Below, in pieces: positions 1 to 37,984 of a DNA stretch of 37,984 nucleotides. The position numbers and the translations under genes were made by a program. The DNA is taken from positions 1-37,984 of IMG/VR virus record IMGVR_UViG_3300043773_000555; one strand, 5' to 3'. Position 1 is the stretch's first letter, and the number at the start of each line of letters is the position of its first letter. The stretch comes from a virus. A model generated the notes under the pieces. It was given only the letters and a program-made list of their open reading frames with translations. It was not told the origin of the DNA and made no database searches.

Positions 1-127
1 TACTGTTCAGGTGAGTACTGTTCAGGTGAGTAGTGTTCAGGTGAGTAGTGTTCAGGTGGGCAGTGTTTGCATGAGTAGTGTTCGGATGAACGGGGGGAGG
101 GGGTCGCGCGCGCGTTGCTTACGATTA
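1..127. repeat. Left copy of 127-bp terminal direct repeat
   Basis: Bases 1-127 are identical to 37858-37984, which shows that the sequence closes on itself. The copy holds the last units of a 15-bp tandem array, a G-rich run and an alternating CG stretch. The exact length of 127 fits an assembler k-mer overlap on a circular contig, so this need not be a physical terminal repeat. The unique circular length would be 37,857 bp. Confidence 0.95.
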
Positions 128-172
128 TAGCTATTGGTTACCCACCCTCCGAAAAAACGCCTAAATGGCTAC

Positions 173-201
173 TTGACAAATCCTCACAAAATGATAAAAC
201 A
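173..201 (+). promoter_or_regulatory. Putative late promoter P1
   Basis: A perfect -35 box TTGACA at 173-178 is followed, 16-17 bases later, by the A/T-rich stretch TAAAAC as a weak -10 box. The expected start point would fall at or next to the ATG at 207, so the first late mRNA may be leaderless; no Shine-Dalgarno sequence is visible there. Two more TTGACA boxes with similar spacing occur before 15183 and 16558. The -10 match is poor, so this is a proposal. Confidence 0.45.
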
Positions 202-206
202 CGCGC

Positions 207-461
207 ATGAGCAGCCCTATTAGCTACGATTTACAAGGACAAGGTGGCGGTCAGTATATATCTTCCGCATCAGGACTTATTACTGGTAATTTTCGCTGGA
301 TACAAGTTATTACAGATACTGTGTTTAGTGATATTGGCAGCCTAAACATTGATGATTTTGATGAAATAATTGGAGTAACTGTGCCAGCAGGCATTGGCAT
401 TGGTGGAAAATTTGATTTTATTGAATTAACTAGCGGCGTTGTAATTGCCTATTACGCATAA
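207..461 (+). CDS. Small late protein, probable virion component
   Basis: This encodes 84 residues with no membrane segment, an acidic centre and a beta-rich, Gly/Val/Ile-rich C-terminal half (VPAGIGIGGKFDF near residues 59-71). Small proteins of this type often open podovirus tail-gene clusters, but I cannot assign a function. It has no Shine-Dalgarno sequence, and the proposed promoter is so close that translation may begin at or near the transcript 5' end. Its TAA stop overlaps the next ATG (TAATG), which suggests translational coupling to the nozzle-type protein. Confidence 0.75.
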   Translation: MSSPISYDLQGQGGGQYISSASGLITGNFRWIQVITDTVFSDIGSLNIDDFDEIIGVTVPAGIGIGGKFDFIELTSGVVIAYYA

Positions 462-2905
462 TGAGTCAGTTTGCACAGAGTGGTAGTGCGATGGACGAAG
501 CGCAATCCTCAGATGGGGATGGCGGGTTTCTTAGTGTGAATCAGCGATTGCAGTTAAACCAGCTAGAAGTTGGTGAGGTGCGTGAGTCGCTGAATGGCAG
601 GATGGAAGGATATTGGAAGCCACGCAGAGGCATTGTCGCTAGGACAGGATCGTTGACGAGTGGTGGCAGTCCATTACAGTTGCCGTTCTTTCTGATTGAT
701 TCAGCTAAGAACATTACTGCCGCTAGTGTAACTGCTGGTGTGGTTACGATTACTACGTCAGTGGCGCATGGATTGACTGGCACGGCACTAGGAAGGATTA
801 CTGGACTCGTCGGCAATGTCGAGATGAGCGGTGACTTTACGTTGACCGTAGCTAGTGTTGATACGCTGACGTATTCCGTAGCTGGATTAACATCCATCAG
901 CGATCAGACTGGCACATTGTCCACAACTCCAATTAACGATGCCGCTAACGTCAACGTCCGAGCATCTTGCTTGTTTAGTGATCCAAACACAGGCAATTCA
1001 GAAAGCATCGTGCTGGCATTGGATACTAAGGCTATCTTAGTTACTCTTAGTAATCAAAGTGAATACACCACGCAGGATATTAAATATCCTACAAGTCAAT
1101 CCGTTACTAGCGACACTGACATGATACAAGCGTTTGATCGCGTGTTCTTGTTCCGTGGTGGGTCTCAAGCGTTTGAGTGGTTTCCTAATGGTCGGCAGAT
1201 TGAAAGCGCAAGTCAAGCTGGAACGACTACTGTGACAATGCGTGTGAAAGACCACGGATTAACTGTCGGTGATAGTATCGTAGTCAGTGGGCTTACTGGT
1301 GGCACTCCTGCCGATGGCACGTTTACTGTGTTGGCGGTAACAGACAAAGATGTCTTTACCTATACCTTTACAACCTCGCAGACGGTGACATTTGATGTTA
1401 CTGCTGGCGTGTTGAAGGCTGGGTTTACGCTTGTGCCTGGAGGCACTTACACGCAACCACAAATCTTTACCACAGTTGGTAATAACGGCTCCGTATCTGG
1501 AGGCGTTGTCAGCTTAACCGTCACAGGAAATACAACGATTGCTGCTGGAGATACTATTGTTATCTACGAGACTACTGTGCCTGAGTTCAGTGCCATCTCT
1601 GGCAAGTCGTTTGAGGTGCTGAGTGCAACTACCACAAACATTTCCTTTATTGCCCCAGTTGCTAACTTAGCTACCCTTGGTGGTGGATTACAAGTTGAGT
1701 TTGGCGGTAGGTTCAGCGTAGGTGGTGGATTCATCCATCAGCCAGCCCCGCCTTGGGGTATTTACTTTCAACGCAGATTATGGGTTCCGTTTTACTACGA
1801 TCCTGCTGGCACGTATAACGTTGCTACCTATACAAATCGAAACATCACAGATGAGATTGCTGTATCGGATATTTTAGATAGCCATACGTTTGATCAGATT
1901 GCCAATCAGTTCCGAATTACTGGTGGCACAGCAGATTATGTTGTGGCGATGCAAGGATTTTACGACGACAAGCTAGTTGTCCTTAATCGCAATAGCTTGC
2001 ACCTTATTAGCGGCACTACTGGGAGCTTAAATGACACCCGTGTGACTGCGCTGACTAACGAAGTCGGGTGCTTAGCTAAGAAAAGCGTTGTCATGAAAGG
2101 CAATGCTATGTTTTTTCTTTCGGATGAAGGTGTGTATGCTGTTGAGTTCTTAAATGACTACAACCTTCGCGGTGCAGATGAGCCTATTTCTAAAAACATC
2201 CAGCCGTATATTGACAGAATCAACAAGAATCTAGCTGCCGAGGCGGTTGGAACTCTGTTTAATAACCGATATTACCTTGCTGTTGCCTTGGATTCTATTG
2301 CTGGAGCTAACGATGCCATTGGAAACAATAGTATCTTGATATTCAACTTCCTAAACAAAGGATGGGAGTCTATAGATACGTTCGGTGCTGGTGATTTTAT
2401 CATCAAGAACATAATTATTGGCAGCGCAGCAGAGCGAAATAGCATTTATGCTGTAACTTCACTAGGTGGAGTCCATGAATTAGAGGCAATAGAGACATCT
2501 AACGATAGCTTAGTGTCTGCTGGCTTGACAACCAGCTTCCCAATCCAGTCATCTTTGACAACTAGGGGCTATGCGCTAGGCAATCTTGACCGCAAACGCT
2601 TCACAGATGGGCAAATTACCATGCAATGTGTCGATGGTGGTCTAGGAGAGTATGACATTTCCTTCGCAGCAGAAGATCCAGACAATAATCAGAGCATAGG
2701 GACAACAACTATGTTTCTTGATGGCGTAGTGCTTGGCACTGGATCTACCAACGAGGACGAGACTGGCAACATTCGCTTCCGTCTTGGAGGCATCAGGGGC
2801 TATTTAGGAACGCTAACCTTGACACGGACGATTGGTTCCCCTAAAATAACGTCCATAAAAGTTACAGGCTCTGTGACAAACAGGCAAATCATCTCACAAA
2901 AATAA
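461..2905 (+). CDS. Tail nozzle/stabilisation-like structural protein
   Basis: An 814-residue beta-rich virion protein. The N-terminal half has repeated small beta domains introduced by HGL-type motifs (near residues 98, 266 and again by 330-400), each ending with a DxxTFTV or LTYSV type strand. The C-terminal half (about 425-700) contains PPWGIYFQRRLW, a phrase of the type DDKLVVLNRNSLHLISG, and FFLSDEGVYAVEF. These resemble the propeller-like body of podovirus tail stabilisation/nozzle proteins (P22 gp10 type). That role fits its place beside the fibre-like and ejection-type proteins. The assignment rests on recognising the motifs and not on an alignment; a tailspike-like role is the main alternative. 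Confidence 0.7.
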   Translation: MSQFAQSGSAMDEAQSSDGDGGFLSVNQRLQLNQLEVGEVRESLNGRMEGYWKPRRGIVARTGSLTSGGSPLQLPFFLIDSAKNITAASVTAGVVTITTSVAHGLTGTALGRITGLVGNVEMSGDFTLTVASVDTLTYSVAGLTSISDQTGTLSTTPINDAANVNVRASCLFSDPNTGNSESIVLALDTKAILVTLSNQSEYTTQDIKYPTSQSVTSDTDMIQAFDRVFLFRGGSQAFEWFPNGRQIESASQAGTTTVTMRVKDHGLTVGDSIVVSGLTGGTPADGTFTVLAVTDKDVFTYTFTTSQTVTFDVTAGVLKAGFTLVPGGTYTQPQIFTTVGNNGSVSGGVVSLTVTGNTTIAAGDTIVIYETTVPEFSAISGKSFEVLSATTTNISFIAPVANLATLGGGLQVEFGGRFSVGGGFIHQPAPPWGIYFQRRLWVPFYYDPAGTYNVATYTNRNITDEIAVSDILDSHTFDQIANQFRITGGTADYVVAMQGFYDDKLVVLNRNSLHLISGTTGSLNDTRVTALTNEVGCLAKKSVVMKGNAMFFLSDEGVYAVEFLNDYNLRGADEPISKNIQPYIDRINKNLAAEAVGTLFNNRYYLAVALDSIAGANDAIGNNSILIFNFLNKGWESIDTFGAGDFIIKNIIIGSAAERNSIYAVTSLGGVHELEAIETSNDSLVSAGLTTSFPIQSSLTTRGYALGNLDRKRFTDGQITMQCVDGGLGEYDISFAAEDPDNNQSIGTTTMFLDGVVLGTGSTNEDETGNIRFRLGGIRGYLGTLTLTRTIGSPKITSIKVTGSVTNRQIISQK

Positions 2906-2906
2906 T

Positions 2907-3839
2907 ATGGGAGTAGTAAATACAACAAAGACTTTCGCAACAAACGAGGTTATCACCAGCACGTTGATGAACAATATCATCGACCAAACTACCTTTACGA
3001 ATGATGCTATTTCTGGAGGAACTCTTGCAGTAACTGGTGCTGGTCAATTAAAAGTAGGAACCATTACTTCAAACGAGCTTGCTGCTGATTCCGTTACTGC
3101 TAACGCTATTGCAAGCGGAGTAATTACCAATGTAAAGATTAGCGCAACTGCTGCAATCTCATTGTCGAAGCTGGCATCGGAAGCATTGCCAGTAGGAATT
3201 ACTGTAGCAACTGCCAATATCCTTGATGCTAATGTAACTACTGCCAAGATTCTTGATGCCAATGTAACAGCACCTAAGCTCAGTGGAGCGCAGACTGGCA
3301 CAGCTCCAGTTTATGGGGTGAGAGCATGGGCTAAATTAAATCCATTTGTTAGTTCAGTAAGGACTGGCGCATACAAATCAGGAAATTACGTCAGAACAGG
3401 AACAGAAACCACTGTTACAATTACGGGTCATGGGTTAAAAACAAATGACAAAATCAGATTAGACTTTACCAGTGGCACTGGGACTGATGGGTTATACACG
3501 GTTACATCTTCTGCGAATGTAAATGAATTTGTTGTAAATCACACGGGAACCTCCACATCAGGCACTGTAACTGCTCAGTTTGTAGCAATACAAGCATCTG
3601 GAAATATTTCTACAGCATCATGGTTTGATACTGGTGATGATACGATTGTTTTGAATTTCGCAACTGAAATGCCTAATGATGATTATGCTACGATTGCAAC
3701 AGGTCAATTCTTTCCTGGCGCATGGGCTACTACGGCAAATGAATACACAGTAGGCAATACACAAGCAAACACTGTTTATCAAGCGCACATTTACATGAAT
3801 GAAGAAAATAGATTTATTAATGTAGCAATTATTGGATGA
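2907..3839 (+). CDS. Tail fibre-like protein
   Basis: A 310-residue protein. Residues about 50-130 carry short fibre-type repeats rich in Ala/Asn/Thr/Val, including two tandem copies of ILDANVT and several VTANAI or TTAKIL variants, typical of trimeric phage fibre shafts. A beta domain of the HGL type (near residue 170, GHGLKTNDKI) resembles the domains in the upstream nozzle-like protein, so the two may share a building block. The C-terminal part is a beta-rich head ending in NRFINVAIIG. The ATG lies two bases after the preceding stop. The receptor is not predictable. Confidence 0.7.
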   Translation: MGVVNTTKTFATNEVITSTLMNNIIDQTTFTNDAISGGTLAVTGAGQLKVGTITSNELAADSVTANAIASGVITNVKISATAAISLSKLASEALPVGITVATANILDANVTTAKILDANVTAPKLSGAQTGTAPVYGVRAWAKLNPFVSSVRTGAYKSGNYVRTGTETTVTITGHGLKTNDKIRLDFTSGTGTDGLYTVTSSANVNEFVVNHTGTSTSGTVTAQFVAIQASGNISTASWFDTGDDTIVLNFATEMPNDDYATIATGQFFPGAWATTANEYTVGNTQANTVYQAHIYMNEENRFINVAIIG

Positions 3840-4168
3840 ATCCACACCTAGCCATAGCACTTAACCTTTATGAATCAAGAAACATCGACATTCAAAGCCT
3901 TATTGGTTGGCACTTGTGTCATGGTATTGTTGTTTCTACTCCAGATGTTTTTGCGCTTTGCTTCCATTCAAAAAGCGATGACAGTGAAGATGCTGTTCTC
4001 TTTGAAGAGGCAGATACGCTTTACGTCACAATATGTTGCGGAGACATGGCTAGTGGACTCCGAACACTCAAAGATAATTACAAATACATTGCTTTTCGGC
4101 GAGACTTCAAAGGATCAAGTCGGAATCGCTTACTCAACATGAAAACCTTTTACTCTAAACTACGATAA
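3836..4168 (+). CDS. Conserved phage protein of unknown function
   Basis: A 110-residue soluble protein that overlaps the fibre-like gene by four bases (ATGA), so it is probably translationally coupled. The segment around residues 22-40 (LIGWHLCHGIVVSTPDVFAL) and the later LYVTICCGDM resemble a short protein I recall between fibre and ejection genes of other podovirus-like phages. No catalytic motif is visible. A 90-codon ORF in another frame (3870-4142) is judged a shadow. Confidence 0.65.
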   Translation: MNPHLAIALNLYESRNIDIQSLIGWHLCHGIVVSTPDVFALCFHSKSDDSEDAVLFEEADTLYVTICCGDMASGLRTLKDNYKYIAFRRDFKGSSRNRLLNMKTFYSKLR

Positions 4169-4171
4169 ATT

Positions 4172-5212
4172 ATGGGATTAGCATCAGGAATTACGGGATC
4201 AGCACCAAAAGTCAAAGCTCCGAAGATGGATATTGCTAAAGATATTAGCAGTTACGTTTCAGGAATGTCGCAATCTCTGCCGCAGATTTTTTCTCAAGAG
4301 CAACAATTCCGCCCACAATTTCAAGGTCTTAACCTTGGTGACATCCAATCGTTTTTGACTGGCGCAGGTGGGCAGCAAGGAATCTTTGGTCTTAGTAATC
4401 AAGCGGCACAACAAGCTGGCACGGGGCTAGGCGAGGCTCGCCAAGCAGAGCTAGGTCAGATGACTGGACAAGCAGGATTAACCCGTGGGTTAATGCAAGC
4501 GTTATCTCCAGAGCAAGCTGGTGTAGTGCAAAATTTCAGCAATGAAGCACAAAGGGCATTAGCAGCGTCTCAGATGATTAGTCCGCAAGAACAGCGCGGA
4601 TACCAACAAACAGCCCGTGAAGGAGCAGCAGCGGCTGGCAGACTAGGGGGCAATGCAGCTATCGCTTCTGAGGTTATGGGGCGAGAGGATGTATTTGCTC
4701 GCAAGCGTGCCGAGGCAGCACAAGCAGGGCAGAATGCCTATAATGTTGCTCAAGGATTCTACACGCAGCCTGGACTAGGATTGCTTAGCAATGCTCCATT
4801 GTCATATCAACAAGGTCAGCAATTTATCAACACAGGTCTTGGCGCAATCGGCGCAGGAACACCACAGTTGTTTGATACATCTGTTGGACTTAACCTTGGT
4901 GCAGCACAACGCTCTAATCAACTTGCTGCGGCATCTGCAAATGCACAGGCTAAAGCGGCGCAACAAGCTGCAATTATGGGATTGATTGGAGATTCTGCAA
5001 AAGCAGCCGCAACAGCATCTGATCGAAGACTGAAAACTGACATTAAAAAAGTCGGTATGACAGACGCTGGTTTACCAGTGTATACCTACAAATATAAAGG
5101 AGACAATGTTACTCACATGGGCGTTATGGCTCAAGAAGTTGAGGAAGTGTTTCCTGAAGCTGTTGAGGAAATTAACGGATTCAAAGCAGTTTATTACAAT
5201 CTAATTAAATAA
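4172..5212 (+). CDS. Ala/Gln-rich virion protein with C-terminal S74-type chaperone domain
   Basis: A 346-residue protein. Residues 1-280 are rich in Ala, Gln and Gly with long helical, low-complexity stretches, similar to internal or neck proteins of podoviruses. The C-terminal 64 residues form an intramolecular chaperone (peptidase S74) domain. It starts at SDRRLKTDI (Ser283) and continues through YTYKYKGD, HMGVMAQEVEEVFPEAV and a final KAVYYNLIK. In that family the domain helps trimer assembly and then self-cleaves just before the Ser of SDxRLK, so a mature product of about 282 residues is expected. S74 domains usually sit on fibres and spikes; here it follows an Ala-rich body with no obvious beta-helix. 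Confidence 0.75.
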   Translation: MGLASGITGSAPKVKAPKMDIAKDISSYVSGMSQSLPQIFSQEQQFRPQFQGLNLGDIQSFLTGAGGQQGIFGLSNQAAQQAGTGLGEARQAELGQMTGQAGLTRGLMQALSPEQAGVVQNFSNEAQRALAASQMISPQEQRGYQQTAREGAAAAGRLGGNAAIASEVMGREDVFARKRAEAAQAGQNAYNVAQGFYTQPGLGLLSNAPLSYQQGQQFINTGLGAIGAGTPQLFDTSVGLNLGAAQRSNQLAAASANAQAKAAQQAAIMGLIGDSAKAAATASDRRLKTDIKKVGMTDAGLPVYTYKYKGDNVTHMGVMAQEVEEVFPEAVEEINGFKAVYYNLIK

Positions 5213-5213
5213 T

Positions 5214-6893
5214 ATGGCAGCTTACGGAAAAGGACAAATGCTAGGTTCAGGAATCAACCCTGAGTCATTCAAACTAGATTTCGGAGGATTCGCTGATGCT
5301 GCTAGAATGCAAGCACAGGGAATTGCTGGGCTAGGACAGAGTATCGGGGGAGCTATTCAGAACTATGGTGAAGCAAAGAAAGAGCAGAGGAAAGTTGATG
5401 CTTACAACAAAGCATCTGCTAAGTCTATTGAAGCTGCGATTACTTTAGGCAAATCGTATGGAATTACAGCAGCTGAAGAGACGCTAGCTCCATTCCTGAA
5501 ATCATACAACGATCCTAATCTTAGCCCTATCGAGAAAGCAGCATTGCTGGATGAAGGCAAGGCGATGATTCCTAACGTGTTTGGTCGATTTGATAAAGAT
5601 CAAGCAATGGCTATTCAAAACGCTCAAAATGCACCGCCACCTGCTCCATCATTTGGTTTTACTGGGACTGAATTAAAGAAAACAGATAGAGGCGACATCT
5701 ATGTTCTTAAAGGTAATGATGGCAGAGATTATGACCCTGAAACAAAACTTCCAATTTCTAACTTAGGCAATTTTGGGAAAGGGCTTCCACCAGAAGATTG
5801 GTCTGATGGAGCAACTTCCGCTGCTGATTTTATTAATGGAGCGTTAAATATTCCGTTTCCAATTGTAGATGGTAGTCCAGGTTCATTGCCTCCAGTTGGC
5901 GATGTAAATCCACTTCTTCCACCGCTGACTCCTGAAGATGCAGCTGCTATAAATGCTATAATGGCTGGTGGGCAATTAGCTCCACCAGTCGGAGCGCCTC
6001 CAGCGAGCATTGCGCGACCTCAGCCTGCGCCACAATATACTCCTAGATATATTGCGACAGATGAAATCAAAGCTCCTACTGGGACTGTAATTACAATGGA
6101 CGAATATAATGCAGCAGTAAAAAGCGGACAAAATATTGAAGGAATACCATTACCAGATGGTAAATTTTATGCTACTAGACAACGACCTTTTGCACCTCAG
6201 CAAGGACAAGAAATAATTACCAATGACGGAACAACAATTCGTTCTATTACTCTTGATGGGCAAGGAGGTTTAAACAAAGCTCCTACAACACAAATAAAAG
6301 AAGGAGAGGCAATAGTTCCAGATGCTACGAGTCCAACTGGAACAAGAATAGTTCAGATTCCGTCTGACGCTAAAGAAAAAGCCAAAACTGACTTCAGCGG
6401 TTACATGCAACAAATCACAGGGTCTTATGCAACACTTGACGCAAAAGGCAAAGCTGTAACTGGCGAAAAAAGTAGCATTATGAATGCTTTAACAGCAACT
6501 AGTGCAGGACAAGCAGTGTCTAGGGCATTAGGTTCAGAGGATCAGGTATTACGCGATCAAATTAACACAATGCGTCCAAGCATTGTTAACGTGATTCGAC
6601 AAGCTACTGAAATGGGAGCTAAAGGCATGGACTCCGAAAAGGAATTGACGTTTTACCTAAGCGCAATTGGAGATCCATCGCTTCCAGTTGAAGCAAACAT
6701 TAAGGCACTAGAGACCCTAGACAAAGTATATGGCACAGGAAAAGCTGTTAATGAAATGCTTAAAAACTTCCCGAATTTGAAGAAGAAGGTTGACAAGTAT
6801 TCATTCAAGTCAATCCCAACTTCAGAAACTCCATATACAGGATTAGATGATGAAACTAAACAAGCACTAAAAGACCTAGGTATCGATGAGTGA
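5214..6893 (+). CDS. Putative internal virion protein (559 aa)
   Basis: I do not recognise a named family. The N-terminal 140 residues are helical and Ala/Gln-rich. A proline-rich linker (about 210-280, with many PP pairs) separates them from a mixed alpha/beta C-terminal region ending in an acidic tail. The gene starts one base after the S74-containing gene and overlaps the 1053-codon gene by eight bases. Long helical proteins placed between tail and terminase genes are commonly ejection proteins in podoviruses, which is the basis of the call. Confidence 0.6.
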   Translation: MAAYGKGQMLGSGINPESFKLDFGGFADAARMQAQGIAGLGQSIGGAIQNYGEAKKEQRKVDAYNKASAKSIEAAITLGKSYGITAAEETLAPFLKSYNDPNLSPIEKAALLDEGKAMIPNVFGRFDKDQAMAIQNAQNAPPPAPSFGFTGTELKKTDRGDIYVLKGNDGRDYDPETKLPISNLGNFGKGLPPEDWSDGATSAADFINGALNIPFPIVDGSPGSLPPVGDVNPLLPPLTPEDAAAINAIMAGGQLAPPVGAPPASIARPQPAPQYTPRYIATDEIKAPTGTVITMDEYNAAVKSGQNIEGIPLPDGKFYATRQRPFAPQQGQEIITNDGTTIRSITLDGQGGLNKAPTTQIKEGEAIVPDATSPTGTRIVQIPSDAKEKAKTDFSGYMQQITGSYATLDAKGKAVTGEKSSIMNALTATSAGQAVSRALGSEDQVLRDQINTMRPSIVNVIRQATEMGAKGMDSEKELTFYLSAIGDPSLPVEANIKALETLDKVYGTGKAVNEMLKNFPNLKKKVDKYSFKSIPTSETPYTGLDDETKQALKDLGIDE

Positions 6894-9800
6894 TTTACAA
6901 AAACAAAAAGAATCAATTAGTTCTGACATAAGCAAAATCTCTCTGGGGATTCGTGAAGCTAAAAACAAATATCAAGCAGCTGTTGCTGCTGGACAAAATG
7001 TTGAGGCTCAGTCTTATGTTGATTTGGGCAGAAAGCTCTATGACAAAGTAAAAGTTCTTCAAAATCAATTTTCAAAGTTAGAAACAGAAGAAGAAGCTCC
7101 AAATTTAGAAAGAATAAGCGGACTCAGAAAAGAAATTGAGAAGCCCATTGTTGCTCCTACGCCTAACTACATGAACATGGGTGGGAGAGGTGGCATGGGT
7201 ATGCCAAGATCATATGAAGCAATGTATAACATGCCTTCTGTTGAGCAACAAATGGCAACAAAACGCGAAGCTATTGGTCAGCTTTTCAATGCACCTGTTG
7301 GCGAAGGCGGCATGGCGGCAGAACAACTGCCTACTGGAGTAAGATTTGGAGTTGGTGCATTGCCTACTAGGGAATCAGAGCTTGAGTATCTGCAACAAAC
7401 ATATCCAGATGCCAATATTACACCTATGAGCGTAGGTGGTAAAACTCAGTTTTTGATTAAAACTAAAGATGGCAAAACATTTACTACGCTTGATATGGGT
7501 CTTGCTGGTTTTGCTGGAGCAGCAGCAGTAGAAGCTCCTATTGCTATTGGCTCAACAGCCGCTGGAATTAGTGCAGCATTAGCTACAAAAAGCCCAATGG
7601 CTGGAACTGCTACTGCTGCAGCAACGGAAGCTGGCTTGGGAACAGCTGCCGATATGATTACCCGTGCAGCACTTGGCATGGAACAAAATATCGGAGAAAA
7701 TGTTGCACGTCGAGGCACTCAAGCAGCCATCGGAGGCGCACTTGGTGCAGTTGGTGATGTTGCAATTCCTGCTGTTCGCGCATTTAGGGTTCCAAGTGGA
7801 ACACCAAACACATTCAGACAACAATTTGTTGAATCTGCTGAGCGACAAGGGCTTCCAGAAGCAGTTCCTGCTGGTTCACAATTTGGACCTAAAGGAATAG
7901 AGGGAGCGCAAGAACTTGCTGGTGATTATCCTAAAACTCGATTAGGAGCAAAATTGAGAACTGCGCAACAAGACATAGTAAGAAAATTTGATCCATTTAG
8001 GAAAATGGCAACAACTGCACCTGGTGATTATGCTAGCGTTGCACGAAATCTAGCACAAAAAAGAAGTGAGCTTGTAACCAGAATTGCTCGAAACACTGAT
8101 CAAAATGAATTTATTGTTGATGGAGCTGTTCAAAGATTGCTTAAACCATATGGAGAAGCTAATGTTGATGAACTTGGCGGAGTTCTCAGGGGAACTATTC
8201 AGCAACTTGACGAAGAAACTGCAAAATTTACTAGAAATCAATATGATTTAATGGCTGATCTAGCTGATAATGCTGGTTTTTCAATAACAGCACAGGAAAT
8301 GCTGGATAAAATTCCGCAAATTAAGCGTGAATTAAACTTTTCAGGGTTCGTTGATGATCGAGGAGTAACAGGACTTGAAAATAGTCTTAGGGCTAGAAGG
8401 GATGCGCCTATTGAAATCAAGAGGATTGAAAATAGCTTAAAAAGTTTGCAAAAACTAAAAAGTAGCGCAAAAGATGCAAATTTAAGATTGAGATTAGAGG
8501 GCAAAATTCAAGATGCAACTAATCAGTTAAAAGATCTTGAATCTATAAATAGACCTTTGAATTTCAAAGACTTTAATGAATTAGTTAAATCGTATGGCAA
8601 CCTGCGATCAGAAAATCTAGTTGGAGGATCAACCAAAGATATTTTTGGAACTGAAATATCAAATGAATTATCAGCACTTAGAACACAAATTTTCAAGGGT
8701 TATAATGCTATTGATGCAAATGGAGTTACAAGAAATCTTGCAAACGAATTTCAAACAACAGCGGCAGCAGTTGGCAAAAGAAATGATATGCAAAAAAATA
8801 CTTTAGGTAGCATATTAAAAGAAGCTGGAGGAGAAAATGTTGCAACACAAAGAGATGTTGTAAGGATTGCTATGAAAGACCCAGAAACAATGGGTCGAGT
8901 TCTTCGTGCTGCTCAAGATTTGGATGCAACGCAACCTGGTATTGCCAAAACCATTAGAGATAGAATGCAGATTCAGTATCTGAATGATATTGGCATGGGC
9001 AAGCAAGGAAACATTACTCAACTTAATTATGATAAAGGATTCTTAGATACATTATTTGATGCTGATTCTGGTAAAGTAGCTAGGGGGCTAGATACCTTAA
9101 ATGAAAAGTTAGCGGCAATTAAAGGCGTGAAGATTTCTAGTATTACCCGCGATGATTTAACTGCATTGTCTTCTGCATTATCTAAAAATGAAAGGAATCA
9201 AGTTGCAGATCAAATTGTCAAAAGAGAAGCACTCAAAAAAGAAGAAGAAAAATTAGTATCATCTGAAATATTTCAAGCTGCTAAAAATGGTAATTTTGAA
9301 AACATTGATCCTGATTTAATATCTAGAGCTGTGTTAGCTGGCGCAACCACTAGAAACGTTGAAACAGCAATGGGTCAGCTTAGCAAATCATCACCAGATG
9401 CAAGAAATCTCTACAAGGGAGATTTCATGAGAATATTTCTTGATCATTACAAAGGTGGAACTCCTACTGCTGCTCCACCATATGAAACTTTATTTGACGT
9501 TGATAAATTCTTAGCTGATTATGGGACTAAAGAAGCACCAAGTGAATTAGGGAAAAACATTAACACTATTCTTGGTGCTGATTCTGGAACTGCGCTTTAT
9601 GATCTTGCAAAACTATATCAAGCTAATACACTTAAAGAGCTTAATAAAACAGGCACAATGCCTAGAGTTGTTGTAAGCAATAGGAATGTTAGTGCTTTTG
9701 CTCCTATCGCTAAATTGACTACAAATGCAAGAAATAGATTCTTAGCATATGCACTTGCAAATGGAAGTGAAAGCAATGGAATAAGGTCTGCTCTTGCTAG

Positions 9801-10047
9801 AAATGCAATGTCTGGCAATGTAAATGACGCTTACGTTAAAATGTTTGAGTCAGCATTTAAAACAAGGCAAGGACTTACGTTTCTTGCAAGACAAGCATCT
9901 GAAGATCCAGAGTTTTCTTTTGAGCTAGAGCAAGCAGCAAAAGATTTCGAGGAAAAGGAACGTGCAAATTCTAACTCTACATTTTCTGAACTAAATCGTA
10001 AATTTGATCTTCAGCGAAAACAAAACTTGAATTCCGGATCAAAATAG
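6886..10047 (+). CDS. Large putative ejection/internal virion protein
   Basis: At 1053 residues this is the largest protein here. An N-terminal coiled-coil segment (about 1-80) is followed by a Gly/Met-rich linker. A strongly hydrophobic Ala/Gly segment (about 205-260, containing AGFAGAAAVEAPIAIG) could insert into or cross a membrane. The rest is long, charged and helical (about 330-1030). This architecture fits proteins ejected from podovirus heads to help DNA cross the cell envelope, but no lytic transglycosylase motif is visible. It is A/T-richer than the capsid genes. The overlap with the previous gene suggests the two proteins act together. Confidence 0.6.
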   Translation: MSDLQKQKESISSDISKISLGIREAKNKYQAAVAAGQNVEAQSYVDLGRKLYDKVKVLQNQFSKLETEEEAPNLERISGLRKEIEKPIVAPTPNYMNMGGRGGMGMPRSYEAMYNMPSVEQQMATKREAIGQLFNAPVGEGGMAAEQLPTGVRFGVGALPTRESELEYLQQTYPDANITPMSVGGKTQFLIKTKDGKTFTTLDMGLAGFAGAAAVEAPIAIGSTAAGISAALATKSPMAGTATAAATEAGLGTAADMITRAALGMEQNIGENVARRGTQAAIGGALGAVGDVAIPAVRAFRVPSGTPNTFRQQFVESAERQGLPEAVPAGSQFGPKGIEGAQELAGDYPKTRLGAKLRTAQQDIVRKFDPFRKMATTAPGDYASVARNLAQKRSELVTRIARNTDQNEFIVDGAVQRLLKPYGEANVDELGGVLRGTIQQLDEETAKFTRNQYDLMADLADNAGFSITAQEMLDKIPQIKRELNFSGFVDDRGVTGLENSLRARRDAPIEIKRIENSLKSLQKLKSSAKDANLRLRLEGKIQDATNQLKDLESINRPLNFKDFNELVKSYGNLRSENLVGGSTKDIFGTEISNELSALRTQIFKGYNAIDANGVTRNLANEFQTTAAAVGKRNDMQKNTLGSILKEAGGENVATQRDVVRIAMKDPETMGRVLRAAQDLDATQPGIAKTIRDRMQIQYLNDIGMGKQGNITQLNYDKGFLDTLFDADSGKVARGLDTLNEKLAAIKGVKISSITRDDLTALSSALSKNERNQVADQIVKREALKKEEEKLVSSEIFQAAKNGNFENIDPDLISRAVLAGATTRNVETAMGQLSKSSPDARNLYKGDFMRIFLDHYKGGTPTAAPPYETLFDVDKFLADYGTKEAPSELGKNINTILGADSGTALYDLAKLYQANTLKELNKTGTMPRVVVSNRNVSAFAPIAKLTTNARNRFLAYALANGSESNGIRSALARNAMSGNVNDAYVKMFESAFKTRQGLTFLARQASEDPEFSFELEQAAKDFEEKERANSNSTFSELNRKFDLQRKQNLNSGSK

Positions 10048-10064
10048 CATTTGATTCATCCAAC

Positions 10065-10619
10065 ATGAGCGAGGAACAACTCCAGAAACTGAAAGACAAT
10101 TACTACGATGATCGTCCCGACAAGAGCGAGTGGTTTCTTGAGGTAAGAGAACGTGCTAAGTTGCTGCCACGGAACAACATAGAACATTACGCGCCGCACA
10201 AGGCTGCATTAGCATTGTTTCTCTTATCTCAAGGAGCCAAGATTACTGAGATATCCAAGAAAACTGGAGTTGGCAGGGAGACTATTCGCCAATTAGAATG
10301 GCGGCATAACGATACGCTAGAGACAAAGCGCAAAGAGTTCTCAATGCGTTACGCTATTGCAGCGCAAGAATACACTGACTTGTTGTTTGAACGAGCTACG
10401 CAACTCTTTGACGACCCTGATAGCCTTGCTAAAATCTCCCCTGAGAAGCTGGCAATCACCGTTGGCATTCTCACAGACAAAGCGGCACAGCTTACTGGCA
10501 TGGCGACAACCGTTGTTGAGCATCGCAAAGGCGCAAGTCTCGACGATGCCGCCAATCTCATCAACGAAGCAAGGAGCCGTATTGCTAAAGGTAAAGTAGT
10601 TGAAGCGGAAATAGTATGA
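10065..10619 (+). CDS. terS: Terminase small subunit-like protein
   Basis: 184 residues. A helix-turn-helix lies at about residues 45-75: ALFLLSQGAKITEISKKTGV then GRETIRQLEWRH, which would bind DNA. Helical oligomerisation segments follow. The small subunit recognises phage DNA and regulates the large subunit's ATPase and nuclease during packaging. Placement directly before the large subunit, with a four-base overlap, is the main support. The start ATG has no clear ribosome binding site. Confidence 0.75.
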   Translation: MSEEQLQKLKDNYYDDRPDKSEWFLEVRERAKLLPRNNIEHYAPHKAALALFLLSQGAKITEISKKTGVGRETIRQLEWRHNDTLETKRKEFSMRYAIAAQEYTDLLFERATQLFDDPDSLAKISPEKLAITVGILTDKAAQLTGMATTVVEHRKGASLDDAANLINEARSRIAKGKVVEAEIV

Positions 10620-12214
10620 TTTGGAGACAACATCAAATTCTAAAGCCTCCCACGGATGAGGAGCTGATTCAGATGACACCAGAAGAGGTGTTATCCATTC
10701 ATCGTATTTACCACGAAGCTATTGAGAATGCCGAAAAAGACCCGTATCAGTATGGATTCCGCTTGCCTCACTGGGTAAAAGCCGAGGAACAACTTAAAGA
10801 AGTAAATGAAATCCTAGCATTAGGAGGAAATCGCAGCGGGAAAACTCAATGGGGTGCGTTCTCTGTTGTCCGTGCAGCCGTAGAAAATCCTAACTCTGAG
10901 ATATTCTGCTTTGCGCAAACTTCCGAGGTGTCCATTCGTCAGCAACAAAGCGCAGTATGGGCATGGCTTCCTGAGTATCTCAAGACGAAATACACAAGCG
11001 CAAATGCTTATATTTCATACAAGAAGAAAACTGGATTTACAGATTCTTCGTTGATTCTTCCTAACGGCTCACAGATCATCTTCAAGACTTATTCACAATA
11101 CCAGAATAACCCTACGATTTTGGAAGGTGCTGAACTTGGTTCTCGCAATCCAGTCTGGCACAACATTGGCGTATGGCTCGACGAATATCTTCTTGGTCCC
11201 GAGTTGATAAATACCATGCGATTCCGTCTTGCTACTCGGAACTCCAAGATGCTTGTGACATTCACGCCGATTGACGGGTGGACTGAGGTTATTAAAGAGT
11301 ATCTTGATGGCGCAACAACTATCGAAAGCCGAGAAGCAGAACTGCTTAATAACGAGCTTGTTCCTTACGTTCAAAGATCGAAGAAGCTAAATGCTTCCGT
11401 GCATTACTTCCACTCGCAAGACAATGCCTTCGGTGGATATGACCGCATTAAGGAAACGCTGAAAGGGAGAACACGGGAGGAAATCCTTATTCGTGCCTAT
11501 GGTGTGCCGATGAAGTCACACGCTACCAAGTTCCCAAAATTCAACAAGATTGTGAACGTGGTGGAGCCTGATAAGATTCCAAGAAACAACATCACAAAGT
11601 ATCACGTTATCGACCCTGCTGGATCTAAAAACTGGTTTATGTGCTGGATTGCAGTGGATGAGACTGGAACAATGTGGGTTTATCGTGAATGGCCTAGCGT
11701 GGATGTTGGTGACTGGGCTGAATGGCGCGGTGGTAAGTGGATGCCTGGAGAGGGAGCTAAAGGGCAAGGATTTGGCATTCGCGACTACGTTGAGCTTATC
11801 GAAGAAATGGAAGGTGAAGAGGAAATCTTTGAGCGGTTAATTGACCCCCGTCTTGGGGCTGCAAAGTATCAAGTACAAGATGGATCATCCTCGATTATCG
11901 AAGATTTGAACGATGCTGGCATGGTTTGCATCCCTGCGCCTGGACTTGATATTGACGATGGATTGCAAGCTTTGATCGGGAAAATGGCATGGGATACAAC
12001 TAAGCCGTTGGATGCTATCAATCGACCGCATTTTTACATTAGTTCCGACTGCGAGAACATTATCCAAGGATTGTCAGAATACACTGGAGAAGGTGGATTA
12101 AAAGAAGCTTGGAAAGATGTCATAGATGTTTTACGCTATGCTGCAATCTCAGGAATAGATCATGTTGACAATTCCGTAAGTTTAGCCACAATTCAAGGAG
12201 GTGGAGGTTACTAA
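10616..12214 (+). CDS. terL: Terminase large subunit
   Basis: A 532-residue DNA packaging motor. The ATPase domain has Walker A GGNRSGKT (70-77), Walker B IGVWLDE (184-190) and a likely coupling motif VTFTPIDG (about 214-221). The C-terminal RNase H-fold nuclease shows acidic residues in YHVIDPAG (Asp333), ERLIDPRLG and the late WKDVIDVLRY segment. Length and motif order match TerL proteins of podo- and siphophages. It moves DNA into the prohead through the portal encoded at 12473. Its 3' end carries the Shine-Dalgarno sequence of the next gene. Confidence 0.95.
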   Translation: MIWRQHQILKPPTDEELIQMTPEEVLSIHRIYHEAIENAEKDPYQYGFRLPHWVKAEEQLKEVNEILALGGNRSGKTQWGAFSVVRAAVENPNSEIFCFAQTSEVSIRQQQSAVWAWLPEYLKTKYTSANAYISYKKKTGFTDSSLILPNGSQIIFKTYSQYQNNPTILEGAELGSRNPVWHNIGVWLDEYLLGPELINTMRFRLATRNSKMLVTFTPIDGWTEVIKEYLDGATTIESREAELLNNELVPYVQRSKKLNASVHYFHSQDNAFGGYDRIKETLKGRTREEILIRAYGVPMKSHATKFPKFNKIVNVVEPDKIPRNNITKYHVIDPAGSKNWFMCWIAVDETGTMWVYREWPSVDVGDWAEWRGGKWMPGEGAKGQGFGIRDYVELIEEMEGEEEIFERLIDPRLGAAKYQVQDGSSSIIEDLNDAGMVCIPAPGLDIDDGLQALIGKMAWDTTKPLDAINRPHFYISSDCENIIQGLSEYTGEGGLKEAWKDVIDVLRYAAISGIDHVDNSVSLATIQGGGGY

Positions 12215-12215
12215 T

Positions 12216-12476
12216 ATGAATACTAAAAAAGAAGCAAAGAAACGAGGACGACCAGCTAAGGTTGTTGAAGAAATAGTGCAAGACGTGCCAGAGTCGCCAT
12301 TGAAAGCGTTAATTGTAGGTGTTTGCAATAACCCGACATGGCTGAAAGCGCGGATCGACGGATTCAGCGTTAATGTAAAATGTCCCGCTCAAATATCAAA
12401 AGGCTTGCTAGGAAAGCAAGTTAATGTTATTCTCGTCAATTCCGAACCCGAGGATTACTACCAATATACAGCATGA
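12216..12476 (+). CDS. Small protein with AT-hook-like N-terminus
   Basis: 86 residues from the ATG at 12216. I prefer this start to the GTG at 12201 because GGAGG at 12203-12207 lies eight bases upstream. The N-terminus is very basic with KKRGRPAK, matching the AT-hook core R-G-R-P, so minor-groove DNA binding is plausible. The rest is a small beta-rich domain (ALIVGVCNNP to VNVILV). Its position between terminase and portal suggests a packaging accessory role, which is an inference. Confidence 0.65.
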   Translation: MNTKKEAKKRGRPAKVVEEIVQDVPESPLKALIVGVCNNPTWLKARIDGFSVNVKCPAQISKGLLGKQVNVILVNSEPEDYYQYTA

Positions 12477-14539
12477 ATGACATTCAACAAATTGAAGATG
12501 AATCTCTTGTTTATTTAGACAAGAAGCCTGATATTGGCGCATTATCCAATGCTTACGATACATGCCTAGTTGATCTGGATTACTATTTTGAATCGTGCCT
12601 ACGCTCTTACAACGACCGTAGAAACATCTGGGATGGCAAGTCGGATGACCTACGCAAGAACGGAGCTAATGCTTTTCCGTGGCAAGGCGCATCCGACCAA
12701 GAGGTGAACGTAGTTGGCGAGCGCATCGACATGTATGTTGCGTTGTTTGACCAAGCGTTGTCTCGCTCTCACATCAAGGCATTCCCAACGTCTATGGCAG
12801 CAATGCCAAAAGCAGCGGTGGTTTCTGGCTTCCTAAAATGGATGCGAGCATCCTACATTCCTGACTTCAAGCGTCAGATGGAACTTGGTGGCAACTATCT
12901 CATGGAGAAGGGCATCATGGTTACCTACGTTGGTTGGAACCGTGAGAAACGCACTTACTTACAAAGCGTTAGCCTTGAGCAAATCCAGCAAGCATCGCCT
13001 GATCTTGTTGAGTTGATTCTTAGCGAGCAAGATGATGTAATGTTGATTGAGTTGCTTCAAGACTCATTCCCTGATCTTTCCACTAAGCGAGCTAAAAAAG
13101 CAATCAAAGACCTACGCAAGATGGGCGTTGCCGAAATTCCGCTATCCCGCCAAACTGTTGACTGTCCCGTAGTCTATGCTTGCGCTCCTGATGGCGAGGT
13201 GATGTATCCATCTTATATTTCAGACCCACAACGCGCACCATACATGTTCTGGCGAACATTCCTCACAGCTCAAGAGCTTGAGAAAAAGGTGACAAACGAA
13301 GGATGGGATCGCAAATGGGTAGATAACGCTATTGAAAATCTGCGTGGAAAAGACTCCATGTATCTCGATGGCGAGAAAGTAAAGACTCAGACTCGCTTGC
13401 CAATCACTGACGACAACGATCTTGTCATGGTGGTCTATGCGTATCAACGTCTGATTGACGAAGAAGATGGCTCAGAAGGTATCTACTGCACCGTGTTCCA
13501 TCCGCAGACAGATGGCTATGCCAAGCATGAACTTCTCAATGGTTACGATGATTATCCATTTGTAGTAACTTGTCTCGCTAACAACCAAAAGCGGATGTAT
13601 GAAGTGCAGACATTCTCCGACATTCTCCGTGGTCCACAGATGCAAATCAAGACCGAGCGTGACAGTCGTATCGATCGTGCGTCTTTGGCAACACTTCCAC
13701 CAATCATGCACCCTGCTGGTCGCCCTCCATCGGATTGGGGTCCTGGACGCAGAGTGCCGTATCGCCGACTAGGTGAAATTGCATTTGGTCCAATCCCTCC
13801 GCGAGATGACGGCTCTGTAGAGAGTGAAATGTCAATGCGCGGACAAGCGGACCGTGCTGTTGGGTTAGATCTTACAAATCCTCTTTCTGCTGCTCTCCAG
13901 CAATTCTTTATTGGTAAGTTCCTTGACCACGTTAAAGACGTTCTTACGATGGCATGGAAGCTGTATCAGCGTATGGGACCTGATGAAATCTTCTTCCAAG
14001 TAACTGGAAATCCCAATCCACAGGTAATGACCAAGGGCAGTCCTGATGAAAACTTCTCAATTATGGTATCGTTTGACTCCTTGTCTAGTGATCCAGAAAC
14101 AGCGGAGACTCAGTTGAAGAATATGGTATCGCTTACCCAGCTTGATCGTAATGGCATTCTTGACATCAACAAACTACTTGAGTTTGCAGCATCGTCTATC
14201 AATCCTATTTTTGCCGACTACGTATTGCAGCCAGTTGAAGAAGCGCAACAGAAGGTTCAGAAGAACGTAACAGATGACCTTGCAAAAATCTTTGCTGGCA
14301 TTGAAGTTCCCGCTCAACCGAATGGTGCGCAGATTGCCATGCAGATGGTGCAAGCATACGTTCAGCAACCCGATGTTGCGGCTAGAGCGCAGCAAGACGA
14401 GGCTTTTGCGGCTCGCTTGCAGAAATATGCCAGTCAATATCAATTCCAGCTACAACAGGCTCAGAACGCCGAGATTGGACGCATTGGAACAGCACCTGCT
14501 GAAATGGGTGGAATGACGACTCAAGGAATGGAGCAATAA
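12473..14539 (+). CDS. Portal protein
   Basis: 688 residues, the usual size for podovirus portals, directly following the terminase as expected. Features include FPWQGASDQEV (about 64-74), KRQMELGGNYLMEKGIMVTY in the wing, the segment around FSDILRGPQMQIKTERDSRI, and a Gln/Ala-rich helical barrel at the C-terminus. The protein forms the dodecameric ring through which DNA enters and leaves the head and docks the terminase and later the adaptor. It overlaps the previous gene by four bases. Confidence 0.88.
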   Translation: MNDIQQIEDESLVYLDKKPDIGALSNAYDTCLVDLDYYFESCLRSYNDRRNIWDGKSDDLRKNGANAFPWQGASDQEVNVVGERIDMYVALFDQALSRSHIKAFPTSMAAMPKAAVVSGFLKWMRASYIPDFKRQMELGGNYLMEKGIMVTYVGWNREKRTYLQSVSLEQIQQASPDLVELILSEQDDVMLIELLQDSFPDLSTKRAKKAIKDLRKMGVAEIPLSRQTVDCPVVYACAPDGEVMYPSYISDPQRAPYMFWRTFLTAQELEKKVTNEGWDRKWVDNAIENLRGKDSMYLDGEKVKTQTRLPITDDNDLVMVVYAYQRLIDEEDGSEGIYCTVFHPQTDGYAKHELLNGYDDYPFVVTCLANNQKRMYEVQTFSDILRGPQMQIKTERDSRIDRASLATLPPIMHPAGRPPSDWGPGRRVPYRRLGEIAFGPIPPRDDGSVESEMSMRGQADRAVGLDLTNPLSAALQQFFIGKFLDHVKDVLTMAWKLYQRMGPDEIFFQVTGNPNPQVMTKGSPDENFSIMVSFDSLSSDPETAETQLKNMVSLTQLDRNGILDINKLLEFAASSINPIFADYVLQPVEEAQQKVQKNVTDDLAKIFAGIEVPAQPNGAQIAMQMVQAYVQQPDVAARAQQDEAFAARLQKYASQYQFQLQQAQNAEIGRIGTAPAEMGGMTTQGMEQ

Positions 14540-14543
14540 TATT

Positions 14544-14690
14544 ATGAAACAAGGATTATATAGCAACATTAACGCAAAACGCAAACGTATCGCAGCAGGT
14601 AGCGGAGAGAAGATGAACAAGGTCGGCAGCAAGAAAGCACCGACTGCAAAAGACTTCCGCGAATCAGCTAAAACTGCAAAGAAGAAGTAA
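14544..14690 (+). CDS. Tiny basic protein (48 aa)
   Basis: The ORF starts at ATG 14544 and ends in TAA, overlapping the next ATG by one base (TAATG). It encodes 48 residues, about one third Lys or Arg, with the C-terminal run ESAKTAKKK. There is no membrane segment and no named family. It is the first of three consecutive tiny basic genes, and tight coupling to the next gene supports it being real. Nucleic-acid or scaffold binding is a guess from charge alone. Confidence 0.65.
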   Translation: MKQGLYSNINAKRKRIAAGSGEKMNKVGSKKAPTAKDFRESAKTAKKK

Positions 14691-14944
14691 TGGACAAGAG
14701 ATTCAAAAAGATCGTCACCAATCCCGCTACTGGTCGTAAGAAAACCATCAAGTATGGGCAAGCAGGTAAAGCCGCAGACGGAGGTGATCGTATTCGTCCT
14801 GGCACTGCCAAAGGCTCAAGCTATTGCGCTAGAAGCTACGGCATTAAAAAACGCTTGCCAGAAGCCCAACAAAATGATCCTAATACACCCAACAACTTAA
14901 GTCGAAAAAAATGGCGTTGCAGCGGAAGTAAATCAATAAAATAA
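14690..14944 (+). CDS. Basic conserved phage protein (DUF6321-like)
   Basis: 84 residues containing RKKTIKYGQAGKAADGGDRI, RPGTAKGSSYCARSYGIKK and NTPNNLSRKKWRCSGSKS. This set of phrases is highly conserved in a small phage protein family that I recall as DUF6321; the label is from memory. Two Cys residues could bind metal or form a disulphide. The function is unknown. Location after the portal fits a head-associated or DNA-associated role. Confidence 0.75.
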   Translation: MDKRFKKIVTNPATGRKKTIKYGQAGKAADGGDRIRPGTAKGSSYCARSYGIKKRLPEAQQNDPNTPNNLSRKKWRCSGSKSIK

Positions 14945-14948
14945 CTCT

Positions 14949-15077
14949 ATGAAAAAAACAAAATCATGCGGTGGAAGCCGCGACATGGATGGCAAGGGAA
15001 AGAAATACCTTGAAGTCGAAATCAAGATGGGTAAGATGCCTAAGCGAGCCGCGAAAAAAGCTCCTAAGCGCAAATAA
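14949..15077 (+). CDS. Tiny basic protein (42 aa)
   Basis: The ATG at 14949 lies five bases after the previous stop. The product has 42 residues, including GGSRDMDGKGKKYLEVEIK and a C-terminal PKRAAKKAPKRK resembling histone-like or protamine-like tails. It is the third in a row of tiny Lys/Arg-rich proteins. No homologue is recognised. Confidence 0.55.
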   Translation: MKKTKSCGGSRDMDGKGKKYLEVEIKMGKMPKRAAKKAPKRK

Positions 15078-15105
15078 CCTTGAATAGCTTCATCCGTATT
15101 CCCTC

Positions 15106-15134
15106 TTGACAATGGAGCGATTGCGAATTAACGC
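15106..15134 (+). promoter_or_regulatory. Putative promoter P2
   Basis: TTGACA at 15106-15111 is followed after 16-17 bases by TTAACG/TAACGC. It resembles the spacing of P1 and P3. It lies in a 105-base gap before the 70-residue gene at 15183. An eight-codon ORF starts at 15135, next to the expected transcription start. Confidence 0.4.
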
Positions 15135-15182
15135 ATGAACTTACATGACGATGTAAACTAGGTGAGTTACAAAACAACTTAA

Positions 15183-15395
15183 ATGACACCATTACCAAAA
15201 CCAACTATTGTTCAAGCTGTTGAAGCTCTATCTGACCGCGACGAGTTCAAAGCTATCATCCAATTCATCCGAGATGAGCGCGAGCGTTTCTTTGGTGATT
15301 TGCGCCAGTGCGTAGAGCCAAACGAGGTTATGAAAATCGTCGGCAGTGTTTCTACGCTAGACGAGCTTTTGATTCTATTGAAAAAAGAAGGTTGA
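15183..15395 (+). CDS. Small conserved phage protein
   Basis: 70 residues, helical and acidic. DEFKAIIQFIRDERERFFGD (about 20-39) followed by a VMKIVGSVSTLDELL tail resembles a short protein found near portal and scaffold genes in other phages, as far as I recall. The function is unknown. It has its own upstream promoter candidate and is followed by a strong terminator, so it may form a one-gene unit. Confidence 0.7.
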   Translation: MTPLPKPTIVQAVEALSDRDEFKAIIQFIRDERERFFGDLRQCVEPNEVMKIVGSVSTLDELLILLKKEG

Positions 15396-15456
15396 CATCC
15401 GTCCACGTTCTGCTTTTATTTCCTTGCTGTTTTGTTTTCAGCTCTTGTGTTCATAG

Positions 15457-15490
15457 ACCCGTAGAGATTAAACCCTCTACGGGTTTCTTG
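15457..15490 (+). terminator. Rho-independent terminator
   Basis: A perfect 10-bp stem (ACCCGTAGAG at 15457-15466, CTCTACGGGT at 15475-15484) with an 8-base loop is followed by TTCTTGTTTC. It ends plus-strand transcription after the gene at 15183, just before the convergent minus-strand cassette. Confidence 0.85.
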
Positions 15491-15500
15491 TTTCTGTGAG

Positions 15501-15770
15501 TCACTCGTATAAAAGAACTGTTTTCAGTCCGTAGTATTGCGCGTTCACATAGCTTGGATCAAGCGGATGAGTATCATTATGAGCCTGTAATTTGTCGCGA
15601 TACTCGCAAGCGGTGATTGACTCCACAACGTAGTCGCTGCCGATCTCTAGCTCCTTTTGCTGCCATTCCTCGCAACGCTCCAACATTACTTGCGCTATGG
15701 ATTCGTCACTGTATGCCATGGCTGGTTCTTCGTCGGCAAAAAGTATCGTGATTTTTCGGTAGGTTCTCAT
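15501..15770 (-). CDS. Hypothetical protein, late-region minus cassette gene 3
   Basis: 89 residues from the ATG at 15770, chosen because GGAGG lies six bases upstream; a longer reading from 15818 would skip this signal. The sequence begins MRTYRKITILFADEEPAM and is acidic and soluble, with an amphipathic helix at about residues 20-45. No family is recognised. It overlaps the preceding gene by four bases and is the last gene of a three-gene minus-strand operon. Confidence 0.65.
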   Translation of the reverse strand: MRTYRKITILFADEEPAMAYSDESIAQVMLERCEEWQQKELEIGSDYVVESITACEYRDKLQAHNDTHPLDPSYVNAQYYGLKTVLLYE

Positions 15771-16006
15771 GGTTTTCCTCCTTTCGTAATTTGATGCTTC
15801 AGCAACAGTTTGATGCACAGCTCTCCGAGCCTATCCCCACCGAATCTTTGCTTGACCAGCTTTTCCAGCATCTGCTTTTTGGTCTTATAGCCAAAAACTG
15901 AACAGTCAGTTGCTGTTGTAGAGTAGCCCCATGATCCTCCCCATTCTTCTGGATCGCATCGCACGATTTCGATGTCCATTAGCTCAGAGATTTCTTCAAG
16001 AGTCAT
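15767..16006 (-). CDS. Hypothetical protein, late-region minus cassette gene 2
   Basis: 79 residues. An acidic N-terminal helix (EEISELMDIEIV) and a Trp/Gly/Thr-rich middle (EEWGGSWGYSTTATD) precede a basic helical C-terminus. GAAAGGAGG lies a few bases before its ATG. Its own C-terminus, TKGGKP, is encoded by the ribosome binding site of the next gene. The family is unknown. Confidence 0.65.
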   Translation of the reverse strand: MTLEEISELMDIEIVRCDPEEWGGSWGYSTTATDCSVFGYKTKKQMLEKLVKQRFGGDRLGELCIKLLLKHQITKGGKP

Positions 16007-16274
16007 AACTCCCTCCTTTCGTGGCTCTTAGGGCTTGCTCTGCATCTAACACTTCGTTGAGGGTAACAAAACCGTAACGCCGATGGTGGGACATATAATT
16101 CCGCAAAGCCTCAGCCAACGCATCGCGCTGCTTTGTCATGTCAGCAAGCTCTCGCTCTAGTTGTCGAGCGTGTGTTTCCATGACTTGAATGTGCTCATAA
16201 ATGGTGCGCTTGTGTCCTTGGTCTGGCATTAGCGCATCCGTTCTCGGTGTCGGTGTGTCTAATTCTGTGTTCAT
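15996..16274 (-). CDS. Coiled-coil protein of the TPRTDA/QRDALAEAL type
   Basis: 92 residues beginning MNTELDTPTPRTDAL. A coiled coil at about 35-65 contains LERELADMTKQRDALAEAL. The same motif occurs in two genes at 28166 and 28396, and 28 bases (16104-16131) are identical in all three. Such proteins are common small phage accessory proteins of unknown function. The C-terminus ATKGGSYDS overlaps the next gene and encodes its Shine-Dalgarno sequence. It is first gene of the cassette, about 165 nt downstream of a promoter candidate. Confidence 0.75.
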   Translation of the reverse strand: MNTELDTPTPRTDALMPDQGHKRTIYEHIQVMETHARQLERELADMTKQRDALAEALRNYMSHHRRYGFVTLNEVLDAEQALRATKGGSYDS

Positions 16275-16305
16275 TGTTCGGTTGGTTGTTTGGTTAATCT
16301 AGCCC

Positions 16306-16406
16306 AAATAAAAAGGACTAGCACAAGGAGGTCGAAATACCTGTGCTAGCCCTTAACTCCAAGCCATGAATAATGGAGCGAAATTTGCAACGATGAATTC
16401 GACCTC
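16306..16406 (-). promoter_or_regulatory. Attenuator-like leader with loop pseudoknot
   Basis: On the minus strand, CTAGCACA and TGTGCTAG (16318-16325 with 16342-16349) form an 8-bp stem extended by GG/CC pairs, followed by TTTTTATTT (16314-16306): a rho-independent terminator. Its loop contains TTCGACCTC (16336-16328), a perfect 9-base complement to GAGGTCGAA (16406-16398) farther upstream in the same RNA. A small hairpin CTCCA/TGGAG lies between them. Loop pairing would make a pseudoknot or compete with the terminator. It sits in the 5' leader of the minus cassette, so attenuation is plausible; a simple terminator is the alternative. Confidence 0.6.
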
Positions 16407-16447
16407 TCGTCGCCGCGAATTTACACAGCACTTTTCGGAATGCAAGA

Positions 16448-16476
16448 ATTATTTTGCATAAAAAACATGATTGCAA
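16448..16476 (-). promoter_or_regulatory. Putative minus-strand cassette promoter
   Basis: On the minus strand TTGCAA (16476-16471) is followed after 17 bases by AATAAT (16453-16448). Transcription would start near 16441 and run through the attenuator-like leader into the gene at 16274. Its -35 box is nearly back to back with that of P3 on the plus strand, making a compact divergent promoter. Confidence 0.45.
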
Positions 16477-16486
16477 ATGTTTACTA

Positions 16487-16515
16487 TTGACAAATGCACT
16501 ACTTTTGCGTTAATG
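16487..16515 (+). promoter_or_regulatory. Putative head-gene promoter P3
   Basis: TTGACA at 16487-16492 with a 17-base spacer is followed by TTAATG at 16510-16515. The predicted start near 16522 lies downstream of the ATG at 16471, which is one reason to place the scaffold start at 16558. Confidence 0.5.
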
Positions 16516-16557
16516 TCCTCGCGACTCGCACCGCCGAGCGTAAATGGCGTTTTAATT

Positions 16558-17574
16558 ATGAGTAATCCAGAAGCTACCGCTGAAGCTATTGAATCAGTGT
16601 CCAACATGTCATTTGAAGAGCTTGTAGCTCAGAGAACGGCAAGACATAATCCAGAACCTGAATCTGAGGAGCAACCCGAAGAAGAAGCACCCGAAGCCGA
16701 GGAGGAAGAAATTCCCGCTGAAGTAGAGGAAGCCGAAGCCGAGGAAGAAGCCGAAGAAGAAGAGGAGGAGCAGGAAAGTGAAATTGATCTACTGTCGTTG
16801 ACGGCTGAACAGATTCAATCCTTAGCCAAAAAAGGCAAGAGCCGATTGCTTCAACGCATTGGCGAGCTAACCGCTCAAAAGAAAGCCTTAGAGGAGAAGA
16901 TTCAATCTCAACCAGCAGTCAAGGAAGTCCCTCAAGACGAGAATCCATTTCGTGAAATCCAGTCATTTGATGACTTGAAAGCGAAATATCAAGAGCTTGA
17001 GCGAACCCTTGAAACAACAGATGAACTACTGGAGGAATACGAAGATTATCGCGCCGAAGATATAATCTTAGTTGGAGACAAGGAGTTCACCAAACAGCAG
17101 ATTCGTAAAGCTAACCGCAACTCCCGCGAGGCGTTGACTAAATTCTTACCTGCCCAGCAAGCGCATCTCCAACAGATCGCCCAACTGGAGCAACTGAAAG
17201 GTCAATACATCGCAGCCGCAGAAGAAGAAGTTCCCGACATCAAGGATGAATCCTCGGTTGTAGGGAAACAATTCCGAAGCTTAGTGTCTGACCCGCTTAT
17301 CGAAAAGCTACGCAAACAAGTTCCTGAAATTGGCTACCAAATCGAATACATCCTGGCACATGCCGCCAACTCCATCAACGGAGGAACGAGGATCAAGAAG
17401 CAACCTGCGGTGGGGAATAGACTGAAAGTCAGTCCATCATCTTCCCCATTTGGAGCAGGAGCCGCGAAGTCCTCGACATCCCCGAAGAGCAAAGTTGCCG
17501 ATGCTTATACTCGCTTTGAAAAGAGCGGAAGTCCAGAAGAATGGGTTGCTGCACGAATCGCTAAATACAAATAA
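16558..17574 (+). CDS. Capsid scaffolding protein
   Basis: 338 residues from MSNPEATAEA. The earlier ATG at 16471 is rejected because it lies inside the promoter. Residues about 30-75 are an extremely Glu-rich acidic tract, followed by coiled-coil segments (RLQRI..LTAQKKALEEKI, then QELERTLETTDELLEEYEDY). The C-terminus is basic and Ser/Lys-rich (SSTSPKSKVADAYTRFEKSG). An acidic, coiled-coil protein directly before the major capsid gene is characteristic of scaffolding proteins, whose C-terminus binds the capsid protein during prohead assembly. No protease domain is visible. Confidence 0.8.
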   Translation: MSNPEATAEAIESVSNMSFEELVAQRTARHNPEPESEEQPEEEAPEAEEEEIPAEVEEAEAEEEAEEEEEEQESEIDLLSLTAEQIQSLAKKGKSRLLQRIGELTAQKKALEEKIQSQPAVKEVPQDENPFREIQSFDDLKAKYQELERTLETTDELLEEYEDYRAEDIILVGDKEFTKQQIRKANRNSREALTKFLPAQQAHLQQIAQLEQLKGQYIAAAEEEVPDIKDESSVVGKQFRSLVSDPLIEKLRKQVPEIGYQIEYILAHAANSINGGTRIKKQPAVGNRLKVSPSSSPFGAGAAKSSTSPKSKVADAYTRFEKSGSPEEWVAARIAKYK

Positions 17575-17592
17575 TTTCAACCAACTAAGACT

Positions 17593-18591
17593 ATGCCTAT
17601 CTCAAATACTTATCAACCATCCGCCCCTACCGCTAAAGCAGGTCAGGGTTCCGCCGTATCCAACCGTGAGGATCTTAGCAACGAGCTTTCCATCCTTGCT
17701 CCAGAAGAAACTCCTATCCTTTCGCTTTGCAGCAAAGGTAAAGCAAGTGCCACTTATTCCGAGTGGACTGTTGATTCCTTGGCTGCTCCAGCAACGACTG
17801 GTATCAGTGAAGGTTCCGATGTGACCTCGTTCAGCGACAAGTTTGCTAACCGCGCTCGCCTTGGTAACTACATCCAACTGATGCGCCGCGATTACATCGT
17901 GTCAAACTTGCAACAAGCTGTAACTAGCGTTGGTCCTGCCAACGTAGCACAAGCCGAAGCCAAGTCGATGCGTGAAATTAAACGCGACATCGAAGCAACC
18001 ATCGCCTCTGACAACGAGATGACGGTTGAAAACGGTGCTGGCACTCCTTACGGTATGCGCGGTCTTGGCAAGTGGATTCAGTCAACTGCCCAAGCAACTA
18101 ACCCAGTTCCTTCTGATTATCGCACTCCTTCTGGTTCGCTTTTCACGACTGGCACTCTTTCGGAGAGTTCGTTCAACAGCATTGTTGGTTCGATCTTCGC
18201 CAAGAACGGCGAGATGAATAGCTTGACACTTGTTGCTAACGTGGCACTTCGCCAGCTTATCAGCAACTTCACCCGTGCTAATCCTGCCAACGTGGGAACA
18301 ACCTACCATGTCAACCAAGACGCTACGAGCAAGCAAATCACCCTTTCGGTGAACTTGTATGACTCCGACTTTGGTCTTGTGAAGATTGTCAACGGTAACC
18401 CAAGCTGTATGCCAACTGGTTCGACCAACGTGGGTTATATCCTTAATCCTAAATATCTTGGCTTTAACACCCTGATCCCAATGGGTGCTACTCGCCTTGA
18501 GAACCAAGGTGGTGGCGAGCGTGGATTTATCGACGTTGCTGGCACACTGTGCGTTAAGCATCCACAAGCTCACGGCAAAATCGCTTACTAA
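17593..18591 (+). CDS. Major capsid protein (SU10/DUF5309-type)
   Basis: 332 residues. The N-terminal region contains NREDLSNELSILAPEETPIL, SLCSKGKASATYSEWTVDSL, and then ISEGSDVT. This matches the SU10-like major capsid family, in which TP.LS....G.A....EW..D.L is a hallmark. HK97-fold assembly is expected. The centre has MREIKRDIEATIASDNE and the C-terminus ERGFIDVAGTLCVKHPQAHG. Codon choice is more G/C-rich than in the tail genes, consistent with high expression. Confidence 0.9.
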   Translation: MPISNTYQPSAPTAKAGQGSAVSNREDLSNELSILAPEETPILSLCSKGKASATYSEWTVDSLAAPATTGISEGSDVTSFSDKFANRARLGNYIQLMRRDYIVSNLQQAVTSVGPANVAQAEAKSMREIKRDIEATIASDNEMTVENGAGTPYGMRGLGKWIQSTAQATNPVPSDYRTPSGSLFTTGTLSESSFNSIVGSIFAKNGEMNSLTLVANVALRQLISNFTRANPANVGTTYHVNQDATSKQITLSVNLYDSDFGLVKIVNGNPSCMPTGSTNVGYILNPKYLGFNTLIPMGATRLENQGGGERGFIDVAGTLCVKHPQAHGKIAY

Positions 18592-18615
18592 TCCTAACTA
18601 ACTAGAAATAATAAT

Positions 18616-19032
18616 ATGCCTCAATTAGCTAATAATGAATCGCGTGGGTTTACCCACTACTTCCGCATGACTGCCGCCGACCTTGTTGCAGCTGGCACTG
18701 CCGCAAAAACAATCGGTGTAGTTCCTCGCGGTGGCATTGTCACCAATGCTTGTGTAACTGTTGTCTCCGCAGTTAGCCCTGGATCGGATCTAACCATTAC
18801 GGTTGGTGTTACTGGAACTGCTGCTGGACTTATTGCGTCAACTGACCTTGATGCTCTTGTAGCAACCGCTTACAATACTGGATCGCTAGTCGATACCGAG
18901 CCTGGTTATGTCAATAACACAACCTCACCTGTAAACATTATCGCTACCCTTGGCGGAACTGTTTCAGGCATTACTGCTGGTGAAATTGTTATCGGTCTTA
19001 CGATCCTTGACCCATTCGCTATCACGCCTTAA
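18616..19032 (+). CDS. Probable head decoration protein
   Basis: 138 residues, Ala/Gly/Thr/Val-rich and beta-rich, with no charged clusters (for example KTIGVVPRGGIVTNACVTVV and EIVIGLTILDPF). It follows the capsid gene by 24 bases and is followed by a hairpin that may limit read-through, so it would be made in capsid-like amounts. That favours a decoration or head-fibre role. Family membership is not certain. Confidence 0.65.
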   Translation: MPQLANNESRGFTHYFRMTAADLVAAGTAAKTIGVVPRGGIVTNACVTVVSAVSPGSDLTITVGVTGTAAGLIASTDLDALVATAYNTGSLVDTEPGYVNNTTSPVNIIATLGGTVSGITAGEIVIGLTILDPFAITP

Positions 19033-19042
19033 TCCATAACTG

Positions 19043-19077
19043 GGGAGGGAGGTTAAAATCTCCCTCTCCTCTTTTCT
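19043..19077 (+). terminator. Intercistronic terminator/attenuator
   Basis: A stem formed by GGGAGGGAG-type sequence (19043-19051) with CTCCCTCTCC (19060-19069, one bulged T) is followed by TCTTTTCTT. It should partly stop transcription after the capsid and decoration genes. The only Shine-Dalgarno-like bases before the next gene are buried in this stem. Confidence 0.7.
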
Positions 19078-19078
19078 T

Positions 19079-19357
19079 ATGTTCGCAGAAGAAGAAATTA
19101 ACGCTGCCCTTGTCCGAGAGTTATGCTCTGGTCGGAAGTTTATTGAAAGCCTAGAGAAGCGTCGAGAAATCGAAGCTGCGGCTGAAGCACGAAAAATGCG
19201 TGAAGTGAAATCCATTGCAGGTAAGCCTGTTGGATCTATCCCGCAACGTGAGTATCTACTACTCGCAAACAAATACGGAAACGAATGCTGGGATGACCGT
19301 CAATTCGTTCGTGACTTTTTCAAATCACAATCACACCTAAAAGCAGGTAACATTTAA
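19079..19357 (+). CDS. Hypothetical head-region protein
   Basis: 92 residues, highly charged and helical (FIESLEKRREIEAAAEARKM at about 21-40), followed by a segment GKPVGSIPQREYLLLANKYG. It directly follows an intercistronic terminator, and the ATG has no accessible Shine-Dalgarno sequence, so expression should be lower than that of the capsid genes. No family is recognised. It overlaps the adaptor gene start by one base (TAATG). Confidence 0.65.
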   Translation: MFAEEEINAALVRELCSGRKFIESLEKRREIEAAAEARKMREVKSIAGKPVGSIPQREYLLLANKYGNECWDDRQFVRDFFKSQSHLKAGNI

Positions 19358-19971
19358 TGCAAACTAGAACCTACGCCGAGCTACTTTCTCTTATCCAAGC
19401 ACTAAGCGGGGTTGTATTTGCTACTCTTGAACTTGGGCGAATCAAAGCACTGATTAATCGCCGAGCATTAAGAGCATTTCGCTCAACAAACTACTGGCCT
19501 CGCTTCCTCAAAATCGGGGAAGAGAGAGCAGTAGTGGACAGTGTTGTGCCATATACTGAGTCTGATAAAGACCCTATTGACACATATCTGCGCATTCATA
19601 AACAAGCTCCCTGGCTTAACAAGTCAGTCCAAGAATACGACATCATGGTTACCGCTCAAGGTGCTACGTTGGTCGCTGGAGACTTAAATCCTACGGAAGC
19701 CTATGTGACATACAAACGGCAGTTCACCGATACCTTTGGAGATGCGCAAGGAGAATCCACAGCGATTCCTGCTGAGTGGTTTCAATATATGGCGCATGGA
19801 ACTTATGCTGATTATCTCCGTGCGGAAGGACAGCAAGAGAAAGCTGTGATGGCAGATCAGGAAGCAGACATGCTCCTCCAAGAAGAAATGATTCGCATTG
19901 ACGAACAGCACACTTTACAGATGGTTGCTAACCGTATCTTTACTAACGCTAACATGCAAATGCGCTACTGA
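19357..19971 (+). CDS. Head-tail adaptor (connector) protein
   Basis: 204 residues. An N-terminal helical part (TYAELLSLIQALSG...RIKALINRRALRAFRSTNYW) precedes a middle beta region and a C-terminal helical region (AEWFQYMAHGTYADYLRAEG). This layout and size resemble podovirus adaptor/tail tubular A proteins, which bind under the portal and carry the nozzle. It follows the head genes, which fits. Assignment is by pattern and location. Confidence 0.7.
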   Translation: MQTRTYAELLSLIQALSGVVFATLELGRIKALINRRALRAFRSTNYWPRFLKIGEERAVVDSVVPYTESDKDPIDTYLRIHKQAPWLNKSVQEYDIMVTAQGATLVAGDLNPTEAYVTYKRQFTDTFGDAQGESTAIPAEWFQYMAHGTYADYLRAEGQQEKAVMADQEADMLLQEEMIRIDEQHTLQMVANRIFTNANMQMRY

Positions 19972-20810
19972 TGAATTACTCACTTGGAAATATGCTTGGT
20001 GGAGGAATGGTTGCTGGACTTGATCCAGACGCAAAATCTTATATCAATGCGGTAGCTGCAACTGGAGTAACGGTTACGCAAACGCAAAAAAATGCAATTA
20101 ACGCTTTTGTTGAATCCGAGAAAGCGGCATCGCGCTGGACGCTCCATAAAAGGCTTTACCTGCCAATTTGGAGTCTTGCGTCAGCAAATGCGATTGACAT
20201 GGTTACCCGTGCAAGTGGGACATTTGTTGGCAGCGTAACTCATGCTTCTGGTTATATCCAAGGCAATGGCTCCACGGGTTACTTTAACACAAATGTAACA
20301 CCTTCAGCGCTTAGCCAAACATTATCTAGCGCGTCTTTAACGGCACTTGTGACACAGGCTCCTAGTGGTGTTGCTGCGGCTACCGCAATAGGTTCTATTG
20401 ATGGGTCTGACACATCAAAGCTAGTTGAGTTTTCACACCTATCAGGAGTTGCAGTTATTTTCCGCTCCATGACTGCAACTGGAATTGGTGCAGTTCAAGC
20501 TATATTAGCGCGCTCATCTCAAGTTGGTATTTTTGTATCATCTCGCGAAGGTGGTGATCGCCGAATTATTCAACGAGTAACAGCTGGAGTCTCAACATTA
20601 GTAAATACTACAGGTGCTAACGCTGGAACAGTGCCTGTAACTGGAACTGTTCAGATGCTTAGATCGGGCTTTAGTGGAGGCGCGGCTTATTCAGATGGGC
20701 GATACGGATTTTTTGCTGCAAGTCTTGGGCAGACAGTATCGCAATCTCAAGCATTTTCGCTTAACGTTAAAACTCTCTGGGAAACCTGCACAGGACTAAC
20801 AATACCATGA
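19971..20810 (+). CDS. Putative receptor-binding or tail-associated beta protein
   Basis: 279 residues. The N-terminus LDPDAKSYINAVAATGVTVT followed by TQKNAINAFV resembles a helical attachment segment I recall in many phage structural proteins. The rest is a beta-rich lectin-like domain with SGYIQGNGSTGYFNTNVTPS and repeated short Gly/Thr/Ser strands. It could bind carbohydrate on the host surface or on the head. It overlaps the next gene by four bases. Confidence 0.55.
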   Translation: MNYSLGNMLGGGMVAGLDPDAKSYINAVAATGVTVTQTQKNAINAFVESEKAASRWTLHKRLYLPIWSLASANAIDMVTRASGTFVGSVTHASGYIQGNGSTGYFNTNVTPSALSQTLSSASLTALVTQAPSGVAAATAIGSIDGSDTSKLVEFSHLSGVAVIFRSMTATGIGAVQAILARSSQVGIFVSSREGGDRRIIQRVTAGVSTLVNTTGANAGTVPVTGTVQMLRSGFSGGAAYSDGRYGFFAASLGQTVSQSQAFSLNVKTLWETCTGLTIP

Positions 20811-21109
20811 TCGGTCATATTACCAACCAATCTACAGCAGACGCTATAACAGCCGCGATTGAGAATGCTCAAACATCTCGCGGTGTTCCCGTGTATTGGT
20901 TGCTAGTTGGCGTGCCTATCTATTCAGGGGAACATGCTGGCAAAGTATTCTTCCCGACTGATGACGAAGCACTTAACACTCCGCTTCGTGGAAACCCCGT
21001 TCAAACTCCGCAAGATTTCCCAGAATTCCAACAGCTTGTTGACATTTTAGGTGGTCTTGAAGCTCGCGTTAACCTCTCCGCAACTGACATTATCCCATTA
21101 CAATCATGA
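20807..21109 (+). CDS. Hypothetical protein (100 aa)
   Basis: No family is recognised. It is a soluble mixed alpha/beta protein containing VPVYWLLVGVPIYSGEHAGK near residues 27-46. It overlaps both neighbours by four bases (ATGA) and lies between a surface-type protein and the lysis genes. It may be a small fibre-associated or assembly protein, but nothing in the sequence proves this. Confidence 0.6.
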   Translation: MIGHITNQSTADAITAAIENAQTSRGVPVYWLLVGVPIYSGEHAGKVFFPTDDEALNTPLRGNPVQTPQDFPEFQQLVDILGGLEARVNLSATDIIPLQS

Positions 21110-21258
21110 AAACTACCGCATTAGGCATCCTTACAATCGTAGCAACAGTTTCCAACGTAGGCATCCAGCTTCTTTCTGGTGACAGTCCAGATTTTTCCGC
21201 TGCATTTGCTGCTGTAGTTGCTGGTGTAGGGCTAATCAAAGCTGCTGACGCAAAATAA
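21106..21258 (+). CDS. Small membrane protein, holin-like
   Basis: 50 residues from the ATG at 21106, in ATGA overlap with the previous gene. There are two hydrophobic stretches (ALGILTIVATVSNVGIQLL and FAAVVAGVGLIKAAD), with an end resembling short phage membrane proteins next to endolysins. A holin or spanin-like helper role is inferred from location. Confidence 0.6.
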   Translation: MKTTALGILTIVATVSNVGIQLLSGDSPDFSAAFAAVVAGVGLIKAADAK

Positions 21259-21259
21259 A

Positions 21260-21445
21260 TTGCAAATCCTGAAGTCAAATCGAGTGAAGGATATTGGTCA
21301 CAACACGATTGGAACTCTTGCACCGATCCTTGGTGTCATTACTTCTCTGCAAGAGCAGGTTGAATACGGACTGCGCATCAGTGGTCTAGTGGTCGGCTTG
21401 ATTGTAGGATTACTAAGCCTATGGCAAATCATCAAAAAGCTATGA
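21260..21445 (+). CDS. Holin-like membrane protein
   Basis: 61 residues if the TTG at 21260 starts it; 53 residues if the GTG at 21284 does. A soluble N-terminal part precedes one C-terminal transmembrane segment (ISGLVVGLIVGLLSLWQII) with a Lys-Lys end. Its stop overlaps the endolysin start at 21442 (ATGA), the coupling expected of a holin-endolysin pair. The start is uncertain because no clear Shine-Dalgarno sequence is seen. Confidence 0.6.
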   Translation: MQILKSNRVKDIGHNTIGTLAPILGVITSLQEQVEYGLRISGLVVGLIVGLLSLWQIIKKL

Positions 21446-21939
21446 CTCCATTTGTAAAGGAAATCATTCGCATCGCCAAGGCGGAAGTCGGCGTGCGGGA
21501 GATTGCTAATACGAACTGTGGCGAGCGAGTTGACCAATACAAAGCAGCGACATGGCTTAACCCCAAGAAGGGATGGGCGTGGTGCGCCGCCTTCGTTTGC
21601 TGGGTAGTTCGCGAAGCTATGGCATCCGCTGGAGTAAAGCAGACCAAGACGTTCAAGCGTCCACGAACCGCTGGCGCATGGGACTTTGAGAACTGGTCAC
21701 TTGAACAGGATAAAACGACTAACACGAAGAAACCTCATGGTGGAGACATTCTCCCTGGCGACATCGTAGTCTTCACGTTCTCCCATATCGGCATTGCTGT
21801 ATCATCTCCTGATGATGATGGCATCGTCAAAGTAGCTGAAGGAAACACTGACACAGCAGGATCAAGAGAAGGAGGTGGGGTTTACCTCAAATCTCGGCAC
21901 CTTTCCAAAATCCGCTCACGCATCCGCTTTACAATTTGA
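21442..21939 (+). CDS. Endolysin, NlpC/CHAP-type cysteine hydrolase
   Basis: 165 residues from the ATG at 21442; an in-frame ATG at 21421 would add seven residues, but the ATGA overlap favours 21442. GWAWCAAFVCWV places the probable catalytic Cys at about residue 48, and FSHIGIAVS gives the His at about 115, followed by VAEGNTD. This order matches phage and bacterial cell-wall amidase/peptidase domains of the TIGR02594 or CHAP kind. It has no signal peptide, so release depends on the holin-like proteins just upstream. Confidence 0.85.
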   Translation: MTPFVKEIIRIAKAEVGVREIANTNCGERVDQYKAATWLNPKKGWAWCAAFVCWVVREAMASAGVKQTKTFKRPRTAGAWDFENWSLEQDKTTNTKKPHGGDILPGDIVVFTFSHIGIAVSSPDDDGIVKVAEGNTDTAGSREGGGVYLKSRHLSKIRSRIRFTI

Positions 21940-21996
21940 GCAATACTCTACGCAAAAAGGGGCAATAATGTCCAGTTTGAGAAACATTATACGCAA

Positions 21997-22797
21997 ATGA
22001 AGCCAATAAAAAGTAAGTCTAAAATCATCGTTCTGTTATCAGACCTTCACATTGGCTCCGTTGTCGGACTATGGCCAGCTAACTTCGTGTCCAATGAAGG
22101 ATTCCCCATCGGGCAAAACGCATTCCAGAAATGGTTGTGGGCTTGCTGGCAAGATTGCCATGAGTGGATCGCCAAGATAGTAGGGGATGAGCCATATGAG
22201 CTAGTCATCAATGGCGACTTAGTAGAGGGGCTGCACCATCGCACTACTCAAGTCATGAGTGCCGACATCGGAGATCAATCCGCTGCTGTCATGGAGATCC
22301 TAGAGCCAGTGGCAAGCAAGGCATCAGGTGTTCACATTATCAAGGGAACTGAGTGCCATACTCGTAATGATGAGATTCGACTAGGCAAAGCATTAGGCGC
22401 GTCTAAGAATCCTGAGAATGGACAAAACGCATGGGACAATCTCGACATGGAGATTAACGGAACGCTAATCAACTTTGCTCACCATATCTCGGCAACATCT
22501 CGCCCTTATCTGGAAGCAGGAGCGCACAGCATTGCCCTGGGTGTCATCACTCATTCCCGCGCTAGAGTAGGCAAACGTGTGCCATCGGTTATCTGCCGAG
22601 CGCATCGCCACCGTCACGGCATCTGGACAGACGGCAACCAAGCATCGCTCATAACAGGCGCGTGGCAGGGTCTTACACGTCACGGCTACAAAGTAGTCCC
22701 CGATGCTATCTCGGAGCCTTCCTGCATCATCCTAGACGCAAGAACGACCGACAAAGGCGACCTTCCACTATTTCATCAACGCAAATACATACCATAA
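21997..22797 (+). CDS. Calcineurin-like metallophosphoesterase
   Basis: 266 residues with the family's metal ligands in order: DLH (Asp16, His18), NGDLVEG (Asp74), KGTECH (about 112-117, with Thr-Glu where many members have Asn-Asp/Glu), a His pair in NFAHHIS, and RAHRHRHG near residue 203. Phage members act on phosphoesters of DNA or small molecules; the substrate here is not predictable. It lies after the lysis genes and shares TAATG with the next gene. Confidence 0.85.
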   Translation: MKPIKSKSKIIVLLSDLHIGSVVGLWPANFVSNEGFPIGQNAFQKWLWACWQDCHEWIAKIVGDEPYELVINGDLVEGLHHRTTQVMSADIGDQSAAVMEILEPVASKASGVHIIKGTECHTRNDEIRLGKALGASKNPENGQNAWDNLDMEINGTLINFAHHISATSRPYLEAGAHSIALGVITHSRARVGKRVPSVICRAHRHRHGIWTDGNQASLITGAWQGLTRHGYKVVPDAISEPSCIILDARTTDKGDLPLFHQRKYIP

Positions 22798-23030
22798 TGG
22801 CAAAAAGCATACCAAAAGTAAGCGGAATGGATTGGATTATAGAGCAACTTAACCAAGTTGAAATACGTCCAGATGAATTTACCGTTGAGATGGTTGTTGA
22901 AAAAACAGGCAAACCTTATCACCCCATCAGAAACAGGATGAAAAGGATGCACGAGAAGAAAGAGTTGACTTGCCGCAAGGTGTTAATCAAGGGGCGATAT
23001 GTCAATGTCTATAAACAGGTGGAGAGCTAA
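22797..23030 (+). CDS. Small winged-helix-like protein
   Basis: 77 residues from the ATG at 22797, which overlaps the preceding stop; a longer in-frame reading from 22662 would run through the phosphoesterase gene. The sequence FTVEMVVEKTGKPYHPIRNR followed by MKRMHEKKELTCRKVLIKGR reads as a helix-turn-helix plus wing. It is the last plus-strand gene, and its stop overlaps that of the convergent methyltransferase by two shared bases. Confidence 0.65.
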   Translation: MAKSIPKVSGMDWIIEQLNQVEIRPDEFTVEMVVEKTGKPYHPIRNRMKRMHEKKELTCRKVLIKGRYVNVYKQVES

Positions 23031-23998
23031 GGCTTTAAGATACTCCATGCGAGTGCCGCCACTGCTGAAACTTGCCCATTGCCAATGGCTTTAAGTCTGT
23101 CCACCCTAGAGGCCACCCCATGAGCCATTCGACCCACGTTGGATTTAGGTGCTTCGGCTGGGTCTTGTCCCCACCACGAGCAACGTGGCACAATGTCGGC
23201 GTGTTCCTGATTGCTTCTGCTGGTGCATCGCATTCCTTTGCGTTGTGGCAAGTTGGAGTTGGCCACATCTTGACTTTTGTTGGCAAATCCAACTCTAAAC
23301 CCTTGAGGCTTCTGCCGCTGCTCCCCTTGTAATCCCTGGCTTGTGGCGTTGGCCACATCGCAACCGTGCGAGCTAGTCCAATGCTGCCAGATACTCCCTG
23401 ATTGCTGATCTTCCTTAGCTTGCCTGACTTCAGCGTTATTAGCTTCGTGTTGTCGTTCAGGATAGCTCCCATCGTCGCATCTGCACAAGTTGGAGTCGGT
23501 AGCAACGATCCAGATTCTGTCTCTTCGGTGAGGAGCGGAGACGTGATGCGCTCCCACAATACCCCATTCCGCATCATACCCCATTTCGGCAAGGTCAGCG
23601 AGGACGGTTCCAAGTCCTCTTCCCACAAGCATTGGTGAGTTTTCCACGAAAGCGTATCTAGGTCGAACTTCACCGATGATTCTCGCCATGTGTTTCCACA
23701 TACTACTTCTTGATCCTTCAATTCCCGCTCCTTTCCCAGCGCAACTGATGTCTTGACAAGGGAATCCCCCGCACACGATGTCAACTTTCCCTCGCCATGG
23801 TTTTCCGTCAAAGGTTCGCACATCATCCCAGATTGGGAACTTTGGCAAGATTCCGTCTCGCTGTCTTTGGAGTAAGACTTTTCGGCAATAAGGTTCAATC
23901 TCGACAGCACATACTGTGGTATGTCCGCAAAGCATCCCACCGAGGATACCTCCCCCTGCTCCTGCAAATAAGTGTAACTCATTTAGTTGTGTGTTCAT
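23027..23998 (-). CDS. dcm: DNA (cytosine-5) methyltransferase
   Basis: 323 residues with the C5-methyltransferase motifs in order: I (LFAGAGGGILGG, 10-21), IV with catalytic Cys81 in GGFPCQDIS, VI as VENSP (118-122; usually ENV), VIII as HRRDRIW (157-163), a variable target-recognition region at about 170-290, and X near GNGQVSAVAA (306-315). It would methylate cytosine in phage DNA, probably for restriction evasion. No partner restriction enzyme is visible. Its ATG overlaps the previous stop (ATGA). A second long ORF lies inside it in another frame. Confidence 0.92.
   Translation of the reverse strand: MNTQLNELHLFAGAGGGILGGMLCGHTTVCAVEIEPYCRKVLLQRQRDGILPKFPIWDDVRTFDGKPWRGKVDIVCGGFPCQDISCAGKGAGIEGSRSSMWKHMARIIGEVRPRYAFVENSPMLVGRGLGTVLADLAEMGYDAEWGIVGAHHVSAPHRRDRIWIVATDSNLCRCDDGSYPERQHEANNAEVRQAKEDQQSGSIWQHWTSSHGCDVANATSQGLQGEQRQKPQGFRVGFANKSQDVANSNLPQRKGMRCTSRSNQEHADIVPRCSWWGQDPAEAPKSNVGRMAHGVASRVDRLKAIGNGQVSAVAALAWSILKP
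23035..23982 (-). CDS. Overprinted ORF nested in the methyltransferase gene
   Basis: 315 codons on the same strand as the methyltransferase but in another frame, wholly inside it. The product carries motifs I recall from a phage family often found beside or in place of such genes: VKFDLDTLSWKTHQ (104-117), LPKWGMMRNG (131-140), LPTPTCADA (161-169), MWPTP twice (209-213 and 239-243), and NPTWVEWLMGWPLGWTDLKP (280-299). Such a long open frame with family-like phrases is unlikely by chance. No Shine-Dalgarno sequence precedes the ATG at 23982, so expression is unproven. Confidence 0.6.
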   Translation of the reverse strand: MSYTYLQEQGEVSSVGCFADIPQYVLSRLNLIAEKSYSKDSETESCQSSQSGMMCEPLTENHGEGKLTSCAGDSLVKTSVALGKERELKDQEVVCGNTWRESSVKFDLDTLSWKTHQCLWEEDLEPSSLTLPKWGMMRNGVLWERITSPLLTEETESGSLLPTPTCADATMGAILNDNTKLITLKSGKLRKISNQGVSGSIGLARTVAMWPTPQARDYKGSSGRSLKGLELDLPTKVKMWPTPTCHNAKECDAPAEAIRNTPTLCHVARGGDKTQPKHLNPTWVEWLMGWPLGWTDLKPLAMGKFQQWRHSHGVS

Positions 23999-24180
23999 TG
24001 TTGGTGTTCCGCCTCTGGAAAATCATAGTATTGGTGAATCCTCTCCATAATAGCGGAGTGGACAGCCTCTTCAATAACCTTGTGAGATGGGTTATCCGTA
24101 TGCTTATGCGCTCTCATAACGCCGTAACGACATCCCTCCTCGATACAATCACTTAATATTGCGTAATGTTTTGGTTTCAT
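23995..24180 (-). CDS. Hypothetical protein (61 aa)
   Basis: A small soluble helical protein, His-rich toward both ends (CRYGVMRAHKHTDNPSHKVI, and later HQYYDFPEAEHQQ). No family is recognised. It overlaps both neighbours by four bases (ATGA), as do most genes of this operon, which supports it being translated. Confidence 0.6.
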   Translation of the reverse strand: MKPKHYAILSDCIEEGCRYGVMRAHKHTDNPSHKVIEEAVHSAIMERIHQYYDFPEAEHQQ

Positions 24181-24377
24181 GGTTTTGTTTCTTTTGGTTC
24201 TATGTGAAATTCACACCAGAAAGCGATGATTTTCGGCGGTTCGATGTAGGAATTCACGCCATTTCTCGGTGCTGTCCTGCGCAGGCATGTCTCGCATCCT
24301 TCGCGCCAGTCCCATTCGCCGTCCTCGTCGAATCCCACGCCCTCGCATCGGGCTACGTCATTTGGTAATGTGTTCAT
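24177..24377 (-). CDS. Hypothetical Cys-containing protein (66 aa)
   Basis: 66 residues with four Cys (about residues 11, 28, 31 and 55). The pair in GCETCLRR is spaced CxxC and could bind zinc, but the second pair is not compact. It begins MNTLPND, sharing the recurrent ATGAACAC start of this operon. The function is unknown. It is coupled to the ATPase gene by a four-base overlap. Confidence 0.6.
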   Translation of the reverse strand: MNTLPNDVARCEGVGFDEDGEWDWREGCETCLRRTAPRNGVNSYIEPPKIIAFWCEFHIEPKETKP

Positions 24378-24958
24378 TTTGTTTTGGTTCTGTAGCTTTG
24401 CCAGTTAAACGATAGTTTCGCCCCATTCTCCTCGATCCGATCAATCACGGCTGGAGATAGCGTAGATGCTAATCTCTCCCATGTATAGTTGGAAATCAGG
24501 ATCGTCGGCATATCTGCGGCGTATCTCGCATCAATGATGGCGGTTAGCTGTCTATCCTCGTATTGTGTTTCCCCACGCTCCTGGACTTCATCTATCACCA
24601 GTAAGGCGGCTTCACAGTAATCCGATACAACTTCCTTTTCTGATTTCACAGATCCAGAAGTGTAAGTAGATTTGATCGTTGAAAACAAGTTCACTGCTGT
24701 GGTGTAAACCATCGGGCGTTTCTTCGTGCTTGTCGTCCATCCAATGCCGCCATTGCTGATTGTTGGACGTTTGGACTTATGCGCTCTAGCTACCTCCCAA
24801 GCCATGCGTGTCTTGCCTGTGCCATATCCTCCGTAAAGGATCGTAATGCCCCCAGAATCGGTTGTGGCGAGTGCTTTGGCATAGTTTGCCAACCATCCAT
24901 CGCCTGTCGCTGGTGGGGCATCCTCGTATCGTTTTGGAAATCCTCTTAGTGTGTTCAT
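24374..24958 (-). CDS. DnaC/IstB-like AAA+ ATPase, putative helicase loader
   Basis: 194 residues. Walker A GGYGTGKT (43-50), Walker B LLVIDE (119-124), a sensor-like segment PTILISNYTW (about 151-160) and a C-terminal DRIEENGAKLSFNWQSYR match DnaC/IstB-type ATPases. The usual N-terminal partner-binding domain is short here. Such proteins load the replicative helicase. The genome has no helicase or polymerase, so it probably loads the host DnaB-type helicase on phage DNA. Confidence 0.82.
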   Translation of the reverse strand: MNTLRGFPKRYEDAPPATGDGWLANYAKALATTDSGGITILYGGYGTGKTRMAWEVARAHKSKRPTISNGGIGWTTSTKKRPMVYTTAVNLFSTIKSTYTSGSVKSEKEVVSDYCEAALLVIDEVQERGETQYEDRQLTAIIDARYAADMPTILISNYTWERLASTLSPAVIDRIEENGAKLSFNWQSYRTKTK

Positions 24959-25248
24959 GGTAAATTCAGAATGTCTAATACTGTGTAGCTGTTGCCCTTC
25001 TTTTGCAGGAATGAGTAGTCAATCGGCATTGTCGGCTCGATCCTCTCTGATTCCTCCGTTCGCATGAGTAACTCTGCCGCCTGGCTTACGCTGCACCTCC
25101 TGTGCGACGATAACCGCCTGATGCGCTGATACGTTTCCTGTGATAAACGCAAGACAATCGTAGCCTTTTGCTCCCACGGCTTGTGTCTCGGTCTGCCGCA
25201 AATCATACTAAACCCTTCATCGCTCGCTCTCTTAGCTCTTTTTTTCAT
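24955..25248 (-). CDS. Putative ribbon-helix-helix DNA-binding protein
   Basis: 97 residues. A basic N-terminus (MKKRAKRASDEG) is followed by TIVLRLSQETYQRIRRLSSH and RRCSVSQAAELLM, which reads as a strand-helix-helix of the Arc/CopG type at about residues 30-63. The C-terminal 35 residues are unrelated and acidic. It may regulate this operon. It overlaps both neighbours by four bases. Confidence 0.6.
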   Translation of the reverse strand: MKKRAKRASDEGFSMICGRPRHKPWEQKATIVLRLSQETYQRIRRLSSHRRCSVSQAAELLMRTEESERIEPTMPIDYSFLQKKGNSYTVLDILNLP

Positions 25249-25448
25249 AGGGCTTTATATTGTGCGTAGGTTTTGCCGTTGGATTTCACCTTAGTAGTGC
25301 TGATAGCAATACCCTTGTTACGGAGTTCTGCAATCCGCGCTGCCAATCTCATGCATCCCCATTTCTGGAGTGCTTGCAGTGGTGTTATCTTGTGTCCTCT
25401 GAGAAGCCATGCTTCTATCTTCTTTGTTGTGCTTGGTTGTGTGTTCAT
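25245..25448 (-). CDS. Small helix-turn-helix protein
   Basis: 67 residues from MNTQPSTTKK at 25448, chosen because the region farther upstream overlaps the neighbouring gene and this start has the operon's recurrent ATGAACAC context. ITPLQALQKWGCMRLAARIA followed by ELRNKGIAISTT fits the helix-turn-helix domain common in phage accessory proteins, and GKTYAQYKAL the short C-terminal strand. It probably binds DNA; the target is unknown. Confidence 0.7.
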   Translation of the reverse strand: MNTQPSTTKKIEAWLLRGHKITPLQALQKWGCMRLAARIAELRNKGIAISTTKVKSNGKTYAQYKAL

Positions 25449-25449
25449 A

Positions 25450-25830
25450 TTAAGCAATCTTTCTGTTTTTGTTCGATACTGTGTCAATCATCCGCTGCAA
25501 ATTCGCCTCAATCTTTTTTGCCTCATCACGCCCCTTGTCGGTTAGGATGTATGTATAGACCGTTTGCGGCGAGTATTTGGCACGTGGCTGGCAACCTTGA
25601 ATGATGTATTCACCAGCGTTTTCCCATCGCTTTGTGAATCGGTAATCAACGATCATTCGCGAATCCTCTGGTATCTGCGCGGTTCTTACTGGAGTGTCGT
25701 ATTTTAGTAATTCCAGCAAAAAAATAGCGCGGGAAATCTTGTGGTGTAGGATAAACGGTGGAAGCTCTTTTCGGGCTTGACGCTCGCAATCCATCTTGCG
25801 AAGGATGTGTAGTAGTTTTATCGGTTTCAT
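25450..25830 (-). CDS. Hypothetical protein, possible winged helix
   Basis: 126 residues, basic. The segment VDYRFTKRWENAGEYIIQ and the later TVYTYILTDKGRDEAKKIEA look like the wing and last helix of a winged-helix domain, as in PadR/MarR-like proteins. This is only a resemblance. It is followed by a G/C hairpin upstream of its start and precedes the HTH gene by one base. Confidence 0.5.
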   Translation of the reverse strand: MKPIKLLHILRKMDCERQARKELPPFILHHKISRAIFLLELLKYDTPVRTAQIPEDSRMIVDYRFTKRWENAGEYIIQGCQPRAKYSPQTVYTYILTDKGRDEAKKIEANLQRMIDTVSNKNRKIA

Positions 25831-25854
25831 ATTGTGTGTTCTTGAGAGTTGTTG

Positions 25855-25890
25855 CCCCGCCGCGCCTGAACGATGCGGCAGGGGGTTTTC
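25855..25890 (+). terminator. Hairpin with T-run, plus-strand orientation
   Basis: CCCCGCCGC (25855-25863) pairs with GCGGCAGGGG (25875-25884, one bulged A) and is followed by GTTTTC. It would terminate plus-strand RNA, although all nearby genes are on the minus strand. It lies in a 101-base gap. It may block antisense transcription, or act as an mRNA hairpin on the minus strand. Confidence 0.45.
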
Positions 25891-25931
25891 TTCGCGTCAG
25901 CCAATGCTGGGCGAGGAAGGTTTATAAAGTA

Positions 25932-26261
25932 TCACCATGGAATATCGTCCTCCTGGTCATCTTTCAGCTTCTGAGGTTGACCAATCGTAAGCGTTTTGCA
26001 GTTGCCGAGGATCACGCCTTTTTCACCTGCGCTGCGTCGATCCTTACCGATATCGAGGGTAATCATATGGGTGTTCCCATACTGATCTTCGCCTTTCTTG
26101 TTTTCAAGAATGTCGCAATTCAGGTAAATCCCACCCTTGTCTGAGACAAAGATGTTCGCAGCTTTCACTGGGATTGCGACGAATTTCTCGCCTGTTTTTG
26201 TGTCGAAAACTTTCACGCCTTCGATTTTTTGTAGTCCGATGTTTGCTTTTAGTATTTGCAT
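25932..26261 (-). CDS. SSB-like protein with acidic tail
   Basis: 109 residues, beta-rich (strands around GVKVFDTKTGEKFVAIPV, AANIFVSDKGGIYLNCDILE, THMITLDIG), with a flexible C-terminal tail DDQEDDIPW. The acidic tail with a hydrophobic end resembles the DDDIPF tip with which single-stranded DNA-binding proteins recruit partners. This suggests a single-stranded DNA-binding role in replication or ERF-mediated annealing. The fold itself is not proven from sequence. Confidence 0.6.
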   Translation of the reverse strand: MQILKANIGLQKIEGVKVFDTKTGEKFVAIPVKAANIFVSDKGGIYLNCDILENKKGEDQYGNTHMITLDIGKDRRSAGEKGVILGNCKTLTIGQPQKLKDDQEDDIPW

Positions 26262-26280
26262 GTTGTTTATTAGTTGGAGA

Positions 26281-26637
26281 TTAGTTTGATTTCACGAAAA
26301 TGCCGTCGATCATTTTGCCATTGCGCTTGCTGATTGTATCGTAAGCCATCTGAAGACATTCCTCAAGTGTAAAACCATACATTTCGCAGACTCCGATGAG
26401 TGTGACCACTGTATCGCCAATGCCATCTTTGATTTCGTTGAGAAGATCAAGACATTCGTCAACACCAACGCCAGATTGTAATTCTACAATCTCACCTAGG
26501 AATTTCAACTTGACTGCTGCGTCTCGCGTCTCAGTAAGCTCTTCTTGTGTTTTCTCTAATTGCTTGAGCGGATTGCTGTTCGCGATGATCCCCTTGTCGT
26601 GAAACCATTGCCTTGTTTTGTCGATTAGTTCGTTCAT
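26281..26637 (-). CDS. MazG-like nucleotide pyrophosphohydrolase
   Basis: 118 residues from MNELIDKTRQ at 26637; the in-frame extension to 26865 overlaps two other small genes and is rejected. EELTETRDAAVKLKFLGEIV contains an acidic E-x-x-E-like motif, and LLNEIKDGIGDTVVTLIGVC matches the second MazG metal-binding helix (ExxD). Such enzymes hydrolyse nucleoside triphosphates and appear in many phages, where they may adjust nucleotide or alarmone pools. Confidence 0.75.
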   Translation of the reverse strand: MNELIDKTRQWFHDKGIIANSNPLKQLEKTQEELTETRDAAVKLKFLGEIVELQSGVGVDECLDLLNEIKDGIGDTVVTLIGVCEMYGFTLEECLQMAYDTISKRNGKMIDGIFVKSN

Positions 26638-26642
26638 ATTTT

Positions 26643-26810
26643 TTATTGATTGTTGATTTGTTTTTGTTTGTGTCGCTTCCTCATGCCTTCCCACGATACT
26701 TCGTAGGCTCTCTCCCATGCGGGGTTCCGATTGGCTAGCAATACCCACCAGAAGCTCCTGCGCTTGCGGAAAAGGTGCGATGCTCTCGCTTGCTTTTGTT
26801 TGTTTTTCAT
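26643..26810 (-). CDS. Small basic protein, MKNKQKQA start
   Basis: 55 residues, rich in Lys, Arg, Gln and Trp (FRKRRSFWWVLLANRNPAWE). Its ATG at 26810 overlaps the previous stop (ATGA). The first eight codons nearly repeat those of the gene upstream (MTNKQKQA), and the C-terminus KRHKQKQINNQ echoes the same phrase. It may bind nucleic acid; the family is unknown. Confidence 0.55.
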   Translation of the reverse strand: MKNKQKQARASHLFRKRRSFWWVLLANRNPAWERAYEVSWEGMRKRHKQKQINNQ

Positions 26811-26965
26811 TTGCTGAGCTTTCGACATGCGCCTTTTCTGCATCTCCACAGGTTAGCAAAAGCATTAGGTTTCATTCTACGCTTCCGCAACACCTGCAAT
26901 CTTAGCCGCTTGCTGCCGTTGTTAATAACCCGCGCAACATGCGCTTGCTTTTGTTTGTTAGTCAT
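26807..26965 (-). CDS. Small very basic protein, MTNKQKQA start
   Basis: 52 residues, about a third Lys/Arg, read from the ATG at 26965 to the TGA at 26807. It overlaps both neighbours in ATGA fashion, which strongly suggests it is translated. The sequence includes GSKRLRLQVLRKRRMKPNAF and two late Cys. It shares an 18-bp near-repeat at its start with the next gene, as if one start region was duplicated. Confidence 0.6.
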   Translation of the reverse strand: MTNKQKQAHVARVINNGSKRLRLQVLRKRRMKPNAFANLWRCRKGACRKLSK

Positions 26966-27162
26966 TGTTTATCCTTCCATTGCCAAGTTGTTTTTCCATC
27001 TGAGTCAACCACGTATTCAGCATGTCCACGCTCTATGGCTTGTTTTTGGATGTCGCCACTATCAGCACCGACAAACATTAAATATGTCGCATTGCAAACA
27101 AAAGCAATAACAGCAATACAATAAGTGCCAAATATGTAATCCATATAATCAATAGTCTTCAT
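26962..27162 (-). CDS. Single-pass membrane protein (66 aa)
   Basis: An N-terminal transmembrane segment (about 13-31, YCIAVIAFVCNATYLMFVGA) precedes a hydrophilic tail with DSDGKTTWQWKDKQ. No family is recognised. It overlaps the upstream gene by 14 bases and the downstream one by four. Confidence 0.55.
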   Translation of the reverse strand: MKTIDYMDYIFGTYCIAVIAFVCNATYLMFVGADSGDIQKQAIERGHAEYVVDSDGKTTWQWKDKQ

Positions 27163-27937
27163 TTTCTATTTCAATTTTCCCGCTAGTTGTTTGTAATTCT
27201 GCCATGGCTCGTTTCAAATATACCGCCATATCTAAAGATTCCTCGTAAGCATGTTGTAACCATTCCGTATGTGACAGCATGTTTTCCGCAACGCTAGTGC
27301 CATACTTGGCAATGCCTACTTGCTGACGCTTGGCGATGTCTTCACATACTAGAGCTTCGATACCGCTAACCTTTTTTCTAACATCAGCAACATGCTCACT
27401 ATGCCGCGCTAGAACGTCAGCTAGTGGCTCGCCTTCATGCGGTATAAACACAGTTGGCAACATCTCTTGCGGCTCAACCCACTCAATCAAACTCTCACGC
27501 CAGTAATCGGCGTAGGGCGGGTGGTCAAGAATGTTGACTTCATCGTCATCGTCATCGTAAAGCCACTCGCATTCGATCATGCTGGGCTTTGCGCTGTAAT
27601 GGTAAATTATACCGCTTTTATCCTGCGCGATATACCTGGGCTTCTCAATCCCCGCCGCTTTGCACGCTGCGAGCAGGGATTCCGATAGTTCTTTTGTCAT
27701 GTTCATAGTTGTTTTTAAAGGGATGTTAGAATTATCATTTTTCCATCCGCGCTTCTCCAGATCGATGGCAAGGCACAATTTGTCGGCATGACTATATCGC
27801 GAGTAGTGATTTAGGATGTAATCTGCGTATTGCACGGCTTCGGTTGATGGAGAATAAGTCGCGGCAGAATAATCATCACCAGTTTTATTTTGGTAAATAG
27901 TCCATTTGTCGTGCGGGTATTGTACTAGATTGGGCAT
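27149..27937 (-). CDS. Composite protein with duplicated module and MazG-like C-terminus
   Basis: 262 residues in three parts. Residues 1-78 (MPNLVQYPHDKW...) are unique. Residues 79-187 (SESLLAACKAAGIEKPRYIA through GEPLADVLARHSEHVADV) are a module repeated in the gene at 28745, including 65 identical bases. Residues about 190-250 (EDIAKRQQVGIAKYGTSVAE, LQHAYEESLDMAVYLKRA) match a phage MazG-like/NTP-pyrophosphohydrolase-related domain. The fusion implies that the repeated module has a role linked to nucleotide metabolism, but its function is unknown. Confidence 0.65.
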   Translation of the reverse strand: MPNLVQYPHDKWTIYQNKTGDDYSAATYSPSTEAVQYADYILNHYSRYSHADKLCLAIDLEKRGWKNDNSNIPLKTTMNMTKELSESLLAACKAAGIEKPRYIAQDKSGIIYHYSAKPSMIECEWLYDDDDDEVNILDHPPYADYWRESLIEWVEPQEMLPTVFIPHEGEPLADVLARHSEHVADVRKKVSGIEALVCEDIAKRQQVGIAKYGTSVAENMLSHTEWLQHAYEESLDMAVYLKRAMAELQTTSGKIEIENEDY

Positions 27938-27940
27938 GGT

Positions 27941-27973
27941 TTATTGTAAAAGTTGTTGTTCTGGTGTGTTCAT
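27941..27973 (-). pseudogene. Ten-codon remnant of a duplicated gene start
   Basis: A mini-ORF MNTPEQQLLQ starts in ATGA overlap with the gene at 27970. It is nearly identical to the first codons of the gene at 29248 (MNTPGQQLSES). It stops four bases before the MPNLVQ start. It looks like the original start of the duplicated module, cut off when a new N-terminal segment was inserted. It could also act as a coupling leader peptide. Confidence 0.5.
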
Positions 27974-28173
27974 AATCTCGATATTTGATACTTCATAAAA
28001 TCCGCTTGGGTTAGCAGTCCGCTGATCTCCGCGTGTTTGCGATCGATCTGCTTGCGTTCGTCGATCGGAAACGATGGATACTCTGGTCGCTGCATCGTCG
28101 CCTCCAGCTTGTAGCATTGAGCCAGCAGCTCAGCCTCCAGTGCGGTGGCAAGTTCCAGTGCGCGTTCACTCAT
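27970..28173 (-). CDS. Small helical protein (67 aa)
   Basis: Two helices dominate (ALELATALEAELLAQCYKLE and DRKHAEISGLLTQADFMKYQ), compatible with a helical hairpin or dimer. GAAAGGAGG lies just upstream of the ATG and is encoded by the KGG tail of the preceding gene. The family is unknown. Confidence 0.6.
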   Translation of the reverse strand: MSERALELATALEAELLAQCYKLEATMQRPEYPSFPIDERKQIDRKHAEISGLLTQADFMKYQISRL

Positions 28174-28399
28174 CGCTCCCTCCTTTCTTCATCGATAAAG
28201 CGCCATCAGCCATTTTCAAAACAACTTCGCGATATTTTCTTCGAGATCCTTCTGGCATTGTGTCCCAATCAAAAACAGAAACATTATAGATTTTTTTCAA
28301 AGCCTCAGCCAACGCATCGCGCTGCGCTGTTACTTCTGTGAGCTTATTATTAACTTCAACTAATTTATTGCTCACGGCTATTAAGTTTTCCATGTTCAT
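28166..28399 (-). CDS. Coiled-coil protein of the QRDALAEAL type
   Basis: 77 residues. A coiled coil (LVEVNNKLTEVTAQRDALAE) lies at about residues 12-31. It contains the 28-bp repeat (28298-28325) shared with the genes at 15996 and 28396. The C-terminus KKGGSDE encodes the next gene's ribosome binding site. An internal ATG two codons downstream is possible, but GGAGG is well spaced for 28399. Confidence 0.65.
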   Translation of the reverse strand: MNMENLIAVSNKLVEVNNKLTEVTAQRDALAEALKKIYNVSVFDWDTMPEGSRRKYREVVLKMADGALSMKKGGSDE

Positions 28400-28752
28400 G
28401 CGTCACCTCCTTTCGTGGTTGCTAGGGCTTCACGGGCTTTCCGAACACTCCCAGCTGATACAGATCGTTTCCATAAAGTAAAATCAGCATCATTTACAAT
28501 GTCTCCAATTTGAGCAAATGGAAGCAAAGCCTCAGCCAACGCATCGCGCTGCTTGGTGACTTCGGAAAACTCTTTGCGCAATCTACGGACATTGTAAAGC
28601 GAATCATCACCGCTGTCTGTGGTGTATTTTTTCAATTCAGCTTTCTCCTCAGCAAGCTCGCGCTCTAGGTTCTGTGCGTCCTGAATTGGCACCATGTATT
28701 CGCCGGAGAAAGCCATGCGTGAGGCTGCGTCTGTGCGCGGTGTTTCACTCAT
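28396..28752 (-). CDS. Coiled-coil protein of the TPRTDA/QRDALAEAL type
   Basis: 118 residues from MSETPRTDAA at 28752, which has GGAGG seven bases upstream; the reading from 28827 ignores this. Domains: TPRTDA start, a coiled coil at about 30-80 (LERELAEEKAELKKY and EVTKQRDALAEALLP), and a C-terminal KAREALATTKGGDA. It is a paralogue of the gene at 15996, with the same order TPRTDA, LERELA, TKQRDALAEAL, A(L)RATKGG or ALATTKGG. Widespread in phages; function unknown. Confidence 0.75.
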   Translation of the reverse strand: MSETPRTDAASRMAFSGEYMVPIQDAQNLERELAEEKAELKKYTTDSGDDSLYNVRRLRKEFSEVTKQRDALAEALLPFAQIGDIVNDADFTLWKRSVSAGSVRKAREALATTKGGDA

Positions 28753-29248
28753 GCGAGCCTCCTTTCCATGCCAGCGCATCTTCCCATCCAGCGCGGTAGT
28801 CACCTGCACGGCTCCAGCATAAGCCATCGCCGTTTACAACGTGCTTGTGATACCCGATCCTGATAGCGTCATCGACCTTTTTGCTGGTATCAGCAAGATT
28901 ATAGAGGATTACCATTTCGGTATCGTCAGCAACATGCTCAGGATGCCGCGCTAGAACGTCCGTTAGTGGCTCGCCTTCATGCGGTATAAACACAGTTGGC
29001 AACATCTCTTGCGGCTCAACCCACTCAAGCAAGCTCTCTTTCCAGTCTTCGGCGTAGGGCGGGTGAGTGATCTCTAAAAAATCACAATCACTGCCAAAAA
29101 GCCATTCAGAGCTTATTCTGTTAGGTTTAACGTTGTAATGAAAAACAAACCCGCTTTTGTCCTGCGCAATGTATTTAGGTTTCTCAATCCCAGCCGCTTT
29201 GCACGCTGCAAGCAGGGATTCCGATAGTTGTTGTCCTGGTGTGTTCAT
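28745..29248 (-). CDS. Protein with SESLLAACKAAGIEK module
   Basis: 167 residues. Residues 8-113 are paralogous to residues 79-187 of the gene at 27149 (LLAACKAAGIEKP, YIAQDKSG, WLEWVEPQEMLPTVF-type phrases); 65 bases at 28964-29028 are identical to 27422-27486. The C-terminal 54 residues differ (IGYHKHVVNGDGLCWSRAGD, a Trp/Gly-rich end) and finish in WKGGSHE, which encodes the next gene's Shine-Dalgarno sequence. The module's function is unknown. Confidence 0.65.
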   Translation of the reverse strand: MNTPGQQLSESLLAACKAAGIEKPKYIAQDKSGFVFHYNVKPNRISSEWLFGSDCDFLEITHPPYAEDWKESLLEWVEPQEMLPTVFIPHEGEPLTDVLARHPEHVADDTEMVILYNLADTSKKVDDAIRIGYHKHVVNGDGLCWSRAGDYRAGWEDALAWKGGSHE

Positions 29249-29439
29249 TGTTCTTTCTTTTCTTGTTTGTCAATGTGGCATTGCGGTTTTTCCCCGAATA
29301 TTGCAATCGGAGCATCGTCGCTTCCCCACCAATTAGCGGCTGCGGCTTTTACCGCTGGAGTTAATGCACGACCGCATTCATTTCTTTTGTCGCACGTTTC
29401 ATAAAACGGGCAAAAGGTTTTATCTTTGTAACAGATCAT
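29245..29439 (-). CDS. Small Cys-rich protein (64 aa)
   Basis: Five Cys: CYKDKTFCPFYETCDKRNEC in the first 22 residues, plus one near residue 54. The spacing suits a small zinc or iron-sulphur site, but no named domain is recognised. It overlaps both neighbours by four bases. Confidence 0.55.
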   Translation of the reverse strand: MICYKDKTFCPFYETCDKRNECGRALTPAVKAAAANWWGSDDAPIAIFGEKPQCHIDKQEKKEQ

Positions 29440-29768
29440 GATATGTCGATTTCTTTCAGTTCGTATCTATTTGTTTTTGTGTTCTTCTTCCATCCATGCA
29501 CAAGGATTTTCCACCCTGCGGCACGAATAGCGGCGATGTTTGGCGACTCGCTCATTTTATCAATGCGGCTCTTTGTGTTGCCCCATGATGTTGATTGCAC
29601 AGCTATTGTCTCAGCCCCGCGCAAAGCTAGGATGTCGATGATGCCGAATAGGTCTTGGCGTATCTTCACGAAACTATTCCACTTTTCCACGACTTCCACC
29701 AGATCGCATGTCTTGCGTAGATGCGCCAGCGAAAGCTGTGTTGGCGATGTTTTCATTTTTGCGCTCAT
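29436..29768 (-). CDS. Putative PD-(D/E)XK-type small nuclease
   Basis: 110 residues. VEKWNSFVKIRQDLFGIIDI (27-46) supplies the likely catalytic Asp at the end, followed by LALRGAETIAVQSTSWGNT, where the usual E/Q-x-K core is Q-S-T, lacking Lys. IAAIRAAGWKILVHGWKK forms the last helix and strand. This resembles VRR-NUC/resolvase-like phage proteins. The altered core may mean a variant or inactive nuclease. Confidence 0.55.
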   Translation of the reverse strand: MSAKMKTSPTQLSLAHLRKTCDLVEVVEKWNSFVKIRQDLFGIIDILALRGAETIAVQSTSWGNTKSRIDKMSESPNIAAIRAAGWKILVHGWKKNTKTNRYELKEIDIS

Positions 29769-30016
29769 GGCTCTCCTTTCAGTATTCTTACGATCTTCTT
29801 GCCTTGTTGGCGCAATATCTCGGCATGAGATAATGCCTCAATCTCTAGGTCACCTAGTGCTTGGCACAACTCGCAGTAGTGTCTGACAAAATCAGCAAGC
29901 TGTCCAACCTTTAGTGACACGGTATCATTTTCATCCAGTGTGTTTTCAGCGTTGAAACCGATGTCAATAACTTCTTGCATTCTGTATGCGTGTGATGGTG
30001 TGTTCTGTGTGCTCAT
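29765..30016 (-). CDS. Hypothetical helical protein (83 aa)
   Basis: Begins MSTQNTPSHAYRMQEVIDIG at 30016; the in-frame extension to 30079 lies inside the next small gene. It is acidic, with a likely antiparallel helix pair (KVGQLADFVRHYCELCQALG and EIEALSHAEILRQQGKKIVR). No family is recognised. It overlaps the nuclease-like gene by four bases. Confidence 0.55.
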   Translation of the reverse strand: MSTQNTPSHAYRMQEVIDIGFNAENTLDENDTVSLKVGQLADFVRHYCELCQALGDLEIEALSHAEILRQQGKKIVRILKGEP

Positions 30017-30021
30017 ATTTG

Positions 30022-30195
30022 TTATGGTAAAATCACCCAGGCGACCGCTCCCGCCATGATGGCGGCTGCCACTAGGCAAAAAGCGTCAATCCACGTGTTG
30101 CTTGGTTGTTGTTTCTTTACGGGTTGCGGTTGTGCCAGCAAACGTAATGCTAGGCGGTATTCGATGCGCGGGTTGTCAAATGGTTCAGTCTTCAT
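30022..30195 (-). CDS. Small tail-anchored membrane protein (57 aa)
   Basis: Read from the ATG at 30195 to the TAA at 30022. The N-terminal 35 residues are hydrophilic (MKTEPFDNPRIEYRLALRLL, QPQPVKKQQP), and the last 20 form one transmembrane segment (CLVAAAIMAGAVAWVILP). It overlaps the upstream gene by 11 bases. A neighbouring membrane protein is equally small; the two may act together. Confidence 0.55.
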   Translation of the reverse strand: MKTEPFDNPRIEYRLALRLLAQPQPVKKQQPSNTWIDAFCLVAAAIMAGAVAWVILP

Positions 30196-30304
30196 AATCG
30201 TCTTTAGCGGTTTGTAGTAGGCATAGGATAAAAGCGATTGCGTAAATGCCAGCGATTACGCAAAAGGTCACGAAAAGTAGATGCGCTTTGATGAACTCAA
30301 TCAC
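30185..30304 (-). CDS. Small membrane protein with GTG start (39 aa)
   Basis: GGAGG lies six bases before a GTG at 30304, giving 39 residues starting (M)IEFIKAHLLF with one transmembrane segment (FVTFCVIAGIYAIAFILCLL) and an acidic tail. The longer reading to 30403 lacks a ribosome binding site and lies in the next gene. It overlaps the RHH gene by eight bases. Confidence 0.6.
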   Translation of the reverse strand: MIEFIKAHLLFVTFCVIAGIYAIAFILCLLQTAKDDYED

Positions 30305-30497
30305 TGCTTGCCTCCATTCCCTGCTCGATTTTCTCCAGAACGTAGCCCGTGAAAATCTTGTTGTTTTCCTTTGCCTCAGCTTTGAGCTTGTCAGCAAGCG
30401 CAATCGGCATTTTGACGCTGATGGCTCGGTGGGTGCGCTCTTGAATTGAGGCGGCGATAATAGCGCGTTTTTGCGCTCGGTTGTGTTTGTTGCTCAT
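30297..30497 (-). CDS. Ribbon-helix-helix protein
   Basis: 66 residues. A basic N-terminus (MSNKHNRAQKRAII) precedes ISVKMPIALADKLKAEAKEN and KIFTGYVLEKIEQGM, a typical strand-helix-helix of Arc/CopG-like regulators. It is the first protein gene after the tRNA and may repress this transcription unit. Confidence 0.65.
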   Translation of the reverse strand: MSNKHNRAQKRAIIAASIQERTHRAISVKMPIALADKLKAEAKENNKIFTGYVLEKIEQGMEASSD

Positions 30498-30512
30498 GGT
30501 GTGTGTAAAAGT

Positions 30513-30589
30513 TGGGACTACTGACGGGCATTGAACCAGCGACCTCCCGCTTATAAGGCGGGTGCTCTAACCGTCTGAGCTACAGTAGC
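30513..30589 (-). tRNA. tRNA-Ile (anticodon UAU)
   Basis: Read on the minus strand: acceptor GCTACTG, D arm GCTC/GAGC, anticodon stem CCCGC/GCGGG with loop CTTATAA (anticodon TAT, reading AUA), T loop TTCAATG, acceptor 3' strand CAGTAGT, then C and an encoded CCA. The first acceptor pair is G-U, and the T stem (GCTGG against CCCGT) has one T-C mismatch and one G-U pair, so it is slightly degenerate. It lies at the head of the proximal minus-strand unit and would help decode AUA codons. Confidence 0.9.
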
Positions 30590-31444
30590 ATTGTCTCGCG
30601 ACGACCGAAACTTGCCAGAATCGCAGAAAAACGCAATATATTTTTGCAACTATTTTATTTTCCTATATTCTATAAGGCATTGCGCTTGCGTTTCGTTAGG
30701 GAAAACATCGGTGTTTTGCGGTGAATATCAGGGCTTGACAAGGATTTCCCTTGCGCTTTTTCGCAAATCTGCAACCTTTGCACATGCACCCAAGCAGGCA
30801 GCGGATTTTGCGAAGATTTAAGCTCATGAAAAAAAGGCACTTTGCCGCTTGGATGCTTGCATTTTTGCAAACGGTTTCCAGCAAGTGAGTTTTTACTTGC
30901 GCTTTTTTGCTCGGCTGGTATCTTTCGCTGGAGCTTGTCAAACGGTGTATGCCGCCTAGCAAGTGAGCAGATCCCCCACGCCTCTCAACGATGCGCACTT
31001 TGGGGGATATTTTCACTCCCTGAAAAATAATCCTTGCGTTTTCCGCTCATTGCGGTATTCTTCACCCGTTCGTGCGCTACTACCGCCGTAAAAGACTTTC
31101 TTGCTGTGTGTTCAAATAGCATCGAAGCCCGTTCAGAGGTAGTAGCCTGAACGGGCTTTTCATTTGCCCCTGTTCGATTCTGAAGACAGACCAAAACAAA
31201 GGACACCGCGAGAAGACGTGAATCTTCCACACTCATCACTAGGCACGGGAAGCGGGAAAGCTGCCAGCGTGTTGTCACCATGAGACTAAGCAGAGGTGGC
31301 AGGAGGTTGACTCCTAAGGGGCTGATTCCGATCATAAAAGCGCAGGGTAGATATTGTTTCTCATCGTGTGTGCTCTAGGGAGGTTATGAGACTAATTGTG
31401 TACAGAAATAAAAAGAACAGAATAAAGAAGAAAGAAAGAACGAT
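30590..31444 (+). other. 855-bp gap with iteron-like repeats and hairpins
   Basis: No convincing long gene. The motif CTTGCG followed by T-rich DNA recurs near 30684, 30750, 30897 and 31032. GCAAGTGAG occurs at 30881 and 30960. A 6-bp hairpin at 30881-30900 is followed by GCTTTTTT, and an 8-bp stem (30971-30978 with 31001-31008) precedes ATTTTC. ORFs in both directions here are short and poor. It probably holds the divergent promoters for the minus proximal unit and the plus gene at 31445, possibly also an origin or a short plus-strand RNA. Confidence 0.5.
31126..31161 (+). terminator. Strong rho-independent terminator in a gene-poor gap
   Basis: A perfect 11-bp stem (AGCCCGTTCAG at 31126-31136, CTGAACGGGCT at 31147-31157) with a 10-base loop is followed by TTTC. 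It ends plus-strand RNA although no plus-strand gene is upstream in this gap, suggesting a non-coding transcript or a barrier to transcription. Confidence 0.8.
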
Positions 31445-31448
31445 ATGA
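31386..31448 (+). CDS. Possible 20-residue leader peptide
   Basis: An ORF MRLIVYRNKKNRIKKKERTI whose TGA overlaps the ATG of the next gene (ATGA). GGGAGG lies only two bases before its ATG, closer than ideal. The exact coupling favours a leader peptide, but the length allows chance. Confidence 0.3.
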   Translation: MRLIVYRNKKNRIKKKERTI

Positions 31449-31759
31449 GCGGAGGACATTTCCAATACCAACAATATAGAATTGAAGACATTGCCAGGGA
31501 CATTCACGAATTAATTGAATCGAACAATGACGAGTCAAAAAATGAATGGGGTGATACTCGCGGGAGAAATTACCCGCCTGAAGTGATCGAGAAATTCAGA
31601 GAAACAGTGCATACTTTACGCCAAGCTGCTGAAATGGCTCAACGGGTCGATTGGCTCGTTAGTGGTGACGATGGTGAGAATTCATTTTTACGACGATGGC
31701 AGAAAGAAGTTCGACCATATTACACTAAAAACAACCAAACAACGAAAGAAACAAAATGA
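31445..31759 (+). CDS. Conserved phage protein MSGGHFQY-type
   Basis: 104 residues beginning MSGGHFQYQQYRIEDIARDI, with NEWGDTRGRNYPPEVIEKFR and AQRVDWLVSGDDGENSFLRR. These phrases are strongly conserved in a small phage protein family that I recognise but cannot name. The function is unknown. It is the only plus-strand protein gene between 23.0 and 37.9 kb, in a gap that separates two minus-strand units. Confidence 0.8.
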   Translation: MSGGHFQYQQYRIEDIARDIHELIESNNDESKNEWGDTRGRNYPPEVIEKFRETVHTLRQAAEMAQRVDWLVSGDDGENSFLRRWQKEVRPYYTKNNQTTKETK

Positions 31760-31789
31760 AAAACCCCGCCAGTGGGTGCTGACGGGGTT
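31753..31789 (-). terminator. Terminator of the distal minus-strand unit
   Basis: AACCCCG(T)CAG/CTG(G)CGGGGTT forms a 10-bp stem with one mismatch (31762-31772 with 31779-31789). On the minus strand it is followed by TTTCATTTTG. It lies just past the stop of the plus gene and ends transcription coming from the genes at 31867-37082. Confidence 0.75.
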
Positions 31790-31866
31790 GAATGGCTAAG
31801 TCTGGTTCGCGAGTTGCGCACTTAGCACTGTCGGGAGCAGACTAGCACAATCTAGCGCGGAGTCAA

Positions 31867-32070
31867 TCACTCTTTCCAGAGTTTGATTTTTAGCTTCTTA
31901 GCAAGACCGACAACAGCATCAATCTCATCCTCGTGGGTGAAATTGTGCTGTGTCTCGCTTTTGTAGGCAACCCATCTGTTGTCTCTAGTTTTCAACGTGT
32001 GGATGTTTTTGGTTTTCATCCATTTCAGGCGGGGTGATTCTTCTTCTGGCAATTCTGGGAATAGATTCAT
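31867..32070 (-). CDS. Hypothetical protein (67 aa)
   Basis: Small, charged protein with SPRLKWMKTKNIHTLKTRDN and HEDEIDAVVGLAKKLKIKLW; it may have a short beta-alpha fold. No family is recognised. It is last in the distal minus-strand unit, 78 bases from the terminator, and overlaps the gene upstream by four bases. Confidence 0.6.
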   Translation of the reverse strand: MNLFPELPEEESPRLKWMKTKNIHTLKTRDNRWVAYKSETQHNFTHEDEIDAVVGLAKKLKIKLWKE

Positions 32071-32267
32071 AGGATCTCAGTTTTAAGCCTCGCCACCTCC
32101 ACTCCTCGGAGCGTTTTTATCAGGCAATGTTTAACATTTGCCATGTCTGACAGCACAACAGATAAATACTGCATGTCTGCCTCATCGTTGAAGAAATAAA
32201 GCGTGGTGATCGACTTAAAGCCATTTTTCTCAGCTTCTTCTGGGGTGTATGTTGGCGGCTGCTTCAT
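32067..32267 (-). CDS. Hypothetical protein (66 aa)
   Basis: Soluble protein with YTPEEAEKNGFKSITTLYFF and MQYLSVVLSDMANVKHCLIK, suggesting an alternating beta-alpha fold. The family is unknown. A 45-base gap separates it from the gene upstream. Confidence 0.55.
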   Translation of the reverse strand: MKQPPTYTPEEAEKNGFKSITTLYFFNDEADMQYLSVVLSDMANVKHCLIKTLRGVEVARLKTEIL

Positions 32268-32312
32268 GTAATTAAGTTGCGTTATTAGGTGGGTGTATGC
32301 AAGATTATTTTT

Positions 32313-32570
32313 TCACTCTGGAGCATCAACTCGACTTCTGAAGTATCGGGTGTTGTAGCTGCTCCCTGGCTTCGACTCACGGCACTCTACTCCTGCCATG
32401 AGACTGTTTCCATATTCAGCATCTACCTTCTCTTTAGAAAGCCAAAGCTCCTTCGTGCGAAAGCGTGGGCAAGCAACTAGATATTTTCTCTCGTCAGGAT
32501 TCCACCCGATGATTTCCTTATCGTAGTATTGCGTTCCGATTTCCAGCGGCGTGTCGTCGAATATGCTCAT
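32313..32570 (-). CDS. Hypothetical protein (85 aa)
   Basis: A small protein rich in aromatic and charged residues (EIIGWNPDERKYLVACPRFR, KELWLSKEKVDAEYGNS), probably beta-rich. No family is recognised. Its ATG overlaps the stop of the preceding gene (TGATG). Confidence 0.55.
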   Translation of the reverse strand: MSIFDDTPLEIGTQYYDKEIIGWNPDERKYLVACPRFRTKELWLSKEKVDAEYGNSLMAGVECRESKPGSSYNTRYFRSRVDAPE

Positions 32571-32797
32571 CAGAATGGTGGTGGATCGTTCTCAGTTGTT
32601 CCAGTGTATCCCAGCTTCGGCTCGTAGAATGAGATCCAACCGCTCCAATCGGGCGATACAGGCACTCCTTCCAGCTTTAGGGTAAGTTTACCCTCGTCGC
32701 TCTCGAAGACGGCTCCTACGGTCAAATATCGCTTTTTCTCTACTCCATCCTTCGTGTATTTGCCCACGGTGGCGACTGCATCATATTTTTTTCTCAT
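32570..32797 (-). CDS. Conserved phage protein, possible ssDNA-binding role
   Basis: 75 residues from MRKKYDAVATVGKYTKDG at 32797; the extension to 32929 runs inside the exonuclease gene. KKRYLTVGAVFESDEGKLTL and the segment SGWISFYEPK are conserved in a small phage family I recall near recombination genes. The C-terminus TTENDPPPF is acidic with a terminal aromatic, like an SSB tip. Its neighbours are an exonuclease and an annealing protein, which fits DNA metabolism. Confidence 0.65.
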   Translation of the reverse strand: MRKKYDAVATVGKYTKDGVEKKRYLTVGAVFESDEGKLTLKLEGVPVSPDWSGWISFYEPKLGYTGTTENDPPPF

Positions 32798-32840
32798 AAT
32801 ATAAAGCGCGTGAGTGAGATGCGCGCCCCCTCTTTTTGGT

Positions 32841-33647
32841 TTACAGGTATGCGGGTTTCTCGATAGTGGCAATCCCCTCATGCTGGCGCGGCCATGTGTC
32901 CGTAGCGCAGCAAGCTTGCCATTTCGCAAGTGCGTTCATGTAACCGATGCGCCCTGCCTCAATCAGTTCGGGTGAGACTTCAACCCATGCCGATTCGTGC
33001 GGTGAATCCACCTCGATAAAGCAGATGACAAAGCGTGTGCGCTTCTCTTCTGTGGCAGCGTTCCACAGGTCGAGATATAACGCAGCTTGCCAGTGATAAC
33101 CTCGGTCAATGATAGTATTGGTAATGTTCCGCAGACTGCCGATTTTCGCGGTAGTTTTGAGGTCTACCAGCAAATCAAGATTGTCAGGCACGAGGTCAAT
33201 CATGCCCTTAATCTCCGTTGCCCCGATAGTGGCAAAAACTGCTACCTCGGATTTGTAGCTACCAGCAAATCGTTGCGCATAGTCTTCAGAAAAGACCGCT
33301 TCACACCCTCCAGCGGCGGCGATATCGGCACCTGTGGCAATCATCTTGCCCATGGCTCGCGCATCGTCACGCCATTCCTGCGCTGCCTTCGTTCTGAAGT
33401 CAGAGTAAGGGGACACCGCTGCGATTACATCAAGCGGGATGTTTGGCTCTAGGATTGCGGCGTGAATCAGCGTGCCAAGATCCATCGCGCGGGTTGATTC
33501 TTTGCCATTGCTGTGTCGCCATTTGTAGGGTGATTGGTTGAAATCCCATAGCAGTGACTTGCTGACAGGTGCTGACAGGTTCGTCGGCGATGCGGAACGT
33601 GAGTAATACGCTCTGCCTAAGTTGTATTCAATAGTTGCGTTTTTCAT
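32841..33647 (-). CDS. RecE/YqaJ-like PD-(D/E)XK exonuclease
   Basis: 268 residues. MDLGTLIHAAILEP (55-68) gives the conserved His62; Glu134 in KSEVAVF, Asp151 in KGMIDLV and Asp162-x-Lys164 in LVDLKTT form the PD-(D/E)XK core. GYHWQAALYLD (about 183-193) is the Q-x-x-x-Y motif of RecB/RecE/YqaJ families. It would resect double-stranded ends for the ERF protein encoded next to it (four-base overlap). Confidence 0.82.
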   Translation of the reverse strand: MKNATIEYNLGRAYYSRSASPTNLSAPVSKSLLWDFNQSPYKWRHSNGKESTRAMDLGTLIHAAILEPNIPLDVIAAVSPYSDFRTKAAQEWRDDARAMGKMIATGADIAAAGGCEAVFSEDYAQRFAGSYKSEVAVFATIGATEIKGMIDLVPDNLDLLVDLKTTAKIGSLRNITNTIIDRGYHWQAALYLDLWNAATEEKRTRFVICFIEVDSPHESAWVEVSPELIEAGRIGYMNALAKWQACCATDTWPRQHEGIATIEKPAYL

Positions 33648-34222
33648 GGTTTTGCCTTGGCTTTAATTGCAAATGCTTTGTCGATGCTGGCAATTTTGTC
33701 AGTGGTCAACTGTGCTACGGATGTGACCCCGTAGTGCTTCAAAAATGCGGGTTCGTCGATAGCAAGAGCTTCGATGTTTTCGCGAATTCTGGCAGCTTCA
33801 CCGCTGGAAATGAGCGGGTAGACTGCGGGACGGTTATGCGCGGCAGATTGCCCGTCATCGTCCTCCTGTGCTACCCCACAGACTGCTGCGAGCGAATAGC
33901 GTCGAAGATAGGTCGTTGCTGCTCCCACGCCTTGCCCGTCCATCTTAGCTGGGACGCATGACATGGTGCCGAAGATATACCCTCCACCGCTGTGGGCGAT
34001 AGTGGTCGTCACGTGACAGATTGCGCCGTCAAACGATGGCGACTGGATGACTGATAGTCCATTCGCCGCCAAGACGGGGCGAACAGTGTTCAGGACTTCG
34101 GCAAGATCCGCATATTTCGATTTGAAATGTGGATTTAGCGAGCCTTTTGTGGCGTTTTCGACTTCACCCTGCATTTTTGCAAGGGCTGTGAATAGTTCTG
34201 GTGTGCTGTGTTCTAGGTTCAT
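33644..34222 (-). CDS. erf: ERF-family single-strand annealing protein
   Basis: 192 residues. NPHFKSKYADLAEVLNTVRP (30-49) and then GQGVGAATTYLRRYSLAAVC followed by GVAQEDDDGQ (about 96-125) are the hallmarks of the ERF superfamily. It anneals complementary single strands in phage recombination, likely circularising or repairing DNA with the neighbouring exonuclease. The C-terminal part is variable and Ala/Lys-rich. Confidence 0.92.
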   Translation of the reverse strand: MNLEHSTPELFTALAKMQGEVENATKGSLNPHFKSKYADLAEVLNTVRPVLAANGLSVIQSPSFDGAICHVTTTIAHSGGGYIFGTMSCVPAKMDGQGVGAATTYLRRYSLAAVCGVAQEDDDGQSAAHNRPAVYPLISSGEAARIRENIEALAIDEPAFLKHYGVTSVAQLTTDKIASIDKAFAIKAKAKP

Positions 34223-34244
34223 TGTATTTTGGTGTTTGCTTGGC

Positions 34245-34583
34245 TCATGCCTCGCAGGTGTTGTTTTTAGTGGTTTCTATGGTTTGTTCAAGGATAATTT
34301 CTGAATATCTTTGCAGTATCTTATGCATTCGTTCTTTTGACTTCTCGCAATAGTGCAAGCGTTCATAAGTCTTTTTACGTGCGTAAAATGCTGCGGTGTG
34401 ATGGGTTCGGTTCACGATCTCGGCTGAGTCCTGGAGCGAGTGAGCTTCACTCCACAGAGTCATGACGATCTGCCTAGCGAGAGCCTCGGCGAACCGTTTG
34501 CGTTTGCCAGCGATAGCCTCGGGAGTCACCCCGAGAACATCAGCCACGGATTGGATTAACGCGCTTTTGTTGTCGATCAGCAT
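34245..34583 (-). CDS. Stand-alone DnaA domain IV-like protein
   Basis: 112 residues from MLIDNKSALI at 34583. SVADVLGVTPEAIAGKRKRF resembles the first helices of DnaA domain IV, and NRTHHTAAFYARKKTYERL (58-76) its signature helix (R-D-H-T-T-V in DnaA). There is no ATPase domain. It probably binds DnaA-box-like sites, either to recruit the host machinery to the phage origin or to compete with host DnaA. No clear consensus DnaA box was found by eye. The C-terminal half is basic and helical. Confidence 0.65.
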   Translation of the reverse strand: MLIDNKSALIQSVADVLGVTPEAIAGKRKRFAEALARQIVMTLWSEAHSLQDSAEIVNRTHHTAAFYARKKTYERLHYCEKSKERMHKILQRYSEIILEQTIETTKNNTCEA

Positions 34584-34819
34584 GAGAAAAGGGAAACTAG
34601 TTGTTTGCGCAGGTTGTCCGAAATGATCATGGTGGAATCTGTAGCCGATGCCCATCTGTCGACGTGCATTTCTGAGCAGGTTAACACCCAATTCACGCGA
34701 TCATTTGCAGGGGGAATGATCCGAAAATAAGTGCCAGTGAGTTTTTTGGTCTGCACGTCTTTTGTCTTGCTGTCGGTGATGATAACGAGGGGATCTTCTG
34801 TTTTCTGGTATAGTATCAT
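34577..34819 (-). CDS. Hypothetical protein downstream of ribozyme A (80 aa)
   Basis: A small beta-rich protein (EDPLVIITDSKTKDVQTKKL, TYFRIIPPANDRVNWVLTCS). Its ATG has no Shine-Dalgarno sequence. After hammerhead cleavage its mRNA would begin 20 bases upstream with a 4-bp hairpin. It overlaps the DnaA-like gene by seven bases. The function is unknown. Confidence 0.6.
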   Translation of the reverse strand: MILYQKTEDPLVIITDSKTKDVQTKKLTGTYFRIIPPANDRVNWVLTCSEMHVDRWASATDSTMIISDNLRKQLVSLFSC

Positions 34820-34827
34820 AGTTTATT

Positions 34828-34886
34828 TGGCGTTTGCCATACACCCCGCAGGGTGTTTCGATCTTTGCCTGGATCTCATCAGTGGC
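34828..34886 (-). ncRNA. Hammerhead ribozyme A (type I)
   Basis: Minus-strand RNA: stem I 5' strand GCCA, core CUGAUGA (34882-34876), stem II GAUC/GAUC with loop CAGGCAAA, core GAA (34859-34857), stem III ACACCC/GGGUGU with loop UGCG, then A at 34840 as the cleavage-site nucleotide and UGGC as the stem I 3' strand. Cleavage is expected between 34840 and 34839. UGGC then forms a hairpin with the downstream GCCA. The element begins one base after the stop codon of the gene at 34887. Confidence 0.93.
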
Positions 34887-35150
34887 TCAAGAACAGCAGC
34901 CGCAGCAGGGCGCGTCCTCGCATCGACCAGATCTGTTACGGTAAATCACGGCTCCGCTGTTCATGCGGTAAAATGTGGTTTTGTCGTAGCTGTGGCTAAT
35001 GCTACGGCTTGGCGCGCCTGAGACTAGGGCGCGCGCCTCATCTGCCACTTCATCGGGGACATCCCAGCCCTTGGCTAGTTTGTTCCATTTTCCGCCCAAA
35101 GCTTTGAGCGCGTCTTTGACGGGGTAAGTGTTTCCTGTTATCGTTTGCAT
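34887..35150 (-). CDS. Conserved domain protein with Cys-rich tail
   Basis: 87 residues. ITGNTYPVKDALKALGGKWN and KGWDVPDEVADEARALV form a small domain seen, as I recall, in phage and helicase-associated proteins of unknown function. The tail GRCEDAPCCGCCS has five Cys and may bind metal. The gene is flanked by ribozymes B (5') and A (3'), so cleavage at both sites would release it as a single-gene mRNA of about 350 nt. Confidence 0.75.
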   Translation of the reverse strand: MQTITGNTYPVKDALKALGGKWNKLAKGWDVPDEVADEARALVSGAPSRSISHSYDKTTFYRMNSGAVIYRNRSGRCEDAPCCGCCS

Positions 35151-35176
35151 CTTGTGTTGTGTTGTGTTGTGTTATT

Positions 35177-35233
35177 TGGCTCTTGCCAGACCCTTTCGGG
35201 TTTCGATCCTTGCCGAAGATCTCATCAGTGGCA
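35177..35233 (-). ncRNA. Hammerhead ribozyme B (type I)
   Basis: Minus-strand RNA: UGCCA, CUGAUGA (35228-35222), stem II GAUCUU/AGGAUC with loop CGGCA, GAA (35204-35202), stem III ACCC/GGGU capped by a GAAA tetraloop, then C at 35189 in the canonical GUC site, and UGGCA closing stem I. Cleavage is expected between 35189 and 35188. Stems II and III differ in sequence from copies A and C but keep pairing. The UGA stop of the gene at 35225 lies inside CUGAUGA. The 3' product can form UGGC/GCCA. Confidence 0.94.
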
Positions 35234-35575
35234 TTTTGCTTTGGCGATTTCATCGCCTGCTATTCTGGCAATAGTTAGCAAGTCCCCTCGTCCTGGTGCA
35301 TTCGGGAAGGTTAAAGCGGCAAGTTCGGCTTGTGTCTTTATCGCGATTAATGCATTCAATAAGCTAGGAGCGGCAGCGATGAGTTCGGCATTTTTCCATG
35401 CCTCCTCCCATCCGTCCCCGTGTTCTTCTCCGTCTGAATCAGGCGGCGTGTCCTTTTCGTGCATGTTTGGGTGCAGTTCGCGGTTTCCCTCGCAGTAGGT
35501 TACGGCGAGAATGGTTTCTCCGCTGTAGATTGTGCAGCCTTCAGCTTTCCATTTTCCTTGTGTGTGCGTTATCAT
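35225..35575 (-). CDS. Conserved phage protein of the THTPGPW-like type
   Basis: 116 residues. THTQGKWKAEGCTIYSGE at the start and NAELIAAAPSLLNALIAI near 62-79 match a very common small phage accessory family whose function is unknown. The stop codon lies within the core of ribozyme B, so ribosomes finishing this gene would sit on the ribozyme. Its leader is an ACACA-type repeat. Confidence 0.75.
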   Translation of the reverse strand: MITHTQGKWKAEGCTIYSGETILAVTYCEGNRELHPNMHEKDTPPDSDGEEHGDGWEEAWKNAELIAAAPSLLNALIAIKTQAELAALTFPNAPGRGDLLTIARIAGDEIAKAKCH

Positions 35576-35602
35576 GTTTCTTGTGTTGTGTTGTGTTGAG
35601 TA

Positions 35603-35761
35603 TTAAAGAGCCGTTACCACCACCACAAGGGCAGCACAGAGCAAGGCTCCGAATGTTACGGCGGCGGCATAGTAGAGGGCGCGTGATAGTGCTATGGCAG
35701 CGGTTTTGATAGGGTTACGGCGCGGGAGCGGGCGGCGGATTAGTGAGCAAGTTGGTTGCAT
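35603..35761 (-). CDS. Small membrane protein (52 aa)
   Basis: Read from MQPTCSLIRRPLPRRNPIKT at 35761; the extension to 35824 would overlap the gene upstream. One C-terminal transmembrane segment (YYAAAVTFGALLCAALVVVV) is preceded by Arg-rich residues, consistent with a cytoplasmic N-terminus. The function is unknown. Confidence 0.55.
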   Translation of the reverse strand: MQPTCSLIRRPLPRRNPIKTAAIALSRALYYAAAVTFGALLCAALVVVVTAL

Positions 35762-35805
35762 AGTGGTCTGTGTTGTGCTGTGTACGGTTTCTGTGATAGT
35801 GTAGG

Positions 35806-36057
35806 TTAAACATAGTCGGTCCATGCACCACCGTCATATTGCACGCATGGCAAATCGAGATAGTCACGGGCGGCATCAATAAGTGCCTGCGAGCGGTCGA
35901 AAGCGGCAGCATGGAATTGCTTCGGGACATGCTCCCACCATGCGCTCATTTTCGCATCGTAGGTTGCGAATCTGTATTGACCCCCAAAGATTGACAGCGT
36001 TGATACGTTTTGGCGAGCGTGCTTGATAGCTGCGGATTTTGTGACAGTAGTTTTCAT
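35806..36057 (-). CDS. Conserved small phage protein (83 aa)
   Basis: VSTLSIFGGQYRFATYDAKM, then WEHVPKQFHAAAFDRSQALI and ARDYLDL. A compact alpha/beta protein that I believe recurs in phage early regions without known function. It has a CA-rich leader (ACAACACACAGACAAA) in place of a Shine-Dalgarno sequence. Confidence 0.6.
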   Translation of the reverse strand: MKTTVTKSAAIKHARQNVSTLSIFGGQYRFATYDAKMSAWWEHVPKQFHAAAFDRSQALIDAARDYLDLPCVQYDGGAWTDYV

Positions 36058-36084
36058 TTTGTCTGTGTGTTGTGTTGTATTGTT

Positions 36085-36291
36085 TTACAAGGTAGCGCGT
36101 GACGCTAGTTTTTCGGAGATCATGCCAGACTTGGCAAGATAGTCCACAAAATCGCTAAATGCCGTGCGCGTGTCTGTATTGTGTCTGTTTTGTGGGGCTG
36201 TTTTGATACCCCATTTGCGAGCGTGGTTTTCTAGCGCGGGATGAGAAGCCCAAAATTGGGCGCGGATTGCTTTTTGAGTAGTCATTTTCAT
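36085..36291 (-). CDS. Small conserved protein downstream of ribozyme C
   Basis: 68 residues from the ATG at 36291, or 66 from the ATG at 36285 (MTTQKAIRAQFWASHP). TRTAFSDFVDYLAKSGMISE followed by KLASRATL is typical of a small phage family of unknown function. The longer in-frame ORF to 36351 is rejected because its extra residues are encoded by the ribozyme. After cleavage exactly 20 nt remain before the ATG at 36291. Confidence 0.7.
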   Translation of the reverse strand: MKMTTQKAIRAQFWASHPALENHARKWGIKTAPQNRHNTDTRTAFSDFVDYLAKSGMISEKLASRATL

Positions 36292-36299
36292 GTTGTGTG

Positions 36300-36358
36300 T
36301 GGCATTTGCCATACACCCCGCAGGGTGTTTCGATCTTTGCCTAGATCTCATCAGTGGC
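36300..36358 (-). ncRNA. Hammerhead ribozyme C (type I)
   Basis: Minus-strand RNA: GCCA, CUGAUGA (36354-36348), stem II GAUCU/AGAUC with loop AGGCAA, GAA (36331-36329), stem III ACACCC/GGGUGU with loop UGCG, A at 36312, then UGGC. Cleavage is expected between 36312 and 36311. The next bases AAAU then GCCA allow the same product hairpin as in A and B. It starts 13 bases after the stop of the first early gene. Confidence 0.94.
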
Positions 36359-36371
36359 TTGTTGATTTTTG

Positions 36372-37082
36372 TTATGCCATCGCTGCCGCCGATGCCTTGG
36401 CGGTCTTACTTCCGTGGGGATTAATCCAAACGCTTTTTGCAGGTTTTGACCATCCTTGGCACAGTTGGCATTGTGCGCATGTTAAACCACGAGAGTCTGC
36501 TAGGCATTCGACAGTGTTTGCTGGTTGTACGGGTGAGACGTGGAAAACACGCAATTGGAGGGAGTTAGCAAGCTCGAGGCTCGAGGCTGTTTCTGTACTG
36601 ACCATGAAAAACTGATTGTAAGCGTTCCGTTTGGCGGCAGGCATGGTTTTCCAATTGTGAAAGTACCCTGTCCAACCCGTGCTAGCCTTGGCAATTGCTT
36701 TCACCATGGAAAGGGGAATTAAAGTAGGGTTGCCATACGCTCCGAAGCGTACTTTTTCGCCGCTAAATGCTTTTGCGTAGTCTTTTGGCATGAGTTTTGG
36801 CATGTTCCCGCTGTGGTATGATTTCCAGATGGCCAAAGGAGATTGGCCGACGTTAACATAACAGCCGTTACCAGATGCGAAAGGGCAACCCTCGCAAATT
36901 GTCACAGCGTCCAAACCAGACTGCACAGCGGCGACAGGGTTGACATCAGCGAGCATAATCCAGATCTGAATCATATCACCCGTTTTACGGTTTTGTGATT
37001 CACGAGTGAAACCAGATGCTGCTACGAAATAGCGTTGACCGTTTTTTGTGCCTTCATGCAGGATGTAAGTGTTATTTTTCAT
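36372..37082 (-). CDS. Conserved early phage protein (DUF7227-like)
   Basis: 236 residues from the ATG at 37082; a TTG two codons upstream (37088) is possible. CEGCPFASGNGCYVNVGQSP, KVRFGAYGNPTLIPL and a late TCAQCQLCQGW match a phage family I recall as DUF7227. Conserved Cys groups suggest metal binding. The function is unknown. It is the first gene of the distal minus-strand unit and so probably the earliest expressed. A weak promoter lies immediately upstream. Confidence 0.72.
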   Translation of the reverse strand: MKNNTYILHEGTKNGQRYFVAASGFTRESQNRKTGDMIQIWIMLADVNPVAAVQSGLDAVTICEGCPFASGNGCYVNVGQSPLAIWKSYHSGNMPKLMPKDYAKAFSGEKVRFGAYGNPTLIPLSMVKAIAKASTGWTGYFHNWKTMPAAKRNAYNQFFMVSTETASSLELANSLQLRVFHVSPVQPANTVECLADSRGLTCAQCQLCQGWSKPAKSVWINPHGSKTAKASAAAMA

Positions 37083-37087
37083 GTTCA

Positions 37088-37114
37088 AGTATATATTCGA
37101 GTTGTGGTCACCAA
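37088..37114 (-). promoter_or_regulatory. Putative early promoter
   Basis: On the minus strand TTGGTG (37114-37109) is followed after 15 bases by TATACT (37093-37088). Transcription would start near the ATG at 37082, giving a nearly leaderless mRNA. The spacer is short, so the call is tentative. Confidence 0.35.
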
Positions 37115-37278
37115 TCGCGGCGACAGGCGAAAGATAACCAATTCAGAGGGAATGTCTACAACATTTTAGCAACTATTTTCACTTTTCTTCTTTTCTGTTG
37201 ATTCTCAAAGGTTTATTGCATGAGATTTTTTCAGCATTGCCAGCAATAAGTGGGGAAAACAGAGAGTAAAGCGTCAAT

Positions 37279-37322
37279 TCAAGAGAGAATCAACAGAGAA
37301 TCAAGAGAGAATCAAGGGAGAA
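37279..37322. repeat. Four tandem 11-bp repeats
   Basis: TCAAGAGAGAA, TCAACAGAGAA, TCAAGAGAGAA and TCAAGGGAGAA are directly abutting. The purine-rich iterons lie next to the A/T-rich DNA and could bind an initiator such as the DnaA-like protein encoded at 34245. Confidence 0.9.
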
Positions 37323-37557
37323 GTAGCGAGGTAGAAGCATTGGTGGAAAGTATCTCAGAAACCTATTCACTCACTTGAAAGAATATCATCAACACACGCG
37401 AGGCAATCGCAAGCAAGTAACGGATGTCATCAGTGCATTAGCAACTAGCCTTTGGTGTACTGATTATAATGACCAATCACAAAACATGTCAAGCATAAAT
37501 TTTTCCGTTAGATTACGCTCTGTGTTGTGGCGATACCTGGACGACATGCCAGCTATT

Positions 37558-37770
37558 CAAGCGAGTGTTTCACACGGGTGTAGCGGCAATGCAAGCGAGT
37601 GATTCAAGCGAGCGTTTAAGTGTGGCGGCTGACATGTTGGGCGAGTGATTCATACGGACGTTTCAGCAGTGCTGTGCCGGTGCTGTGCCGGTGCTGTCTC
37701 GAGCTGTGCGGTGCTGTCGGTCCGGTGATGCGAGCGATCGTCCCGGTGCTGTCCCGGTGCTGTCTCGAGC
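37558..37770. repeat. Degenerate direct repeats, G/C-rich
   Basis: Variants of GCGAGTGATTCA occur near 37561, 37595, 37609 and 37641. GTGCTGTGCCG is in tandem at 37669-37690. CCGGTGCTGTCTCGAGC is repeated at 37688-37704 and 37754-37770. They grade into the 15-bp array that follows. Confidence 0.75.
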
Positions 37771-37837
37771 GGTGCTGCTGTTCCGGTGCAGATCAAGCGG
37801 GCGATTTATACAAACGTTTGATTTGCTAGGTGTGCGG

Positions 37838-37942
37838 ATGAGCAGTGTGAGGATGAGTACTGTTCAGGTGAGTACTGTTCAGGTGAGTAGTGTTCAGGTG
37901 AGTAGTGTTCAGGTGGGCAGTGTTTGCATGAGTAGTGTTCGG
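37838..37942. repeat. Seven tandem 15-bp repeats
   Basis: Consensus RTGAGTAGTGTTCAG; each unit starts with ATG or GTG, and the array continues into the left end of the window (bases 1-85) because the ends overlap. The period of 15 is a multiple of three, so an open frame runs through it (a 49-codon ORF from 37838 to base 130 across the junction), but the array is more likely a protein-binding iteron set. Confidence 0.9.
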
Positions 37943-37984
37943 ATGAACGGGGGGAGGGGGTCGCGCGCGCGTTGCTTACGATTA
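37858..37984. repeat. Right copy of 127-bp terminal direct repeat
   Basis: Identical to bases 1-127. See the left copy. Together they show circular closure or direct terminal redundancy. Confidence 0.95.

Follow-up and report, generated by a model that had tools for sequence, protein, structure and literature searches.

In this study, three type I hammerhead ribozymes were found on the minus strand at 34828-36358 of the window (the whole stretch of viral DNA that was analysed, 37,984 bases), and they probably self-cleave and serve as intercistronic processing sites of a leftward early phage operon, with the downstream product refolding to a hairpin at its 5' end. All three cores were complete when the sequence was read by eye. 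The re-reading gave the same coordinates as the initial annotation, which had placed three minus-strand type I cores here with cuts after 34840, 35189 and 36312. Two features absent from that annotation, a pseudoknot and an alternative UGGC-N4-GCCA hairpin 3' of the cut site, were recognised in addition.

The three elements share one layout on the minus strand, GCCA-CUGAUGA-stem II-GAA-A..stem III..U-H-UGGC, in which stem I is open and stems II and III are loop-closed around the core. The core C3 U4 G5 A6 N7 G8 A9 ... G12 A13 A14 - A15.1 ... U16.1 H17 is present in every copy, and stem I comprises 4 bp in copies A and C and 5 bp in copy B. Copy A (34828..34886) consists of stem I (GCCA 34886-34883 / UGGC 34839-34836), the core segments CUGAUGA (34882-34876) and GAA (34859-34857), a GAUC/GAUC stem II with the loop CAGGCAAA (34871-34864), stem III (ACACCCU-GC-GGGGUGU, 34856-34841) and a pseudoknot strand, GCC, at 34831-34829; the predicted cut lies between 34840 and 34839, with A34840 as H17. 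Copy B (35177..35233) has stem I UGCCA/UGGCA, its core at 35228-35222 with GAA at 35204-35202, stem II GAUCUU-CGGCA-AGGAUC and stem III ACCC-GAAA-GGGU (35201-35190), and its predicted cut falls between 35189 and 35188 (H17, C35189). Copy C (36300..36358) has its core at 36354-36348, stem II GAUCU-AGGCAA-AGAUC, a stem III identical to that of copy A and a predicted cut between 36312 and 36311 (H17, A36312). Copies A and C are thus almost alike and copy B is divergent. The different stem II previously assigned to copy B is borne out for the loop and the inner pairs, and the outer GAUC/GAUC pairs are unchanged.

A strict type I descriptor matched copies A, B and C and nothing else in the window, and it gave no match in 200 dinucleotide-preserving shuffles searched on both strands. 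A covariance model trained on 34 related sequences, none of them identical to the window copies, scored copy A at 73.1 bits (E 3.9e-20), copy B at 67.8 bits (1.6e-18) and copy C at 72.8 bits (4.6e-20); the E-values are rough, and since certain training rows are only one or two bases off copy A or C, these scores express family membership rather than independent discovery. A further match of the model at 14769-14812 on the plus strand (16 bits) lies within a coding region, lacks the core and was set aside as chance. With Rfam 15, all three copies fell below the gathering thresholds, and a relaxed search returned HH9 at 23.0 bits, RAGATH-1 at 23.6 and 21.6 bits and Hammerhead_3 at 19.5-20 bits; the best scores, 19.5-23.6 bits, compare with gathering values of 48.5-56.3 bits for RF02275 (Hammerhead_HH9), RF03152 (RAGATH-1) and RF00008 (Hammerhead_3). 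The initial annotation had proposed a covariance-model search with Rfam as a check and had named the lack of a hit above threshold as grounds for refutation; the search indeed gave nothing above threshold. Six control loci with about 30 descriptor-passing copies likewise yielded no hammerhead at gathering, so the negative result reflects the models and was judged uninformative, and Rfam was dropped as arbiter of hammerhead identity. The gathering score is a database threshold and not a structural definition of the hammerhead family. A chance resemblance to the hammerhead, for which the Rfam result might be quoted, can be practically discounted in view of the blank shuffles, the blindness of Rfam to the entire group and the preservation of the elements, with covariation, in dozens of contigs.

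The covariation was measured on a MAFFT alignment of the 34 related sequences, with shuffles that keep relatedness in play and slid controls that preserve relatedness. Stems I, II and III were paired in 100% of cells, with compensatory changes in each, and pairing amounted to 88% for the pseudoknot and to 97% for all pairs together. Double changes occurred at 9 of the 18 pairs, and 61 double-change cells were counted, compared with 16.5 in the shuffles, none of which (0/500) reached as high a number; when the partner strand was slid by one to three columns, pairing went down to 20-41%. Stem II was the main source of covariation, and a single pair there was seen as C-G, U-A and A-U. The catalytic core (columns 7-10, 12-13 and GAA-A) was constant. 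Furthermore, GGC in loop II is complementary to GCC in the tail just 3' of stem I in all three copies, giving a pseudoknot of 3 bp in copies A and B and 4 bp in copy C. Three of its pairs are invariant among the 34 rows, and the fourth covaries in 2 rows and is missing in 16. Inspection of distant phage hammerheads revealed the variants GGU/ACC (L332, L374), GAC/GUC (L332), and GGG/CCC and UAGC/GCUA (L102). A pseudoknot between loop II and the region adjacent to stem I has been described and tested as a stabilising contact by Perreault et al. 2011 (PMC3088659). A hammerhead fold with stems I-III and a loop II/3'-tail pseudoknot is therefore supported by covariation at the sequence level. The same alignment bears on the proposal that the hammerheads are degenerate or inactive and persist only because they give the upstream messages a structured 3' end that blocks exonucleases. 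Stem III does form a stable hairpin, and a U.U mismatch occupies the closing pair of stem II in three relatives (L190, L284, L285), but a mere barrier would not need a catalytic core that is constant across 34 rows, and this proposal is highly improbable.

The three ribozyme junctions lie on one same-strand run of genes behind a single promoter match, a sigma-70-like TTGACA-18-TATAAT (37463..37492, minus strand) identified only as a perfect match to the consensus. No terminator-like site was found on the minus strand between 34200 and 37984, and no terminator match separates the junctions. In the leftward direction, the first gene of the operon (phrog_2554, 36372..37082), whose stop lies 18 nt before core C, is followed by ribozyme C and by a 68-aa gene (36085..36291) starting 20 nt past the cut. 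Two small genes within 35603..36057 (35806-36057 and 35603-35761), whose CA-rich leaders hold no ribozyme, come next, and then a 116-aa gene (phrog_1273, 35225..35575) and ribozyme B. An 87-aa gene (34887..35150; phrog_2656/5664, with a C-terminal CEDAPCCGCC motif and a weak DUF5710 match) separates ribozymes B and A, its stop being 5 nt ahead of core A. Ribozyme A precedes an 80-aa gene, 'MILYQ...' (34577..34819), with its start codon 20 nt past the cut, and genes for a DnaA-HTH protein, an ERF annealase (33644-34222) and an exonuclease (32841-33647) follow; all of these genes are on the minus strand, and cut A would leave the annealase and the exonuclease on the long downstream piece. Three cuts would divide such a transcript into pieces of about 1.1 kb, 1.1 kb and 0.35 kb, plus a long RNA that carries the replication module. 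The earlier idea that one early operon transcript is processed here is supported by the conserved core, the covariation, the consensus promoter and the absence of terminators, all of them features read from sequence. The accompanying statement that all copies lie exactly between genes had to be corrected, since the stop codon UGA (35227-35225) of the 116-aa gene is inside the CUGAUGA core of copy B.

Comparison with related phages suggested that a hammerhead stays with the gene behind it. A hammerhead stood directly upstream of the relatives of the 80-aa gene in 22 of 22 IMG/VR contigs, several of which are near-identical and one of which (L190) carries the U.U mismatch noted above. The distance from core to AUG at these A-type junctions was about 59-66 nt, and the contigs differed in their upstream gene and in the sequence of stems II and III. 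Relatives of the gene after copy C had a hammerhead at the junction in seven of eight cases; the near-identical contigs L284 and L285 share their mismatch, and in L283 a different structured element takes its place. The copy B slot is not conserved: a plain CA-rich leader is found in most relatives of the gene that follows it. In a relative of 37,980 bases (L052/L187), all three slots are occupied by hammerheads with different stems. The gene at 35806-36057, which lacks a ribozyme in the window, served as a control: five of its six relatives had none and one (L292) had a hammerhead. The fixed position, together with changing stems and changing upstream genes, points to the hammerhead as part of the leader of the downstream gene. 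Retention by the downstream gene as upstream genes change is also indirectly consistent with insulation from upstream context. The same variety might be expected of mobile or recombinational boundary modules for swapping small early genes, cleavage then being incidental: copies A and C are nearly identical and B is not, upstream genes vary before one downstream gene, a hammerhead precedes another gene in L292, and other structured elements occupy the same place in relatives. However, a recombination linker would keep sequence and not structure, and at the fixed A junction the stem changes are compensated and the core, the pairing and the product hairpin are kept, which makes this explanation very unlikely.

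The leaders behind these ribozymes have a common character. In none of the 44 window-type hammerheads did the 20 nt preceding the assigned AUG contain GGAG, GAGG or AGGA, and an SD-like motif was seen in 3 of the 29 window genes. The upstream ORF stopped inside CUGAUGA (offset +3) in 23 of 43 and 5 nt ahead of it (-5) in another 11, counts that follow a rule of thumb taking the longest ORF ending nearby, so that, with a UGA always within the core, the stop-in-core fraction is uncertain. The gene upstream of copy B is a genuine family member (phrog_1273) with its stop within the core. A ribosome terminating there would lie over the ribozyme, and translation and cutting may thus be mutually exclusive in time. 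Moreover, the junctions of related phages may hold other RNAs. In a distant relative (L211/L295), a twister-like ribozyme follows the copy-B-type gene (37.4 bits, below threshold, E 1e-4), and the leader before that gene contains a long hairpin, CGCCCGUUG...CAUAGGGCG, which also occurs in other phage leaders, in 14 sequences altogether. This hairpin could be an RNase III-type processing site. The pattern points to selection for processing at such junctions, whichever RNA performs it.

The UGGC forming the 3' strand of stem I has two possible partners, the GCCA upstream, which gives the active ribozyme, and a GCCA downstream, which gives a product hairpin. The latter is predicted for copy A as UGGC-AAAC-GCCA (34828..34839, -5.0 kcal/mol), where it competes with stem I and the pseudoknot, for copy B as UGGC-AAGA-GCCA (35177..35188, -5.0 kcal/mol), followed by the CA-rich leader AAAUAACACAACACAACACAACACAAG, and for copy C as UGGC-AAAU-GCCA (36300..36311, -4.7 kcal/mol), all on the minus strand. 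In each case 4 bp would form at the extreme 5' end of the predicted downstream RNA, ahead of the start codon. Single-sequence folding was discarded as a hammerhead test, being biased towards the product hairpin since pseudoknots are not modelled, and was replaced by an evaluation of the two folds and of truncated RNA. For RNA ending just past stem I, the hammerhead was the minimum-energy fold of all three copies (-16.1, -12.6 and -17.8 kcal/mol). For full-length RNA, the hairpin form was predicted to be better than the stem I form by 1.0-1.3 kcal/mol with the pseudoknot uncounted, and the minimum-energy folds of all three copies contained the hairpin and lacked stem I. Uncut RNA could therefore be trapped in an inactive state. 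This opens the possibility of an off switch, in which the UGGC-N4-GCCA hairpin dissolves stem I in uncut RNA and a signal or a translating ribosome permits regulated cutting; terminating ribosomes at the upstream stops (+3 and -5, above) would cover the ribozyme, and Perreault et al. speculate that certain phage hammerheads are regulated (PMC3088659). However, the energy model omits the pseudoknot, roughly -2.6 (GGC/GCC) to -4.2 (GGCA/UGCC) kcal/mol as an isolated duplex, stem I can form in transcription before the competing tail is made, and a ligand-like domain is absent. Such a switch is accordingly considered unlikely. The energies instead suggest a near-balanced pair of folds in which, by our inference from the model, the order of transcription would push the RNA through the active state first.

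Within the window's own group, the hairpin strands are nearly constant and two CGGC variants lose one hairpin pair uncompensated; conservation of the pseudoknot strand could by itself be enough to explain the hairpin in this group. For this reason, re-pairing was tested on a wider set of unrelated phage hammerheads from pattern scans, with one copy per locus (n=35). Re-pairing of at least 4 bp was found in 15-16 of the 35, compared with 7.0-7.6 with permuted tails (p<=4e-4), and the result held with one representative per distinct stem I strand (n=20, p=0.003); about half of the set falls below the 4-bp rule, and re-pairing is thus a tendency. It was also seen in three cultured phages found later, Faecalibacterium phage FP_Brigit (GCGGG..CCCGC), Aphanizomenon phage vB_AphaS-CL131 (GUGGG..CCCAC) and Flavonifractor phage Castelnaud (ACGG..CCGU), which came from a similarity search whose query had a similar tail and whose aligned parts mostly stopped before the complementary strand. 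An extra U before stem II caused the descriptor to miss these three. The Castelnaud hammerhead is oriented opposite to the annotated genes.

The initial annotation had regarded three hammerheads in one phage operon as unusual. Prophage clusters were, however, already described in 2011 (PMC3088659), and the present analysis came upon loci of 4 to 7 copies, with as many as seven in L310 and L391; hammerhead clusters in phages turn out to be already known, and common. A pattern scan of GTDB gave, among the matches listed, almost only chance hits; the descriptor-passing copies left among them were at least four in a Geminicoccaceae MAG (L102) and one in a Clostridia MAG (L172). The covariance model found no match in 388 genomes from the phylum of a Verrucomicrobiaceae genome. 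The closest named phage is C75C1 (MCP 54% and terminase 43% identity), in which no hammerhead was found. As for the window itself, its first 127 bases are identical to its last 127. This points to a complete genome, circular or with terminal repeats; assemblers, too, commonly leave k-mer overlaps of 127.

Comparison among phages established, at the level of sequence, a hammerhead fold with a pseudoknot, its constant place ahead of a given gene and the potential for re-pairing. From these we infer cleavage in the cell, an order of folding and an effect on message stability or translation, as follows. As the polymerase passes a junction, the 5' stem I strand GCCA would pair with the new UGGC and the hammerhead would fold; the emerging tail GCC would then dock into GGC of loop II, and the RNA would be cut after H17. 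The upstream message would retain the ribozyme as a structured 3' end. On the downstream message, the 5'-OH UGGC, freed from stem I, would re-pair with the tail, so that the message begins with a 4-bp hairpin; a short SD-less leader devoid of structure would come next, with the AUG 20 to 38 nt from the cut. Such a rearrangement is expected to promote release of the product, to work against re-ligation and to shield or standardise the 5' end.

The early operon of phage T7 offers a parallel to such processing: RNase III sites there cut the polycistronic early RNA between genes. The place and the job are the same, but T7 needs the host enzyme. According to Perreault et al. 2011 (PMC3088659), prophages can carry multiple hammerheads that flank a single gene or a block of genes. 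Clusters of this kind cleave in vitro and in E. coli, the triple arrangement of Agrobacterium tumefaciens being one that does so in E. coli, and processing of long phage RNA by hammerheads was already proposed. The window copies resemble those clusters in the core, in the type I topology found among them, in the loop II/stem I-side pseudoknot and in occurring several times. They differ, in comparison with the hammerheads described there, in the comparative evidence tying a copy to a particular downstream gene, in the pairing of stem I's 3' strand with the tail after cutting, of which no mention was found there, and in the SD-less leaders, the stop codon inside the core and the scores below Rfam 15 thresholds. 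In the same source, the mapped 5' end of an early-gene transcript of halovirus HF1/HF2 lies no more than 3 nt from the cut site of a hammerhead. That hammerhead (HHphage) also stands before an early gene, 13 nt upstream of the start, but it is a core variant in an archaeal virus, present as a single copy before the first ORF, whereas three copies lie inside the operon here. No earlier description of the stem I/tail re-pairing design was found in a literature search of main texts, itself of incomplete coverage. The new part accordingly appears to be the design around the ribozyme, namely its attachment to the downstream gene and the product hairpin; clusters, pseudoknots and the processing idea date from 2011 (PMC3088659).

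RiboJ, a self-cleaving hammerhead-derived ribozyme that leaves a hairpin at the start of the message, makes the leader uniform and increases expression (PMC6206723). The downstream product in the window likewise starts with a predicted hairpin before the start codon, but RiboJ is an engineered sTRSV derivative whose 23-nt hairpin is a separate part, and here the hairpin comes from the ribozyme's own stem I strand. By this analogy, the junctions are best read as a natural counterpart of the engineered insulator. The broader view is held tentatively, with slightly more doubt than confidence: phage hammerheads may be a widespread and hitherto unrecognised class of three-strand self-capping insulators, in which the cut irreversibly yields a message headed by a hairpin, and the junctions of related phages may be filled interchangeably by a hammerhead, a twister-like ribozyme or a long hairpin, processing itself being what is selected.

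In conclusion, the role of hammerheads in phages has been a question since 2011, and comparative evidence now points to a concrete, testable one: the hammerhead would belong to the downstream gene's leader and supply that gene's message with a hairpin of its own making, the arrangement at which synthetic biologists arrived independently in RiboJ. If this is true, current Rfam thresholds overlook such parts, and phage genomes hold many natural context-buffering expression parts, some of them in cultured phages.

At the junction following the 87-aa gene 34887-35150 (minus strand), the window group carries a hammerhead and the distant relative L211 carries a Twister-P1-like ribozyme candidate. 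This candidate (L211:4279-4335, identical to L295:898-954 on the minus strand, the same contig) lies immediately 3' of the relative of that gene and scored 37.4 bits with an E value of about 1e-4, below the gathering score. The gene itself ends in a coding stretch for CEDAPCCGCC (window 34887-34980, minus strand), whose DNA sequence is also conserved across many mycobacteriophage genomes (161 records), making it a short motif common to very distant phages.

A second structured element, with the layout UGAUUGCCUCGCCCGUUG-hairpin-CAUAGGGCGG..CAAACA..CCGC (L211:3931-3967), was conserved in phage leaders and occupies leaders that hold hammerheads in other phages. Further carriers are the loci L283, L287, L036, L037, L044, L049, L050, L189, L212, L294, L296, L299 and L300. 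The consensus fold of 14 sequences contained 7 pairs in which both sides had changed, and no Rfam match to the element was obtained in the loci scanned. It is possible that this element is an RNase III site or an unknown RNA or ribozyme.

Hammerheads were also found in series in six phage or prophage loci (L310, L391, L387, L332, L102 and L009), where 4 to 7 of them precede successive genes; Rfam at the gathering threshold reported none in those tested. In L283, an inverted second copy of the relative of the 80-aa gene 34577-34819 (L283:2563-2860, minus strand) is accompanied by a hammerhead lacking the core; this second copy may have arisen through a fold-back during assembly or may be a genuine inverted duplication.

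The window carries a 127-bp exact terminal repeat (1-127 = 37858-37984), probably a circular assembly overlap, and is suggested to be a complete genome. Because only 3 of its 29 genes have an SD-like motif and the early leaders (34600-37100) consist of CA-rich repeats, such as ACACAACACAACACAAG-AUG, the sequence suggests a host with Shine-Dalgarno-independent initiation. The phage also encodes a tRNA (30516-30589, minus strand) whose anticodon loop, CUUAUAA, was read as UAU, isoleucine.

Moreover, an abiF RNA (Rfam RF03085) was detected above threshold at 30972-31008 on the plus strand (45.3 bits) and was likewise found in the relatives L052 and L189. No Abi_2/AbiF protein gene was found in the phage carrying it. 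As an orphan copy of an RNA from a defence system, it might serve the phage as a decoy directed at the host's AbiF.
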